A stretch of 64,000 nucleotides of DNA from a gamma proteobacterium symbiont of Taylorina sp. (GCA_025655455.1 JAHXIV010000037.1:62001-126000); one strand, 5' to 3'. Positions 1 to 64,000 are shown, counted from the stretch's first letter. Program-made: numbers and translations. The notes: generated from the sequence alone by a model not told the origin.

Positions 1-422
1 ACTGTATCTCCTACAATCGGGGCTTCTATAGAAACGAAAGGAACATATAGGATACCTTCCTGAAATACTGGTTTAATACTATCAGGAAAGGTTACTTGAG
101 TTTCTTCATCTTCACCAACATCTGCCGTTTCATCATCTGACTCATCAGGACAAGGTGCAGATGTATCGCCATGAGATTCATGAGCAGCAAGTGCTGAAAT
201 GGATACACTGATAACATGATGGTTTTTGTGACAAAGTTCTATTTTCTCAGTCGCAGGAGCTGAACTCTCTTTATTATTCTGTTTTTCAGGTTTTTCAGGT
301 TTTTCAGGTTTTTCGATCTTTTCAGGCTTTCCTGTGTTTTCAGGTTTGGCTGACCAAACACTATTTGATAGTGCAAGTCCTAATATTATAACCAATATTG
401 TCAGAAATTTATTGTTAATCAT
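1..422 (-). CDS. Secreted protein, 3' end beyond window (partial)
   Basis: The reading frame begins with ATG at 422 and stays open for about 140 codons to the window edge, so the C-terminus is missing. Residues 1-25 form a Sec signal peptide ending near SNSVWSA. A low-complexity stretch of Lys-Pro-Glu repeats follows (about residues 30-50), then a Cys-His motif CHKNHHVISVSISALAAH followed by ESHGDT. This resembles the CHKGK..V...AL.AHL.HGDT motif seen in various uncharacterised extracellular proteins. The next part is very acidic. The motif argues for an exported, perhaps surface-bound protein. No enzyme function can be assigned. An exosortase recognition tail would lie in the missing part. 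Confidence 0.6.
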   Translation of the reverse strand, partial: MINNKFLTILVIILGLALSNSVWSAKPENTGKPEKIEKPEKPEKPEKQNNKESSAPATEKIELCHKNHHVISVSISALAAHESHGDTSAPCPDESDDETADVGEDEETQVTFPDSIKPVFQEGILYVPFVSIEAPIVGDT

Positions 423-766
423 TTCTATACCTCTTCGATTTGATTCACTGCATGCGTGCTATTATATCATTAAATGCCTGCAAAAATGAGATTTTTGTCA
501 CATTTATCTAAACAGACTGATACTCGAAAAAGGCTATGTCTGCGTTAAATGTTGGTCAAACTGTAACTTACTGCTTTAAAAGGCTACCCCATTTTAAAAT
601 ATCTGAATCCTTAATAAAAATTGTCATATTATCAGATCAGTTCGTGATCACTCAGTAAGGAGTTTATACCCTGCCATTTTATATCCAAACTTAAACTTCA
701 GAGTATTTTAATCCCTGTTAACAACTACGCTATGAGCAGGGACTACAAGGTTATTTGATTAAATTA
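423..766. other. Intergenic region, no gene seen
   Basis: AT-rich spacer between the start of the partial secreted protein and the end of a gene fragment. A weak inverted repeat (ATCCCTG near 710, CAGGGAC near 737) could be a terminator for the fragment at 767-1237. No open frame with a ribosome site was found. Confidence 0.4.
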
Positions 767-1237
767 TTATAAAGAAGGCTGAATGAACGTTAATTGTGCC
801 ACACCATTGTGTAAAAAAATAATATCACCCTCTCCATCTCCATTAACATCATTTGACTCATAACCATAATCAACTGGTTCAACAAAGTTAATTCCTTTAC
901 TTTGTTGAACCTGCTTGTGCGTAAAATCAGCATAGAAAGAAATGGATGTAGAATTATCAAGTATAATGACTAACCAACCGTCATCTGATAAAAGTACTTT
1001 AAAAACAACATCAATAGCTTCAAGCGTTCTAATTAGCTCCTCTTCTTCATGGAATACTGGATATAGTGCTAAAGCTTCCCTGGTATTATTTAAAATAAAT
1101 TCCAAGGTAATAGTATCACTATTGTACAGATCATCAATAGACTGAATTGAAAACCTAACTGATTTTTCATTAATACCCATCATTGAATCAGGTAGTTTGT
1201 CTGCATCTACTGTAAATTTTATACTCTGCCCACTTAA
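767..1237 (-). pseudogene. 5'-truncated gene fragment with DxNGDGxGD loop
   Basis: A 138-residue frame from ATG 1183 ends in a Ca-binding-like loop (DVNGDGEGD, about residue 112) and a short beta-rich tail, as in FG-GAP or dockerin-like extracellular proteins. The same frame continues 18 codons upstream of the first ATG (to 1237) with protein-like content such as GQSIKFTVDADKLPDS, then meets a TAA at 1238-1240. There is no start codon in that stretch and no Shine-Dalgarno sequence before ATG 1183. I read this as the C-terminal remnant of a longer gene that lost its 5' end. It could instead be a short expressed protein from 1183. Confidence 0.4.
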
Positions 1238-1685
1238 TTAACGCTCTCTTATACTATTGTCTTGGGTGAAAAGCAGCTAATTCAGTTACTAGTTAAAACA
1301 TAGAAACCGTCCCAAGTCAGTATTTTAGAGGTCTCTAGTGGGCTAAAGGTAAATTGATAAATCAGCAATTTTGATCTTGAAAAAACTTGATTTTGAAAAA
1401 CCAATAATACCCCTTAGTGACTCTAGCCGAAAGTTCATCTGGAGTATCAAAAGAAAATCTTTTATCAGTAAGCGTAAAATTTAACAGGTAGACTTATTTC
1501 TGCCATATAAGAATCAGCCACGATAACAGACGCTCAATAAACGATAAAACAAATGTACGGAACATGGTCAAAACCATCATTAATACAGCATAGATAGAAT
1601 TATGTTATCCTTGATGCTGGTAACGGACAGATAATTTGAACCAGCAGCTATGGCTCAGCTACTGATAGGGTTGCTACCACCTTTT
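1238..1685. other. Intergenic region with decayed coding-like pieces
   Basis: No intact gene. On the minus strand around 1370-1500 about 40 codons are open, including TDKRFSFDTPDELSARVTKG, which has protein-like composition but no start. It may be debris of the same lost gene as the neighbouring fragment or of a mobile element. I do not recognise it. Confidence 0.3.
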
Positions 1686-3092
1686 CTAAAAAGGACTCTC
1701 CTGCACGAACTCTGGCTGTGAGCCCGTGATATATTTACACTGACCCTCTAAAGGCTTTCTTTCCCGCAGTTTTTTAGCAGTATTTTTCAATGCATCCTGC
1801 AAGGCTTCTTCAATCACAGGGTGATAAAACGGCATCTTCAGCATTTCTTCAATAGTCATCACCTGCTGTATTGACCAAGCCACCAGATGAGCCAGATGTT
1901 CAACTCTGGGTCCCACCATAGCAGCCCCAATTAAACGGCCATTGACCGGATCGGCATAAAGCCTGATCAATCCTCGATTGCTTCCCATAATCAGTGCCCG
2001 GCCAATGGGGCCAAAGCGCTGTTCACCAATGACTGGGTGAGAGAGTTCATCCAATTGTTTGCCCACAGCACAAATATTAGGATCGGTGAAGGCTATCGAA
2101 AAATCAGGTTGTGGTCGGGCTCGAACAGGGGTGGTTCGACAGGCGTTGATACCCGCCTGCTTGCCTTCTTCCGCAGCATCCTGCAGCTTCATCCTCTCTC
2201 CTGTCGCATCACCAGCAATAAAAATTGGCAGATTGTCTAGCTGAAAGGTATGTTGGTTGTAGGCCAGAAAACCTGCACTATTCACTTCACAAAAATCTGT
2301 TAATCCTTTCGGGATATTCGGCCTACGTCCAATTGAGACAAACACCTTATCAACTTTGATGTCGACTTCTCCAGCCTGTATCTTGATCCCGTCACTTTCT
2401 TCTGCCAGGTTGGCATGATGCCCAAGGTGGATGGGAAATTGTCTAGAAACAATATTAATGGCTTCTTTATTGATTTTCGGATCACGGATACTGGCAATAT
2501 TTTCCTGATGACCAAATCCAGTGACTTTTACTCCCAATTTATGCAAAGCTTGTCCCATTTCCAGTCCAATATAGCCAAGACCAATAATGCCGACAGAATT
2601 TGGTAAAGATTCCAAATCGAACAGAGTTTCAGAGTTTAATAAACGGTCTCTAAATTGATACCAGGATTCCGGCATGACTGGTTGAGAACCAGTCGCAACT
2701 ATGATGCGTTTGGCTGTAATCTTCTCATCATTGACTTGAAGCGTATCGGGCGCAATAAATTGAGCATAACCATTGATCAGCTCTTTATTTTCAATCATAT
2801 TATCGGTCGTATTGGCCAGAATCAGGTCAACAAAAATATCCCGATAATCCCTCACTTTTTCAAGCAGTTCCGGGATAAGGGATTTGTCAGTGCTGCCATC
2901 TGGGTTCACAAGAGCCGTTTGACTGGCCAGTTCTATGATGGCCTTGCTGGGCATACAGCCGACCCGTGCACAGGTTGTACCCAGCTCACCACCATTAATC
3001 AATACCCAGTTGTCAGTAACCTTTCTTATCTCTTTTAATGCATTTAGTCCCGCATGACCTGCGCCTATAATTGCAACATCTACATTACGCAT
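1686..3092 (-). CDS. Dihydrolipoyl dehydrogenase-type pyridine nucleotide-disulfide oxidoreductase
   Basis: A 468-residue flavoprotein of the class I pyridine nucleotide-disulfide oxidoreductase family, of the usual length. The N-terminal FAD-binding GxGxxG is GAGHAG (10-15). The redox-active disulfide is Cys41/Cys46 in TTCARVGCMPS. A second Rossmann motif (GLGYIGLEMG, about 172) binds NAD(P). FIAGDATGE closes the FAD site. The C-terminal dimerisation domain carries the catalytic His424 and Glu429 (HPVIEE). These features fit dihydrolipoamide dehydrogenase better than glutathione or mercuric reductase, but no 2-oxoacid dehydrogenase subunits are nearby, so its partner is unknown. It lies 18 bp downstream of an ACP-like gene on the same strand, probably co-transcribed. 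Confidence 0.8.
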   Translation of the reverse strand: MRNVDVAIIGAGHAGLNALKEIRKVTDNWVLINGGELGTTCARVGCMPSKAIIELASQTALVNPDGSTDKSLIPELLEKVRDYRDIFVDLILANTTDNMIENKELINGYAQFIAPDTLQVNDEKITAKRIIVATGSQPVMPESWYQFRDRLLNSETLFDLESLPNSVGIIGLGYIGLEMGQALHKLGVKVTGFGHQENIASIRDPKINKEAINIVSRQFPIHLGHHANLAEESDGIKIQAGEVDIKVDKVFVSIGRRPNIPKGLTDFCEVNSAGFLAYNQHTFQLDNLPIFIAGDATGERMKLQDAAEEGKQAGINACRTTPVRARPQPDFSIAFTDPNICAVGKQLDELSHPVIGEQRFGPIGRALIMGSNRGLIRLYADPVNGRLIGAAMVGPRVEHLAHLVAWSIQQVMTIEEMLKMPFYHPVIEEALQDALKNTAKKLRERKPLEGQCKYITGSQPEFVQESPF

Positions 3093-3110
3093 ATCCCACC
3101 TTCTTTTTTA

Positions 3111-3380
3111 TTATAAATTATTAAAAACAACATCATTGTAAAGATTTTGTATCGTGTAACCCCGGGACAATTTTAGTTCAAGTCCATCGAAATATTCTAG
3201 AATGGATTGTTTAAGAATATGCTCCTGCTCATCATTCATATGCAAGTCTTTTTTTAACCGATAGGTTATTTCTATTTCATCTATATTAATTTCAAAAACA
3301 TCAGAAATAATTGTATTCAGGCTTGTAACCATAAGAGCTTTTATAGTATCTGTCTCATTATCAGTTACTTTAATGCACAT
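3111..3380 (-). CDS. Small acyl-carrier-protein-like protein lacking the usual serine
   Basis: An 89-residue acidic protein. From about residue 18 it follows the four-helix acyl carrier protein pattern: VFEINIDEIEITYRLKKDL, then HMND where an ACP has the GxDS phosphopantetheine site, then a helix ILEYFDGLELK and a last helix. The position of the attachment Ser appears to hold Asn, so 4'-phosphopantetheinylation is doubtful. Start may be the ATG at 3380 or the internal Met at 3332, which would give a more typical ACP N-terminus. It precedes the lipoamide-dehydrogenase-like gene by 18 bp. The family assignment rests only on pattern reading and is tentative; it could be an unrelated small helical protein. 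Confidence 0.45.
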   Translation of the reverse strand: MCIKVTDNETDTIKALMVTSLNTIISDVFEINIDEIEITYRLKKDLHMNDEQEHILKQSILEYFDGLELKLSRGYTIQNLYNDVVFNNL

Positions 3381-3386
3381 TCACTT

Positions 3387-3399
3387 TTACCACTGGTAA
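3387..3399. promoter_or_regulatory. 13-bp dyad just upstream of the ACP-like gene
   Basis: Perfect dyad TTACCACTGGTAA (6-bp arms, 1-bp centre), 7 bp from the start codon at 3380. Its place would suit an operator or a block on translation initiation, but chance cannot be excluded. Confidence 0.25.
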
Positions 3400-3440
3400 T
3401 TTAAAAAACATAATACATCATTATTTTCGGGTTAAACCTA

Positions 3441-3476
3441 TAAAAAAGCTCCATCAGTTCTGACAGAGCTTTGAGG
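3441..3476 (-). terminator. Intrinsic terminator of the small secreted protein gene
   Basis: On the minus strand, a stem AAAGCTC/GAGCTTT (3466-3472 with 3445-3451, 14-nt loop) is followed directly by a run of Ts. It lies about 30 bp past the stop codon at 3501, as expected for a rho-independent terminator. Confidence 0.65.
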
Positions 3477-3500
3477 GACTGGTGTATGATTTAATAAAGC

Positions 3501-3746
3501 TTAATAATCATTACAGTCAGCCAATTCTTTGAGTGGGCCAGCAGCAGCTGGTGGTAAACCCTCTATATAAGCGAATATTTTAGCAACATTACTCGATTCA
3601 TTCGTTGGGTAAGCTTCATCGTACATAGCAACATGAATATCCTCAACACCTTCAGTAACATAGGCTTCATCATACATAGCCACATCGATATCAGTAGCAA
3701 ATGATAATGCTGGAACTAAACAAAATATATAAAATATTTTTTTCAT
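3501..3746 (-). CDS. Small secreted protein with duplicated VAMYDEAY motif
   Basis: 81 residues: signal peptide 1-17 (MKKIFYIFCLVPALSFA), then a mature chain of about 64 residues. The mature part begins with two near-identical segments, DIDVAMYDEAY (19-29) and DIHVAMYDEAY (37-47), followed by a linker and a Pro/Ala segment GLPPAAAGP before a polar end with one Cys. A good ribosome site (AAGGAG) precedes ATG 3746 and an intrinsic terminator follows, so it is a stand-alone transcription unit. I recognise no family. The acidic repeat with Tyr could bind metal or another protein; this is speculation. Confidence 0.6.
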   Translation of the reverse strand: MKKIFYIFCLVPALSFATDIDVAMYDEAYVTEGVEDIHVAMYDEAYPTNESSNVAKIFAYIEGLPPAAAGPLKELADCNDY

Positions 3747-4554
3747 CAGAGTTACTCCTTCATACTTAGTTTTTATTGAATTTATTATGTAACTACCAAA
3801 ATCGTAGTTCTAACAGAGCAGTAATATAATTATAAATAAACATGAAGGAAATTGTTATTACTCAAAAGTATGAATTTGAATATAAAAAGTAATAAATATC
3901 TTACTTAAAATAATATTAATGTATAAATATATAGTAGGAACTAACTGAATTGGTAAATAGTAAGAAAAAAATGTTTTTTAATATGAAAGGTAATTTTGTA
4001 AATGATCAAAGAATATTTTAATATATTTGTGACATGAAGGAAGTTTCCTGCCGTAATAAAGATTTTTTCATAACTGCATCCTCTACGGTTTGTTCTTACT
4101 TTATCGAAAGGTGATTAAGAAGGTGGAGTCCATATATTGGGTCGAAATATGTGATTTTATTTTGTCAAAGTATAAGCTAAATTATCAAATCGAGAATAGT
4201 AATATTAGTTTGAATGGTGATTGAAACTTATCTTTTTAAGTAGTTTGACTTGTATGTGGAAACGACTGCTAAATGCTGATTTGTGGCATTTGACCACATC
4301 TTTTTATTCATGACTGCCAATGGTCGCTAACTGGAAATTGAGTCTTGAAACCATCTTCCCCTCCAACTGCTGCAAGAGGTCCAGACTGTGTGAAAACTCA
4401 AATTAAATAAAAAATAATGCCTTAAAAAGCGATAACTACCTCATAGTATGACATTTAACTCCCTTGCTAAATTTATTTACTATTTATCACGTTAGAATTA
4501 TAAAGGCTCTAATAAGCTTATATTAACGCTGCTTCTTGCTAAAAAACAAATGAA
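3747..4554. other. Long AT-rich intergenic region
   Basis: No gene of useful length was found on either strand. A 17-codon minus-strand frame (4071 down to about 4021) has a Shine-Dalgarno-like AGAGG and starts MKKSLLRQ, but is too short to call. Around 4300-4400 are degenerate GACTGCxAATGG words that recur near 8500 and 59390. Confidence 0.4.
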
Positions 4555-4574
4555 ATACAGGCTTATGCCTGTAT
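4555..4574 (-). terminator. Hairpin overlapping the stop of the IS1182-type transposase
   Basis: Stem ATACAGGC/GCCTGTAT with a 4-nt loop spans the stop codon at 4563-4565. On the minus strand it is followed by TTTCATTTG, a weak T-rich tail. It may be a terminator or part of the element end. Confidence 0.4.
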
Positions 4575-5237
4575 TGCCTCAATTAAGCTTTTAGTACCCA
4601 GAATATTCATCACTCTTTTCAAATTATAAGCAAGTACATGCAAACTCATTTCTGTACTGACTTTTTGAAGTGTTTTCATTTGAAAGTGTGTTGCACCCAT
4701 CCATGATTTAATGGTTCCAAAGGGATGTTCAACGGTACATTTTCTAATTTTCATCATCTCTTTGTTGGAATCCATACGAGCTTCTAATTCATCCAGTACT
4801 TCTTCATGTTCCCAGCGGGTTATACTTCGGTATTTTCCTTGCGTACATTTATTTTTAATTGTGCATTCAATACAAGCCGAAGACCAGTAACATCGTATCA
4901 TTCTATTACGGTCTTTTTTCTGGCAACGATAAATTGCTGTTTGCCCTGCAGGACAAATATATTCATCTTTATCGGGGTGATATATAAAATGATGCCGACC
5001 AAATAAACCTTTAGTCTGATTATTTGACGTTTGAGATTTTGGAAGGTAAGTGGTGATATTGTTATCTTCACATGCTTTAATTTCTTCTCCTTTATAATAC
5101 CCTCTATCAGCAATAACCGTTAAATTATCCACTTGTAACACTTGCTTACTTTTCTTTGCCATATTCGCCAGTTGTGAACGATCAACCACATCGTTAGTGA
5201 CTTCGTGAGCAACAATCAGATGGTGTTTAGTATCCAC
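4563..5237 (-). pseudogene. IS1182-family transposase, C-terminal half only
   Basis: About 225 codons corresponding to the C-terminal half of an IS1182-type DDE transposase: VDTKHHLIVAHEVTN, IADRGYYKGEE (containing a catalytic Asp), a Cys-rich insert with paired Cys residues, and the typical end VEHPFGTIKSWMGATHFQ with the catalytic Glu. The frame runs into a TGA directly before the GTG at 5237, and the N-terminal half is absent. The break lies at the left edge of the IS4-type element, which suggests that insertion or a linked rearrangement cut it. The missing half is not on the far side of the IS4 element, so more than a simple insertion occurred. Confidence 0.75.
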
Positions 5238-5238
5238 T

Positions 5239-6574
5239 CATTTGTATGATCAAAACACTTGCAAAAGCCCTCTAATTGTGATCTTATATAGTTGATTTTT
5301 AAAGACTTATATAGAATTACAAAAAGAGGACAAAATGAACAATAACATAATTCGCAAACAAATAAAATCAGTTATTAGTGAAAAGAACACAATGATTTAG
5401 GCAAAGAGTTAAAATTTACTGAACGAAAAAGAGATGTGTGTGAATTTAATAGCTTGACTGGCAATGCACTGGATCCCAAACCTTTTCACAACCAGCTAAA
5501 GAAAGAAGCATTAGAAAAAGTGTTGAGAAGCGTAACAGAAAAAGCTTTATCAAAATGGGTCAGACGTTGTTATCGGTACAATCCTATGTATGAAAAGTTT
5601 TTTACCCGAGTGTTACTTCATGATGGTAGTACGCTGTGTTTACACAAAGGACTTAAAGATGAATTCCCTGGACGTTTTACAAAAACCAGTCCTGCAGCTA
5701 TAGAGTTACACGTTACCATGGATTTAATGACCAATAGTGTGGACGGTATCAGCATTGCAGTGGATAAAGAAAGTGAACGACATTTTTTACCAACAGCACA
5801 GGAATTGGTCAATACATTATTTATGGCTGATGCAGGTTACTTTGATAAAAAATATTTTGCACAATTGTGTGAAGCAGGTGCTTTTTTTATTGTACGAGCT
5901 GGAATTAATATTAACCCTATTGTTTTATCGGGAATGCGCTGTGATAACCAATCAATAAAGATAAAGAAAAAAGCAAAGTTAAAAGACATCAAAGATAAGC
6001 TACCAAAACGTAAAAGTTTTGAACTCTCTGTACAATGGGACAATCAAGTCTATCGTCTAATGGGGTTTTGGATTGCTGATAAAAAGAAGTTTAGTTACAT
6101 CGTAACCAACCTGCCTAAATCTGATTTTAATATGATTGAAGTAGGAAAACTTTACCGCCTGAGATGGCAAATTGAGCTTCTTTTTAAAGAGTGGAAATCC
6201 AATAATAATCTGAAAAAGTTTAATACTAAAAATCCCACAATTATTTATACTCTCATATGGGCAAGTCTTTTAGCTATGACGTTAAAACGGCTACTGGTAA
6301 GTCATATAGAAGAGAGATATGATATTTTCCTATCATCCCTGACAGTGTCTAAAACAACTCAAGGGTGGTGGTACGACCTATTTGAAGCTATTTTAGATAA
6401 AAGCCAGAGAAGAATTTTAACCGTCTTAGAAAATGCTCAGTTATTTTGAGCAACAATGCGAAACTATCGCATCCAAACCGAGATAAAAGAAGAGGGAAAT
6501 TTCAATTTTTTCTACAGTCTGCAACTTGCAACAGATTGTAATTCAATGAAATATTCCTTAAGTACATACGAATG
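5239..6574 (+). mobile_element. IS4-type insertion sequence
   Basis: About 1.34 kb bounded by imperfect terminal inverted repeats: CATTTGTATGATCAAAA at 5239-5255 and, reading inwards from 6574, CATTCGTATGTACTTAA (12 of 17 matching). The left end abuts a truncated IS1182-type transposase. No clear target duplication was seen. The ends are inferred from the repeat match and may be off by a few bases. Confidence 0.55.
5335..6449 (+). pseudogene. IS4-family transposase with N-terminal frameshift
   Basis: Reading starts at ATG 5335 (preceded by AGAGGAC) but meets TAG after 21 codons. A different frame, starting about 5391 with HNDLGKELKF, then runs to 6449. One frame jump near 5385-5392 therefore separates start and body. 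An in-frame internal ATG exists at 5436. The body shows IS4 hallmarks: LHDGST (first Asp), MADAGYF (second Asp) and YRLRWQIELLFKEWK, which is the Y-(2)-R-(3)-E-(6)-K signature with the catalytic Glu. The catalytic triad is intact, so the element is either recently inactivated, shifted by programmed frameshifting, or affected by a sequencing error. Confidence 0.75.
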
Positions 6575-6694
6575 ATCATTTAATAAATCAGACGCCTGTT
6601 CACACTATCAAATTGTTTTAAGAACCGCAACCGTATAAGATGTATATGAGCTTGTTTAAATTTATGAAGCAATCGTTTTATTGAGAAAAATCAG

Positions 6695-8380
6695 ATGGAT
6701 TTAACAACGAACAATTACACTCATGACTCAGCGGTGAATGTTCGCCCTATTTTGAAACAATCCTTGTTTCTGCTAATTTTTTCTGTAGCATTAATTTTTC
6801 TAAGTTTTCAGAATTATTTAGCCTTTCATGTAATAGCGGAATTTTTTACAGTTGGTGTGGCAATCATGATGTTTGTGGTCATTTGGCATACTTATGACTT
6901 CTCAAAAAATCATTTCCTGATGCTACTTGGCGTTGGCTATTTATGGATAGGATTACTCGATACAATCCACACTTTGCTTTATTATGGCATGCCTACTGCA
7001 CTTGATAAAGGTAATTTTACATCACAATTCTGGATTGCTACACGCTTTTTTGAGTCGTTACTGTTGCTTGTTTCCCCCTTTTATATTCAGAAAGCAATTG
7101 ATCCACGCAAGGTTCTTGTTCTATTTGGTATTGTGGGTTCAATTATTTCTGCAATGATATTGTCAGGTATGTTCCCTGATACATTCGTTGATGGTAAAGG
7201 ATTAACTGCTTTCAAAGTCATCAGTGAATATGCCATTATCGCTATTCTTATCGGAGCAATTGTTCATTTACGATACCATCGGCAATATATCGACCACAAC
7301 ATCTACCAGCTAATGATAATAAGTATCAGTTTGACTATTGGGGCAGAACTTGCTTTTACCTTCTACGTAAGTATGTATGGAATTTCTAATTTGATTGGTC
7401 ATATTTTTAAAATCTTTTCATTCTGGTTAATTTATACAGCAATAATTCGTACTTCTTTGCTAGAACCATTTCGTACACTCAATCACAACTTACAAGCAAC
7501 TCATATGTTACATGATGAAGCTCAGAGATTAGCTAAATTAGGTCACTGGAGCATTGATATCGCTACAAACAAGTTGTACTGGTCTGATGAAATTTACCGT
7601 ATCTTTGAGGTTGATCCTGAACAATTCAAACCTTCCTATGAGGCATTTATCAATGCTATTCATCCTGATGATCGAGATGATGTCAATGATGCCTATAACC
7701 AATCCATTAAGGAACACAAACCTTATAATATTGTGCACCGTTTGCGGATGAAAGATGGAAGAGTCAAGTATGTCAGTGAGCAAGGTAATCACCATTATGA
7801 TGAGATGGAAAAAGAGCCACTTCGCTCAACAGGAACTGTTCAGGATATTACCACACAAAAGCTGGCTGAATTAGAAATTCAAAGGTTGGCTCGTACAGAT
7901 CCTTTGACACAACTTTCAAACCGCATTGATTTTAATGAACGTCTCGATAATGCTATTCGACATGCAAAACGTAATTCTAATCTTATCGGGTTGGCAATGC
8001 TTGATCTTGATGGCTTTAAACCCGTCAATGACACGTATGGTCATCAGGTTGGAGATGAAGTATTGAAAGAAGTGGCTAAAAGACTTCTATCGGTATTTCG
8101 AGAAGTGGATACTGTTGCTCGGTTTGGAGGAGATGAATTTGTAATCATTCTTGATACGCCAATTACAAATGATTCTGTACTCAATCCCTTAGAAAGAGCC
8201 TTGGAATTATTACAGCAACCTATATCCGTCGGGGACTTCAAAATCACAATTGGTGCAAGTGCAGGTATTGCTTTTTTTCCAACAAATAGTACAAATGATG
8301 ATGAACTCATACGAATGGCTGATGAAGCACTATATGAAGCCAAGCACGCAGGTAAAAATAATCTTAAAATTTTTAATTAA
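6695..8380 (+). CDS. Membrane diguanylate cyclase, MASE3-PAS-GGDEF
   Basis: 561 residues. About 20-250 are seven hydrophobic segments with the MASE3 sequence signs (HVIAEFFTV, GLLDTIHT), a membrane sensor domain. A PAS_3-type domain occupies about 285-395 (GHWSIDIATNKLYWSDEI, HPDD). The GGDEF domain is 400-560, with intact active site RFGGDEF and, five residues before it, RxxD (REVD), the allosteric product-binding I-site. It should make cyclic di-GMP and be subject to product inhibition. It stands alone on the plus strand, facing away from the Sia-type signalling island that begins at 8.5 kb. It is the only GGDEF protein in the window and so the nearest candidate for the missing SiaD role. 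Confidence 0.9.
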   Translation: MDLTTNNYTHDSAVNVRPILKQSLFLLIFSVALIFLSFQNYLAFHVIAEFFTVGVAIMMFVVIWHTYDFSKNHFLMLLGVGYLWIGLLDTIHTLLYYGMPTALDKGNFTSQFWIATRFFESLLLLVSPFYIQKAIDPRKVLVLFGIVGSIISAMILSGMFPDTFVDGKGLTAFKVISEYAIIAILIGAIVHLRYHRQYIDHNIYQLMIISISLTIGAELAFTFYVSMYGISNLIGHIFKIFSFWLIYTAIIRTSLLEPFRTLNHNLQATHMLHDEAQRLAKLGHWSIDIATNKLYWSDEIYRIFEVDPEQFKPSYEAFINAIHPDDRDDVNDAYNQSIKEHKPYNIVHRLRMKDGRVKYVSEQGNHHYDEMEKEPLRSTGTVQDITTQKLAELEIQRLARTDPLTQLSNRIDFNERLDNAIRHAKRNSNLIGLAMLDLDGFKPVNDTYGHQVGDEVLKEVAKRLLSVFREVDTVARFGGDEFVIILDTPITNDSVLNPLERALELLQQPISVGDFKITIGASAGIAFFPTNSTNDDELIRMADEALYEAKHAGKNNLKIFN

Positions 8381-8566
8381 CTCTTTTATTATCCGAACTG
8401 GAAGTTGCTATAATCAATCTGAAATAAGCTGACTTTTCAATTATCATATAAATTTTTACAGGTCAGATATATGGAAACTTATTATGTTTTCATTTTTTTG
8501 TCGAATGACTGCAACTTGGTAATACCTGCCAACTTCAGACCTCAATTACCACTATATGAATGACTG
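8381..8566. other. Intergenic region between convergent genes
   Basis: Holds GACTGC-rich degenerate repeat words (near 8505 and 8561). No clear terminator was recognised. Confidence 0.3.
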
Positions 8567-8995
8567 CTAAGCCATTTCAGGCATAACCCGATACTCTTCA
8601 ATCAAAGATTCTATATGTGTCCTGATCTCAACCTCAGATCTCGTATCAACCTCCACGACCTGATTATTAAATCGCATTTCATTGAGGGTCTTAATCGCCT
8701 GGATCTGAGTTGAACCGCTTCCATTCGCAGCTACAGAAAGGATTATGCCAACCCAGTGACATTCACTAAAAACGTAACCGGACAACAAATAAACTGGTTG
8801 CTTGATGGATATGATATCAGTACCATGAAACCATATAAAAAACGCAATAATAATTTCTGGTTTGAATTCCTTAAATTTAGAAATCCCATCTTCACCATTA
8901 ATTGCTTCAGCAATTATACTGTGACCTAAGGCTTCAAGCAGATCTCTAAGGATGTTACGGCTAACTTTTGAGTCATCAACAATTAATATATTCAT
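8567..8995 (-). pseudogene. Disrupted CheY-like receiver gene
   Basis: The first 52 residues are a clear receiver-domain start: MNILIVDDSKVSRNILRDLL with the acidic DD pocket, then a second helix and strand ending KPEIII. Just where the phospho-acceptor Asp (normally ..MDI.MP) should follow, the sequence changes to an unrelated hydrophobic run, and no acceptor Asp, Thr/Ser or Lys of the receiver fold is present. The opposite strand of that segment (about 8732-8855) reads as an IS66 TnpB end. The open frame of 142 codons is therefore probably an accidental chimera. The C-terminal 45 residues (TQIQAIKTLNEMRF and onward) are of unknown origin. It lies downstream of the phosphatase island on the same strand. 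Confidence 0.6.
8732..8855 (+). mobile_element. IS66 TnpB (Orf2) C-terminal remnant
   Basis: On the plus strand the codons read RKDYANPVTFTKN, then QQINWLLDGYDISTMKPYK. This matches the well-known end of IS66 accessory protein TnpB (..VTLT...L.WLLDGYD...M..H). No start or other IS66 gene is present. It sits inside a receiver-domain gene on the other strand and explains the loss of that gene's phosphorylation site. Confidence 0.5.
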
Positions 8996-9118
8996 TTTGC
9001 ATTTAGGATTATTTTAGTGATGTTCGTAGTTTATGATAGAACCAATTGATTTCAATGTTATTTTTTCCTATATCAAAAAATCAATAGATTAAGGTATTAA
9101 TTATATTTTCTATTTTTA

Positions 9119-12100
9119 TTATATTTTAAATCCAATCACAGTCACATCATCATTACGTTCCTCCGTTCCTTCATACTTTTGTAATTCATAAAGCAGTAAT
9201 TCCTGTTGATCAGCAAATTGTTCATCCGCATTTTCAAGGATAAATTGAGTAAAGCGTTTCTTACCGTAGGGGAAACCTTTTTTACCTCCATTTTGATCAA
9301 GGTAACCATCAGTGGTCATATAAACTTGTGTGGAAGAACTCACATCAATGGTATGATCGATAAACATATAGTCAGCATCTGATTTTTTATAACCAATAGA
9401 ATGTCTATCACCTTTAATTGTTTTTAATTCATTATTTTGAATCAGAAATAATGGGGTATTCGCTCCAGCAAAGCGAATGATTTTTTCTTTTTTATTATAG
9501 TACAGAATCCCGCCATCAAATCCGGCATTGGAGATGGAATCAATATCTTCCTGCTGCAGAAGGTGTTTAATACTTTTATTAAAAATACTTAACATCTTTG
9601 CCGGACTAATGGTTTTATCCTGGTTAAGATTGGCGGTAAGCTGACGTTCGACGGCTTTAACCAGCATGGTCACAAAGGCACCTGGCACACCATGACCAGT
9701 ACAATCAATAACCATAAGAACCACTTCGTCTTCGCTTAATGCTTCTAACAGATAAATATCTCCACCAACAATATCCTTGGGATGCCAGATGGCAAAATAA
9801 TCCTGAAAATATTTTTGAAAAATTTTATTATCCGGAACCAGTGCTCCCTGAATCAGAGCCGCATATTCAATAGACTCGCGCGTTTGTTTGTTAATTTCTC
9901 TAATTTCCTGCTGTTGTTTGAGCAATAAATCACTGGCTTTTTTACGTTCAGTGATGTCACTAAAAGTCACCACTGAACCAGAGATCTGATTGTCTTTGAA
10001 AACAGGAAATGCTCTGTATTCAACAGGAAAACAGCTGCCATCTTTTCGCCAAAGCACTTCATTATCTATATGACTGATTTTTCCTTCACTAAAAGCATGA
10101 TACATAGGACATTCTTCCACAGGATAAGCTGTACCATCAGCATGGGTATGATGAATAATGGCATGAATTTTTTGTCCCAGAATTTCACTTTCATGATATT
10201 GCAGCATTTGTAGAGCAGCAGGATTGATAAAATTGACCAATCCATCACTACCCACTCCAAAGATACCTTCACCCACAGATGTCAGTAATAAGCGGGTTTT
10301 TTCCTCGGCTTGAATTAACGCGTCCTGATCTTTTTTTCTATCAGAAATATCACGGATAATCCCCGTGAATAAAGACTCTTCTCCAGTAATGGATTCACCA
10401 ACTGCCAAATCCATAGGGAATTGTGTTCCATCTTTGCGTTTACCTATGACTTCTCTGCTTTTTCCAACGATATGTTTTTTATGACTCTTATTATACCGTT
10501 CCAGATAGCCATCATGTTCAGTATAAAATGGTTCAGGCATTAATACTTTTACATTTTTTCCTATCACTTCAGAGGATTGATAGTGAAAGATTTTTTCTGC
10601 TGAGGGACTAAAGAGTTGAATAATTCCCAACTGATTAATAACGATAATACCATCCGAAGCATTGTTAATAATCGAACGTGTTTTAGCCTCTGATCTAATT
10701 TGTTCATCCATTTGCTCCTGTATCAGCTTTCTCATGGAGAAAAATTCACTATTCATTGTCCCCAACTCATCACTATAAAATGTTTTTTCTTCAATAGCTT
10801 CAGAGCCGGATTTAATCTGTAAAATAGTGTCAATCAGATAACTTAAGGGTTGACGGATCTTTTTAACCAACATTAAATAGATAATAAAGTTGCCCAAAAC
10901 AAACAGGATACTGGCTATCATAATTGCCCTAAAGGCATTTGATATATTTTTTTCCAATAAAATTATTTTTGTATTACTTCGATGATTAATGCTGCTAAAC
11001 AAATCATCAAGGGGATGCATAATAATAACTTTGGCCTGATAATAAGCCTGGGAATGTAATAGCTCTATGGCCAAAGGCTGATTCTTTTCCTGCATGGCTT
11101 TAAACGCTTTGACTTCCAGACTCACCAAATCATTTGAATTATCTTCAGATTGTTTTAATAACTCAAGTTCCTGTTTTGAATAAGGGAGGTTTGCTATCAG
11201 TGCTTTCAACATAATTTTCTCACCATCGGGATGATGATGTTTTCTTAATTCAGGACTCAGATCCCAATAAATCGCATCATAGTTTTTCGGTCTGGCTTTG
11301 ATACCGTTTCTGATATCTAAAATATCTAAATAATTTTGTTTATACTGCAAATTACTGGTGACCGCATAACTTCTGGCATAATGGCTCAAATCATCCGAGC
11401 TTTGTCTGAGTTTATCCACCGTTTTAAGCATTTCAAATTTATCCAGATATACAGTGGCCAGTGAATTTTCAAGTCTATCCAGAACCATTAATTCATAGAT
11501 AATAAAGAGGATCATGATAAACTCAAAACCGACAATCAATAGAATAAAATGGTTAAATCTGATGTTTAAAAATTTGGATCGACTATAATTCTGGTAAATA
11601 AAATAAGCCAGCAGTAAAACAACAAAAGCTGCAAAGAGCATCTCTTCTAATTGTAATAATTCTGCAAAGGAAAGCTCGCTGATTTCCTTATTTAAGCTAC
11701 CATAATCCAGCGGTGTTGGGATACTGGATACTTTTGTCCACTTTTTATAAATCTCATAAAGGTCTTCTTCATTGAAGGTAGCAATAGTTTTATCAATGAT
11801 TGACAGTACTTCAGCAGGCCAGTCGTTACGTACAGCAACATGCAAGTTTAGCTGATAATCTGTTTTATAGGCGATTTGCATTTGCTTATACGCATGTTGC
11901 TGTAAAAAATATTTTGCAGTCACCTTATTGACTAAAAAAACATCAATCTCCTTTGACAGGAGCTTTTCAAATCCCTCCTCAGTGCCATTTAATAAAATCA
12001 ACGGAATTTCCGGCAGATTTTTTTCCATGATCCCATGAATAGTATAGTTGCCAACCACTGCTAATTTGTGAGGTGACGTATTTGTCTTGTTAAAGTGTTC

Positions 12101-14866
12101 AAAGCCCTGCGTATAATTTTCACCCTCTCTGCTGACCAACACATAGGGTGTTGAAAAGAGTGTTTTATCAGAGAAATTCATATAAGCTTTGCGCTCCTCT
12201 GTCACGCCCACCGCACTATACATATCAACACTGCGATCTTTAACTTTTTGAGTCGCTTCGGCCCAGGATTTTGTTGGAATATGATGTAAATTCAAACCAC
12301 TTTTTGCCTTTAATAAACGGACAACATCTGAAATAAAGCCGGCATGCTGTCCAACTTCATTAGTCCATTCAAAAGGTGCCCAGTCAGGGTTGTAGACATA
12401 TCGAATCGGCCTTTTTTTATCTATCCAGTCTTGTTCCTTGTCATTAAGATTCAGCGTATTATCTTGGGATATCCATTGATTAACGATTTCTTTTTTCTCT
12501 TGTCTGGAAATGGCATCCAGACCTTTTTGCAGGATGGATTGTAAAATAGGCTGATCGAAACGACTGAGAAAGTGTAATTTATTACCTTTAAGAGAAAACT
12601 GCGGGATCCCTTTCAGATTATAGATGCCATGTTCCTGAAAGAAATATTCAGAAGTAATTCGGGACTCTAATAAGGCATCAGACTGACCATTTAATACCAG
12701 TTGTACAGATTGCATAAAATCATCAGTTTCTATCACTTTAATGTCAGGATAATGTTTTTTTATGGCTGGTATGGTGGCAAAACCTCTAACAATGGCAATA
12801 GACTTATGGGATAAATCTTCAAAGGATTGAATGGATTTATTATTCTCTTTTATATAGATATTCTCTCGAAGAGTGAAGTAAGGCTGACTAAATAATCCAT
12901 ATTGCTGTCTTTCTTCTGTATAATAAGCATCAGGTAATAAATCGATTTTTTTCTCTTTAAAACCGTTTATTAATTCATTCCATGACTGATTAACCAGTTC
13001 TACTTTAAGACCTGTTTTTTCAATCACCAGATTTAAAATATCGCCTGAAAGACCATTAGCCTGCGCATTTTCATAATAGGAGATAGGTGCCCAGGGTTCA
13101 ATGCCCACTGTGACAGTATTAGAATTTATCCAGGATTTTTCTTCATCAGTTAAAGTGGCTTTAATATTGGAAGATTTAAACTCATCAATCCATGATAAAG
13201 TGATTTGATGCCTTTCTTTTTGCGTTATGCTGTCCAGGCCTTTTTGTAAAATTGAATTTAACAGTGGTTCATCAATTCTTGAAAATAAATGCAGACCTGG
13301 TGCTTTAAAGCTGACTTGTGCTATGCCTTTCAAACCGGAAATCAATTCTTCATTAATTTTCTTTTCAACAGCAATTTGTCCTTCATATAAAGCTTCAACA
13401 GAACCATTTAACACTTGATTGATCGAATCATCTAGATCTTTTGTATAAACTAATTGTATGGAGGGAAACTTTTCTTTGATTTTATCTATGGTTCCATACC
13501 CCTCGACAATAGCTAATTTTTTGTCCTCTAAATCACTCATAGAGTAAATACTATTATTATCTTCTTTTACATAGATATAATCTTTCATCTTAAAATAGTC
13601 TGTGGAGTAAAGTCCGTAGCTTGCTCTTTCATCGGTATAATAGGTGGCAGGAAGAATATCTATTCTTTTGTCTTTAAAGTCATTTAATAAGGTATTCCAG
13701 CGATCATTAATTATTTTTGTTTTTAAACCAGTCACCTTGATAATTTGTTTAAGAATATCGCCCGCAATGCCATCAATATCTAAACTATTATTTGAAAAAA
13801 CAACAGGATCCCATTGTTCCACACCTACACTGACCGTATGGAATTTTATCCAGGCAAGTTCCTGCACCGTCAGCGCTATTTGTTTAGAGTGTTTATTGTC
13901 AAACAGAAAACTGTCTATCACAGGCTTTTTATCAATCACACCGGTTACCATCATAGCTTCAGCGATGCGGTTTATGCGTTGTGGATCAACTGAGCCTAAA
14001 GGATAGGTTTCCGTCAAAATCAGCTTTGCAGTCTGATCCGCTTCATAGAGCAAGGCTTCACGACTCTTTTCCTGTGTGTTGTACTTGTTTAGTATCAGTT
14101 CAACAATTTCATCAGGATGCTGCAAGGCATATTCCCAGCCTTTAAGAGAAGCCTGGCGGAACTTGTCAACTACATCGGGTTTCTGCTCAGCTAATTCAGC
14201 AGAAGTAATGAGTGAATCACCATAGAAATCAACGCCAAATCTGACTGGGTCCATAATATTGAAGGGAATATCCCACTCTTGCAGTACATAGGGCTGATTG
14301 GTAATATAAGCACTCATAACATCCGCATGGCCATTTGCGATTGCCATAGGATCGAAGTTGTGTTCAATAAATTCCAACTTATCTGTATCGATCCCCGTTT
14401 TTCTGAAGAAAGAAAGCAACTCTACCGCTTTGCGCTCCTGACTGGTTAACATCAGGCGCTTTCCGTGCAGATCGTCAGGGGTGCGAATCTTGGCATCGCG
14501 GTGACTCAATAAAACCAGAGCGGAGTGCTTGAAGATATTAGCCAGCAGCTTAATTTGTTTTCCCTGCAGATAATTCAGGGTTGCAGAGGAGGAAACCGTT
14601 GCAAAATCTGCCCGTCCTGATAGCACTTCTTCATTAACATCCATACCAAACTGATATTCCTGGATACCAACACTCAGGCCAGCCTCACGATAAAAGCCCT
14701 TTTCCTGCGCTGCATAGTATCCGGCAAATTCGAACTGATGTTTCCAGAAGAGTTGTAGTGTTACCTTCTGCTCGTTAGTACCAGCAAAGGATTCAAGACT
14801 GCTGAACAGGCTGATAAATACCAGTATTGACAAGCTAATAATCAGATTGTTTTTCAAAGTAAGCAT
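9119..14866 (-). CDS. Giant sensor phosphatase: NMT1, three SBP_bac_3, PAS-PAS, SpoIIE
   Basis: 1915 residues. Signal peptide about 1-28; NMT1/THI5-like binding domain 33-310 (LQLFWKHQFEFAGYYAA); three SBP_bac_3 domains at about 340-560, 585-800 and 818-1060, each opened by an LT..E..W element. Hydrophobic segments lie near 1082-1102 and 1112-1135. A helical region about 1140-1310 is followed by a further membrane segment near 1319-1340 and a HAMP-like linker. PAS domains are at 1392-1505 and 1522-1635, and a SpoIIE/PP2C phosphatase at about 1690-1915 with metal-site motifs VGGD, DCTGHG, TTDGYLDQ and RNDDVT. Four periplasmic ligand domains on one phosphatase chain is unusual. By analogy with SiaA, it would dephosphorylate SiaC in response to ligands. 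Its PAS2-SpoIIE part is nearly identical to that of the 21118-24324 gene. About 120 bp separate it from the siaA-like gene upstream. Confidence 0.85.
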   Translation of the reverse strand: MLTLKNNLIISLSILVFISLFSSLESFAGTNEQKVTLQLFWKHQFEFAGYYAAQEKGFYREAGLSVGIQEYQFGMDVNEEVLSGRADFATVSSSATLNYLQGKQIKLLANIFKHSALVLLSHRDAKIRTPDDLHGKRLMLTSQERKAVELLSFFRKTGIDTDKLEFIEHNFDPMAIANGHADVMSAYITNQPYVLQEWDIPFNIMDPVRFGVDFYGDSLITSAELAEQKPDVVDKFRQASLKGWEYALQHPDEIVELILNKYNTQEKSREALLYEADQTAKLILTETYPLGSVDPQRINRIAEAMMVTGVIDKKPVIDSFLFDNKHSKQIALTVQELAWIKFHTVSVGVEQWDPVVFSNNSLDIDGIAGDILKQIIKVTGLKTKIINDRWNTLLNDFKDKRIDILPATYYTDERASYGLYSTDYFKMKDYIYVKEDNNSIYSMSDLEDKKLAIVEGYGTIDKIKEKFPSIQLVYTKDLDDSINQVLNGSVEALYEGQIAVEKKINEELISGLKGIAQVSFKAPGLHLFSRIDEPLLNSILQKGLDSITQKERHQITLSWIDEFKSSNIKATLTDEEKSWINSNTVTVGIEPWAPISYYENAQANGLSGDILNLVIEKTGLKVELVNQSWNELINGFKEKKIDLLPDAYYTEERQQYGLFSQPYFTLRENIYIKENNKSIQSFEDLSHKSIAIVRGFATIPAIKKHYPDIKVIETDDFMQSVQLVLNGQSDALLESRITSEYFFQEHGIYNLKGIPQFSLKGNKLHFLSRFDQPILQSILQKGLDAISRQEKKEIVNQWISQDNTLNLNDKEQDWIDKKRPIRYVYNPDWAPFEWTNEVGQHAGFISDVVRLLKAKSGLNLHHIPTKSWAEATQKVKDRSVDMYSAVGVTEERKAYMNFSDKTLFSTPYVLVSREGENYTQGFEHFNKTNTSPHKLAVVGNYTIHGIMEKNLPEIPLILLNGTEEGFEKLLSKEIDVFLVNKVTAKYFLQQHAYKQMQIAYKTDYQLNLHVAVRNDWPAEVLSIIDKTIATFNEEDLYEIYKKWTKVSSIPTPLDYGSLNKEISELSFAELLQLEEMLFAAFVVLLLAYFIYQNYSRSKFLNIRFNHFILLIVGFEFIMILFIIYELMVLDRLENSLATVYLDKFEMLKTVDKLRQSSDDLSHYARSYAVTSNLQYKQNYLDILDIRNGIKARPKNYDAIYWDLSPELRKHHHPDGEKIMLKALIANLPYSKQELELLKQSEDNSNDLVSLEVKAFKAMQEKNQPLAIELLHSQAYYQAKVIIMHPLDDLFSSINHRSNTKIILLEKNISNAFRAIMIASILFVLGNFIIYLMLVKKIRQPLSYLIDTILQIKSGSEAIEEKTFYSDELGTMNSEFFSMRKLIQEQMDEQIRSEAKTRSIINNASDGIIVINQLGIIQLFSPSAEKIFHYQSSEVIGKNVKVLMPEPFYTEHDGYLERYNKSHKKHIVGKSREVIGKRKDGTQFPMDLAVGESITGEESLFTGIIRDISDRKKDQDALIQAEEKTRLLLTSVGEGIFGVGSDGLVNFINPAALQMLQYHESEILGQKIHAIIHHTHADGTAYPVEECPMYHAFSEGKISHIDNEVLWRKDGSCFPVEYRAFPVFKDNQISGSVVTFSDITERKKASDLLLKQQQEIREINKQTRESIEYAALIQGALVPDNKIFQKYFQDYFAIWHPKDIVGGDIYLLEALSEDEVVLMVIDCTGHGVPGAFVTMLVKAVERQLTANLNQDKTISPAKMLSIFNKSIKHLLQQEDIDSISNAGFDGGILYYNKKEKIIRFAGANTPLFLIQNNELKTIKGDRHSIGYKKSDADYMFIDHTIDVSSSTQVYMTTDGYLDQNGGKKGFPYGKKRFTQFILENADEQFADQQELLLYELQKYEGTEERNDDVTVIGFKI

Positions 14867-14989
14867 TTTTATCCTTATACTAAAAGCAACTCTAGATCCT
14901 AATATGTAACTCCATAAATATCCATATTAAGTATAATAGTATTTATTTTATCTCTTCAAAAAATGGGCTGAAATATGTAAATGGGTTAG

Positions 14990-16000
14990 TTATATTTTTA
15001 TACCAACAACTGTGACATCATCATTTCGCTCATAGTCCTGTTGATATTTTTGTAACTCATAAAGCAGTATCTCCTGTTGATCAGCAAATGATTCATCAGC
15101 GTTTTCCAGTATCAATTTTGTAAAACGTTTTTTACCCAATGGAAAGCCTTTTTCACCACCATTTTGATCCAGAAAACCATCGGTTGTTAGATAAATTTGT
15201 GTGGGCAGGCTAACATCAATAGTATGATCGGTAAATTCATAGCTGGCATCAGATTTTTTATAACCAATAGATTGTCGATCGCCTTTAATTGTTTTTAGTT
15301 CATCATTCTGGATAATAAATACAGGGATCTCAGCACCTGCGAAACGCACTATTTTTTGTTTTTTATTATAGTAAAGTATTCCGCCATCAAAACCTGCATT
15401 AGAAATAGAATCTACATTTTCTTGTTGTAACAGATGTTTGATATTCGAGTTGAAAATTTGCAGCATTTTGGCAGGGCTTATCTCTTTTTCCTGATGTGAA
15501 ATAGCGGCAATTTGACGTTCAACCGCTTTAACCAGCATGGTCACAAAAGCGCCGGGAACGCCATGTCCGGTACAATCAATGACCATAATAATCAATTCGT
15601 CTGGACTTAACTCCTCTATCAGGTAAATATCACCTCCAACAATATCTTTTGGATGCCATATGGCAAAAAAATCTTTAAAATAGTGTCTAAAAATATGAGA
15701 ATCCGGTATCAGAGCACTTTGAATCAGGGCTGCATATTCAATAGAGTCACGGGTATGTTTATTAACTTCCTGAATTTCAAATTGCTGCTTAATGAGTAAA
15801 TCATGTGCATCTTTCAGGCGTTCTTCATTGCGGTCGCTCATGCGCACAAGCCTGCGAGAAGTCTTAAACAATTTCTTATAAGCGCTGGTCAGTTTTTCGA
15901 ACTCATCCTTGAAATCACATTGAGGGTTTTCCTCTTTTAGCAGAGCCTCTGCATGATCAAGTGCTACTTGCTCATTCTTGAAAGCGTCAAATTTACCCAT
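14990..16000 (-). CDS. Soluble SiaA-like SpoIIE/PP2C phosphatase
   Basis: 336 residues without signal peptide or membrane segment. The N-terminal 100 residues are charged and helical, likely coiled coil (LTSAYKKLFKTSRRLVRMSD). The phosphatase domain (about 110-336) keeps all PP2C metal motifs: VGGD, DCTGHG, TTDGFLDQ, RNDDVT. In Pseudomonas SiaA the same domain sits behind membrane and HAMP segments and dephosphorylates SiaC. Here the protein follows siaC by 37 bp in the order hemerythrin-siaB-siaC-phosphatase, so it is the best candidate for the cognate phosphatase of the core module. Its catalytic domain closely resembles those of the 9119-14866 and 21118-24324 genes. Confidence 0.85.
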   Translation of the reverse strand: MGKFDAFKNEQVALDHAEALLKEENPQCDFKDEFEKLTSAYKKLFKTSRRLVRMSDRNEERLKDAHDLLIKQQFEIQEVNKHTRDSIEYAALIQSALIPDSHIFRHYFKDFFAIWHPKDIVGGDIYLIEELSPDELIIMVIDCTGHGVPGAFVTMLVKAVERQIAAISHQEKEISPAKMLQIFNSNIKHLLQQENVDSISNAGFDGGILYYNKKQKIVRFAGAEIPVFIIQNDELKTIKGDRQSIGYKKSDASYEFTDHTIDVSLPTQIYLTTDGFLDQNGGEKGFPLGKKRFTKLILENADESFADQQEILLYELQKYQQDYERNDDVTVVGIKI

Positions 16001-16037
16001 ACGCTATATCCTATTACAGAGTGTGTTGTGTGATTAA

Positions 16038-16424
16038 TCAGACATCCTGAGCAACCAGCTTGAAGCTAGCATATTCAAGATCTTCTCCATACTCTTCACC
16101 AAGTTCTTGCATATTATCGTCACTGGTTTCATAGATCCAGTTGACGGTGACTTGATTACCCTGCTCAGCAACCGTATCCAGGAGTTCAAAGAGCATCATC
16201 AAAACCTTTGCTGTAGAGCTATTGAAGTAGATCAATTCAAAATTAAAGGTGACATCCGTACCTTCCAGGTTTTTGAAGTAATCCTCCAACTGCTCAACCA
16301 ATGGACCGAAAAAAATGTTAATATCCTCCGGGTAGGACTCTCCCCGAAACGAGTAATTATTGTCGTCGAAAGCAAAATCGACCTCCGGGGTTCGCTCAGT
16401 AGCTTCTATACGAATGTTATCCAT
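16038..16424 (-). CDS. siaC: SiaC-family phospho-switch protein (DUF1987)
   Basis: 128 residues, the usual size for SiaC. The opening (IEATERTPEVDF..NYSFRGESYPEDINIFFGPL) and the central strand FELIYFNSSTAKVL are typical of the family. The Ser/Thr cluster 69-71 matches the place of the Thr phosphorylated by SiaB in Pseudomonas aeruginosa. There, unphosphorylated SiaC binds and activates the diguanylate cyclase SiaD; whether the partner here is a cyclase is unknown. It lies 16 bp after siaB and 37 bp before the soluble phosphatase gene, so kinase, switch and phosphatase are made together. Confidence 0.88.
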   Translation of the reverse strand: MDNIRIEATERTPEVDFAFDDNNYSFRGESYPEDINIFFGPLVEQLEDYFKNLEGTDVTFNFELIYFNSSTAKVLMMLFELLDTVAEQGNQVTVNWIYETSDDNMQELGEEYGEDLEYASFKLVAQDV

Positions 16425-16440
16425 TATCGGACTCCAAATA

Positions 16441-17010
16441 TCAGGCGTAAGCCGTTAAGGTAAAAAACGATTGGTCGTTATTGACGGGGATAAAATCAAA
16501 ATCGAATCCGTTCTTAGATATGCGCGCAATATCGATAAAACCGACGCCGGCACCCTTGCTGCCCTCTGGAGTTTTTCCTTTAAGGATCTCTTTATGTAGT
16601 GCTTTCAGACTCTTTGCATCCAACTGTTGAATGTGGGTCAAACTATTATTCAGGCGTTCAACATCGTGTTGCTTGATCATATTGCCAATGGCAACAAAAA
16701 AAACATCTTCTTTCCCATCCACCACTTTGCGGCCTACGGTAAGAACACCGTAACGAAGCTCAAGAACACTATCATCTGAAACTTTAACTTCCATTTCATC
16801 AGAGTAACGGATCACGTTTTGCATTTGCTCCACAAAAATCGAAAAAACCCCCCGTATAACAAACTTATCTGTTTTCTCAATGGTTAATTTGTCCTTAATG
16901 GTTTTACCAAGACTGCTCAGTACACTCTCTGTCATGTAACCGCTATAGCAAATGAGTATGCCATCTTCCTGAAGATCATCTCGTAATCTCAACATTTTTT
17001 CGGCTTTCAT
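16441..17010 (-). CDS. siaB: SiaB-family protein kinase
   Basis: 189 residues. The protein has a degenerate GHKL/HATPase fold: an N-box-like segment FVEQMQNVIRYS (Glu61, Asn65) and a glycine-rich GSKGAGVGFIDIAR (about 153-166), as in SiaB, the Ser/Thr kinase of the SiaABCD system. It should phosphorylate SiaC. The next gene is siaC, 16 bp downstream, and a hemerythrin gene lies 14 bp upstream. It differs from RsbW-type anti-sigma kinases, which pair with STAS-domain partners rather than DUF1987 proteins. Confidence 0.85.
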   Translation of the reverse strand: MKAEKMLRLRDDLQEDGILICYSGYMTESVLSSLGKTIKDKLTIEKTDKFVIRGVFSIFVEQMQNVIRYSDEMEVKVSDDSVLELRYGVLTVGRKVVDGKEDVFFVAIGNMIKQHDVERLNNSLTHIQQLDAKSLKALHKEILKGKTPEGSKGAGVGFIDIARISKNGFDFDFIPVNNDQSFFTLTAYA

Positions 17011-17024
17011 AACTTACCCTGGGT

Positions 17025-17429
17025 CTAATCACCATTTTCAGCGAGGAAATGGCCGGTTTTCATATCAGTTTCAAGAATATGCTTAATTAACCAATCCTTA
17101 AGGAAAGGCATCAGATCATTTGCTACGTCCAGGTTGCCTTGCTGAAATGTTTTGCTCTTAGCTAGTGCTATGTTGGTTAACTCATCATGCTCTTGTTTAT
17201 GCTCATAGAAGGCCGGATATCCATAGGTTTGCATTAAGCGTTCCTCGTGCCTGAAATGCCAAACGGTGTAACTAAGAAGTTCTTCAAGGATTTCCCCGAT
17301 TTCCTCGAACTCGCGATTAGCTATGATGGCATCATCAAGTTTGTTGATAATACCCACCAGATTTTTGTGATCATCATCCATCTCTTTATAGCCAACGCTC
17401 AGTGAATCGCTCCAATCTATAAAAGCCAT
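17025..17429 (-). CDS. Bacteriohemerythrin
   Basis: 134 residues, one hemerythrin domain with the complete di-iron ligand set: His21, His58 and Glu62 (HFRHE), His77 and His81 (HKQEH), His117 and Asp122 (HILETD). Such proteins bind O2 reversibly and can also sense NO or redox state. It is the first gene of the hemerythrin-siaB-siaC-phosphatase series, 14 bp before siaB, so an oxygen or redox input to the switch is plausible. An array of 8-bp repeats lies 53 bp upstream of the start codon. Confidence 0.93.
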   Translation of the reverse strand: MAFIDWSDSLSVGYKEMDDDHKNLVGIINKLDDAIIANREFEEIGEILEELLSYTVWHFRHEERLMQTYGYPAFYEHKQEHDELTNIALAKSKTFQQGNLDVANDLMPFLKDWLIKHILETDMKTGHFLAENGD

Positions 17430-17481
17430 GATCGCCCCCTTCTGATATTATTAATCAAGCAGTGATAATTAAAGTATATAT

Positions 17482-17529
17482 CAATTTTTCAATTTTTCAA
17501 TTTTTCAATTTTTCAATTTTTCAATTTAT
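17482..17529. repeat. Octamer tandem repeat (CAATTTTT) upstream of hemerythrin-siaBC operon
   Basis: Five perfect copies of CAATTTTT followed by an imperfect sixth (CAATTTAT). It lies in the 136-bp space between the stop of the 1142-codon sensor gene and the start of the hemerythrin gene, where an operon promoter is expected. Copy number changes would alter promoter spacing; the tract is also strongly bendable AT DNA. Confidence 0.9.
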
Positions 17530-17565
17530 ATATCATGATGAATTTAATAATGAATAAATATTCTC

Positions 17566-20500
17566 TCAATCACCAATCTTAAAGCCTATCATGCAAACAT
17601 CATCACGGCGTCTTTCGTCAGCTTGGTATTCCATCAAGGCTTTAAGCACTTGCTCGCGCTGTTCTGCTAATGGTAAGTCCTGCACCTGACAGAGTAGCTC
17701 CTTGAAGCGGCGCTTGCCAAAACTGCGCCGTTTTTCACCGCCGATCTGGTCAATCAAACCATCAGAGGTCATATAGAAGTGTCCTGAATCTTCGAGTTCA
17801 AGCTCATGAACAGTAAAGGTAATATCTCGCGCAATACCCCGGTAACCAATTCCTTTCTTGTCCCCTTTAATTTCAGTAGCAATACCGTCAACAACATGAA
17901 AAAGGGAAAAACGTGCACCTGAAAAAATCATCTTTTTCTTGTTAGGATGAATATAACAGACGCCTAGCTCAAGGCCGTCATCAGATTCCCCCTCCTGTAA
18001 ATGCTGATTCAGTTCCTGTTGAATCAGTTGATGACTACGCTGAAGCAAGGCTTTGGTATCACCCGGCATGGTTTCCATGGTTACCATGTCAAGGGCTCCG
18101 TTTGCGATCAGGGTCATAAAGGCGCCGGGTACGCCATGTCCAGTACAGTCACCCAGAGCCAGGAGCTTCCCTAAGCCCCAGGGTTTGCACCAATACATAT
18201 CACCACCTACCTGGTCACGAGGCTCCCAAATAATAAAATATTGTGAGGTGATTGTCTCAAGGCAGTTTTTGGGGGGAAGGATCGAGTGTTGGATGTGCGT
18301 TGCATAGTTAATGGAACCGGAAATCACTTCCAGGGCTTCATCACGTTCCTTCTGTGTCGCAAGCCGTTTGGAAATGTCATTGAAGGAAATAACGGCACCT
18401 ACCAGTTTCTCATCCTTGATGATGGGTGTGCTGTTATATTCGACTGGGAAAAAAGTACCATCCTTGCGCCAAAGAACCTCATCATCGATACGGTAGGATT
18501 TGCCCTCGGTAAAGGATTTGTACATCCAGCATTGCTGGACGGGATACTCAGAACCATTCGCACGAGAATAATGAAAAAGTGCATGGGCCTTATTACCCAG
18601 GAGCTCTTCTTCTGTGTAGCCGAGCTGGGCTGAACACAGTGGGTTGGCAAAGACAATAACCCCATTTGTATCAACCCCGAATACACCTTCTCCCACTGAA
18701 GTCAGTAATAAGCGTGTTTTTTCTTCTGATGCAATAATAGTTTTGGTTTTTTCAAGTACTTGTTTTTCTAAATTATCCGAGAGAGTTTCAAATGCTTTTT
18801 TATCCGTTATATCCTGCCTGATAGCACTATAAGCTGTTATTTTTCCATTACTATTGGTTTCAGGAGTAATAACAGCATTAACCCAATAAAAACCGCCATT
18901 CTTTTTGCGATTTTTAATTTCACCAGACCATATTTTATTACTGCTAATAGTATCCCATAAGTCTTTAAAAAGTTCCTTAGGCATATCGGGATGGTTCACA
19001 ATAGCATGTGTATTTCCAACCAGTTCTTCAGCTGTATATCCACTGATTTCACAAAAAGCTGCACTGGCATAAGTAATCACGCCATTTGTATCCGTTTTAC
19101 TGGCAATCACATTGATATCAAAAACGGATAATAATTTTTCCAGAACCTCTTTTTGAGTTTCAATAGCCTGGGTTTTTACCTCAACCATTAAATTTAATTT
19201 TCTATTCCAGAAAACAAATAAAAATATCAATAAAATTAAAGCAATCGCCACTTGATATAAAAGCGAATAATCTATTTTAGTCGTGACTCTAGTTGTAGTC
19301 CACTTGTCATAAATTTCAGACATTTCCATGTCACTGATAGCGGCTATGGATTTATTGATGATAGAAAGTGCTTCACCAGGCCAATCATTTCGTACAGCAA
19401 TATTTAAATCCAGTTTATATTTTGTTTTATAAGCCAGGCCAAGTGACTTATATTCTTCTCTTTCAGTAAAATATTTAGCGGTGACTGTGTTGACCAAAAA
19501 AACATCAATTTCATTGGATAATAATTTTTTAAAACCTTCTTCTGTACCCTCTAATAAAACCAGTGGCAATTTAGGACGCTCTTCTTTAATAATACCGTGA
19601 ATGGTGTAACCACCAACCACCGCTATTTTTTTATCTTTTAAGGCCTTAAAACCATCTAAATAATTTTCTTTTTGCCTGCTGACAAACACATAGGCTGTTG
19701 AAAAAATATTTTTATCAGAGAAATTCATATAGTGCTTTCTTTCCTCTGTTATTCCAACGCCGCTATACATATCAGCACTACGATTTTTTGCCTGCTTAAT
19801 TGCTTCTGCCCATGTCTTTGATTGAATAGGAATAAGATTGATGCCACTTTTAATTTTAATCAGTTTTAAAATATCGGCAATAATCCCCGCATGTTTATCG
19901 ACATCATTAGTCCATTCAAAGGGAGCCCAGTCAGGATCATAGACATAACGAACTGGAATATTCTTATTCAGCCATTGTTGTTCTTTATTGCTTAAAGTTA
20001 ATTGTTCAGTTTGTGTTTGATAAATGAGCCCGTCTAAATTCTGATTACCCTTTGCCAACCCCAATAATCGATAAAGCTGTATATTTTCACCGACATTTTT
20101 TGGATTAATATTTCCGAGAGGAACATTTTTTTGATCGACTAATGCCACAATGGTTTTTCCCTCAAAACGTAAAGCCTCTTTGCTTCTATTTTGAGTATTG
20201 TATTGATTAATAATAACATCGACTGTTTCATCTAAATGCTGCAGAGCATATTCCCATCCCTGCAATGATGCCTGACGAAATTTTCTGACAATTTCCGGAT
20301 GCTTTTCAAGCATAGTCTGGGAAGTAAATAAAATATCGCTATACAAATCAAAACCAAAATCTCTGGGATTAAATATGGTATAGTCAATATTTGCCTGCCT
20401 TAATGTATACGGTTCATTCGACATATAGGCAATTATCGCATCTGTTTTATCATGGATTAAATCATTCACGTCAAAGGAATGCTGCTGACGTATAAACATG

Positions 20501-20952
20501 TCTGATCGAACACCGGCAGAAATCATCATGGAATGAATGGAAGCCAGTCCGGTTTCATCGTCAGTCAGCATGATACGTTTACCTTCCAGATCACTGAGCT
20601 GTTTGATATCATCACGCTTTTTTGCGAGTAAAATCTCAGGAGCATGTTGAAAAATTGCTGCCAGCATAACAACAGGTTTACCTTCTAAGCGATCTAATAA
20701 TAAAGAAGAACGTCCCACCGCAAAGTCAGCTTGGCCAGAAATAACATCATCAACATTATTCATGCCAGACTGATATTCTTTAATATCAACCTCTAAACCA
20801 AGGTCATTATAAAATCCCTTTTCTTTTGCCATATAATAACCGGCAAACTGAAATTGATTTTTCCAGACTAGCTGTAAGTTTATTTTTTCACTGGCAAAAC
20901 TTTGCTGTGTAAAAATAAAATGACATAAAAAAATAACAAATAACTTAAACAT
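17566..20952 (-). CDS. Sensor phosphatase: NMT1, SBP_bac_3, PAS-PAS, SpoIIE
   Basis: About 1128 residues. The ATG at 20952 (MFKLFVIFLCHFIF) is chosen because it opens a proper signal peptide and has GGA 7 bases upstream; an in-frame ATG at 20994 is less likely. Counting from 20994: NMT1-like domain 35-330 (LQLVWKNQFQFAGYYMA), SBP_bac_3 domain 345-575 (VRYVYDPDWAPFEWTND), one membrane segment near 581-605, PAS domains at 621-731 and 751-875, and SpoIIE/PP2C at about 915-1142 (VGGD, DCTGHG, MTSDGLIDQ, RRDDVC). The phosphatase domain is clearly more divergent than the other three in the island (Tyr-Trp-Cys-Lys after VGGDM), so it may have another target. It sits just upstream of the hemerythrin operon. 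Confidence 0.85.
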   Translation of the reverse strand: MFKLFVIFLCHFIFTQQSFASEKINLQLVWKNQFQFAGYYMAKEKGFYNDLGLEVDIKEYQSGMNNVDDVISGQADFAVGRSSLLLDRLEGKPVVMLAAIFQHAPEILLAKKRDDIKQLSDLEGKRIMLTDDETGLASIHSMMISAGVRSDMFIRQQHSFDVNDLIHDKTDAIIAYMSNEPYTLRQANIDYTIFNPRDFGFDLYSDILFTSQTMLEKHPEIVRKFRQASLQGWEYALQHLDETVDVIINQYNTQNRSKEALRFEGKTIVALVDQKNVPLGNINPKNVGENIQLYRLLGLAKGNQNLDGLIYQTQTEQLTLSNKEQQWLNKNIPVRYVYDPDWAPFEWTNDVDKHAGIIADILKLIKIKSGINLIPIQSKTWAEAIKQAKNRSADMYSGVGITEERKHYMNFSDKNIFSTAYVFVSRQKENYLDGFKALKDKKIAVVGGYTIHGIIKEERPKLPLVLLEGTEEGFKKLLSNEIDVFLVNTVTAKYFTEREEYKSLGLAYKTKYKLDLNIAVRNDWPGEALSIINKSIAAISDMEMSEIYDKWTTTRVTTKIDYSLLYQVAIALILLIFLFVFWNRKLNLMVEVKTQAIETQKEVLEKLLSVFDINVIASKTDTNGVITYASAAFCEISGYTAEELVGNTHAIVNHPDMPKELFKDLWDTISSNKIWSGEIKNRKKNGGFYWVNAVITPETNSNGKITAYSAIRQDITDKKAFETLSDNLEKQVLEKTKTIIASEEKTRLLLTSVGEGVFGVDTNGVIVFANPLCSAQLGYTEEELLGNKAHALFHYSRANGSEYPVQQCWMYKSFTEGKSYRIDDEVLWRKDGTFFPVEYNSTPIIKDEKLVGAVISFNDISKRLATQKERDEALEVISGSINYATHIQHSILPPKNCLETITSQYFIIWEPRDQVGGDMYWCKPWGLGKLLALGDCTGHGVPGAFMTLIANGALDMVTMETMPGDTKALLQRSHQLIQQELNQHLQEGESDDGLELGVCYIHPNKKKMIFSGARFSLFHVVDGIATEIKGDKKGIGYRGIARDITFTVHELELEDSGHFYMTSDGLIDQIGGEKRRSFGKRRFKELLCQVQDLPLAEQREQVLKALMEYQADERRRDDVCMIGFKIGD

Positions 20953-21117
20953 TATTAGTCCATTTGTAATTAACCTAGATAACGCAGTAGCCATCTACTA
21001 CAACGCCCAAAAGCACTGTACCTAAAGGATTTTCTAAATATTTTAGCTTCACCCGTAGAGTGACTACGAATAAAGGTAAAATCTAAAACCATTAAATTCC
21101 TCACATTCGATACTCAA

Positions 21118-24100
21118 TCAAATTTTTAGGCCAACAACAGTGACATCATCATTTCGTTCCTCACCTTTTTCATACTTTTGTAATTCATACAGCAGAAATT
21201 CCTGTTGATCAGCAAAGGATTCACCTGCATTTTCAAGGATTAATTTAGTAAAGCGTTTCTTGCCAAAAGGAAAGCCTTTATCGCCTCCATTTTGATCCAG
21301 GTAACCATCGGTGGTTATATAAATTTGTGTGGGAGAACTCACATCAATGGTGTGATCAGTAAACTCATAGTTAGCATCTGATTTTTTATAACCAATAGAA
21401 TGTCTATCACCTTTAATTGTTTTTAATTCATTATGTTGAATCAGAAATAATGGGGTATTCGCTCCGGCAAAGCGAATAACTTTTTCTTTTTCATTATAAT
21501 ACAGGATGCCCCCATCAAATCCGGCATTGGAGATAGAATCAACATCTTCCTGTTGCAGAAGGTGTTTAATGCTTTTATTAAAAATACTCAGAATGTTTGC
21601 CGGACTAATCATTTTGTCCTTGTGAAGATTAGCAGTGAGTTGACGCTCAACCGCTTTAACCAGCATAGTCACAAAGGCTCCGGGCACTCCATGACCAGTA
21701 CAATCAATAACCATAATAATCACTTCATTTTTGCTTAATTCTTCTACCAGATAAATATCTCCGCCAACGATATCTTTAGGATGCCATATGGCGAAAAAAT
21801 CCTGGAAATATTTTTGAAAAATATTGTTATCTGGAATTAATGCCCCCTGAATCAGAGCTGCATATTCTATTGAGTCACGAGTATGTTTATGAATTTCCTG
21901 AATCTCCAGCTGCTGTTTAAGCAATAAATTATGTGCATTTTTACGTTCAGTAATATCACTAAAGGTAACCACTGAGCCGGAAATTATATTTTCTCTAATA
22001 ACCGGGCGTGCCTTATATTCGACAGGAAAACTACTGCCATCTTTTCGCCATAATATTTCATCATCAATCTGGCTGACTTTTCCCTCACTATATGCATGGA
22101 ACATAGGGCATTGTTCAACTGGATAATTAGAGCCATCAATACGAGTATGATGGATAATAGCATGGATTTTTTGTCCCAGAATTTCATTTTCATTATATTG
22201 CAGCATTTCCAGGGCAGCAGGATTAATAAAATTTACCAGACCATCACTACCTACACCAAAGATACCCTCTCCAACAGAGGTGAGTAATAAACGTGTTTTT
22301 TCCTCTGACAGCACTTGTAAATCCAATGCAGTTTCAGCTACTTGTTTTTGTTTATTCAATGCTTCTGTGCGTTGTTCGACTTTCTCTTCCAGGGAATCAA
22401 GTAAATCCCTTAATTCAACAGTTCTAAGGTTTACCAGTTTCTTCAATTTTTGATTGTTATAAATAACAAAAAGTAACACAATAATAATCACACCAACTAT
22501 TTGAAAAATCAGAGTCCAGTTGGTTTGTTTGATTACTTTTACACTAGCCCATTTATCATGAACCACATCAAAAGTTGATTTTGGTATGCTTTTTAAACTT
22601 TTATTTAAAATTTCTAATAAATTTTTATCATCTTTTCTTACCGCTATACTAAGATTATATTTCATCTTTGTATAACCTGCGACTTGAAGGTTTTTTAGTC
22701 CATATTTACTTTTATAATATGAAAATACAGGTATGGTGGCAATTGTAAAATAGACTTTTTTATCTATGACATCCTGTAAAGCCCCATGATGCCCATCTGA
22801 TTCATAAATCTTAATATAGGGATATTTCTTTTTCAGCTTGCTTATTAGTCCTGAACCTTTTTTCCTTGACATGGTTTTACTGGTAATCGATTCGAGGCTG
22901 CTCACCAGAGGTTTATCAGCGGTAGTTATAATTACTAAATCATATTTTAAATAAGGAAGTGTGAAGTTAGCAAACTCCTCTCTCTTTGTTGTTTTAATCG
23001 CGCTAGGTAAAATATCACATTTTTTTTCTTGTAAAAATTGTTGTGACTCTGTCCAGGAGGATGTTTTTATAAAATGGTATTTTATTCCTAACTTTTCTTG
23101 TATAATTTTTAGAATATCAATAGAGATGCCTTTTTCAACGCCATTTTCTCTGAACTCTATGGGATCCCAGTTTGGATTAATACAAATATTGATTATTTTT
23201 TTCTTCTTTAAATAGTTGAGCTGATGTAATGAAAGTTCATTAATATTATCTGACTTTTTAACTCCCCAGTTTTTATCGCGCAAAATTGAGAACTCTTTTT
23301 TAGGAATAATCTTAAACGCTTTATTAAGAATAGAAGATAGTTCAGGATATTTATGATGGACGCCAATGGCTGACTCATTAAAGCGAGTATATATCTCCTT
23401 AACAATTTTTAAATTATAAGTTTCCAGTTTATCTTTATTAATAAAATCAGCAATTAAGGCACTGGCCTCATTTGAAGAGGAAAGGCTTCTATACATATCA
23501 TCAATAGAGGCTTTATCTATGATTTTTGCTTTGGGTGATTTAGATCCCATTATGTTATGAGTAATAGAACCTTTTTTTAAATAGGCTGTTTTGTCTGCTA
23601 AATCATCCAGAGATTTAATAGTAGAATTATCTCTTCGTGTGACTAAATAGGAAGGTGTAAAGTTATAGGCAGGAGTATAATAAAAATATCTTGTTTCCCT
23701 TTCTTTACTCCAACCTAGTCCCATAATGCCATGCAACTCATCACCCTTGGTTGCTCTGGAAAACCCCTCAGCCCATGCAGAGTACTTAACAGGAACAAGA
23801 TTGGCTCCGCTGTATTTATTAATCAGTTTTAAAACTTCAGTATGTAAGCTAATCCCATTGTCATCATGAGGCCAATAGTCCATCATACCTATTTTTGCGA
23901 AACTGTTTTTCTCAAGCCACTGTTTTTCCTCTTTAGTCAGTTGGATTTTAAGTTCATTTTTAAAATAAAGAACTATTTTACCAATGCGCTCATTGTTGAA
24001 TGTTATGTCTGATGAAATATTGTCCAGTCGTTTCAATTCTTCCGGAATAGGCTGATTAAATACTGATTGACTTCCATCTTTATAAAAGGTGATAAAAATC

Positions 24101-24324
24101 TCATTGTCTATATTTTCAATTATTTTTAAGGCTCTGATGTGTTTGTGGATTTTTAAGGAAGGTTTCAGCACAACTAAAAGTTGTTCTTCATCTACTTCAT
24201 AAAGATATTTGGCACTTAAATTAGCAAAAAAATTTAAATCATTTTTAATCTCTTGATTAATACTATTTGCATTTACTGCTGTTATGCTTATTAGAAAAAA
24301 TAAAGCGATTAATATTCGTTTCAA
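21118..24324 (-). CDS. Sensor phosphatase: two SBP_bac_3, PAS, SpoIIE
   Basis: 1068 residues. Signal peptide 1-19, a small unassigned periplasmic region 20-125, SBP_bac_3 domains at about 131-355 and 375-600 (NICINPNWDPIEFRENG), a membrane segment near 605-625, coiled coil, PAS 671-788, and SpoIIE/PP2C 840-1068 with full metal motifs (VGGD, DCTGHG, TTDGYLDQ, RNDDVT). There is no NMT1 domain. The PAS-SpoIIE half is almost the same as in the 9119-14866 gene at both protein and DNA level. Its start codon overlaps the stop of the upstream binding-protein gene by 4 bp (ATGA), so the two are translationally coupled. Confidence 0.85.
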   Translation of the reverse strand: MKRILIALFFLISITAVNANSINQEIKNDLNFFANLSAKYLYEVDEEQLLVVLKPSLKIHKHIRALKIIENIDNEIFITFYKDGSQSVFNQPIPEELKRLDNISSDITFNNERIGKIVLYFKNELKIQLTKEEKQWLEKNSFAKIGMMDYWPHDDNGISLHTEVLKLINKYSGANLVPVKYSAWAEGFSRATKGDELHGIMGLGWSKERETRYFYYTPAYNFTPSYLVTRRDNSTIKSLDDLADKTAYLKKGSITHNIMGSKSPKAKIIDKASIDDMYRSLSSSNEASALIADFINKDKLETYNLKIVKEIYTRFNESAIGVHHKYPELSSILNKAFKIIPKKEFSILRDKNWGVKKSDNINELSLHQLNYLKKKKIINICINPNWDPIEFRENGVEKGISIDILKIIQEKLGIKYHFIKTSSWTESQQFLQEKKCDILPSAIKTTKREEFANFTLPYLKYDLVIITTADKPLVSSLESITSKTMSRKKGSGLISKLKKKYPYIKIYESDGHHGALQDVIDKKVYFTIATIPVFSYYKSKYGLKNLQVAGYTKMKYNLSIAVRKDDKNLLEILNKSLKSIPKSTFDVVHDKWASVKVIKQTNWTLIFQIVGVIIIVLLFVIYNNQKLKKLVNLRTVELRDLLDSLEEKVEQRTEALNKQKQVAETALDLQVLSEEKTRLLLTSVGEGIFGVGSDGLVNFINPAALEMLQYNENEILGQKIHAIIHHTRIDGSNYPVEQCPMFHAYSEGKVSQIDDEILWRKDGSSFPVEYKARPVIRENIISGSVVTFSDITERKNAHNLLLKQQLEIQEIHKHTRDSIEYAALIQGALIPDNNIFQKYFQDFFAIWHPKDIVGGDIYLVEELSKNEVIIMVIDCTGHGVPGAFVTMLVKAVERQLTANLHKDKMISPANILSIFNKSIKHLLQQEDVDSISNAGFDGGILYYNEKEKVIRFAGANTPLFLIQHNELKTIKGDRHSIGYKKSDANYEFTDHTIDVSSPTQIYITTDGYLDQNGGDKGFPFGKKRFTKLILENAGESFADQQEFLLYELQKYEKGEERNDDVTVVGLKI

Positions 24325-25043
24325 TTTATATACTCATTTAAATTTATTATAATTTCACTATCTACACGTTTTGAACAGATAAGATATCGATTATTTCCCT
24401 GTGGCATATTTGATATAACTATAAATTTTAACCTGTCCTTATATTTATGCACTGCCAAAAGTTCAATGGCTTCTTCATAAGAGATAAACATAAAGTCAGC
24501 TCTTTTTTTAGCAATCATAGAGAGCATATTCTTATTTGTGGCTTTTGTTTTTTTTACATTGCTATTGCTTAGTTTTGTATCTAAAAAATTACCATATGAA
24601 TAAGAATCTTTAACAAGAATTGAAATTCTGTTTTTTTTCAATAAATTATCAATTGAAATGCCCTCTGTTATCTCTGTTTTCTTAAGTGCAATTATCCCCA
24701 TTGATTTATCTTGATATAAGGGGTTAGAATATTTTGCAAATTGTTCTCGCTCAGGGTTTTTAAACCAGCCGACAGCACACAGCGCTTTTTTATTAGCTTT
24801 TATTTCTAATAAATGTCTTTTTGAGGGTTTGTTTTTTAATTGATAATTGATTTTTGAATTATCAAGAGCCTCAATTAACGGACTTGCAACTAATCCTGTT
24901 ATTGAATTTTGAGCTTCTATGACATATGGTTCTCTTGGTTCATAAACTATTTCTAGAATATCCTCTGACGCAAAACTGTTAAGACTAAATAGACTAAAGG
25001 TGATGGTTTTTATTAATAGGTTACTTGTGGGTTTCAATATCAA
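24321..25043 (-). CDS. Stand-alone periplasmic SBP_bac_3-like protein
   Basis: 240 residues with a signal peptide (about 1-25, ending LNSFAS) and one binding-protein fold: LEIVYEPREPYVIEAQNSITG at the start, then CAVGWFKNPERE..FAKYSNPLYQDK in the hinge region. No transporter genes are near. The 4-bp overlap with the downstream sensor phosphatase suggests it delivers or competes for a ligand of that sensor rather than feeding uptake. The ligand is unknown. Confidence 0.75.
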   Translation of the reverse strand: MILKPTSNLLIKTITFSLFSLNSFASEDILEIVYEPREPYVIEAQNSITGLVASPLIEALDNSKINYQLKNKPSKRHLLEIKANKKALCAVGWFKNPEREQFAKYSNPLYQDKSMGIIALKKTEITEGISIDNLLKKNRISILVKDSYSYGNFLDTKLSNSNVKKTKATNKNMLSMIAKKRADFMFISYEEAIELLAVHKYKDRLKFIVISNMPQGNNRYLICSKRVDSEIIINLNEYIN

Positions 25044-25229
25044 ATCCTTTATTACTTATTTTTATTTTAGCATTAATTATATAAGATTAACAAAAGGATA
25101 AATTATTTTGAAATGGCTGTTTCTGTACTTTATACAAAAAGTTTTTAGCCGTCATATCGGGATTCCTGAAAACATAAACGAATTGTTATAAGATGGTCGC
25201 TGATTATCAACCCTGAGGAAAAACAGAAC

Positions 25230-25487
25230 ATGACAAAAAAAGCCAGCGATATAATAGTCAAGGGGAATGAGCTGATTGCCTATATCAAAAGCATGATTGA
25301 GAAAGGCAATATACGCCGGCTTATTATAAAAAAAACCAGTGGAAAAAAAGTACTGGAGATCCCACTTACTGCTGGAGTGGGTATAGGAAGTCTATTATTT
25401 ATTCTGGCTCCTGTACTTGTTGTCATCAGCTCAGTAGCTGCCTGGTTTGCTGAATTCAGGGTTGAGATTATTCATGCTGATGAATAA
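25230..25487 (+). CDS. DUF4342 membrane-associated protein
   Basis: 85 residues. Matches the DUF4342 pattern: an N-terminal helix (VKGNELIAYIKSMIEKGNIRR), a strand pair (LIIKKTSGKKVLEIPLT) and a hydrophobic AGVGIGSLLFILAPVLVVISSVAAW membrane segment. A ribosome site GAGG lies 10 bp before the ATG. Function of the family is unknown; members often have a UBA-like N-terminus. It is a single gene, divergent from the signalling island. Confidence 0.7.
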   Translation: MTKKASDIIVKGNELIAYIKSMIEKGNIRRLIIKKTSGKKVLEIPLTAGVGIGSLLFILAPVLVVISSVAAWFAEFRVEIIHADE

Positions 25488-25525
25488 ATAAAGGAACACC
25501 CATACAGCCACTAATCAAATAGCAA

Positions 25526-25753
25526 TCACCGAGTTCTTCTCAGTAGAATGCCAGTATCAGAGAATGCAGGTTCAGCCTTATCATCAACAGAATGGGAGGT
25601 ATAACCATCTGTTGTGGGAGAAGGAATTAAATCCCACAAGGTAGACCATAAAGCATTCCATGGTAAAGTGGATGAAGCCATAAATCGATAAAATAATGCT
25701 CTGTTCAGGACAAAACCAAAAAGGGTGACTAATGAACGAAATAAATTGGCTTG
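25526..25753 (-). pseudogene. DDE transposase N-terminal remnant
   Basis: 76 open codons with no start, reading ANLFRSLVTLFGFVLNRALF, then a WNALWSTLWDLIPSPTTDG segment. This resembles the N-terminal part of IS701-like DDE transposases (W..LW..LIP.PTTDGR.LLALDD). After TDG the frame diverges from the family and ends at 25526. Only a short dead fragment remains in the gap between the DUF4342 and HAD genes. Confidence 0.45.
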
Positions 25754-25852
25754 TTAATAGCAAAAAATCAATATTGAATTCTCTAATATATGCCAATCCT
25801 TTATATTTTCGTGACCTCCTCAAATTTCCAGGAAACTTCAGTTTAAAATCTC

Positions 25853-26659
25853 ATGCCTATAAATAATAGCTCATTACCTTTTAGTGCAATTTTACTTGAT
25901 ATGGATGGAGTGCTGTTCCATGGTATGAATCCGATTGATGGTGCAATGGATTTTATGCAAAGTATTGAACATATTCCTCACATCTTTATCACCAATAATC
26001 CCATCAGATTGCCTGAGTCAATGGCTGATAAAATGGCTGAAATTGGATTTAAACGACCTGAAGAAAAGCACATTATTACTGCAGGTGAAGCAACAGCAGT
26101 TTGGCTTTCTCAGCAAAAGCCTGAATTTCACTTCTATGCTATTGGTGCTGAAGGTTTACATAAGAGTTTGCAGAAATATGGTTATGAGGACAAGGATAAT
26201 GCGGATTATGTCGTCATTGGTGAAGGTGAAGGGATTGATTATGCATCAATAACCACAGGAATTAATTTAATTCTCAAACAAGGGGCTCAATTAATCAGCA
26301 CCAATCCTGATATCAGCGTCGATGCTTTTTATCGTGGTAAACGTGCAATTATGCCCGGCGGTGGTGCTTTGGCAGCGCCATTCATTGTCGCTACTGGACA
26401 ACAAGCTGTCACTATTGGAAAACCGAAACCTTTATTGTATGAAATCGCATTACAGGAATTAAATGTGCAGGCTAATGACTGCCTGATGATTGGTGACCGG
26501 CCTGATACAGATATACTGGGTGCTCAACAACTTGGCATACAAACCGCTTTAGTCCGAACGGGTCGCTTTGCAGCGGGGGAAAATTTACCCGACGGTATGT
26601 CAGCACCGAACTGGGATGTAGAAAATCTGATGCAATTAAAAAAGTTACTTGGTCTGTAG
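25853..26659 (+). CDS. HAD-IIA family phosphatase (NagD-like)
   Basis: 268 residues with all HAD motifs: LLDMDGVLFHG (motif I nucleophile and acid/base Asp), FITNNP (motif II), GKPKPLLYEIAL (motif III Lys) and MIGDRPDTDILGA (motif IV acidic pair). The large cap between motifs II and III places it in subclass IIA with NagD, AraL and phosphoglycolate/4-nitrophenyl phosphatases. Likely a cytosolic sugar- or nucleotide-phosphate phosphatase; the substrate cannot be read from sequence. Convergent with panC. Confidence 0.85.
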   Translation: MPINNSSLPFSAILLDMDGVLFHGMNPIDGAMDFMQSIEHIPHIFITNNPIRLPESMADKMAEIGFKRPEEKHIITAGEATAVWLSQQKPEFHFYAIGAEGLHKSLQKYGYEDKDNADYVVIGEGEGIDYASITTGINLILKQGAQLISTNPDISVDAFYRGKRAIMPGGGALAAPFIVATGQQAVTIGKPKPLLYEIALQELNVQANDCLMIGDRPDTDILGAQQLGIQTALVRTGRFAAGENLPDGMSAPNWDVENLMQLKKLLGL

Positions 26660-26680
26660 CCTTTAGCCAAACTTGAAGGT
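26656..26680 (+). repeat. Short copy of the AGCCTTCAGCCAAACTTGAA repeat at a stop codon
   Basis: The TAG stop of the HAD gene is the first part of TAGCCTTTAGCCAAACTTGAA. The same word is found at 34211, 40631 (minus strand), 56009 and in part at 61820. Confidence 0.6.
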
Positions 26681-26685
26681 TAATT

Positions 26686-27540
26686 TCAAAGTGTTATTTG
26701 AATATTATCAATCAGACGTGTCTTACCAAGGTAGGCGGCCAGTAAAATAACCAGGTTATGGTTTTTTTCACCTGCTGGAGAAAGATCAGATGAACATATT
26801 TTTACGTAATCACAGATAAAACCCTGTTTATTTATTTGCAGCTCAGTCTGTTTTTCAAGCATAGAATAGTCTCTTAAGCCATTTATTATTTGATCTGATA
26901 AAATCTGTAGTGTCCGGTAAAGAAATGCTGCCTGCTGTTTTTGCACATTGGATAAATAACCATTACGGGAACTCATTGCCAGACCGCTGGCTTCACGTAC
27001 AATCGGGTGGGCAATAATTTCAACAGGAAAACAGAGATCTCTGACAAATTGACGAATAATCTGTAATTGCTGATAATCTTTCTCGCCAAAAATAGCCTTA
27101 TCCGGCTGCACCATATTGAATAGTTTACTAACAATAGTGGCTACTCCGGTAAAATGACCGGGGCGAGAGACACCGTCCAGAACATCACTCACACCGGGAA
27201 CAATCACCTGAGTCTGATCACGACCATCCAGTTGAGACTCAGGATACATTTCATCCACTGCCGGTACATAAACAATATCACAGGCAACTTGTTTCAGTTT
27301 ATCTATATCAGAGTCCAGGGTTCGAGGGTATTGTCCAAAATCTTCCCCTTCACCAAATTGCATAGGATTTACGAAAATACTACAAATAACGATATCCGTT
27401 TTAGAATGAGCCATTTCAACTAATTGCAAATGACCCTGGTGTAAATTACCCATGGTTGGGACAAGGCCAATAACCTGTCCTGCTTGTTTATAATTGGAAA
27501 CAATTTGTCTTAGTTCAGAAATAGTATGGATAATTTGCAT
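26686..27540 (-). CDS. panC: Pantothenate synthetase
   Basis: 284 residues, normal length. Joins pantoate and beta-alanine with ATP to make pantothenate. The nucleotidyl-transferase signature is seen as VPTMGNLHQGHL (HxGH) near residue 30, and GEKDYQQ and SSRNGYLS carry the KMSKS-equivalent region. It is the last gene of pcnB-folK-panB-panC, 19 bp after panB, so two consecutive steps of pantothenate synthesis are co-expressed. Confidence 0.96.
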   Translation of the reverse strand: MQIIHTISELRQIVSNYKQAGQVIGLVPTMGNLHQGHLQLVEMAHSKTDIVICSIFVNPMQFGEGEDFGQYPRTLDSDIDKLKQVACDIVYVPAVDEMYPESQLDGRDQTQVIVPGVSDVLDGVSRPGHFTGVATIVSKLFNMVQPDKAIFGEKDYQQLQIIRQFVRDLCFPVEIIAHPIVREASGLAMSSRNGYLSNVQKQQAAFLYRTLQILSDQIINGLRDYSMLEKQTELQINKQGFICDYVKICSSDLSPAGEKNHNLVILLAAYLGKTRLIDNIQITL

Positions 27541-27559
27541 TAATTTAACTCACGCAATA

Positions 27560-28357
27560 TTAACTATAACTATGTTCAATGCCAGGAAACTGACCATTTT
27601 TTACCTGCTCAACATAACTTTTAAATGCATCTTGTATAGAATCAGAATCCTTTAGAAAATTTTTCACAAAGCTTGCCGGTGTACCATGAGTCAGACCTAA
27701 CATGTCATAACAAACCAAAACCTGAGCATCACAATTTACACCGGCACCAATGCCGATAACAGGTACATTCACACTACTGGTAACACGTTCCGCTAATTCA
27801 GCAGGAACACATTCTAATAGCAAAATGTCTGCTCCGGCATGCTCCAGGGCAATGGCATCGGATAGAATCTGATCGGCTTCCTGTTTTGTTCTTCCCTGAA
27901 TGCGATAACCACCCATTTTATAAACTGACTGCGGCAGCAGACCAAGATGGGAACAAACTGCAACACCACGCTGAGATAGAAATTCAATTGTTTCCAGCAT
28001 CAATGCCCCGCCTTCAATCTTGACCATATGCGATCCGCCTTCACTCATCAGGCGTGCTGCATTAGCCAGAGTTTGTTCTTTAGTAATATCCGAAGCAAAG
28101 GGTAAATCAGTCATAATCAGAGATTTTTGACAGGGTCTGGCAACATTAGCACTATGATAGACCATTTCATCCATAGATACAGATAAAGTGCTCACCTGTC
28201 CCTTGACAACCATTCCCAGAGAATCACCGACTAAAATCACTTCTACTCCAGCTTCTTCCTGAGCAATAGCAAAACTGGCATCATAAGCTGTCAAACAAGT
28301 GAATTTCTCCCCTGACTGCTTCATTTTTTTTAGTACGGTAGTAGTTATTTTTTGCAT
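27560..28357 (-). CDS. panB: 3-methyl-2-oxobutanoate hydroxymethyltransferase
   Basis: 265 residues from ATG 28357 (MQKITTTVLKKMKQSGEK), which gives the family length; the longer frame to 28435 overlaps folK and is not used. Makes ketopantoate from 2-oxoisovalerate and methylene-tetrahydrofolate. Family motifs: LTAYDASFA, VGDSLGMVVKG with metal-binding Asp, VKIEGG, CSHLGLLPQ and GIGAG near the C-terminus. It lies between folK and panC. Confidence 0.96.
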   Translation of the reverse strand: MQKITTTVLKKMKQSGEKFTCLTAYDASFAIAQEEAGVEVILVGDSLGMVVKGQVSTLSVSMDEMVYHSANVARPCQKSLIMTDLPFASDITKEQTLANAARLMSEGGSHMVKIEGGALMLETIEFLSQRGVAVCSHLGLLPQSVYKMGGYRIQGRTKQEADQILSDAIALEHAGADILLLECVPAELAERVTSSVNVPVIGIGAGVNCDAQVLVCYDMLGLTHGTPASFVKNFLKDSDSIQDAFKSYVEQVKNGQFPGIEHSYS

Positions 28358-28376
28358 TATTTTTACCTGTTTTAAT

Positions 28377-28871
28377 TCAGAGTTCAGAACTCTTCTTTTC
28401 CAACCCATCCCATGAAGTTTTCTCAGCCAGATCACTCAAACAACCTATTCCGGGAATCTCAATAGCCCCTGCAATTTCATACAGTGGATGGATCACAAAA
28501 TTTCGCCGTTTTATCTGCTTATGGGGAATTGTCAACCTGCTGGTTTGAATATGCTCATTAGCGTAAAGTAATATATCCAGATCCAGTGTTCGTGCTCCCC
28601 ATTTTTCCTTTCTTTTCCGCCCCTGAGCTACTTCAATTTCATGCAGTTTCAATAATAACATTTTTGCTGATAACTTTGTCTCCAATTGAGCAACCGCATT
28701 AATATAATCACCTTGCACAACACTTCCTGGCAAGATTAGTGCTTTACTGCGGTACAGAGATGAAACTTTTAATAATTCCAGCTGCTCATCCGTTTTTAGT
28801 CTTTCAAGCGCTGTTCTTAATTGCAGTTCCGGTTGATCCAGATTACTCCCTAAACTGATGTAGCAAATCAT
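28377..28871 (-). CDS. folK: 6-hydroxymethyl-7,8-dihydropterin pyrophosphokinase
   Basis: 164 residues. Transfers pyrophosphate from ATP to the pterin in folate synthesis. Motifs: ISLGSNL near the N-terminus, GRKRKEKWGARTLDLDILLY (ATP and Mg ligands, Asp-x-Asp) and IPHKQIKRRNFVIHPL. Its ATG overlaps the pcnB stop (TAATG), showing translational coupling, as in many gammaproteobacteria. Confidence 0.96.
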   Translation of the reverse strand: MICYISLGSNLDQPELQLRTALERLKTDEQLELLKVSSLYRSKALILPGSVVQGDYINAVAQLETKLSAKMLLLKLHEIEVAQGRKRKEKWGARTLDLDILLYANEHIQTSRLTIPHKQIKRRNFVIHPLYEIAGAIEIPGIGCLSDLAEKTSWDGLEKKSSEL

Positions 28872-30163
28872 TAAGTCATTGAACCTGATGCTTTTTGTCG
28901 TCTATTACGCCGTTTACGTTTTTTTGTTCCCCGCACAGCCAGTTCTCCACACATTTCCTCCTGTTCAGACAATGTTTTAGTCTGTATCTGCGTCCACCAG
29001 TCACACAATGGTTCCAGGTCGGATTCTCCCACAGAATGCCGTAGTAATAAGAAATCATAAGCTGCTCTGAAACGTTTATTGCTCAGTGTCCGCAAGGCTC
29101 TTTTTTGTGTTGGATGTTGTAATTGCGGCTGCATATGCCATATTTCTTTTATCATCAGACTAAAACGTTTCGGGATAGAAAGATGAGCCTGTTGACGGAT
29201 AATAACTTCACGGCTTGCATTGAGTAATGCTTCCATTTCATGCTGTTCCTGTGCCAGAAACTGCTGTTTAAATTCCTGCATGGGACGCCACAGCAATACT
29301 GATAAAAAAAATGCCGGATTAACCGACTTACCAGTGGCAATGCGTTTATCAGTATTGCTTAATGCCTGTTCTATCATTGTTAAAGACTGTACATGACTTT
29401 TCTCCGTCATGGGAAACAATAGCTGAAACAACTGATACTCCCTGAGTAAGTGAAGACATCTTAAACCATAACCACCCTGAAACAGTTTAATTGTTTCATC
29501 AAAAAGTCGTGCCAGAGGAATATTTTCAAGCAGGTCTGCCATCTCAAAAATAAGCTGATGTGCAGTTTTTTCAATTTTAAAGTTAAGTTTTGCAGCAAAA
29601 CGAACCGCTCTGAGCATTCTGACCGGATCTTCACGATAGCGGACTTCAGTATCTCCAATCATTCTTAATATTTTATGCTTCAGATCACTCATACCACCGG
29701 TAAAATCAATAATTGAATTGTCCTGAATATTATAATACAAAGCATTGACTGTAAAATCACGACGTATTGCATCTTCTTCAAGATTGCCGAAGACATTATC
29801 CCGAATAATGCGGCCTTCATTATTTTTACCGGCATGTTGAGAATGTTCACCTTCATGCGGTCCCCTGAAAGTAGCCACTTCAATCACATCTCTGCCATAA
29901 AGAATATGTGCCAGACGAAAACGACGACCAATCAGACGGCAATTTCTAAATAAACGTTTTACTTCTTCTGGCTTTGCACTAGTCGCCACATCAAAATCTT
30001 TAGGTTTTTCACCCAGCAGCAGATCTCTGACTCCCCCACCAACCAGATAGGCTTCATAACCTGCCTCATTAAGACGGGATAACACTTTTAATGCATTATG
30101 ACTAATCGCATCGCTATTAATCTGATGTTTTGCCTGTAAAATAATTTTTTTATGTATTTTCAT
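28871..30163 (-). CDS. pcnB: Poly(A) polymerase I
   Basis: 430 residues. Adds 3' poly(A) tails that promote RNA decay. The nucleotidyltransferase core shows VGGGVRDLLLGEKPKDFDVAT with the two catalytic Asp, followed by RFRLAHI and RRDFTVNALYY, which distinguish the class II tRNA-CCA/PAP family. The basic C-terminus (RGTKKRKRRNRRQ) is typical of PcnB rather than of CCA-adding enzyme. First gene of the folK-panB-panC series. Confidence 0.93.
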   Translation of the reverse strand: MKIHKKIILQAKHQINSDAISHNALKVLSRLNEAGYEAYLVGGGVRDLLLGEKPKDFDVATSAKPEEVKRLFRNCRLIGRRFRLAHILYGRDVIEVATFRGPHEGEHSQHAGKNNEGRIIRDNVFGNLEEDAIRRDFTVNALYYNIQDNSIIDFTGGMSDLKHKILRMIGDTEVRYREDPVRMLRAVRFAAKLNFKIEKTAHQLIFEMADLLENIPLARLFDETIKLFQGGYGLRCLHLLREYQLFQLLFPMTEKSHVQSLTMIEQALSNTDKRIATGKSVNPAFFLSVLLWRPMQEFKQQFLAQEQHEMEALLNASREVIIRQQAHLSIPKRFSLMIKEIWHMQPQLQHPTQKRALRTLSNKRFRAAYDFLLLRHSVGESDLEPLCDWWTQIQTKTLSEQEEMCGELAVRGTKKRKRRNRRQKASGSMT

Positions 30164-30196
30164 TCTCCAGTTAATATCCCTATAATAGTATTCATA

Positions 30197-30763
30197 TTAA
30201 TAATATGTACCATCGACTGTTCCCTTGCCATATTTTATATTTTGTATAATCTCATTACGCTTCAGGCTTTTTCCATTAAAACTACAAAAATAATTTTTAA
30301 TAAAAATAGAGCCATAACCATTTGCTCCACTTGAAGTTACCTGCTTCCAATTCGGGGCATTACGTCCTACAAATTTTTTCCGACCATTCATATCGGTTAT
30401 TCCATAAGCATAGGTTTTTATCTGCTTATGGTTACAGCGAATACCTTCATACAGGACGTTATCCGCCCCCGAAGAGGATCGAATCACCAGACTATAACGC
30501 ACTACACCATCAGTACCCAGCTGAAGATTTTTTGTATCAATCAGGTATTGATAATTCTGATAAGCGGCAGGTCCTGAGACTTCAACCAGATCAAGATTTT
30601 TTGGATAATCAGGCATTTGACTATCACCTTCTTTCCAGACATATTCTTCCACATCATTTTCCTGAAATTCATGTTCCTGCAGATCTTCCCATATATCAGC
30701 AAAAGTCAGAGTATTTATTAATAAAAAGAACAATGTTAATAAAACGTGCGTAAAGTATTTCAT
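30197..30763 (-). CDS. CNP1-like family secreted protein
   Basis: 188 residues: signal peptide 1-22 (ending LTFADIWED), then a domain of the CNP1-like family, with VWKEGDSQMPDYPKNLDLVEV, LQLGTDGVVRYSLVIRSSSGADNVLYEGIRC and ITDMNGRKKFV. Members are small periplasmic proteins of unknown role in beta- and gammaproteobacteria. It is divergent from xseB with a 99-bp shared upstream region, and pcnB follows 33 bp after its stop. Confidence 0.75.
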   Translation of the reverse strand: MKYFTHVLLTLFFLLINTLTFADIWEDLQEHEFQENDVEEYVWKEGDSQMPDYPKNLDLVEVSGPAAYQNYQYLIDTKNLQLGTDGVVRYSLVIRSSSGADNVLYEGIRCNHKQIKTYAYGITDMNGRKKFVGRNAPNWKQVTSSGANGYGSIFIKNYFCSFNGKSLKRNEIIQNIKYGKGTVDGTYY

Positions 30764-30862
30764 AATAAACCTGATTGTTTTATATTATTTTTAGTAATTA
30801 TCTTTACCAATTTCTTATCCGGGCTTACAATTGTAACATCTTAATCAACAACATGAAGAATT

Positions 30863-31174
30863 ATGACCAACAAAATATCAACGGCAAAGAAAAATGTCCC
30901 GTCTAACATCCAATCATCCACAGCAGAAAATGTTGATGAACACTCTGATTTTAGTTCAGGTTTTGATTTTGAAACATCGTTTAATGAATTAGAAAAAATT
31001 GTTGATAAACTTGAAAATGGTCAGCTAAGTTTAGAACAATCTTTAGATAATTTTGAACGGGGTATTCATTTAACACAGTCTTGCCAGAATGCACTCAGCA
31101 ACGCCCAGCAAAAAGTACAGATTTTACTGGAAAAAAATGATCAGGCATCTTTGAAAGATTATGAACGACAGTAA
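30863..31174 (+). CDS. xseB: Exodeoxyribonuclease VII small subunit
   Basis: 103 residues. The conserved small-subunit domain is at about 36-90 (FETSFNELEKIVDKLENGQLSLEQSL, FERG). A Ser-rich N-terminal extension of about 33 residues is not usual; family members are mostly 70-85 residues. It overlaps ispA by 14 bp, the same order as in Escherichia coli (xseB-ispA-dxs). Confidence 0.92.
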   Translation: MTNKISTAKKNVPSNIQSSTAENVDEHSDFSSGFDFETSFNELEKIVDKLENGQLSLEQSLDNFERGIHLTQSCQNALSNAQQKVQILLEKNDQASLKDYERQ

Positions 31175-32075
31175 GCTTCCTTTAACCCCTCCACTCACAG
31201 AATTAATGCAGGATTATCGTCAGAAAGTAGATAAAGCTCTGGATCAAGTCCTTAAAAACACATCCAATATTGCAGTTGAACTACATCAGGCTATGCGCTA
31301 TAGCACATTTAATGGTGGAAAAAGGATCCGCCCGTTACTCGTTTATCTCACCGGCAAGGCGCTGAATTGCCCTGCTGAGCATCTTGACGCTCCAGCCTGT
31401 GCGGTTGAATTAATCCATTGTTATTCACTGGTACATGATGATATGCCGGCAATGGATGATGATGATCTGCGCCGTGGTAAAGCAACTTGTCATAAACAAT
31501 TTTCAGAAGCCATTGCATTATTAGCCGGGGATGCTTTACAAACACTGGCTTTTGAAACTCTGACTCATAATAATCATCTGCAGGATTCACAAATTCTGCA
31601 GATGATCAGAGCATTGACTCAGGCCAGTGGTGCTGCAGGAATGGCAGGAGGTCAGGCCATTGACCTGGCCGCCACAGGTTCACAGGTGATGTCTTTAGAT
31701 AACTTAAAAATTATGCACGAGCATAAAACCGGAGATCTCATACGAGCCAGTGTTCAATTAGGTGCTCTGAGTCTTATTAATATTGACAAAAACAAGCTCA
31801 GCGCACTGGATCATTACGCTAAAAACATTGGTCTCTCATTTCAAATCAAAGATGACATTCTGGATATTGAGTCTGATACTGAGACTTTAGGCAAGCAGCA
31901 AGGTGCTGATATTGAACTGAATAAAGTGACCTATCCTTCTCTTTTAGGTCTTGATGGTGCAAAAAAAATGGCACAGGAGTGTCATCAGAAAGCGCTACAG
32001 AGCCTGAAAAATTTTGATCACAATGCCGATCCCCTACGCAGCTTATCCGAATATATCATTACACGTCAGCATTAA
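31161..32075 (+). CDS. ispA: (2E,6E)-farnesyl diphosphate synthase
   Basis: 304 residues. Makes farnesyl diphosphate from IPP and DMAPP. First aspartate-rich motif DDMPAMDDDDLRRG, second motif DDILD, and the GGKRIRP substrate site are present. The residues two positions before the first Asp motif are small-chain determinants typical of short-chain synthases. Co-transcribed with xseB; dxs follows after 162 bp holding a hairpin repeat. Confidence 0.95.
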   Translation: MNDSKLPLTPPLTELMQDYRQKVDKALDQVLKNTSNIAVELHQAMRYSTFNGGKRIRPLLVYLTGKALNCPAEHLDAPACAVELIHCYSLVHDDMPAMDDDDLRRGKATCHKQFSEAIALLAGDALQTLAFETLTHNNHLQDSQILQMIRALTQASGAAGMAGGQAIDLAATGSQVMSLDNLKIMHEHKTGDLIRASVQLGALSLINIDKNKLSALDHYAKNIGLSFQIKDDILDIESDTETLGKQQGADIELNKVTYPSLLGLDGAKKMAQECHQKALQSLKNFDHNADPLRSLSEYIITRQH

Positions 32076-32106
32076 TTTAGGGTATAATCCCGGGTCAACA
32101 AAATAA

Positions 32107-32200
32107 ACTCTTGAGTAACAAAAAATCAGCACAAATTATTTTAAGTCTTTTTTTATGTTACTGAAAATAATTCATGCCAATTTTTTTGGCTGTGGGCACT
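32107..32200 (-). repeat. 90-bp hairpin repeat, copy 1 (upstream of dxs)
   Basis: Inverted relative to the two tandem copies at 34291-34470. Starts ACTCTTGAGTAACAAAAAAT and ends with TTTGGCTGTGGGCACT. Its two halves (CAGCACAAATTATTTTAAG and the reverse complement of GAAAATAATTCATGCCAA) form an imperfect stem. It occupies most of the ispA-dxs gap. Confidence 0.85.
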
Positions 32201-32237
32201 TTCAACCGTCTTCTTTCAAATAATAGATCAGATTTTT

Positions 32238-34169
32238 ATGACAGAACTTTTGCATTATCCATTTTTGGCGGCCATTGAGTCTCCTGATAATCTAAAAGAT
32301 CTGAAGACTGATCAACTTATCTTACTGGCAGCTGAGCTGAGATCCTTTTTATTGGAGAGTCTGGACAAAACGGGGGGACATCTTTCTTCCGGTTTAGGCA
32401 CAGTCGAACTCACCATCGCCTTACATAAAATATTCAATGCTCCGCAGGATAATATTATCTGGGATGTGGGTCATCAGGCTTATCCTCATAAAATATTAAC
32501 CGGTCGTGCCCGACAAATGGATACAATACGCATCAAAAACGGCCTTTCCGGTTTTCCTAAACGCAGTGAAAGTCCTTATGATGCTTTCGGTGTCGGCCAC
32601 TCAAGTACTTCCATCGGTGCTGCATTAGGTATGGCTATTGCGGAGAAAAATGAAAGAACCGAAACAGAAACACATCCACCGGCTAAATCTATTGCTATTA
32701 TTGGTGATGGTGCAATGACCGCAGGTATGGCTTTTGAGGCCTTAAATCACGCCGGTGATTTAGATTCTGATTTACTGGTCATACTCAATGATAATGATAT
32801 GTCCATTTCACCCAATGTTGGTGGTTTATCCAATTATTTTGCCAAGGTATTATCCGGTAAGTTCTATACAACAGTTAAATCCAACTCCAAAAAAGTACTG
32901 GGCTCTATGCCTTCAGTATGGGAACTGGCACGCCGTGCAGAAGAGCATATGAAAGGTATGGTAGTGCCCGGCACCTTATTTGAGGAGTTGGGCTTTAATT
33001 ATATTGGTCCCATTGATGGTCATAATATTCCAGCATTGCTAACCACATTAGATAATATAAAACATTTATCCGGCCCACAGTTCTTACACATTGTGACACA
33101 AAAAGGCAAAGGATTTCCTGCAGCAGAAATAGACCCGACACAATACCATGCTGTGCAGGCAGGCTTTCTCAGCAAACTCAAACATGATGAAAATAGTAAA
33201 CCTGCTAATGGTAATCATTGTTTAACTTATACTCAGGTCTTTAGTCAGTGGGTAGTCGATGCAGCGGGGAAAAATACGCGATTAGTTGCAATAACACCAG
33301 CAATGCGCGAAGGTTCCGGGCTAGTGGAATTCTCAAAACAGTTTAGTTCACGTTATTATGATGTCGGCATTGCTGAACAGCATAGTGTCACACTAGCAGC
33401 CGGAATGGCCTGTAAGGGATTAAAACCGGTCGTTGCTATTTATTCATCTTTCCTGCAGCGAGCTTATGATCAATTGGTTCATGATGTTGCGCTACAGAAT
33501 TTACCGGTGTTATTTGCTATTGATCGGGGCGGCCTTGTCGGTGCTGATGGTGCAACCCACAGCGGTAGTTTTGATTTAAGCTTTATGCGCTGTATTCCTA
33601 ATATGACTATTATGGCACCGGCAGATGAAAATGAATGTTATCATATGCTGGATTTTGGTTTTTCTTTAAATTCTCCTGCTGCTGTTCGTTATCCCAGAGG
33701 CAAAGGCCCGGGAAAAACTATTGACAGACAGGCAAATAATATTGAGCTTGCTAAAAGTGAAATGTCTTTTGATAATAAAAATAACAGTGCAAAAACCAGT
33801 ATCACTATCTTAAATTTCGGTAGTCTGTTAAATGAAGCACTACCGGCAGCAAAAACATTCACAGAGAGATGTCATATTAAAGTCATTAATATGCGTTTTA
33901 TCAAACCTCTGGATACCCGTGTAATCCTGCAGGAAGCTCAAAGCTGCCAACTACTGATAACGCTTGAAGATAATGCCATTATGGGTGGTGCTGGTAGTGC
34001 TGTTAATGAGTTTTTGAGCAGTCAGTATTCTAAGTGCCGTTGTATTAATTTAGGTCTGCCTGATATTTTTCCGGAACATGCGAGTCAAAATGAGCTTTAT
34101 CATGACTATGGTCTTGACTCTGAGGGTCTGATTAATACCATTAACAAAGCATTGGATACGGCTGAATAA
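32238..34169 (+). CDS. dxs: 1-deoxy-D-xylulose-5-phosphate synthase
   Basis: 643 residues. Thiamine-diphosphate enzyme joining pyruvate and glyceraldehyde 3-phosphate, first step of the MEP isoprenoid route. Seen: WDVGHQAYPHKILTGR, GVGHSSTSIGAALGMA, the ThDP/Mg motif GDGAMTAGMAFEALNHAG...ILNDNDMSIS, and FAIDRGGLVGADGATH with RYPRG in the C-terminal part. ispD and ispF of the same pathway are at 50-52 kb. The gene is bracketed by oppositely oriented copies of a 90-bp hairpin repeat. Confidence 0.96.
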   Translation: MTELLHYPFLAAIESPDNLKDLKTDQLILLAAELRSFLLESLDKTGGHLSSGLGTVELTIALHKIFNAPQDNIIWDVGHQAYPHKILTGRARQMDTIRIKNGLSGFPKRSESPYDAFGVGHSSTSIGAALGMAIAEKNERTETETHPPAKSIAIIGDGAMTAGMAFEALNHAGDLDSDLLVILNDNDMSISPNVGGLSNYFAKVLSGKFYTTVKSNSKKVLGSMPSVWELARRAEEHMKGMVVPGTLFEELGFNYIGPIDGHNIPALLTTLDNIKHLSGPQFLHIVTQKGKGFPAAEIDPTQYHAVQAGFLSKLKHDENSKPANGNHCLTYTQVFSQWVVDAAGKNTRLVAITPAMREGSGLVEFSKQFSSRYYDVGIAEQHSVTLAAGMACKGLKPVVAIYSSFLQRAYDQLVHDVALQNLPVLFAIDRGGLVGADGATHSGSFDLSFMRCIPNMTIMAPADENECYHMLDFGFSLNSPAAVRYPRGKGPGKTIDRQANNIELAKSEMSFDNKNNSAKTSITILNFGSLLNEALPAAKTFTERCHIKVINMRFIKPLDTRVILQEAQSCQLLITLEDNAIMGGAGSAVNEFLSSQYSKCRCINLGLPDIFPEHASQNELYHDYGLDSEGLINTINKALDTAE

Positions 34170-34210
34170 CAACTTATTCACTTACTCTACTGAAGTTTCC
34201 AAGAAATTAA

Positions 34211-34290
34211 GAGCCTTCAGCCAACATGAATTTGACCACCATCATTTGTAGTAACATAAAATTTCTATAAATGATGGAGGATAAATTTTT
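34211..34290 (+). repeat. AGCCTTCAGCC-type hairpin repeat, full copy
   Basis: About 80 bp beginning GAGCCTTCAGCCAACATGAA. It contains a stem CCATCATTTGTAG/CTATAAATGATGG. The same arrangement (word, then hairpin with CATCATTTGTAG/CTACGAATGATG) is found at 56009-56090. It lies 40 bp after dxs and may act as a transcription end or mRNA stabiliser. Confidence 0.7.
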
Positions 34291-34483
34291 GTTACTCAAG
34301 AGTGCCCACAGCCAAAAAAATTGGCACGAATTATTTTAAGTAATATAAAAATAGCTTTAAATCATTTGTGTCAATTTTTTGTTACTCAAGAGTGCCCACA
34401 GCCAAAAAAATTGGCACGAATTATTTTAAGTAACATAAAAATGGCTTTAAATCATTTGTGTCAATTTTTTGTTACTCAAGAGT
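34291..34483 (+). repeat. 90-bp hairpin repeat, two tandem copies plus stub
   Basis: Exact 90-bp period: copies at 34291-34380 and 34381-34470, differing at about two bases, and a 13-base stub at 34471-34483. Each holds TTGGCACGAATTATTTTAAG and, 15 bp on, the near reverse complement CTTTAAATCATTTGTGTCAA, giving a long hairpin. Unit ends GTTACTCAAGAGT are themselves shared by all copies. Confidence 0.92.
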
Positions 34484-34897
34484 TATAAACTATAATCGTT
34501 TTTAAAGGAATATAAAACAGGAAAGCTAAAGGCAAATATAAGAGGAATAAATCATTAGCACTTAATCCACAGAAGTTGTGTATAACTTTGTTAGTAAGTT
34601 TAAATAACTATTTCAGAATAGTGATATTATTCAGTTTCATCTTATTTGTTTAAATATTATACAACTAAATTTTTTAAAACTAAATTATGTTTTAATTCAA
34701 TGGGTTAATATTTTTATAAGAAATTCCTATTGACAAAAATATTATAGAATCAATCCTCTAATATTCACTTGAGCAATACAATTTTCTACAAGTGGATAAA
34801 TCAACGACTTAATTACATATTGTAATATTCAATTTAGAACTTCACCGTAACTAATATCGCAGATTTACATACAAAATAATGATAATTGATTTGAAAA
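34484..34897. other. AT-rich intergenic region
   Basis: About 410 bp without a plausible gene, downstream of both dxs (plus) and the exosortase H-associated gene (minus). No distinct terminator or RNA gene was recognised. Confidence 0.4.
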
Positions 34898-35476
34898 TTA
34901 GTCAGAGCTATGAGTCAGTTTTTTAAAAAAATCCGGCATTAATATAATCCAGAGGATTATTGGAATTAAGGTTGGAAAGAGTAAAAAGCCTAACTGAGAA
35001 CCTAAAGAGACGAATCCCCTGGCAAAAATATCATAGTTAAAATAAGGTGCGTAGGCACCCTGGAATTCGAATAAAAGGTGTCTGGTAATATCAAAGCAAA
35101 GACTCCAGGTTTGAGCTAGCAGCAAAACAAAAAAAGCAATCATTATAGACCAGACTTTGTCTTGCCATAATCCTTTTGAAGAAACTATTAGAGCAATGAA
35201 CAATGGCAATCCATAACTATATTTCAGAGGGTTAATATCAAAGGCAAGACGTGACTGCGGCTGACCTGAAATAGAAAAATTAGTGACAATTTCTAATATT
35301 TCGTTATTAGCAGAGACGGTTCTAATAAATTTTGGATAAAAATTTATTAGAACCGGCTCCACAAGCAATGACAATAAAATATTATATAATGGTATTATCC
35401 AGTATAGGAGAACTAACAACAGGAAAAATAAAACTATCACCTGTAGGATAAAAAAGAGTAATCTTTTATCAGACAT
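34898..35476 (-). CDS. Exosortase H-associated membrane protein
   Basis: 192 residues with about four membrane segments (9-35, 90-112, 114-130, 160-185). It overlaps the exosortase H gene by 8 bp and follows it directly. That is the place of the xrtH-associated membrane protein family, and the size and hydrophobic pattern agree. The role is not established; it may help in processing or delivery of IPTL-CTERM proteins. The assignment leans on context. Confidence 0.65.
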   Translation of the reverse strand: MSDKRLLFFILQVIVLFFLLLVLLYWIIPLYNILLSLLVEPVLINFYPKFIRTVSANNEILEIVTNFSISGQPQSRLAFDINPLKYSYGLPLFIALIVSSKGLWQDKVWSIMIAFFVLLLAQTWSLCFDITRHLLFEFQGAYAPYFNYDIFARGFVSLGSQLGFLLFPTLIPIILWIILMPDFFKKLTHSSD

Positions 35477-35978
35477 GTTCAGAGACCATTTTTCTTCCCG
35501 TCATTCTAATCCAGATTATAAACACCAGAAGAACATCCAGCATGATCAGTGCCTGCCAGACATATTGATGTGCCCATTCGAAAACCATCTGGTTCCACTG
35601 CCCAAGATAAAATAAGCTGATTATCCGTATCACATTAAGAAATTGAATGGCCAGAAACCCGAAAGCAATTCCGTTAATTTTTGCTTTGATTGACGCAGGA
35701 TATGCAACTATAGCAGCAATAAGAACAATAATGGCTTCAATACCATTACATCCCGGCTGGATAGAAACAGCAAAACCGCTTTGAATATCACGTAAAACAA
35801 CCCCCTGAGCTATGGTATTAGTATCAAATAGCTGTACAAGAAAAGCACTCAACTCTGCTAAGAATTGAGTCCATGGAATGATAATATTTTGCTGTGTAAT
35901 GGATAAAAGTTCAGCAAGAAAAAGAATAAGCAGTAGACTAATAAATTTTGGGAAATAATAGTTCGATGATTTCATCAC
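35469..35978 (-). CDS. xrtH: Exosortase H
   Basis: 169 residues, the short size typical of XrtH (most exosortases are longer). The catalytic triad expected for exosortases is visible: Cys77 in PGCNGIEA, Arg118 in NVIRI and His137 in EWAHQYVWQ, set between transmembrane helices. Such enzymes cleave and anchor surface proteins with an IPTLxxWG-CTERM tail. No complete protein in this window ends with such a tail, so targets must lie elsewhere or in the truncated gene at 1-422. Confidence 0.82.
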   Translation of the reverse strand: MMKSSNYYFPKFISLLLILFLAELLSITQQNIIIPWTQFLAELSAFLVQLFDTNTIAQGVVLRDIQSGFAVSIQPGCNGIEAIIVLIAAIVAYPASIKAKINGIAFGFLAIQFLNVIRIISLFYLGQWNQMVFEWAHQYVWQALIMLDVLLVFIIWIRMTGRKMVSEHV

Positions 35979-36135
35979 TAAATAATTTCTCTATTTGTAT
36001 TGTTATAATCAGCAAGACCGCAATGATTATTAGTTAATAGATAGTATCACTATATCTGAAAATAACATATCACTTGAATTAACTTCAATTGCTTTTATAA
36101 TAAAACGTTATATAGAAATAGTAACAAAATATCAA

Positions 36136-36534
36136 ATGTCGATAAAAATATTATTTTTTCCAGAACAATCCCGAAGTTTTTACGCCAAACGCTGGCTTGA
36201 TATTATATTACGTACAATTCATTTGATTGGATTACTAGGGGTATCAGGTGGTATACTATTCTTTATCGAACAATCATTGTGGCTGCCTTATTTTTTAATG
36301 ACAGTATTATCAGGACTTGCAATGACAATATTGAGTCTATGGTCTAATGGTAAGTGGTTATTACAAAATTGTGGCCTGGCAATTATTTTAAAGATAGTTC
36401 TGCTAATTTTAATACCTGTTTTCCCTGATAATAGCCAATATCTGCTTTTTATTATTATTATAATTTCTGCTATTTCATCTCATGCACCTGCGCGATTTCG
36501 TTATTACTCACCTATTTTAGGGCGTAAAATATAA
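36136..36534 (+). CDS. Four-helix membrane protein, unknown function
   Basis: 132 residues with about four hydrophobic segments (near 25-50, 52-68, 80-95, 98-112). It ends one base into the ATG of the CHASE2 cyclase gene (TAATG overlap), so it belongs to that operon. I recognise no family with certainty. A role in the membrane next to the cyclase is inferred only from position. Confidence 0.6.
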   Translation: MSIKILFFPEQSRSFYAKRWLDIILRTIHLIGLLGVSGGILFFIEQSLWLPYFLMTVLSGLAMTILSLWSNGKWLLQNCGLAIILKIVLLILIPVFPDNSQYLLFIIIIISAISSHAPARFRYYSPILGRKI

Positions 36535-38351
36535 TGAAGTACCAATATATTATTATTGCAATGATGGGATTACTTCTTACGACGTTAATAGAACTAACCG
36601 GTATAACACATTTTCTTGAAATGAAAACACTTGATGCTCGCTATGAGTTACGCAGTGAATACTTTCGTCAGCAAGAAACCTCTAATCAAATTGTTATCAT
36701 TGGAATTGATGATGATTCTATAATAGAAATTAAACAACCCTTTATTTTATGGGATGTTTTTTTTGCAGAAATTTTTGAAAAGCTGGGGAAATATCAGGCA
36801 AAAGTCATTGGCCTGGATTTAATCTGGACTAAACGCATTGATGACTTTGTCAAACGCCCGGCAAAAGAAAGAAATGCCTTAAGGCGATCCCTGCTTATTG
36901 CTAAAAATAAGTATCACACCAAAATAGTGATGGGCATTGGTGCCACAACAAGAAAAAGTCCTGGTTCACAGATTCCACAGCTTGATACTTCTCTGCCAAT
37001 GAAACAATTTGGAAGCATTGTTGGCAGAGATGGATTCGGCGTTGTTAATACTCTACCAGATTTAGATAATTATATTCGTAAGATTAAGTTACAATATCAA
37101 TCAACTACTGACGATAAAAAATCACTGCCCGGCTTTGATAATATAATTGCTTCCCATTTCCTGAATATTATGCCTGTCAATCAGGACAATAAACCCCTGT
37201 TTATCAACTATCAGTTAAACAAAGAATTCAGGATATTATCATTCAATGAAGTGTTAAATCACGCAAGACTTGATAATAAAGCCTATTTCGAAAAGAATTT
37301 TAAAGATAAAGTTGTATTGGTAGGTGTTACTAATGTCTCCGGTGATATTCTGCCTTCCCCTATTGCTCAGGAAACATCCGGAGTTGTTATTCATGCCCAT
37401 GCCATAGACATGCTAATTAATAATAACTTATTAATTATTCCTCCTTTTGCTTTTGTTTTTATACTGAATTTTTTTATTGCTTTTTTGGTGGTTTATTTTT
37501 CCTCAAAAAAAGGACTAAAAACAGCAATTTTTTTAAGCAGCCTTGTTTTTCTTTTCTATTCTATAGCCAACTTATTATCTTTTAATAAAAATATATTACT
37601 GCCTTATGTTGCCCCTTGTATATTAATATTCTGGAGTTTTGGAGTAAGCTTTTTCTATCGTTTTGTTACTGAAGAACGGAGCAAGAGAAGATTAGCAAAA
37701 TTTTTTAGGAGTTATGTTAATGAACAGGTCGTAAAAGAGATTCTGATTTCAGATAAGCCTATTGCTCTGGAAGGAAAAAGAGAGAAGATTTGTATCCTTT
37801 TTGCTGATATTCGAAACTTTACAACTTATTCTGAAAACTTACCTCCTGAATATGTGGTCAAAGTATTGAATGAGTATTTTTCTGCCATGACTGAAGTAAT
37901 TTTGGAACACAATGGTACAGTTGATAAATTTATTGGCGATGGATTGATGGCTTTTTTTGGTGCTCCGCTCTATGTTGAAAATCCAACATTAGAGGCTGTA
38001 AAAGCATCCCTGAAAATGCGTCTGAGACTTAAAGAACTCAATCTCAAATGGGAGACTGAGGGACATGAGCAGTTGGATAATGGTATTGGCTTACATACTG
38101 GATATGCCCTGGTTGGAAATATTGGTTCTGATATGAAAATGGATTATACTGCCATTGGTGACAGTGTTAACACGGCATCCAGAGTTGAAGGTGTGACAAA
38201 AACAATTGGCGTACCGATACTATTAACTGGAGATGCCCATAAAGAAGTTAAAGATCTGGTTATTTGTGATCCTAAAGGAGATGTCCCGCTAAAGGGAAGA
38301 TCTAATATTTTCGTCTATGAAGTTAAAAGCATGAGAGAGAAACAAATATGA
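36534..38351 (+). CDS. CHASE2-domain class III adenylate cyclase
   Basis: 605 residues. One N-terminal membrane segment, an extracytoplasmic CHASE2 domain (about 30-315), three further membrane segments (about 300-390), then the cyclase domain 420-600. Catalytic parts: FADIRNFT (metal Asp), KFIGDGLMAFFGAP (adenine-selecting Lys and second metal Asp), DYTAIGDSVNTASR (adenine Asp/Thr region, transition-state Asn and Arg). All key residues are present, so it should make cyclic AMP in response to an outside signal. The downstream FecR/DUF4384 gene overlaps it by 4 bp. Confidence 0.92.
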   Translation: MKYQYIIIAMMGLLLTTLIELTGITHFLEMKTLDARYELRSEYFRQQETSNQIVIIGIDDDSIIEIKQPFILWDVFFAEIFEKLGKYQAKVIGLDLIWTKRIDDFVKRPAKERNALRRSLLIAKNKYHTKIVMGIGATTRKSPGSQIPQLDTSLPMKQFGSIVGRDGFGVVNTLPDLDNYIRKIKLQYQSTTDDKKSLPGFDNIIASHFLNIMPVNQDNKPLFINYQLNKEFRILSFNEVLNHARLDNKAYFEKNFKDKVVLVGVTNVSGDILPSPIAQETSGVVIHAHAIDMLINNNLLIIPPFAFVFILNFFIAFLVVYFSSKKGLKTAIFLSSLVFLFYSIANLLSFNKNILLPYVAPCILIFWSFGVSFFYRFVTEERSKRRLAKFFRSYVNEQVVKEILISDKPIALEGKREKICILFADIRNFTTYSENLPPEYVVKVLNEYFSAMTEVILEHNGTVDKFIGDGLMAFFGAPLYVENPTLEAVKASLKMRLRLKELNLKWETEGHEQLDNGIGLHTGYALVGNIGSDMKMDYTAIGDSVNTASRVEGVTKTIGVPILLTGDAHKEVKDLVICDPKGDVPLKGRSNIFVYEVKSMREKQI

Positions 38352-39277
38352 TTAAACGTAAAAAAAGAAAATTTCGCTTTTGTATCTTATCCGGTTTGAT
38401 TGCATTAATTATTCTTACTAGTGATGTAAATGCCCAATCCGAAGTGGGGATTATTACTAATATGGAGGGTAATATCTCAATAATAAGTGGTGATAAAAGG
38501 ACAGCTGATTTTGGTGATGATCTTATCTTAAAAGATAAAATAAAAGTAGGAGAGAATTCATCACTAGTGCTCACCTACTATGCAGGATGCCGACAGGAAT
38601 GGTTTGGTGAAAATACCATCCTGGAGGTTGGCTCGGATAAGAGTAAAGTCATTAGTGGCAAAATTGAAAAATCAGAAGCATTTGACTGTGAAGTACCTGA
38701 AGTGGTTCTAAGTGATAAAGACAGTTTCAAAAAAGCTGCTTTTCACTTCAGAAGCATTCCTGCAGAGAAAACCGTCAAAAATAATCAACAGCCACAAACT
38801 ATTCCAGCAATCACATCAGGAAGCATAAAAGTCGGGGCAAACAAAGAGCAGACTGGAGATGTAAAATTACGCATCTGGACAGCTAAAAAAAAGGGTATGC
38901 CTTATCATTCCGGTGAACAAATAATTATTTATCTGGTTGCAGATAAAAATGCTTATTTAATGTTAGATTATTTCCAGGCAGATGGTAATGTTGTTCATTT
39001 GGTGCCAAATTTATTTGCGGAAAAGCGCAAAATCAAAGCCGGTCAAATTTATGTCATAGGTGGCAAAAAATCAAAGTTAAAATTAATTACTAAAAGTCCT
39101 TATGGTCGAGAGACCGTTAGCGCTCTGGTTAGTACATCTCCATTAGCAGGCGATTTTGAATCATTTGATCTGACTGAAGAAAGCAATTACTACAAACAAA
39201 AATTAGAAAAAATATTATCTAAAAACAGACAGGCTAAAGTGGCTGAATATGCATTAGATCTTTTGACTATTCCATAG
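38348..39277 (+). CDS. FecR-like plus DUF4384 secreted protein
   Basis: 309 residues. Signal peptide 1-28 (ending DVNAQSEVG). Residues about 30-110 resemble a FecR-type beta domain (GIITNMEGNISIISGDKR..., DKIKVGENSSLVLTYYAGC). Residues about 165-285 match DUF4384 (GEQIIIYLVADKNAYLMLDYFQADGNVVHLVPN). DUF4384 is often joined to caspase-like peptidases in other bacteria; here a caspase-like gene lies 8 kb away in the opposing cluster. Overlaps the cyclase gene by 4 bp (ATGA). An intrinsic terminator follows. Confidence 0.75.
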   Translation: MIKRKKRKFRFCILSGLIALIILTSDVNAQSEVGIITNMEGNISIISGDKRTADFGDDLILKDKIKVGENSSLVLTYYAGCRQEWFGENTILEVGSDKSKVISGKIEKSEAFDCEVPEVVLSDKDSFKKAAFHFRSIPAEKTVKNNQQPQTIPAITSGSIKVGANKEQTGDVKLRIWTAKKKGMPYHSGEQIIIYLVADKNAYLMLDYFQADGNVVHLVPNLFAEKRKIKAGQIYVIGGKKSKLKLITKSPYGRETVSALVSTSPLAGDFESFDLTEESNYYKQKLEKILSKNRQAKVAEYALDLLTIP

Positions 39278-39284
39278 CTTAATA

Positions 39285-39315
39285 AAAGAAGGACTCTTAC
39301 TCAGCGTCCTTCTTT
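39285..39315. terminator. Bidirectional intrinsic terminator
   Basis: Stem AAAGAAGGAC/GTCCTTCTTT (10 bp, 11-nt loop) between the convergent DUF4384 and lpoB genes. It is T-rich on both outer sides, especially on the minus strand (TTTTATT). Confidence 0.8.
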
Positions 39316-39354
39316 CCATTGAGTCAAAAAATATCAAACAGCTGCTAATTCAGA

Positions 39355-39891
39355 TCAAAACATGCTTTTTTCTGATTTAGCCATCGCTAGATCATCAGAC
39401 CACTGTCCTTTTAATTCACCCATTAGAGTAAACATTTTTAGTTGTAGTGTGTAGTGAACCAGTTCCTTACCGCCTTTTCCATATTGACGGGTAGAGGTCA
39501 GCTCACTTTTAATCACATAGTCAAAGCTTGTTGCTGATTTATCTACAACACGCATAACACCTGAGTTGAACAGAGTTTCCTGAATCCTATCATGCAAATC
39601 ACTCATACGGACATTTTCATTGTCTGTATTGTTAACAGGAGTCGCAGCAATGACTTTAGGTTTCTTTTTTCCCCAACGCTGTACCAATTTGGAAACCAGC
39701 ATTTTATTGGTGACTTTTTCTGCCAGAGCAACATAATCAGCCATGGTCAGTTGTGCCTGAAGGTGACCACGTCCTTTGGCATCCACCATAGCCACATCAG
39801 ATTGCTGTCCCATTGGTATAGACTGGCAACCAGTCACTGCAATAGTGGAGCCTAAAATAGAGAGTAAAATTGCTTTTTTTGCTATATTCAT
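39355..39891 (-). CDS. lpoB: LpoB-type lipoprotein, activator of penicillin-binding protein
   Basis: 178 residues. Lipoprotein signal with lipobox near VTGC (Cys about 22). The body follows LpoB (YcfM): LTMADYVALAEKVTNKMLVS, then a TolB-N-like fold with RMSDLHDRIQETLFNSGVMRVVDK. In Escherichia coli LpoB crosses the periplasm to activate PBP1b. Here it is preceded by ycfL by 18 bp, the same pairing as in Escherichia coli. The long disordered stretch of enterobacterial LpoB is absent. CsgG-like and COG3014-like genes lie upstream. Confidence 0.78.
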   Translation of the reverse strand: MNIAKKAILLSILGSTIAVTGCQSIPMGQQSDVAMVDAKGRGHLQAQLTMADYVALAEKVTNKMLVSKLVQRWGKKKPKVIAATPVNNTDNENVRMSDLHDRIQETLFNSGVMRVVDKSATSFDYVIKSELTSTRQYGKGGKELVHYTLQLKMFTLMGELKGQWSDDLAMAKSEKSMF

Positions 39892-39909
39892 AAGTATTTC
39901 CTATTTAAG

Positions 39910-40380
39910 TTATTTTTGGTATTTGTTATTAATAATAAAGGGATCATCAGGTAGTCTGACAGTAAAAACAACCTTATATGCTTCTGTTACTTTACCGGTA
40001 GTTGTTACTGTATCAATTTGTGTTGGTGCAAGGGTAAATCGTTGCCAGACACCGGATTGATCAAGCATAAATCCATCCATATCCTCCCATTCAACTTTGT
40101 ACTCAAGATTATAACGAACGTCCGACAAGTTTTGAATGCCTATCTGAGCCTGAGTAAATAACCCCACTTTCCTAAATTTTATATTGGCCATACGAATATT
40201 ACCAACTAATTTTTCTGAACCAAGAACCAGTCTTATTCTTGGATGGGTATCATCCAGGGTATCTTGCTTTAAAAAGTTAGGGTTTTCTGCCACTGAAGCT
40301 GGTTTACAAGCAACAATAGTTAATACCATAGTGATGAGTATAAAAGCTTTGGCATACGAATAAATTGAATTTAGTTGCAT
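39910..40380 (-). CDS. ycfL: YcfL-family lipoprotein (DUF1425)
   Basis: 156 residues with a lipobox (LTIVAC, Cys25). The DUF1425 fold is recognised from LGSEKLVGNIRMANIKFRKVG, QIGIQNLSDVRYNLEYKVEWED and WQRFTLAPTQ. The function of YcfL is not known, but it is adjacent to lpoB across gammaproteobacteria. Together they point to an outer-membrane lipoprotein pair. Confidence 0.8.
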   Translation of the reverse strand: MQLNSIYSYAKAFILITMVLTIVACKPASVAENPNFLKQDTLDDTHPRIRLVLGSEKLVGNIRMANIKFRKVGLFTQAQIGIQNLSDVRYNLEYKVEWEDMDGFMLDQSGVWQRFTLAPTQIDTVTTTGKVTEAYKVVFTVRLPDDPFIINNKYQK

Positions 40381-40427
40381 ATTAATATCCTTTATTAAGT
40401 TAATATTTTTTTGTAATGAATTTCTTA

Positions 40428-40519
40428 ACTCTTGAGTAACAAAAAATTAGCACAAATGATTTTAAGTCATTTTTATATTACTGAAAATAATTCGTGCCAA
40501 TTTTTTTGACTGTGGCACT
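40428..40519 (-). repeat. 90-bp hairpin repeat, third location
   Basis: Same orientation as the copy at 32107-32200: ACTCTTGAGTAACAAAAAAT at the left, TTTTTTTGACTGTGGCACT at the right, and the internal stem CACAAATGATTTTAAG with AAAATAATTCGTGCCAA. It lies between ycfL and the COG3014-like gene. Confidence 0.85.
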
Positions 40520-40630
40520 TCTAAGTAACTTAAAATTTTCCAACCATCTTATTTGGTATTTTATGTTATTAGGTAGAGTTGCTGTTTCTTACTCTACCTT
40601 ATCCTGTGCCAAAACGATGCTAGGCAAATT

Positions 40631-40650
40631 TCAAGTTTGGCTGAAGGCTA
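40631..40650 (-). repeat. Short copy of the AGCCTTCAGCC repeat at a stop codon
   Basis: On the minus strand the TAG stop of the SH3/COG3014 gene begins TAGCCTTCAGCCAAACTTGA. As at 26656, the repeat starts at the stop codon itself. Confidence 0.6.
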
Positions 40651-42474
40651 CTGAGCTGTCCATAATGTATTGGAGGCATTGACATATAATTGTTTATCAA
40701 TACTGCGTGCATAGATAAATGCATCCGATTTATTACTGATATCAACTGTTTTACTGGCCAAACGCCGTCCCCTTGCATCAAAACTGACAATTTTAAGTTT
40801 TTTAGTATTTTTACTGATGTACAATCGAGCAGCCTGTAATTTAGCAGGCAAACTCATCCATGAGCGCATATCCGGAGCCGCCATATCATTAACAGCTGAG
40901 CTAAGCAGACTGCCAAAAAGGCCTAAATTACTGGCGGCCTGATTAACACCCACTGCACGAGCAATCGCAATAGTCATTCTCAATGAACGAAAGGCTTCTG
41001 AATCTTTTTGATTTCTTAAACAAATTGCTTCAACATCAGCAACCGACGAGAGCGTCGCCAAACGTTTTCCGCCCGTCGTTTGAACTTCAACTCTGGCCAC
41101 CTTTGAGGCCACAGGTTCATAAATGGGCAATTTGATAGGTACAACACCATTTCCTGAGGGAAAATTGTAAATCAGCATTTTTTTCTCAGGGGCAAAACCA
41201 TCAGCAACGACAACATGCAAGAGTCTTTTATTGCCTGAAGATTTATTGCGTTTCATGTCTTTAACTGCTTGTTTAAGCACTTTACTTTTGGGATTCAGTT
41301 TTAAAGCTTTTTCATAAGCAATACGGGCATTATCTCTTAATGATGCATCCTTCTTTGCCTCATATTCCTGAATCATACCCGTCACATAGTAACCAAAAGG
41401 ATTGACAAAGGCACTGGGCACTCTGGTCGCTATTTTATCCAGTTTTTTATAACTTGCCTTCCATTCAGTATTGGAGGCATCTTTATCTTTGATATCTTTC
41501 TCAGCTTTTTTCGTTTCCTTTTTTGCTTCTTCTATTTCTTCTCTAAAGCGTGCCTTTTCCATATTTTGCCAGTCAATGGCTCGACGTGCGACATTATAAG
41601 CCTGACGTTCTCCATCCAGTAAAAAAGCAATGGATTTATAATTAAGCATTAAAACTTTTTCATAGCCTTCACCGGGATATTCCTGAAATTCTTCATTTCC
41701 GGTGACTGTTTCCGCTGTAAATGAAGCAATAGAACTTATGAAATCAGATGTCTTAGAATTCTTTTGCCGAACGATGAGAATATCTTCTGCATTGCCAAAT
41801 GATTTAATCGATTTTTCAACATTTGCCTTATCCAGATACAGTGTACCGCGTTCCATCCAACGCAATAGGCCGATTTCTTCCATGGCTTGCCATTTTGTCT
41901 GGTTCTTTTTCAGAACTTCAGCTTCCCGATCGGTATAAAATTTTTCAACACCTTTCAGATTACCGGATGCCATCATTTGTTTTACTTTCTGAAAATCCTT
42001 TGAATAACCTGCATAGTAAACATTTTGTCTGGTTTCTGTCTTTCCTACAATGGTTACACCATTGGATGAGACCGTGGAAACACCAATATTGACCAGTGGT
42101 TTATAAACCCAGCCTGCAACAAAACCCGCTGAGGTTTCTGCTTCTATTTTCAGCCAATTACCCTGGGTATCAAGAATCGTAATTTTTGATTCCGGTGTCA
42201 GTTTGCCCACTTTAGCATTCTTCGAACCGGGTCCGGAGCGTACATTTACCGTTTTACTAACTGAACCGGTTGCAACAACTTCTTTCTTTGCCTGAACAGG
42301 TTCTGTTTTTGCTGATTTTTGATGAGTACTGGAATCCCCGGTTATTGTACTTTTTATACCACTTGAAATCCCACTTGAAATCTGGTCAAAAAAACCGGCA
42401 TAAAGGTTCTGCTGTAAAAAACTACTACTCAGAATAATTGCACTAAAGACAAGCGTTTTGTTAATTTTTTTCAT
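40648..42474 (-). CDS. SH3b plus COG3014-like envelope protein
   Basis: 608 residues from ATG 42474 (MKKINKTLVFSAIIL; an upstream in-frame GTG is less likely). Signal peptide 1-26. An SH3b domain at about 70-135 (TVNVRSGPGSKNAKVGKL, WVYKP). A TPR-like helical region follows (about 155-430), with a coiled coil near 300-330, as in the COG3014 family, then a beta-rich end. COG3014 proteins commonly lie beside lpoB and ycfL; the same is seen here. It may bind peptidoglycan through SH3b. Function is unproven. Confidence 0.7.
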   Translation of the reverse strand: MKKINKTLVFSAIILSSSFLQQNLYAGFFDQISSGISSGIKSTITGDSSTHQKSAKTEPVQAKKEVVATGSVSKTVNVRSGPGSKNAKVGKLTPESKITILDTQGNWLKIEAETSAGFVAGWVYKPLVNIGVSTVSSNGVTIVGKTETRQNVYYAGYSKDFQKVKQMMASGNLKGVEKFYTDREAEVLKKNQTKWQAMEEIGLLRWMERGTLYLDKANVEKSIKSFGNAEDILIVRQKNSKTSDFISSIASFTAETVTGNEEFQEYPGEGYEKVLMLNYKSIAFLLDGERQAYNVARRAIDWQNMEKARFREEIEEAKKETKKAEKDIKDKDASNTEWKASYKKLDKIATRVPSAFVNPFGYYVTGMIQEYEAKKDASLRDNARIAYEKALKLNPKSKVLKQAVKDMKRNKSSGNKRLLHVVVADGFAPEKKMLIYNFPSGNGVVPIKLPIYEPVASKVARVEVQTTGGKRLATLSSVADVEAICLRNQKDSEAFRSLRMTIAIARAVGVNQAASNLGLFGSLLSSAVNDMAAPDMRSWMSLPAKLQAARLYISKNTKKLKIVSFDARGRRLASKTVDISNKSDAFIYARSIDKQLYVNASNTLWTAQ

Positions 42475-42540
42475 TGTGACCACTATTTATCAATTTTAGT
42501 TAAGAAAATTAAAGACCAACCTCTGTTCATACTTATTACT

Positions 42541-45306
42541 TTACCATGAAGGCTGCATGACTCGTTGCTTCGGTTTTTTAGCTGGCTTACTGGATTTACG
42601 TAAGATATCACCACTCACAGGACTAGAACCCGATAATAGTTCCGCCCTTGAACGTGCACCTTCAACCTCAGTCACTCTTATCGTTGCAACTTTACTTTCA
42701 GCCGAACCAAACGACTCACCCGTATCAGGATCAACCAAAGCCTGTCCCGGACGCATGACAACATAGTGTTCACCAACTTTAACACCGGAATCTGCACCCC
42801 GATTAAGATAAACAGCACCATCAGCAGAAGAACCCATAACTTTAATTGGGTATAACCTGGCTATGATTTTAGCCACTGAACGTGTACTGTACTGGGCAAT
42901 CATTTTACTGACTATCTGAGTCTGATCAGTGATCCCTTTAATTTGCTCATTAATAGTTATCTTTTCTGAACTGATAATAGCACCCGTGTGTGCATCAGCA
43001 ATGCGAAAAACACCTTCTGCATGTGTAGTACTAATGACTTGAATTTCATCCATATAGGGTACTTTCTTGCGCTTGGTGTCAATATAAAAATTATTAAGTT
43101 CACCATGAATCAAATAATCAGCCCCGGAAAGTTCACCCAGTCTTGCTTGAATATCACCGCCTGAAGTAATTGTTTCAAAAGTTTTTTCATCCAGAATCTG
43201 ATCCACCTGTTCACGCTCCATCAGGGTAAAACGTTTACTATTAGTTAGTCCGGTAATAATATCATCAGAAACACGTCCTAAGTGCCCTTTATTAAAACCA
43301 TATATGGTTCGTGCTGAACGATTTAAATCAATACTTCCCATGGCCAGAGTTAAACGCCCCTTAGCGGTTGTTTTTTTACCTATTGTTCCACCGGTTCTTT
43401 TAGGAGCCGTTTGACGTTCATTTGAGGCTACACTGCTTCGTTTTGTTTTATTTTTAATGGTTCTTTTAAGTAAATCACCCCGGGCAATACCTGTACCTTC
43501 AATCTGTTCACCTTTACTGCGGGCATCTTCAACTTCAGTCACAACCACTTTACCAACATAACTTTCTTCAACTCCGAGCTGCACTCCTGTATCCGGATCA
43601 ATTATTGCCTGTCCAGATTTATAAATATCCAGTTCTTCACCAACAAATAAACCACCGTCATTGCCACGATTAATATAGATAATTCCATTATTACTAATAT
43701 GTGCTGCTTTTATCGGGTAGAGAGCATTCATCAGCATCAAGACGACTTGTTCTGAATAGGCATCAGCCAGCTTATCAATCATTTCAGTATTTGAAGCACT
43801 TAGATCAATGGCTTGTTCTACCGAAATTTTTCGTGATTCAATGATATCACCACTACGAGCATCCACAATACGCATATTACCACTGACCTGGCCTATACGT
43901 TGTTTAAATACACGTAAAGAACCCGGTAACTTAGTCACTTGTTCTTTATCACTCAAAGAGGCTAAATTTCCATAAACAAGATAATCTGCCCCTTTAAGAG
44001 TACCCATGGCACTGGATACATTTCGATTTTCAGCCAGTGCCTGAGCTAATTGTTCATTAAGCAGCTGATCAACTTCCTGACGATCGATTAATTGAAAACG
44101 TTTGGTCTGGGCAAGTCTGGAAATCATGGTATCTGTAAAGATTGGTGTATGTTCCTGTGCATTCATACCAATCTGTGCTGTACCGGTTCGTGCAGTTGAG
44201 CCAGCTTTAACCAATCCAATTGCTATCCTGGGAATTTTAGCAGTACCTCCTGTTCCAGCAGCCTGCTTTGTTTTTTTCAAAGCGACAGGGGATTGAGTGA
44301 CAGCCTCTATTTGAGAATTTATTGCCTGATTCTCAAGCTCTGCCAGATCATTCAGCTGAAAATTACCACCTGAAACAGGATCAACAATGGCAATTGTTTT
44401 TTGAATATTGACAACTTTAACCATACCGACTTTGTTTTTTAATCGAGCCAGCAACAAGCCACTATTATTGCGTATTTCTTTACCTTCATTTTGAATAGTA
44501 AATTGATCACCTGCTTTAATACCATCATTTTCCCCTCTGGAAATAATGAGCGGATCAAGACTGACAATTCGTGCAGGGAAGGTAATATCCAGTATTTTGG
44601 CGGCTGCTAACGAAGCCAGATGATCATAAAACGTAAATTCATCATTATCACTTTCTTTACCCTGAAACAATGATTCAGACAGTTTTGTTTTAATACTGGC
44701 CGCACCGGCAACTGTACCATTTTTAGCATCTATAATTCTTAGTCGTAAACGGGCATCAACACGATTTGTCTGCATTACCTTAGCACTTGTACTATAGGGT
44801 ACGGCCTTTTGTTTAACCGTACGCTTTAGTTGTTCCAAATCACCTAAAACAATAAAATCAGCACCGACTGTTGTTCCTAAATCTTTGAAACTTTTAACGA
44901 CATCATTATAGTTACTCCAGTCACTGGTAGCATAAACTTCACCACCCGTATTGTATTCCATGGTTTCTATTGCTTTATCCAGAGTTTTATCCAGATAACT
45001 TTTCTCCATTTTTTTATCAAAACGCTGTTCCAGCACTGTACGTCTAAGAGCCTTACGCTCAACAACAGTATAACGTTGATTATTGCTTAATTTCTCAATA
45101 ATGCGCCCAGCCAGTACATCAGGCAGACCAACACGTTTTGAACCGGTTCTATCTGGAACAAAATCAGAAAAAGACATCACAGCAATGGTTGCTTTTTCAG
45201 GCTTTATCTGTGAATGAGCAATTGTTTCTGCCATCGTCTGGGAAAACAGGCAGTTCATTATCAAACCGAATGCTATAATTGATATTTTTGTTGTTAAGTG
45301 CGTCAT
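42541..45306 (-). CDS. CsgG-like protein with three tandem modules
   Basis: 921 residues from ATG 45306 (MTHLTTKISIIAFG, signal peptide, GGA upstream). A TTG start at 45336 is possible but poorer. Three copies of a CsgG-like fold: IAVMSFSDFVP...VLAGRIIEKL; IAIGLVKAGSTAR...TDTMISRLAQ; LAMGSIDLNRSAR...DDIITGLTN. Each is followed by a small beta module; modules 2 and 3 carry DPDTG and VTEVE(G/D)ARS. The single-copy gene at 46064-46945 has the same two-part plan. CsgG itself is an outer-membrane secretion pore, but the lipobox and pore-forming segments are not apparent here, so I call it CsgG-like only. An array of 10-bp repeats lies upstream. Confidence 0.78.
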   Translation of the reverse strand: MTHLTTKISIIAFGLIMNCLFSQTMAETIAHSQIKPEKATIAVMSFSDFVPDRTGSKRVGLPDVLAGRIIEKLSNNQRYTVVERKALRRTVLEQRFDKKMEKSYLDKTLDKAIETMEYNTGGEVYATSDWSNYNDVVKSFKDLGTTVGADFIVLGDLEQLKRTVKQKAVPYSTSAKVMQTNRVDARLRLRIIDAKNGTVAGAASIKTKLSESLFQGKESDNDEFTFYDHLASLAAAKILDITFPARIVSLDPLIISRGENDGIKAGDQFTIQNEGKEIRNNSGLLLARLKNKVGMVKVVNIQKTIAIVDPVSGGNFQLNDLAELENQAINSQIEAVTQSPVALKKTKQAAGTGGTAKIPRIAIGLVKAGSTARTGTAQIGMNAQEHTPIFTDTMISRLAQTKRFQLIDRQEVDQLLNEQLAQALAENRNVSSAMGTLKGADYLVYGNLASLSDKEQVTKLPGSLRVFKQRIGQVSGNMRIVDARSGDIIESRKISVEQAIDLSASNTEMIDKLADAYSEQVVLMLMNALYPIKAAHISNNGIIYINRGNDGGLFVGEELDIYKSGQAIIDPDTGVQLGVEESYVGKVVVTEVEDARSKGEQIEGTGIARGDLLKRTIKNKTKRSSVASNERQTAPKRTGGTIGKKTTAKGRLTLAMGSIDLNRSARTIYGFNKGHLGRVSDDIITGLTNSKRFTLMEREQVDQILDEKTFETITSGGDIQARLGELSGADYLIHGELNNFYIDTKRKKVPYMDEIQVISTTHAEGVFRIADAHTGAIISSEKITINEQIKGITDQTQIVSKMIAQYSTRSVAKIIARLYPIKVMGSSADGAVYLNRGADSGVKVGEHYVVMRPGQALVDPDTGESFGSAESKVATIRVTEVEGARSRAELLSGSSPVSGDILRKSSKPAKKPKQRVMQPSW

Positions 45307-45343
45307 AAATTTATTCCATTTTTTGTTACACAGCAAAATTACA

Positions 45344-45380
45344 ATATAATTAGATATAATTAGATATAATTAGATATAGT
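45344..45380. repeat. 10-bp tandem repeat (TAGATATAAT)
   Basis: About 3.5 copies of TAGATATAAT, the last imperfect (TAGATATAGT). It lies 38-74 bp upstream of the start codon at 45306, in the 5' leader or promoter of the triple-CsgG gene. The period is one DNA helical turn. Confidence 0.85.
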
Positions 45381-45403
45381 ATAAAAAAGTCAAATATAAG
45401 AGA

Positions 45404-46039
45404 TTAAGCTACTATTATTATTGTTGCTCCACAAACTAGACAAAACATAAAAAAATTGGCCCATAAATCTTGTGAGTATAACTTAAGGGCGGTACCAGAT
45501 GATTTGTTCAGTATAGGGATAAAACCAAATTTAAAATAAAAAGCATTCAGTTCATCAAGTATTAAATGTATCAAACAACCAAAAAAAATTGTTAAAGCAG
45601 CCATAGTTGCAATTTGCTTTCCTGATGAACTAAAAAGCAGGTAAACCATCTCTGCAGAAAAAAAAGAAAATGGAATACTGTGCATGATGCCTCGATGCTT
45701 TGTCATTTTCTTAATCAGTTCACAGATGACATAGTTAATAATTAAATAACAAAGCGTAAAATAACTAATTAAAAACTCTGGTGATGTTGAATTTATAGCA
45801 CTTATAGTGTTTATCTTACTCAGCAGCAATGCCGGTATCAGTACCGATACCGAACCAGAAATCAGAGCCAGTGGTTTGCCTGAATCACTATCCAGATCGG
45901 GTAAAATACCGCCCAGAAGCCCCATGGTAAAGATTGCAAATGATTGAACAATATTAAGACCAAATGAAATCAGACTAATGGCTGAAAAAACTGACCCGAC
46001 AACAACACCCCCTACCAGGTGGGCTTTAAAATCAGCCAT
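45404..46039 (-). CDS. YdjM-like membrane-bound metal-dependent hydrolase
   Basis: 211 residues with about five to six membrane segments. It shows the family opening KAHLVGGVVVG, the acidic motif GGILPDLDSDSG and the histidine motif HRGIMHSIPF, expected metal ligands of the YdjM/DUF457 family (called membrane-bound metal-dependent hydrolases). Activity is not demonstrated for most members. It sits between the two CsgG-like genes on the same strand, with short gaps, so it is likely in their operon. Confidence 0.78.
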   Translation of the reverse strand: MADFKAHLVGGVVVGSVFSAISLISFGLNIVQSFAIFTMGLLGGILPDLDSDSGKPLALISGSVSVLIPALLLSKINTISAINSTSPEFLISYFTLCYLIINYVICELIKKMTKHRGIMHSIPFSFFSAEMVYLLFSSSGKQIATMAALTIFFGCLIHLILDELNAFYFKFGFIPILNKSSGTALKLYSQDLWANFFMFCLVCGATIIIVA

Positions 46040-46063
46040 TGTTTATTCATTAATCCTACACTT

Positions 46064-46945
46064 TTATTCACGGACAATATCACCTTTTTCTATCGGCTCA
46101 ACTGAATCTTTAAGTATTTCAGCCATAGTAAATTTAGGATTAACACGAGTGACTTTAATTTTACCGACTTCAGTTTCTGCAGAACCAAGACTTTCACCCG
46201 TATCCGGATCGATCAGCTCAATACCAGGACGAAAAACTTTTAAGACATCCCCTTTCTTTAAAGCACCATCTTTACCACGGTTAATCCAGACCTGCTGACC
46301 TTGTACATTCAAAATTCTCATCGGGTAAACCGCATCAACTAACTGATCGGTCATCTGAGCGGCTATTTTTTTCGCCATTTTAGTAAAGTGAATACTATTG
46401 GGAGCACCTCCTCTACCATTAACCACTTGTTTTTTTGTTGCGAAAGAAGCCTTAAGATAAAAAGTAGTTTTTATGCCTCCCGTTGAAGTGTCAATAATTT
46501 GAGCATTGACTTCCAGCATTCCGGAATCCACTCGAAGATATTTATTGCTCAGGTTTGGAACAGGTTTGCTTGAACGGTAAAATTTAAAATCCTGTACCGT
46601 AGGTAGAATAAGGAAATTTGCATTTTTTATTTGACCTTCAGCTGCAGCATTACCCGCGGTTAAATCTGATTTAGCGAATTCCTGCTCTTCACGAATATCC
46701 TGCAATACCTCTTTTTTACGACTGACCAGGGTAAATTTACGATTTTTCTGAATGGAAGCCTCCATCTCATCCCATAAAGTGCTCAGATTAAGAAATTTTT
46801 TACTATATTTACTGACACCTTCTCCTATTTTAGCTTTTTTTATTGCCACCACAGGCTTTGCTCTTGGTGCGGCATAAGCAGACAATGTAACAAAACAAAA
46901 GATCGCCAAAAGCCCGGATAAAAAGAGTTTATTCTTATTTTTCAT
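46064..46945 (-). CDS. CsgG-like protein, single module
   Basis: 293 residues from ATG 46945 (MKNKNKLFLSGLLAIF, GGA seven bases upstream; a TTG at 46957 is also in frame). Signal peptide to about residue 25. CsgG-like part about 40-190 (TLWDEMEASIQKNRKFTLVSRKK), then the beta module VWINRGKDGALKKGDVLKVFRPG ... DPDTGESLGSAE, closely like the third module of the 931-codon neighbour. The pair probably arose by duplication. Confidence 0.75.
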   Translation of the reverse strand: MKNKNKLFLSGLLAIFCFVTLSAYAAPRAKPVVAIKKAKIGEGVSKYSKKFLNLSTLWDEMEASIQKNRKFTLVSRKKEVLQDIREEQEFAKSDLTAGNAAAEGQIKNANFLILPTVQDFKFYRSSKPVPNLSNKYLRVDSGMLEVNAQIIDTSTGGIKTTFYLKASFATKKQVVNGRGGAPNSIHFTKMAKKIAAQMTDQLVDAVYPMRILNVQGQQVWINRGKDGALKKGDVLKVFRPGIELIDPDTGESLGSAETEVGKIKVTRVNPKFTMAEILKDSVEPIEKGDIVRE

Positions 46946-47048
46946 AAATTTTTCCAAAGTTTAATCGATATTAAATCGCATTTATTCTATAGTGATCTAA
47001 TGGTATTTTCTATACTAAGCTCATTTATTTTTCTTATTTCAACAAAAT

Positions 47049-49154
47049 TTACTCAATTGTTCTGACTAAGCGAAAACCAACACGATCTATTTTTTTATTC
47101 TGAGTGAAACCATAGCGTGCAGCTGATCTATTCTGAGAAAGAGTATCGCCCCAATTTCCACCTTTTACAGCACGTTTATTCCCCACAGATGCTCCTTTTG
47201 GATCAGTAACATCCCTGGTCGACAAACTACCATACTTATCATGAGTCCATTCCCAGACGTTGCCAATCATATCATACAAGCCCCATGGGTTTGCCTGCTT
47301 CATACCAACAGGGTGAGTACCACAACGTACCGCTGGAAATTCTTTTTCATCCCAATCTTCACAATAGCGCCCGCCTTTATATTTCACCCCGCTATTACCA
47401 CTATACCAGGCAATCTTATTCAGGTTGGTGGCCTTATTTTGACCCAGTAACTCAGAATCTCCCATATAAGTTGATAAACTGCTTCCAGCCCGTGCTGCAT
47501 ATTCCCATTCTGCCTCAGTGGGTAAGCGATATTTTTGACCCGTTTGCAGATTAAGTTTAATAATAAATCCCTGAATTTCATCCCAGCTTACTCTTTCTAC
47601 AGGGCAGTTACTACCACAGCCTTTAAAAAAGGCTGGATTATAACCCATCACTTTTTGCCATTGTGCCTGGGTAACTTCAAACTTTCCAATCCAGAAATCT
47701 TTACTAAGACAAACCTGATGCTCTTTTTCATCATTTAATCGTCCTTCTTCTAAAAATGGACTGCCCATGCTAAAGCAATCTGATTTAACCTGTACAAAAG
47801 GCATGTTAATGATTACTTCAACTTTCTCATTGACAACACCACCAAGGTTTTGAGCAACAACTTCAATAGTTGGTATTTTGTCATTAGCAGGAGTTTGTAT
47901 TAGTTCCGGCTCTGGTAATTTAATCTGATTAAGTAGTTTAAGATCAGGTGCTGTAGAACGGGTATTATTAGCAATTTTACTACTGGCCTGTAATGTAAAC
48001 TGTATATTCAAATGTTGTTCAGGTTCTACTTTTATTTTTTTAGTTATCGTATCAAAACCTGATTTACTAATTTCAATACTGTATTCATTAGGTTCAAGAC
48101 TAAATGTTGACTGGCTCGTACCCCGCTTTTCACCATTAATTTTAATACTATCACCAAAAACATTAGAACTAATTGTGAGCATACCATTGCCCATTTGTTT
48201 TAATTTTTCCCTTGCAATTAAACTAAAATTACCTTCAGGATATTTTTTTAGATAAGCTTCATACAAACTGTGCGTGGGATCATTTTGCACAGTTTTCCAA
48301 AAGTCCAATTCAAATTGATCAGATGAATAATAATGACCAGATACAATCACTTTATCAGATTCCAGAGCTTCAACAAAAAGAAATTCCCCCAATAATGAAG
48401 AATTTTCCCAGGGCACTTGCCTACCCTCAGAGTTCTGTACAACAGAGACCCTGACTTTTTTGAACATTTGTTCAATCGTCAAGCCTGGAATATTAATATT
48501 TTCTAAGAGATATTGAGTATAGAGGCCATTCTTACCTGAGCCATCTGCTGCAACATTTCCCGGTGCTGTTGCATAGGCAATAAAAGAGGCTGAGGGGGCT
48601 TTAATAACAGCCAATCCCTGAGACGATGATGACTTTCGGAAACGTTTTGATAAAGGGTTATTACGGCAGGCATCCAGAACAACAATATTAATGCCATTTC
48701 CTGCAAATTCCATTTTTTGTAAAATACTTGATATAGAAATGGCCTGATTGATAACATCATCCTGGTCAGACATATTAGCACTGACGGGTATAAGATAATT
48801 AACACCATCAGCCTGTACTCCATGACCCGCATAATAAAAAAATCCAACATCAGATTTTTCTAACTGCTGACCAAATTCCTGCAGTTTTTGCCTGATTTGT
48901 GAACGAGACTGATCAACTGCAACTTCAACATTAAAACCCAGTTTTTCTAATGACATGGCAATATCTGATGCATCATTTACAGGATTTTTTAGTGCTAAAT
49001 CAGAATAATTACCATTTCCAATCACTAATGCAACTCGCTTTTCAACAGCATAAGCATTCGTAATAGCCATGCTGAAAAAAAATAGTAATAATAATGAAAA
49101 TTTACCCAGACTAATAAGCTTGAAAGATAAATTACTTTTTAACATCAAATCCAT
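47049..49154 (-). CDS. Caspase-like peptidase fused to PEGA and FGE-sulfatase domains
   Basis: 701 residues. Signal or membrane segment about 12-37. A peptidase C14 (caspase-like) domain at 38-260 with the catalytic dyad His111 (YYAGHG) and Cys163 (VLDACRNNP). A PEGA domain at about 330-395 (SIKINGEKRGTS...SIEISKSGF). A formylglycine-generating-enzyme-like domain at 450-700 (FWIGKFEVTQAQWQKVMGYNP, RLPTEAEWEYAARAG, GNVWEWTHD, RVGFRLVR). Caspase-FGE fusions are known in bacteria, but the substrate is unknown. A Met at 49145 is an alternative start. First gene of the minus-strand envelope series, 45 bp after truD. Confidence 0.88.
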   Translation of the reverse strand: MDLMLKSNLSFKLISLGKFSLLLLFFFSMAITNAYAVEKRVALVIGNGNYSDLALKNPVNDASDIAMSLEKLGFNVEVAVDQSRSQIRQKLQEFGQQLEKSDVGFFYYAGHGVQADGVNYLIPVSANMSDQDDVINQAISISSILQKMEFAGNGINIVVLDACRNNPLSKRFRKSSSSQGLAVIKAPSASFIAYATAPGNVAADGSGKNGLYTQYLLENINIPGLTIEQMFKKVRVSVVQNSEGRQVPWENSSLLGEFLFVEALESDKVIVSGHYYSSDQFELDFWKTVQNDPTHSLYEAYLKKYPEGNFSLIAREKLKQMGNGMLTISSNVFGDSIKINGEKRGTSQSTFSLEPNEYSIEISKSGFDTITKKIKVEPEQHLNIQFTLQASSKIANNTRSTAPDLKLLNQIKLPEPELIQTPANDKIPTIEVVAQNLGGVVNEKVEVIINMPFVQVKSDCFSMGSPFLEEGRLNDEKEHQVCLSKDFWIGKFEVTQAQWQKVMGYNPAFFKGCGSNCPVERVSWDEIQGFIIKLNLQTGQKYRLPTEAEWEYAARAGSSLSTYMGDSELLGQNKATNLNKIAWYSGNSGVKYKGGRYCEDWDEKEFPAVRCGTHPVGMKQANPWGLYDMIGNVWEWTHDKYGSLSTRDVTDPKGASVGNKRAVKGGNWGDTLSQNRSAARYGFTQNKKIDRVGFRLVRTIE

Positions 49155-49199
49155 TAAATTAATACCTTTAAAAAATTGTTGTATCAGCTTCTAATTCAT

Positions 49200-50261
49200 T
49201 TAAAACTGAACAATTTCACGCAGGACTGTTGTCGCATAACAACCACTTGGCAATGAAAAGGATAAAGTACTATTTTGAGGAGAATGACTCACCAATAAAT
49301 CTCGTGGAAAAAGTCTTGCTGCACGACGCTCTTGTTTTAGACCCTGCATTTCAAGTCCTCGACACCAGTTAGATAAATTTTCAGACTTTTCCTGCTCTAA
49401 TTCTAATAATTGTTTTTCAGAACTTAAACACCCTCTCCCCCACAATACACTTGTCGGGTGAATATCACCCTGCATAAATCTTTCTAATAATTCATCATCA
49501 ATAATACCAGCTGAAAAAAATGAATGAGTACCATCTAACATCATAACTTCACCTGTTAACAATTCATTCCAGCCAATTTTTTCTATTCTTTGTGAAAGCA
49601 TATAATTAAAAACCATAGAACGAGCAGCGGAAAGTATGATCCCTCTTTCTGCCCGTTTTTTTATTTTATGTCCATTCCTAAACCATAAAACGGCACGGAA
49701 TAAATTATTATAGTCATGCCCAAAACGTTGTTGTGCAAAATAATTAGGCACACCCGAATTCTTTATTTGCTCGATTCGAGCATCAATTTCTACTCTATAT
49801 TTTTGTTCAATACCTTTCAGAACTATCTGAAAACTATTATATTTAATAGAACCCCGTTTCAATTTTTTACGATGATAGGTCTTTTTTATAATTTTACACC
49901 CGACCACATCAAAATTATCCCAATCAGGCTCTTCAATTCCTTCCAGATTAACGCTCAGCCATTGATAAGTGACTGCATTTCTATCCTTTAGTCCGGCATA
50001 GCCAATATTACGGGTTTCTGTCCCAACAAAGCGAGCTAATTGTCTAACTAACCATTCTGTATTGGTATTAATTTTTTCAATATACAAAAAGGCATGAGTA
50101 CCCTCACCCTCAGGTTCAAAACTCAGAGTTTCCCGAACAATAAAATCTGCTGAATTCAGCTTAAATTGAGCAGATGCTTCCGGTCTACCATAAACATAGA
50201 CCAGATCTTCAACTTTTACAATAGCATATTGTTCATCTGATAGCTCTACAGTTTCTGTCAT
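49200..50261 (-). CDS. truD: tRNA pseudouridine(13) synthase
   Basis: 353 residues, normal length. Makes pseudouridine 13 in tRNA(Glu). The catalytic Asp is in AGLKDRNAVTYQWLSV; VREtL-type start (DFIVRETLSFEPEGEGTHAFLYIEK) and NYFAQQRFGHDYNNL are diagnostic. The start overlaps ispF by 4 bp, the widespread ftsB-ispD-ispF-truD order. Confidence 0.96.
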   Translation of the reverse strand: MTETVELSDEQYAIVKVEDLVYVYGRPEASAQFKLNSADFIVRETLSFEPEGEGTHAFLYIEKINTNTEWLVRQLARFVGTETRNIGYAGLKDRNAVTYQWLSVNLEGIEEPDWDNFDVVGCKIIKKTYHRKKLKRGSIKYNSFQIVLKGIEQKYRVEIDARIEQIKNSGVPNYFAQQRFGHDYNNLFRAVLWFRNGHKIKKRAERGIILSAARSMVFNYMLSQRIEKIGWNELLTGEVMMLDGTHSFFSAGIIDDELLERFMQGDIHPTSVLWGRGCLSSEKQLLELEQEKSENLSNWCRGLEMQGLKQERRAARLFPRDLLVSHSPQNSTLSFSLPSGCYATTVLREIVQF

Positions 50262-50824
50262 ACTTTATCCTGAAGAAAAGTTTGAATACATACCACTACA
50301 TGGGCAGCAATACCTTCTTTTCGACCCGTAAAACCCATTTTTTCAGTAGTAGTCGCTTTAATATTAATTTGCGATAAATCAATTTTAAGATCATCTGCCA
50401 GACATAGGCACATCGCTTCAATATAGGGGGACATTTTAGGTGTCTGAGCTATAATCGTCATATCAACATTAGAGATTTCATATTGCCTGTCAAACACGGA
50501 TTGCATCACTTTTCTCAATAAAATACGACTGTCAATATTTTTAAATTCTGCAGAGCTATCTGGAAAGTGTTTACCAATATCGCCTAATGCCAGAGCACCT
50601 AATAATGCATCACATAAGGCATGTATTAAAACATCACCATCAGAATGAGCTATCAAATCATGTGTATGGGGAATTTTTACACCACCAATAATGATAGCTG
50701 TATCATTTTCTTTGCTTACATTTGGATATTCATCTACACTCAAAGAAACATCAGCAATATCAGTAGTCGTTATAAACTCATCAGAAAACCGATGTGCATC
50801 ATAACCATGGCCAATTCTGATCAT
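50258..50824 (-). CDS. ispF: 2-C-methyl-D-erythritol 2,4-cyclodiphosphate synthase
   Basis: 188 residues; the family is usually about 160. MEP pathway enzyme with zinc ligands in GHGYDAHRF and IAHSDGDVLIHALCDALLGA; KATTTEKMGFTGRKEGIAAHV closes the domain. An insertion of about 28 residues after DAHRF (residues 14-44, TTTDIADVSLSVDEYPNV...) explains the length and is unusual. Overlaps truD by 4 bp. Confidence 0.94.
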   Translation of the reverse strand: MIRIGHGYDAHRFSDEFITTTDIADVSLSVDEYPNVSKENDTAIIIGGVKIPHTHDLIAHSDGDVLIHALCDALLGALALGDIGKHFPDSSAEFKNIDSRILLRKVMQSVFDRQYEISNVDMTIIAQTPKMSPYIEAMCLCLADDLKIDLSQINIKATTTEKMGFTGRKEGIAAHVVVCIQTFLQDKV

Positions 50825-50897
50825 ATTTTCTTCCTCTCATCAGACAACTCACTGTTGCGGTATAGTTTTTTATCACTTATTATTGCGGTTAATAGCA

Positions 50898-51647
50898 TCA
50901 ATGCTGAGCTAGGAATAATTCAGCTAATTGCAAATCACCCGGATGAGTAATTTTAATATTTGTAGGTGAACCCTCAAGCATTTTAGGTTTTAAACCCCAC
51001 AACTCTATTGCTGAAGCATCATCAGTCACCAGTTCTTTATTCTTTATTGCCTGTTCAAGAGAGTCCAGCAACAATTTTAAAGGAAACATTTGTGGCGTTA
51101 GTGCACGCCATAATTCACTTCGCTCAACTGTCTCCAGCACCTTATCTTCACTATTACAGCGTTTAACAGTATCAGCCACAGGCAAGCCCAATAAACCGCC
51201 TTCAGCAGTATCACTAAGTTGTTCAATCAGAAAGTCAATATCATCAGTTTTAAGACAAGGTCGGGCGGCATCATGTACCAGAACCCAATCCGTTCCTTTT
51301 AGATTATAACAATCTCGCTGCAAATAGAGTTCATGTAAGGCATTCAGTACCGAATAACAACGTTCTTCACCTCCAGGCGCAACAATTATCGGCTTCTTAT
51401 CCATCGAGCTGTTATGAATATTATTGACAAATATATCCTGCCAATAAGGATCCCCTTCAGTGACAGCAACAACAATACCGGTAATTTTAGGATGGTGTAA
51501 AAAAATGGAGAGTGTCTGTTCTAAAACAGTTTTACCCGCCAGAGGTAAATATTGTTTGGGGATATGACTGCCCATCCTTTTACCTACCCCGGCAGCAGGA
51601 ATAACAACCCAGTATTGTTTCTCGGTGATTGCAGAAAGAGTTGTCAT
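50898..51647 (-). CDS. ispD: 2-C-methyl-D-erythritol 4-phosphate cytidylyltransferase
   Basis: 249 residues. Cytidylyl transfer in the MEP pathway. The CTP loop is PAAGVGKRMGSHIPKQYLPL, followed by VLVHDAARPC and VTDDASAIE. ATG overlaps the ftsB stop by 4 bp. The window thus holds dxs, ispD, ispF and ispA, covering much of isoprenoid precursor synthesis. Confidence 0.96.
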   Translation of the reverse strand: MTTLSAITEKQYWVVIPAAGVGKRMGSHIPKQYLPLAGKTVLEQTLSIFLHHPKITGIVVAVTEGDPYWQDIFVNNIHNSSMDKKPIIVAPGGEERCYSVLNALHELYLQRDCYNLKGTDWVLVHDAARPCLKTDDIDFLIEQLSDTAEGGLLGLPVADTVKRCNSEDKVLETVERSELWRALTPQMFPLKLLLDSLEQAIKNKELVTDDASAIELWGLKPKMLEGSPTNIKITHPGDLQLAELFLAQH

Positions 51648-51922
51648 TTTTTAGTTTCAGTCACATGAAAAAAAACTTCATTCTTCTGAATCATACCCAA
51701 CTCAGTCCGCGCTCGTTCTTCAATGGCATCCAGACCATCTTTTAAGTCAATCACCTCAGCCTGCAGTGCATCATTTCGTTCCCGCAGCTGCTGATTTTCT
51801 TTTTTCTGTCCCTGAATCGCAACTTCCAATTGCCTGGCTTCGTGGATACTGCCTTTACCAACCCAAAAATCATATTGTAATACCACTAACAGGATCAGTA
51901 AAAGTGCAATAACATAGTTCAT
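51644..51922 (-). CDS. ftsB: Cell division protein FtsB
   Basis: 92 residues from ATG 51922 (MNYVIALLLILLVVLQYDFW); a longer frame to 51970 starts inside the inverted repeat and is not used. One N-terminal membrane segment, then a periplasmic coiled coil (about 28-70) and the end ARTELGMIQKNEVFF typical of FtsB. It acts in the FtsQLB divisome complex. Four-bp overlap with ispD. Confidence 0.93.
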   Translation of the reverse strand: MNYVIALLLILLVVLQYDFWVGKGSIHEARQLEVAIQGQKKENQQLRERNDALQAEVIDLKDGLDAIEERARTELGMIQKNEVFFHVTETKK

Positions 51923-51935
51923 ATTGCATCCTCTT

Positions 51936-52012
51936 GGGGTCGGAGTCAAATGGAATACACTACTGAACATACATACATTCAGTACCTTAATGCCATTTGA
52001 CTCCGGCTCCGA
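51936..52012. repeat. Nested inverted repeat between eno and ftsB
   Basis: Outer arms GGAGTCAAATGG (51942-51953) and CCATTTGACTCC (51993-52004), 12 bp perfect and extendable. Inside them is a second palindrome TACTGAA (51961-51967)/TTCAGTA (51978-51984). It fills nearly the whole 104-bp gap and looks like a small REP or MITE-type element that also could end eno transcription. Confidence 0.8.
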
Positions 52013-52026
52013 TTTTACAGCTCTGG

Positions 52027-53325
<1,299 letters not shown>

Positions 53326-53367
53326 TTAATTTTTGTATTTAATTTTTTAGTTTAATAATCCGTATCA

Positions 53368-53472
53368 AGGAGTTTGGTATTCATTTCAGGGGTATATGCG
53401 ACATGGATGTCGCATCTAAGTCTACATGGATGTATTTACGGAGTCCCCTGAAAGGAAGACCATACTCCAAGG
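53368..53472. repeat. About 105-bp multi-hairpin element between kdsA and eno
   Basis: Outer arms AAGGAGTTTGGTAT (about 53368) and CCATACTCCAAGG (about 53460) are imperfect. Middle arms TTTCAGGGG (53384-53392) and CCCCTGAAA (53445-53453) are perfect. Inside are TGCGACATGGATGTCGCA (53397-53414) and TACATGGATGTA (53423-53434), both hairpin-forming. The nested structure is that of a non-coding MITE-like element. Confidence 0.8.
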
Positions 53473-53494
53473 TACGGTTTCTACTTTCCTACTA

Positions 53495-54327
53495 TTACAA
53501 CGTATCCTCTGCAAATGCTTTTGATTTAACCAACTGATCAATATCCATCAACATTTTTAATAAATCACTCATTTTATCTAATGGCCATGAATTTGGACCG
53601 TCACTTAATGCTTTGTCTGGATCAGGGTGAGTCTCCATAAATAATCCTGATACAGCACTGGCAACTGCGGCTCTTGCCAGAACAGGAACAAATTCACGAT
53701 TACCGCCTGAGCAACCACCTAAACCACCGGGTTGTTGTACTGAATGAGTTGCATCATAAACCACCGGGCATTCGGTCTCTCGCATTACAGCCAGAGAGCG
53801 CATATCTGACACCAGATTATTGTAGCCAAAACTGACCCCGCGTTCACAGGCCATAATGTGTTGATTACCCGTTTCTTTGGCTTTGTCTATGACATTTTTC
53901 ATATCCCAGGGAGCCAGAAACTGACCTTTTTTGATATTAACCGGTTTGCCTATAGCGGCAACATTCTTAATAAAATTAGTTTGACGGCATAAAAAAGCGG
54001 GAGTCTGCAGTACATCAACCACTTCTGAAATTTCATCCAGGGGGGTATCTTCATGAACATCAGTCAATAAAGGTAAATCAAATTCAGCTTTTACTTTGCG
54101 TAAAATTTCCAGCCCCTGAGCCATACCCGGACCTCGATAACTTTGACTGGAGGTTCGATTGGCTTTATCAAAAGAAGACTTATAAATAAAAGGGATTTGT
54201 AACGCCTCAGATATTTCTTTTAAATGTTCTGCCGTTGTAAAAGCCATTGTTTCACTTTCAATAACACAGGGGCCTGCAATTAAAAATAGAGGCTTATCTA
54301 AGCCAACTTCAAAGCCGCATAGATTCA

Positions 54328-54328
<1 letters not shown>
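53495..54328 (-). CDS. kdsA: 3-deoxy-D-manno-octulosonate 8-phosphate synthase
   Basis: 277 residues. Makes KDO-8-phosphate for lipopolysaccharide from arabinose 5-phosphate and PEP. Seen: [38 protein letters not shown], and [21 protein letters not shown]. Cys24 in GPC is at the place used by metal-dependent KDO8PS enzymes, but the diagnostic residues for metal dependence need alignment. Its ATG overlaps the pyrG stop by 1 bp. Shows the cell makes LPS. Confidence 0.96.
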
Positions 54329-55989
<1,661 letters not shown>

Positions 55990-56008
55990 TCATCTGGCTT
56001 TTACTCTA

Positions 56009-56090
56009 GAGCCTTCAGCCAAACTTGAATTTAGCCGCCATCATTTGTAGTAAAATTAAACTTCTACGAATGATGCTGGATAATTTAGGT
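56009..56090 (+). repeat. AGCCTTCAGCC-type hairpin repeat, full copy
   Basis: Starts GAGCCTTCAGCCAAACTTGAA and includes stem CATCATTTGTAG/CTACGAATGATG, the same layout as 34211-34290. It lies between tilS and pyrG, about 25 bp upstream of the pyrG start, so on the minus strand it would be in a transcript leader. Confidence 0.7.
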
Positions 56091-56123
56091 GACTTAGAAG
56101 GGGTTAAACTTAAAGCACGCATT

Positions 56124-57632
56124 TTACCGTTTTTTAATAGAAAATTCATCTGAATCTGAATTTATCCAGCAAATAATCAGGGAATCACCCTTATCACCTG
56201 AAGTTAGCGATTGATTTACAATATCATTACCAACCTGGATCAGCTCATCACCCCAGTAAATCAATGGCCGAAGATCTCTTTCCCAGGGAGGGATCCCCTG
56301 TTCCTGAAACCAATGTTTCAATGATTTTGACTGTCCGTTTAGTGTCGTACTAAAGCGTTCTCCACCTTTTCTGAATCGCAATATAATTTTTTCACTTAAT
56401 AATTTTTGTCGAATAAAGCCAGCTTTTTTAATACCACTGTCACTGGATGAAACGAGTTTAAGCAAACTATTGCTTTGTTTTAGTTCAAGGATCTGATCCT
56501 CCAGCAAAACAAAAGATTGATCTTTATCCGATGGCTTGTTTTTTCTCTCTGATAAATCAACATTGGTCGTATTAAGAAGATAGAGTTTATCTCTATATCT
56601 TCTGATTTGACAATGAAATGAGTCTCTTTTCCAGGCAACGAGTGGGACTCTGTCTTCACTGGCACCAATCACACTAATTACAATTTGTGCCAATATTTTT
56701 TTTGACGGCAAGGGGAAATGATTGATATTAATCCAGTGCCTGAGTACATTATTCAGACGGGCATATTGATAGTGCGGAGAATAGATTGAAGCATTTCTGT
56801 TTTTTGTCTCATGCATTTCAGTCAATGCACCGTCAATTAACAAGCAAGCAGGCTTTAAAAGTAACTTATCGTATTCAGTGACTTTTCTCTCATTGACAAA
56901 AAAAAGTGACTGAATATCATCCTCTGCCATTTTATCCAGAAGAAATTGGGATTCACCTAATAGTTCTGCAGACCTGGCAAAATTTTTCTGCACTGATGGC
57001 CAGCGTTTTTCCAGTAATGGAAAGACCGTATGGCGTATATGATTTCGTTCATAACGTTCTTCCCGGTTGCTTTCATCCTCTATCCATTGCAATTGATGTT
57101 GTTCAGCATAAGAAAGAATATCATGTTTCTTATAATCCAGCATGGGACGGCATAAATATCCTCCGGCAAAGTTTTTTATTCTCGGCATGGATGAAAGGCC
57201 TTTTGTACCACTGCCGCGTAGTAATTGTAATAGCAGAGTTTCAGCCTGATCATCTAAATGCTGAGCCGTTAACAAACATTCATTTTTTTCTAGTAATTGG
57301 CTAAAAGCCTGATAACGTGCAATTCTTGCTGATGCTTCCGGACTTTGTCGTTTTTTTGAGCTGCCATCCACTTCAATTATGGTCAGTGGGATATCCAGTT
57401 CAAAGCAGGTGTGCTGACAATGTACACCCCATTTTTTTGACTCAGAACTTAAGCCGTGATCAATATATACGGCATAAAAAGATTGTTTAAATCCACTGGG
57501 AGAATTTTTTAATTGAGCACAGAGATGCAATAAAACATGGGAGTCAATACCGCCGCTATAGGCAATTAAGAATTTTTCTACATTGGCCAGCTGATTGAGA
57601 TGAAAATGAAAAGCCTGAGGGGTAACAGACAT
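56124..57632 (-). CDS. tilS: tRNA(Ile)-lysidine synthase
   Basis: 502 residues. Modifies the wobble C of tRNA(Ile2) to lysidine, essential for AUA reading. The N-type PP-loop is LIAYSGGIDSHVLLHLC; LTAQHLDDQAETLLLQLLRGSG is the family hallmark. Middle and C-terminal substrate domains follow (FRKGGERF...KSLKHWFQEQGIPPWERD). Longer than the Escherichia coli protein (432) through loops near 260-320 and 360-400. Seventeen bp after accA. Confidence 0.95.
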   Translation of the reverse strand: MSVTPQAFHFHLNQLANVEKFLIAYSGGIDSHVLLHLCAQLKNSPSGFKQSFYAVYIDHGLSSESKKWGVHCQHTCFELDIPLTIIEVDGSSKKRQSPEASARIARYQAFSQLLEKNECLLTAQHLDDQAETLLLQLLRGSGTKGLSSMPRIKNFAGGYLCRPMLDYKKHDILSYAEQHQLQWIEDESNREERYERNHIRHTVFPLLEKRWPSVQKNFARSAELLGESQFLLDKMAEDDIQSLFFVNERKVTEYDKLLLKPACLLIDGALTEMHETKNRNASIYSPHYQYARLNNVLRHWININHFPLPSKKILAQIVISVIGASEDRVPLVAWKRDSFHCQIRRYRDKLYLLNTTNVDLSERKNKPSDKDQSFVLLEDQILELKQSNSLLKLVSSSDSGIKKAGFIRQKLLSEKIILRFRKGGERFSTTLNGQSKSLKHWFQEQGIPPWERDLRPLIYWGDELIQVGNDIVNQSLTSGDKGDSLIICWINSDSDEFSIKKR

Positions 57633-57649
57633 TCGCTATTCCCAGGCTG

Positions 57650-58609
57650 CTAGCCTTCAACATAATTACCATATTGCATCAAACGATCATAGCGTAAATC
57701 CAGCAATTGTTCCGTAGGTATTTCAGCTAAACTCTCTAATGTTTTCAGCAATGATTGTTTCAGGTTATCAGCCATTGCTTCATGATCCCGATGCGCACCA
57801 CCCAGAGGTTCTTCAATAATTTCATCAACCAACCCCTGTTCTTCTAAACGATCTGAGGTGATTCCCATGGCTTCTGCTGCATCCGATGCCTTTTCAGCAC
57901 TTTTCCATAATATCGTTGCACAACCTTCCGGTGAAATGACTGAGTAGGTACTATATTGTAAAATATTGACTCGATCGCCAATACCAATGGCTAATGCACC
58001 ACCTGAACCACCTTCACCAATGACGGTACAAATAACAGGGACTTTAAGCTCTGCCATTTCAATCAGGTTACGTGCAATGGCTTCACTCTGTCCACGTTCT
58101 TCTGCACCGACGCCCGGATAGGCACCAGGGGTATCGATAAAAGTTAAAATAGGTAATTTAAAACGTTCTGCCAACTTCATTAATCTTAATGCTTTACGAT
58201 AACCTTCTGGACGCGGCATACCAAAATTACGCTTCACTTTCTCTGCTGTATCACGTCCTTTCTGGTGCCCGATAATCATCACAGGCTGACCATCAATACG
58301 TGCTATACCACCAATAATAGGTGCATCGTCTGCATAGGCACGATCACCATGAAGCTCTTCAAAGTCAGTAAAAATCAGCTTGATATAATCCATTGTGTAA
58401 GGGCGTAAAGGATGACGAGCCAGTTGGGATATTTGCCAGGGTGTTAAATCTCTAAATATTGACTCGGTTAAAGTATCATTTTTTGCTTTTAAGGTGGAAA
58501 TTTCTTCCGATAAATTCAGGTCGGTATCTTTCCCGACATAACGTAATTCTTCAATCTTTGCTTCAAGCTCAGCGATAGGTTGTTCAAAATCAAGAAAATT
58601 TGGATTCAT
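57650..58609 (-). CDS. accA: Acetyl-CoA carboxylase carboxyltransferase subunit alpha
   Basis: 319 residues, standard length. Transfers the carboxyl group from biotin to acetyl-CoA in the first step of fatty-acid synthesis. Motifs: [68 protein letters not shown] and [12 protein letters not shown] (oxyanion region). Gene order dnaE...accA-tilS is common in gammaproteobacteria; here psiE, recQ and yqaA lie between dnaE and accA. Confidence 0.97.
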
Positions 58610-58696
58610 TTGTAAGACACTGTATTAGTTGATAAATAGATTAATTAATAATTGTACTTCAGGATAACACTTTTCCTTTATTTTTAATAGATCAAA

Positions 58697-59161
58697 CTAT
58701 TCATCCGCTTCAGATTTAACTTCGTCATCAGGAAGGCCAAATTTACGTCCGGTATAACTCAATACCATTACAGATAAACTAAGGATGACGATAGAGATAG
58801 AGATACTTAGTAATAAATACAGATGGAATTCTCCGGATACTTTTTGCACATCAATCACCAGATGTCGTGATAAGGCAGTAATGGCAATATAGATTAAAAA
58901 TTGCACTGGCAGACGATGAGTTTTAAAATAAATTCCAACCATTGCCCCTAACTCAAGATAGATAAATAGCAACAAAATATCTTTTAATTTAGCATGACCC
59001 TGGGACATGATATGAATATATTCAAACATAGCAGACCAGACAACTGTACCGCCAATAACAAATAAGGCAAGATAATGGAAATAATCCACCATCAAATCAC
59101 CTATTGCCTGAATTTTTTCCGATGTTATTTTCGTTATTTTCATATTTACTATGCTTCCCAT
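58697..59161 (-). CDS. psiE: PsiE-family membrane protein
   Basis: 154 residues with four membrane segments (about 28-45, 62-80, 90-106, 118-138). The PsiE pattern is seen in LLLFIYLELGAMVGIYFKTHRLPVQFLIYIAITALSRHLVID. Phosphate-starvation-inducible E in Escherichia coli; the function is unknown. Start may be ATG 59161 or Met 7 at 59143. Stands between accA and the helicase gene. Confidence 0.8.
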   Translation of the reverse strand: MGSIVNMKITKITSEKIQAIGDLMVDYFHYLALFVIGGTVVWSAMFEYIHIMSQGHAKLKDILLLFIYLELGAMVGIYFKTHRLPVQFLIYIAITALSRHLVIDVQKVSGEFHLYLLLSISISIVILSLSVMVLSYTGRKFGLPDDEVKSEADE

Positions 59162-59438
59162 AAAATACTTTTTTTAAACTTCTTTGGATTCTTAAGTCAA
59201 TTAACATTCAGTATAGGAACAAATTAAATATTTGTAAATTTTCTTATACTCCCCCTTAATCATATTTTGGCTGTTTACTGACTGCCCAATGACCCCTTAA
59301 CGCCACCTATTATTTTTATATAATTGGTCTCTTTTGTATTGGGTTGACCGGGTCATTAGTATTAATTATGACTGGCCATCTATGGATAGAGTGACTGCAA
59401 AAGACTGGAGACATTTAAACGTTCTTTACACAAAACAA
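59162..59438. other. Intergenic region with small inverted repeat
   Basis: Contains AATGACCC (59288-59295) and GGGTCATT (59350-59357) separated by 54 bp, and GACTGC words. No gene was seen. Confidence 0.4.
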
Positions 59439-61364
59439 TTATGCGATGAGGGCTTTGCGAATTTCAGCATAACCATATTGCTCATATAAACCAAAGCAGC
59501 CCAATTTTTTAGCTCTGATTTTAGTCAGCCAGGGACTGGTGATACCGCATAGATAACGACACATTAAAGCAATAGAAGCAGGTTGAGAAAAGTGTTCCAT
59601 AATGGCGTTGTTTAGTTCACTGGTGACAGCCTGTAATTCAGATGCTGAAATTGGCTTCAGAGGCAGCGACTGCGGCCATGGTTGATATTCTCCCCGACAA
59701 TTTGAGCAATGTCCGCAGTTTTGCGTTAATTGATGATCAGCAAAATAAACGGCCAACTGCCGGCTGAGACAAGTTTGCGACTGAAATAATGCCAGCATTT
59801 CTTTAATTCGCTGAATCTGTCCTTGTTCTTTTTGTTTGAATTTCTGGTATAAATCCCCGGCTAATTGCTGCACATCAAATTGATTATTAAGCACCTGATA
59901 GACATCGGTCATTTGTTTGCTTTCAAGTATTATCCAGCCTTTTTCATGGAAATAATCCAGAGCAGTGATGATTCGTTGACGATCCGTCTGGTAGTTTTGC
60001 TGTAAATGATCCAGATCCAGGCTGTACCAAATTTTTGCTCTATGACTATTTTGCAGAATGGCTTGTACAAAAGATTGACGCTCAGCTGAAAATTTTTGTA
60101 TCAGATCATTTTGCGTGATTAAGAGTTTGAATTTATATTCTGCATAAAAACTGTATTGCGGCTGGATTATCCCTTTGATTTCCAGATAAACCAATAAGGT
60201 TTTCAATGCCAGCAGGCGTATATTACTTTGGCTGGAGAGTGGATAGGAAAGCACTTCCCAGCTGCCGCTTGAATTTTTTATCTCATTTAAAACAAGTTCA
60301 ATACCATAGAGTTCAGGTGTATCACCATAAACAAAATTTTCCAGGGTATTAACACCATGATAATTGCCTAATAATAAGCAATTGGATGACTCACCATCAC
60401 GACCTGCGCGACCAATTTCCTGAGCATAATTTTCTATGGATTTGGGCAGATCATAGTGGATGATATGGCGGATATTATTTTTATCAATGCCCATACCAAA
60501 GGCAATTGTCGCCACAATACACAAACCCTGAGAACTCATGAAGCGTTCCTGGATCTGTTCTCGATGTTCGTTCTTTAAACCAGCATGATAAGCCTCGGCC
60601 TGCAGAGCATTTTGATTAAGCCAGTTGCTGATATTCTCTGCCGTTTTCTGCAAAGTGACATAAATAATAGTAGCCTGTCCCTGATGTGAAGAAAGATAAT
60701 TGCCCAGGAAATTTAATTTATCAGATTCATTACAGGGAATGACAGACAAATTCAAGTTATGTCGATAAAATCCGGTGCTGATAATATTACCCTGTTCGAT
60801 AGAAAATTCACGGGACATATCATTGATGACATGGGATGTGGCAGTTGCAGTAAGCAGAAGCGCTTGTTTGATATTAAATTGTTGTTGGTAATCAGGCAAT
60901 TTAATATAGTCCGGTCTGAAATTATGCCCCCACTCTGAAATACAATGTGCTTCATCAATCACCATTAGTGAAATGGGAATTCTTTTTATAAATTCCCTGA
61001 AACGCTCATTTTTTAGGCGTTCCACCGAGATCATTAAAATCTTAATCTGTCCACTTTTCACCCTCTGCATAATATCAGTACTCTCTTCCCTGCTTTGGGT
61101 AGAATCAATACTGCCTGCTGGAATATTATGGGTATTTAAAAAATCAATCTGATCTTTCATCAATGCCAAAAGAGGAGAAATCACCAGGGTAAGATGGGGA
61201 AGGATCAATGCCGGCAATTGGTAACATAATGATTTTCCTGATCCCGTAGGAAAGATAGCCGCTGCAGAGTGACCATTAACAATGGCTTCAATCACTTCTT
61301 TTTGGCCGGAGCGTAAAGCATTAAAACCAAAATGTTGCTGTAAAAGAGATTCAATATTTAACAT
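59439..61364 (-). CDS. RecQ-family ATP-dependent DNA helicase
   Basis: 641 residues. Superfamily 2 helicase: Walker A AIFPTGSGKSLCYQLP, DEAH box MVIDEAHCISEWGHNFRPDY, motif III LLTATAT, motif VI QEIGRAGRDG. The RecQ zinc-binding region is seen as CLSRQLAVYF...NCGHCSNC. The C-terminus lacks an obvious HRDC domain and instead ends with an unassigned helical part (LMCRYLCGITSPWLTKIRAKKLG), so it is RecQ-like rather than the strict orthologue of Escherichia coli RecQ. Probable role in unwinding recombination or repair intermediates. Confidence 0.9.
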   Translation of the reverse strand: MLNIESLLQQHFGFNALRSGQKEVIEAIVNGHSAAAIFPTGSGKSLCYQLPALILPHLTLVISPLLALMKDQIDFLNTHNIPAGSIDSTQSREESTDIMQRVKSGQIKILMISVERLKNERFREFIKRIPISLMVIDEAHCISEWGHNFRPDYIKLPDYQQQFNIKQALLLTATATSHVINDMSREFSIEQGNIISTGFYRHNLNLSVIPCNESDKLNFLGNYLSSHQGQATIIYVTLQKTAENISNWLNQNALQAEAYHAGLKNEHREQIQERFMSSQGLCIVATIAFGMGIDKNNIRHIIHYDLPKSIENYAQEIGRAGRDGESSNCLLLGNYHGVNTLENFVYGDTPELYGIELVLNEIKNSSGSWEVLSYPLSSQSNIRLLALKTLLVYLEIKGIIQPQYSFYAEYKFKLLITQNDLIQKFSAERQSFVQAILQNSHRAKIWYSLDLDHLQQNYQTDRQRIITALDYFHEKGWIILESKQMTDVYQVLNNQFDVQQLAGDLYQKFKQKEQGQIQRIKEMLALFQSQTCLSRQLAVYFADHQLTQNCGHCSNCRGEYQPWPQSLPLKPISASELQAVTSELNNAIMEHFSQPASIALMCRYLCGITSPWLTKIRAKKLGCFGLYEQYGYAEIRKALIA

Positions 61365-61402
61365 GATTAATTTTTCAATATGATTAATTTTGCAATAAAA
61401 TT

Positions 61403-61819
61403 TTAGACGACATAGCTCAAAGCAAAGTAACGCATGAATTTTCCCAGACTAATAAAAATCATTGCCTTAAACCAGTGGATTTTTATAAAACCAGCTACAA
61501 AACAAAGAGGATCACCAATAATTGGTAAGAAACTGAACAACAGAGCCGGTGAGCCAAATTTATTAAACCAATTTTCTGCTGCTGTATAATATTTACCGTT
61601 TATATTATGCCTTTTTGATTTATACAATCCTTTGCGTATTAAAAGACCCAGGATCCAGTTGCTCATACCCCCCAGAGAATTACCTGCCCCGGCAATTATA
61701 ATCAACATCCCTGCACTCCAGGAACCTTGTGACAACATCAATAAAAATAATGCTTCTGAGCTACCGGGCAATAGCGTAGCTGAAGTAAATGCGCTAAAAA
61801 ACAGGGTTAAAAGAGCCAT
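61403..61819 (-). CDS. YqaA-family (DedA-related) membrane protein
   Basis: 138 residues, a small VTT/DedA-like membrane protein. Seen: FTSATLLPGSSEALFLLML, GNSLGGMSNWILG, and FNKFGSPALLFSFLPIIGDPLCFVAGF, which hold the re-entrant loop signatures. Its bacterial function is probably related to lipid handling or membrane homeostasis, as for other DedA proteins; this is by analogy. On the same strand as dnaE upstream. Confidence 0.85.
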   Translation of the reverse strand: MALLTLFFSAFTSATLLPGSSEALFLLMLSQGSWSAGMLIIIAGAGNSLGGMSNWILGLLIRKGLYKSKRHNINGKYYTAAENWFNKFGSPALLFSFLPIIGDPLCFVAGFIKIHWFKAMIFISLGKFMRYFALSYVV

Positions 61820-61926
61820 AAGAGCCTTCAGCTAATGAATTGCCACTGTCACTTTACAATTATAATTACTTTGCAAATAAGACAGGGGTAAGGTTTCATG
61901 TTTTATAGAAGATGGTCAGATATTAA
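61820..61926. other. Spacer with partial AGCCTTCAGC repeat
   Basis: Begins with AAGAGCCTTCAGCTAATGAA, a partial copy of the word found at 26656, 34211, 40631 and 56009, next to the yqaA start codon. Confidence 0.4.
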
Positions 61927-64000
61927 TTAACGATACTTTATTTTACAGGAGCTTTTCGTGAGCTCATCAATACGATGCAATAATTCTTTTGTCAGTCTGA
62001 CTCGCCAGTTATCCGACAAACTAATTACCGCTGATGCTGTTTCTCCCTGATAATGACAAACAACCTGACACTCTCCACCTTCTTTAAAAGTCGTTAATAT
62101 TTCCTTAAAATACTCAATAAAATCTTGGTCTATTTGATGATAATTAAGCTTGATGATTAAACGTCTTGCATAATGATTTCTGGCACCATCAAGATCATAA
62201 ATAGTATTTACATTGACCCGGGCATTACCTGAATAATGATCAATTCCTAATTCACCTGAGATAACAATGATCTGATCGCTGATTAAAATATCCTTATATG
62301 CCTCATATTTGTCTGCAAATAAAGCCACTTCCTGGCGCCCGCTGCGATCATCTATGGTGACAAATGCCATTTTGTCACCCCGCTTGGTCATCATGGTTCT
62401 CATTGCTATAATGAGTCCGGCAATCACAATATTTTGATTTTTATCCGGATTGAGTTCCATCAAACGATGAGTGGTAAAATTTCTTAATTCTTCTAAATAT
62501 TGATCAATAGGATGGCCGGTTAAATACAATCCCAGCGTGTCTTTTTCAGCACTCAGACGTTCATCATCCGACCACTCTGCCAATTGTTCGATTTTATTTG
62601 AATCATCAGCCGTACTATCCATAGCACCGGTATTAAAAAAATCACCACCAAACAAATCATCCTGGCCTGCATCGTGCGCTTTGGAAAACTGATCGGCTGC
62701 TTTTGTGGCTTCAGCAATAGCATTGAATAATGAGGAGCGGGTCAAACCAAAATCATCCAGAGCCCCTGATTTAACCAGCTTTTCTATCACACGTTTATTG
62801 CAACGGCGTAAATCAACACGGTTACAAAAATCCTGAAATCCTTTATAAAGGCCACCTGATGTGCGTGATTCAACAATACTTTCAATCGCACCCTCGCCAA
62901 TTCCCTTTATGGCACCAAGCCCGTAAACAATATCATTCTCATCATTAACAGTAAATTTATATTCAGAAAGGTTGACATTGGGTGCAATCACATTCACTTG
63001 TGCATCACGACATTCTTCAATCACCACAACGACTTTTTCAGTATTATCCATATCTGCGGATAATACTGCTGCCATAAAGGCTTCAACATAGTGCGTTTTT
63101 AGCCATAGAGTCTGGTAAGAAACCAGTGCATAGGCAGCTGAATGTGATTTATTAAAACCATAAGCAGCAAATTTTTCCATCTGGTCAAAAATATGCGTGG
63201 CAACCTCTTTATCAACGCCATTAGCCACTGATCCCTCTTCAAAGATTGAGCGTTGTTCTGCCATGACTTCCGGCTTTTTCTTACCCATGGCACGACGCAA
63301 TAAATCAGCACCACCCAAAGTATAACCTGCCAGCACCTGTGAGATCTGCATCACCTGCTCCTGATATAAAATCGTACCATAGGTCGGTTTCAGAATTGGT
63401 TCCAAGGAGGGATGATCATACACAACTTTTTGACGACCATGTTTACGATCAATAAAATCATCTACCATTCCAGACTGTAGCGGGCCGGGTCTGAACAAGG
63501 CGACCAAAGCGACAATATCCTCAAAACAATCCGGTTGAAGACGTTTGATGAGATCTTTCATCCCTCTGGATTCCAACTGAAAAACAGCCGTTGTGTCACT
63601 GGCCTTCAATGTCTTAAAGGAAGCTCGATCCTCCAGATCAATCTGTATAATATCAACGTCTGTTTCACCAATTTTTTTCTTTTTGGCATTAACAATAGCC
63701 AAAGCCCAGTCAATAACAGTCAGTGTTTTTAAACCAAGAAAATCAAATTTGACCAGACCTACTGTCTCCACGTCATTTTTATCATACTGGGTCAAAATAC
63801 TCTGTGAATCAGGTTCACAATAAATGGGTGAAAAATTATTAATATCACTGGGTGAAATCACCACACCGCCAGCATGTTTACCGACATTTTTAGTAATACC
63901 CTCCAATGCCAGAGCCATATCAATTAAATCACGTACCGCCTCATCATTATCATAACGTCGCTGCAGTTCCTCTTCCTGCTCCATTGCCTTGGCAATGGTA
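61927..64000 (-). CDS. dnaE: DNA polymerase III subunit alpha, C-terminal part
   Basis: The frame is open from 61927 to the window edge (about 690 codons), so the N-terminal PHP domain and part of the palm are outside. Seen: EGITKNVGKHAGGVVIS, IALVALFRPGPLQSGMVDDFIDRKHG, YGTILYQEQVMQISQVLAGY, LLRRAMGKKKPE, FAAYGFNKSHSAAYAL (fingers and thumb), the helix-hairpin-helix region (KGIGEGAIESIVESR) and an OB fold (IAGLIIAMRTMMTKRGDKMAFVTIDD). The catalytic subunit of the replicative polymerase. Confidence 0.97.
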   Translation of the reverse strand, partial: TIAKAMEQEEELQRRYDNDEAVRDLIDMALALEGITKNVGKHAGGVVISPSDINNFSPIYCEPDSQSILTQYDKNDVETVGLVKFDFLGLKTLTVIDWALAIVNAKKKKIGETDVDIIQIDLEDRASFKTLKASDTTAVFQLESRGMKDLIKRLQPDCFEDIVALVALFRPGPLQSGMVDDFIDRKHGRQKVVYDHPSLEPILKPTYGTILYQEQVMQISQVLAGYTLGGADLLRRAMGKKKPEVMAEQRSIFEEGSVANGVDKEVATHIFDQMEKFAAYGFNKSHSAAYALVSYQTLWLKTHYVEAFMAAVLSADMDNTEKVVVVIEECRDAQVNVIAPNVNLSEYKFTVNDENDIVYGLGAIKGIGEGAIESIVESRTSGGLYKGFQDFCNRVDLRRCNKRVIEKLVKSGALDDFGLTRSSLFNAIAEATKAADQFSKAHDAGQDDLFGGDFFNTGAMDSTADDSNKIEQLAEWSDDERLSAEKDTLGLYLTGHPIDQYLEELRNFTTHRLMELNPDKNQNIVIAGLIIAMRTMMTKRGDKMAFVTIDDRSGRQEVALFADKYEAYKDILISDQIIVISGELGIDHYSGNARVNVNTIYDLDGARNHYARRLIIKLNYHQIDQDFIEYFKEILTTFKEGGECQVVCHYQGETASAVISLSDNWRVRLTKELLHRIDELTKSSCKIKYR

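Follow-up and report, generated by a model that had tools for sequence, protein, structure and literature searches.

In Pseudomonas aeruginosa, SiaC binds a motif in the helical stalk of SiaD comprising R74, K77, V78, R80, I81, S82, D83, R84, and Q86, with I71 of SiaC among the contact residues in the crystal; phosphorylation of SiaC at T68 prevents stalk binding, and the stalk takes unphosphorylated SiaC, which activates the enzyme (PMC8457831). In the phosphatase SiaA, the loop residues G611-F612 are needed for function (PMC7647112). A second precedent comes from RsbT-RsbU, in which a partner-ordered coiled coil ahead of the catalytic domain activates a PP2C phosphatase (PMC12143880). So far, the role known for SiaC is to activate one diguanylate cyclase. 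Of the open-access PMC papers searched, one mentions DUF1987 and none mentions DUF6272 or a "SiaC family".

The window analyzed here, a stretch of 64,000 nucleotides, holds a SiaC beside a phosphatase that carries the SiaC-docking stalk, an arrangement in which the phosphatase of one protein switch is probably under the control of another. An earlier note on this DNA had described four SpoIIE/PP2C proteins together with SiaB, SiaC, and a hemerythrin on one strand between 9119 and 25043, and had recognized a SiaA/SiaB/SiaC-type switch. Our ORF calls and Pfam/NCBIfam searches agree with that layout, and the matches to PF09345, NF038262, and SiaA-type SpoIIE domains bear out the family assignment. 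We place the island at 8567-25043, with every gene on the minus strand; the coordinates are collected in Table 1.

Table 1. Features of the island in order of transcription, with domain composition or supporting match.
Feature	Coordinates	Strand	Basis or domains
Small periplasmic binding-protein-like (SBP-like) gene	24321..25043	(-)	upstream of 21118-24324; TIGR02285 54 bits, below cut-off 143; SBP_bac_3 E 9e-5
Type-B SiaA	21118..24324	(-)	periplasmic SBP_bac_3 sensor, TM, PAS, SpoIIE phosphatase
Type-W SiaA, native to window SiaC	17566..20952	(-)	NMT1 + SBP_bac_3 + 2 PAS + SpoIIE
Bacteriohemerythrin	17025..17429	(-)	NF033749 141 bits, cut-off 84
SiaB-family protein kinase	16441..17010	(-)	NF038262 169.5 bits, cut-off 85
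SiaC (type W) switch phosphoprotein	16038..16424	(-)	PF09345 135.2 bits, cut-off 24.5
SiaC-docking stalk module (SiaD-type) of 336-aa phosphatase	15773..16000	(-)	profile A2 E 4.6e-25; own sequence in profile
SiaC-binding motif RMSDRNE	15824..15844	(-)	S55, D56, E59 = SiaD S82, D83, Q86
Type-B SiaA-like PP2C catalytic domain, fused after docking motif	14990..15814	(-)	DNA homology + structure model
Type-B SiaA	9119..14866	(-)	NMT1 + 3 SBP_bac_3 + 2 PAS + SpoIIE
Broken CheY-like receiver gene	8567..8995	(-)	PF00072 covers only positions 1-47 of 111

All of these genes are intact except the receiver gene, and the catalytic and docking residues are retained. The open reading frame of the native SiaA runs from 17566 to 20994; we prefer the start at 20952, which gives a signal peptide and equals the start of the paralogue on contig 15. 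The bacteriohemerythrin is placed between siaA and siaB and is a possible oxygen or NO input. The receiver gene is interrupted before its phospho-Asp and then continues into unrelated sequence. We rejected two further ideas about the layout: the intergenic gaps of 123-137 bp are not duplication-derived repeats, as they do not align with one another, and the gene at 24321-25043 did not prove to be the counterpart of the SBP gene that accompanies SiaA in a congener's type-B operon.

Each of the four SpoIIE domains scores 210-239 bits against the SiaA model NF038263, aligning with its C-terminal half; none of the four phosphatases reaches the model's whole-protein cut-off of 700 bits, and all four keep the metal-binding Asp motifs of SiaA (VGGD, DCTGHG, DG..D, and DD). 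By sequence, these are SiaA-type phosphatase domains on other sensors, not SiaA equivalogs. Compared with the SiaA structure 6k4e, 14990-16000 gives an E-value of 1.8e-49 with all acidic motifs aligned; the other three domains were judged by sequence. Its structure model (pLDDT 93.7) has a short N-terminal helix followed by one continuous helix (residues 31-97), which passes through the motif and on into the PP2C part, and this PP2C part matches 6k4e with Z 32.7 and 1.9 A over 245 residues, a comparison that covers mainly residues 92-336. The switch protein itself aligns to the SiaC of 6kko and 7e6g such that Y66, N68, and S69 match Y65, N67, and T68, and a Ser/Thr phosphosite is present, with S69 at the position of P. 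aeruginosa T68. At 83.7 bits it does not reach the 150-bit cut-off of NF038265, the equivalog model for P. aeruginosa-type SiaC; judged by its family matches, it is a member of the SiaC family, not the named equivalog.

The 336-residue SpoIIE protein at 14990-16000, which the earlier note had grouped with the other three phosphatases, is cytoplasmic and has no sensor domain. It starts 37 bp after siaC, directly downstream, in the slot where SiaD normally sits; here the GGDEF catalytic domain is missing and SpoIIE stands in its place. Its N-terminus (residues 1-76, with a stalk of ~70 residues) aligns with the N-termini of siaC-following proteins in many bacteria, whose consensus core is Y.KL.K.t.RL.R.SDR.[QE]..L, and the SiaD motif R..K..RISDR.Q is present as RMSDRNE. 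We built a stalk profile, A2, from twenty such N-termini, excluding P. aeruginosa SiaD. Searched against the PDB, its sole significant match was SiaD 7e6g (E 7.5e-5), aligned on RISDRYQ, the residues of SiaD that contact SiaC in the crystal (PMC8457831). We therefore do not count the protein as a sensory input; it is a stalk-bearing protein in the SiaD slot, and stalk, motif, and slot can all be read directly from the DNA.

Within this genome, the profile matches only two proteins strongly, namely the window phosphatase (4.6e-25) and the one encoded after siaC on contig 7 (4.4e-22); both are members of the profile, and the informative part is the absence of others. There is a weak match to a histidine kinase on contig 16 (0.005). 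The genome's 79 GGDEF matches were all searched for a SiaD, and the stalk profile was negative in each. Because no GGDEF protein of the genome has the stalk, we reject c-di-GMP synthesis as the output of the window SiaC, which had been expected to activate a GGDEF cyclase. The HD-type outputs of type-B operons carry a related SDKRQ motif with different spacing that the profile misses, a putative docking site recognized by eye only.

We aligned 91 adjacent stalk-SiaC pairs. On the stalk side, the D83 position is Asp in 91/91 pairs, the S82 position is Ser in 76, and the Q86 position is Gln or Glu in 87; on the SiaC side, every pair has Y65 and N67 together with Ser or Thr at the phosphosite. 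At the I71 position, SiaC has Ser in 0/42 pairs with E86 stalks vs 24/45 with Q86 stalks (Fisher 2.4e-9, a test that ignores relatedness, which is uncorrected here). The window pair is Glu59 in the stalk and Ala72 in SiaC, and the SiaC proteins of contig 7 and contig 48 both have Ser at that position, so that the window stalk appears to fit its own SiaC and not the genome's other two. Co-variation thus supports a putative docking specificity of the stalk for the window SiaC.

The stalk travels with SiaC. Among 369 genomes of the class, it occurs in 8 and SiaC in 9, with both in 7 (Fisher 1.6e-12); across the phylum it is found in 57/398 genomes. When we searched for stalk proteins independently of SiaC, siaC lay within 700 bp in 57 of 87 cases and directly upstream on the same strand in 55. 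In Pfam searches of 128 stalk proteins, where the counts overlap because some proteins carry more than one domain, we found HD_5 in 34, GGDEF in 32, HATPase_c in 28, class III nucleotide cyclase in 22, and SpoIIE in 9. These data indicate a portable stalk module, present in at least five classes of output enzyme, and this range suggests a general-purpose adaptor role for SiaC. Sequences of Pseudomonas-type SiaC and SiaD also occur in genomes of the same class, which we take on that ground to be Gammaproteobacteria.

The nine SpoIIE fusions consist of the window protein, one Achromatium protein (L089), in which stalk and SiaA-type phosphatase lie directly downstream of siaB-siaC, and seven RsbU-type proteins; the combination with a SiaA-type phosphatase, at 2/128, is therefore rare but not unique. 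The seven stalk + RsbU-type proteins (L220, L232, L237, L243, L246, L248, and L258) have no siaC within about 1.4 kb; they probably link SiaC to an anti-anti-sigma-type pathway, and their number makes SiaC-docking phosphatases a recurrent form. Class III nucleotide cyclases serve as the stalk protein in SiaC operons at L078:9391-10431, L079:9387-10421, L091, L126, and L088, which suggests SiaC-controlled synthesis of cAMP or cGMP. In type-A operons, siaC is followed by a stalk protein of 717-719 residues with HATPase_c and a CheX-like domain (L022:6748-8907, L069, L070, L087, L103, L105, L106, and L107), found in Gammaproteobacteria, Campylobacterota, and a Desulfocapsa record.

The catalytic half of the window protein has a different history from its stalk. 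In the phosphatase tree, the domains of 9119-14866, 14990-16000, and 21118-24324 cluster with two domains from contig 22 and one from contig 15; this cluster of six is found in this genome only (support 100/97) and lies inside clade B (100/99), which includes the phosphatases of SiaB-SiaC-HD operons. The domain of 17566-20952 groups instead with L079 and L082 (support 99/95, 100/95) in clade W, and both of these loci have window-type (W) SiaC. The substrate-docking loop, which corresponds to SiaA G611-F612, divides the same way: it reads KGFPxG in the three type-B island domains and RRSFG in 17566-20952, and in window-type loci elsewhere it is RRSFG, RRMFG, or RLAFG. Over its full length, 21118-24324 is 58% identical to the SiaA that a congener encodes in an SBP-SiaA-SiaB-SiaC-HD operon (L071); at the DNA level, 9119-14866 is 75-82% identical to a contig-22 phosphatase.

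At the DNA level, 14990-16000 is homologous to 21118-24324 from codon 63 onward, at 78.7% over 825 bp. The junction at this codon immediately follows the docking motif, codons 53-59, and we therefore read 14990-16000 as a fusion of a type-W docking stalk with a catalytic domain of type B. Sensors have been shuffled as well: the contig-15 protein, whose phosphatase is type-B, has an NMT1 part with 85% DNA identity to that of 17566-20952.

Phosphatases and SiaC proteins co-diverge. Over 42 loci that each pair a single phosphatase with a single SiaC, the distance matrices of the two proteins are correlated with a Mantel r of 0.65, and 0/2000 permutations were as high. There are exceptions, namely L086, L109, L117, and L122, where clade-B phosphatases accompany SiaC of another clade near type A; phosphatase lineage therefore does not fix the substrate.

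The genome (4.5 Mb, 104 contigs) encodes three SiaC proteins, which fall in three lineages of the SiaC tree: W (window), A (contig 7), and B (contig 48). Intact SiaB is encoded in the window and on contigs 7 and 16, with one more, broken, on contig 48. The earlier statement that there is one SiaB/SiaC pair is thus true inside the island only, because the genome has three siaC and three intact siaB. We found 13 SpoIIE matches genome-wide, about ten of them SiaA-type, so that the ratio of SiaA-type phosphatases to SiaC is about 10:3 here; it is 7:3 in G018 and about 18:2 in G771. Congeners without SiaC that we checked had no phosphatase in the SiaA score range, which serves as a proxy for SiaA type in that survey. 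In G771 (L092), several of the roughly 18 SiaA-type phosphatases, which occur alongside only two SiaC, are near 1,800-1,900 residues long, and three stand in tandem ahead of siaB-siaC. A FIST-domain protein adjoins SiaA-type phosphatases in two unrelated loci (L024:3383-4573 and L078:3489-4709).

A type-B sia operon of this genome (G000) has been duplicated and reciprocally degraded across contigs 48 and 16. Contig 48 (L023:8586-10797) keeps the type-B phosphatase and siaC with siaB broken, and contig 16 (L076:1-1637) keeps siaB and the HD output, with the phosphatase internally deleted and no siaC. In this draft assembly the two contigs end in 91 identical bases. Being split over two degraded loci, the type-B switch may be failing.

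Given these observations, we tentatively favor, at somewhat less than even confidence, a composite partner switch in which the window SiaC docks on and activates 14990-16000, whose substrate would most likely be the type-B SiaC. The core switch, made up of SiaA 17566-20952, SiaB 16441-17010, and SiaC 16038-16424, appears complete: SiaB would phosphorylate the window SiaC on S69 and, upon binding of a periplasmic ligand, the membrane SiaA would remove the phosphate. Dephosphorylated SiaC would dock on the coiled-coil stalk of 14990-16000, as SiaC does on SiaD, order the long helix, and pair two phosphatase domains, switching both on. The activated enzyme would then dephosphorylate a SiaC. The likeliest target is the type-B protein of contig 48; its outputs would be an HD-type phosphodiesterase together with a histidine kinase (contig 16), which would place two SiaC switches in series. 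The proteins at 9119-14866 and 21118-24324 would be sensors of the type-B switch rather than of the local SiaC. We infer both the activation by docking and the substrate; for the latter, the type-B domain and loop of 14990-16000 favor the type-B SiaC of contig 48, and the shared W operon favors the local SiaC. A broader proposal, that two SiaC switches stand in series and that the stalk is a general plug for SiaC-driven phosphatases, cyclases, phosphodiesterases, and histidine kinases, we consider possible but less likely than not.

Should the local SiaC be the substrate, free SiaC would dock on and activate 14990-16000 and more SiaC of the same type would be dephosphorylated, a positive feedback that is self-reinforcing and possibly bistable. 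Operon structure is in keeping with this, as siaC and 14990-16000 are separated by only the short gap noted above, and so is the co-variation that fits the stalk to the window SiaC; moreover, Achromatium has a second case of stalk and SiaA-type phosphatase directly after siaB-siaC. We nevertheless think feedback unlikely, since the catalytic domain and loop are type-B, a lineage that accompanies type-W SiaC in no sampled genome. Less likely still is the model proposed in the earlier note, in which all four phosphatases, several with periplasmic sensors, converge on the island's SiaC. The one-strand cluster of four SiaA-type domains with intact catalytic motifs invites this view, and many-to-few ratios do recur in other lineages, but 14990-16000 has a SiaD stalk in place of a sensor and three of the four domains are of a lineage whose SiaC companions elsewhere are of other types, with a type-B SiaC still present in the genome and phosphatase and SiaC lineages co-diverging. 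The refuting condition set in the earlier note, a neighborhood not conserved in relatives, also turns out against the model: of 57 relatives, 6 have SiaC and none has the island, and no SiaC locus from congeners or family members shows the cluster. What stands of the many-sensors idea is the genome-wide excess of phosphatases; convergence is likelier on the type-B SiaC than on the island's own.

It is also conceivable, though improbable, that the stalk merely recruits SiaC to the catalytic domain, making 14990-16000 a soluble SiaA, or that docking of SiaC inhibits the phosphatase. The sequence is compatible with docking that does not activate, and the Achromatium protein could be a soluble SiaA, because no other phosphatase is seen in its partial operon. 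Against recruitment, the SiaD stalk binds and is activated by unphosphorylated SiaC (PMC8457831), the wrong form for a substrate; PP2C relatives are activated by ordering of a coiled coil (PMC12143880). A chance cluster of decaying paralogues with no joint function would accommodate the broken receiver gene that adjoins the island and the duplicated, partly broken type-B operon elsewhere; we regard it as very improbable, given that only the receiver gene is broken, that the catalytic and docking residues survive, and that E59 and A72 make a matching pair.

Our survey indicates that SiaC is a general switch protein, in the manner of the anti-anti-sigma proteins for transcription. A SiaA-type phosphatase on which SiaC docks would, if true, give bacteria a direct means to chain or self-reinforce such switches, and the short stalk motif would predict which enzyme is controlled by a given SiaC.

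One of the closest described systems is SiaABCD of P. aeruginosa (PMC7647112, PMC8457831), which has in common with the window a SiaA-type phosphatase, a SiaB kinase, the position of the SiaC phosphosite, and, downstream, a protein whose stalk bears the SiaC-binding motif. In P. aeruginosa that stalk protein is the diguanylate cyclase SiaD, whereas in the window it is a PP2C phosphatase; the window also differs in the NMT1/SBP sensors of its SiaA, in its extra phosphatases of a second lineage, and in having Ser instead of Thr as the phosphosite. In a congener's type-B operon (L071), the phosphatase lies beside its own siaB-siaC and an HD output, whereas 21118-24324 lies beside siaBC of a foreign type. 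The seven stalk + RsbU-type proteins share with the window protein the fusion of stalk and SpoIIE; they differ in their RsbU-type catalytic domain, and their substrate is probably another protein. With RsbT-RsbU of Bacillus subtilis (PMC12143880), the likeness is one of mechanism: there a partner set free under phosphorylation control orders the coiled coil of the linker and turns on the PP2C dimer, as we infer for the window. Unlike the kinase-like RsbT, however, the window partner is SiaC, a STAS-like protein, and its docking segment is the SiaD stalk, not the N-terminal domain of RsbU.
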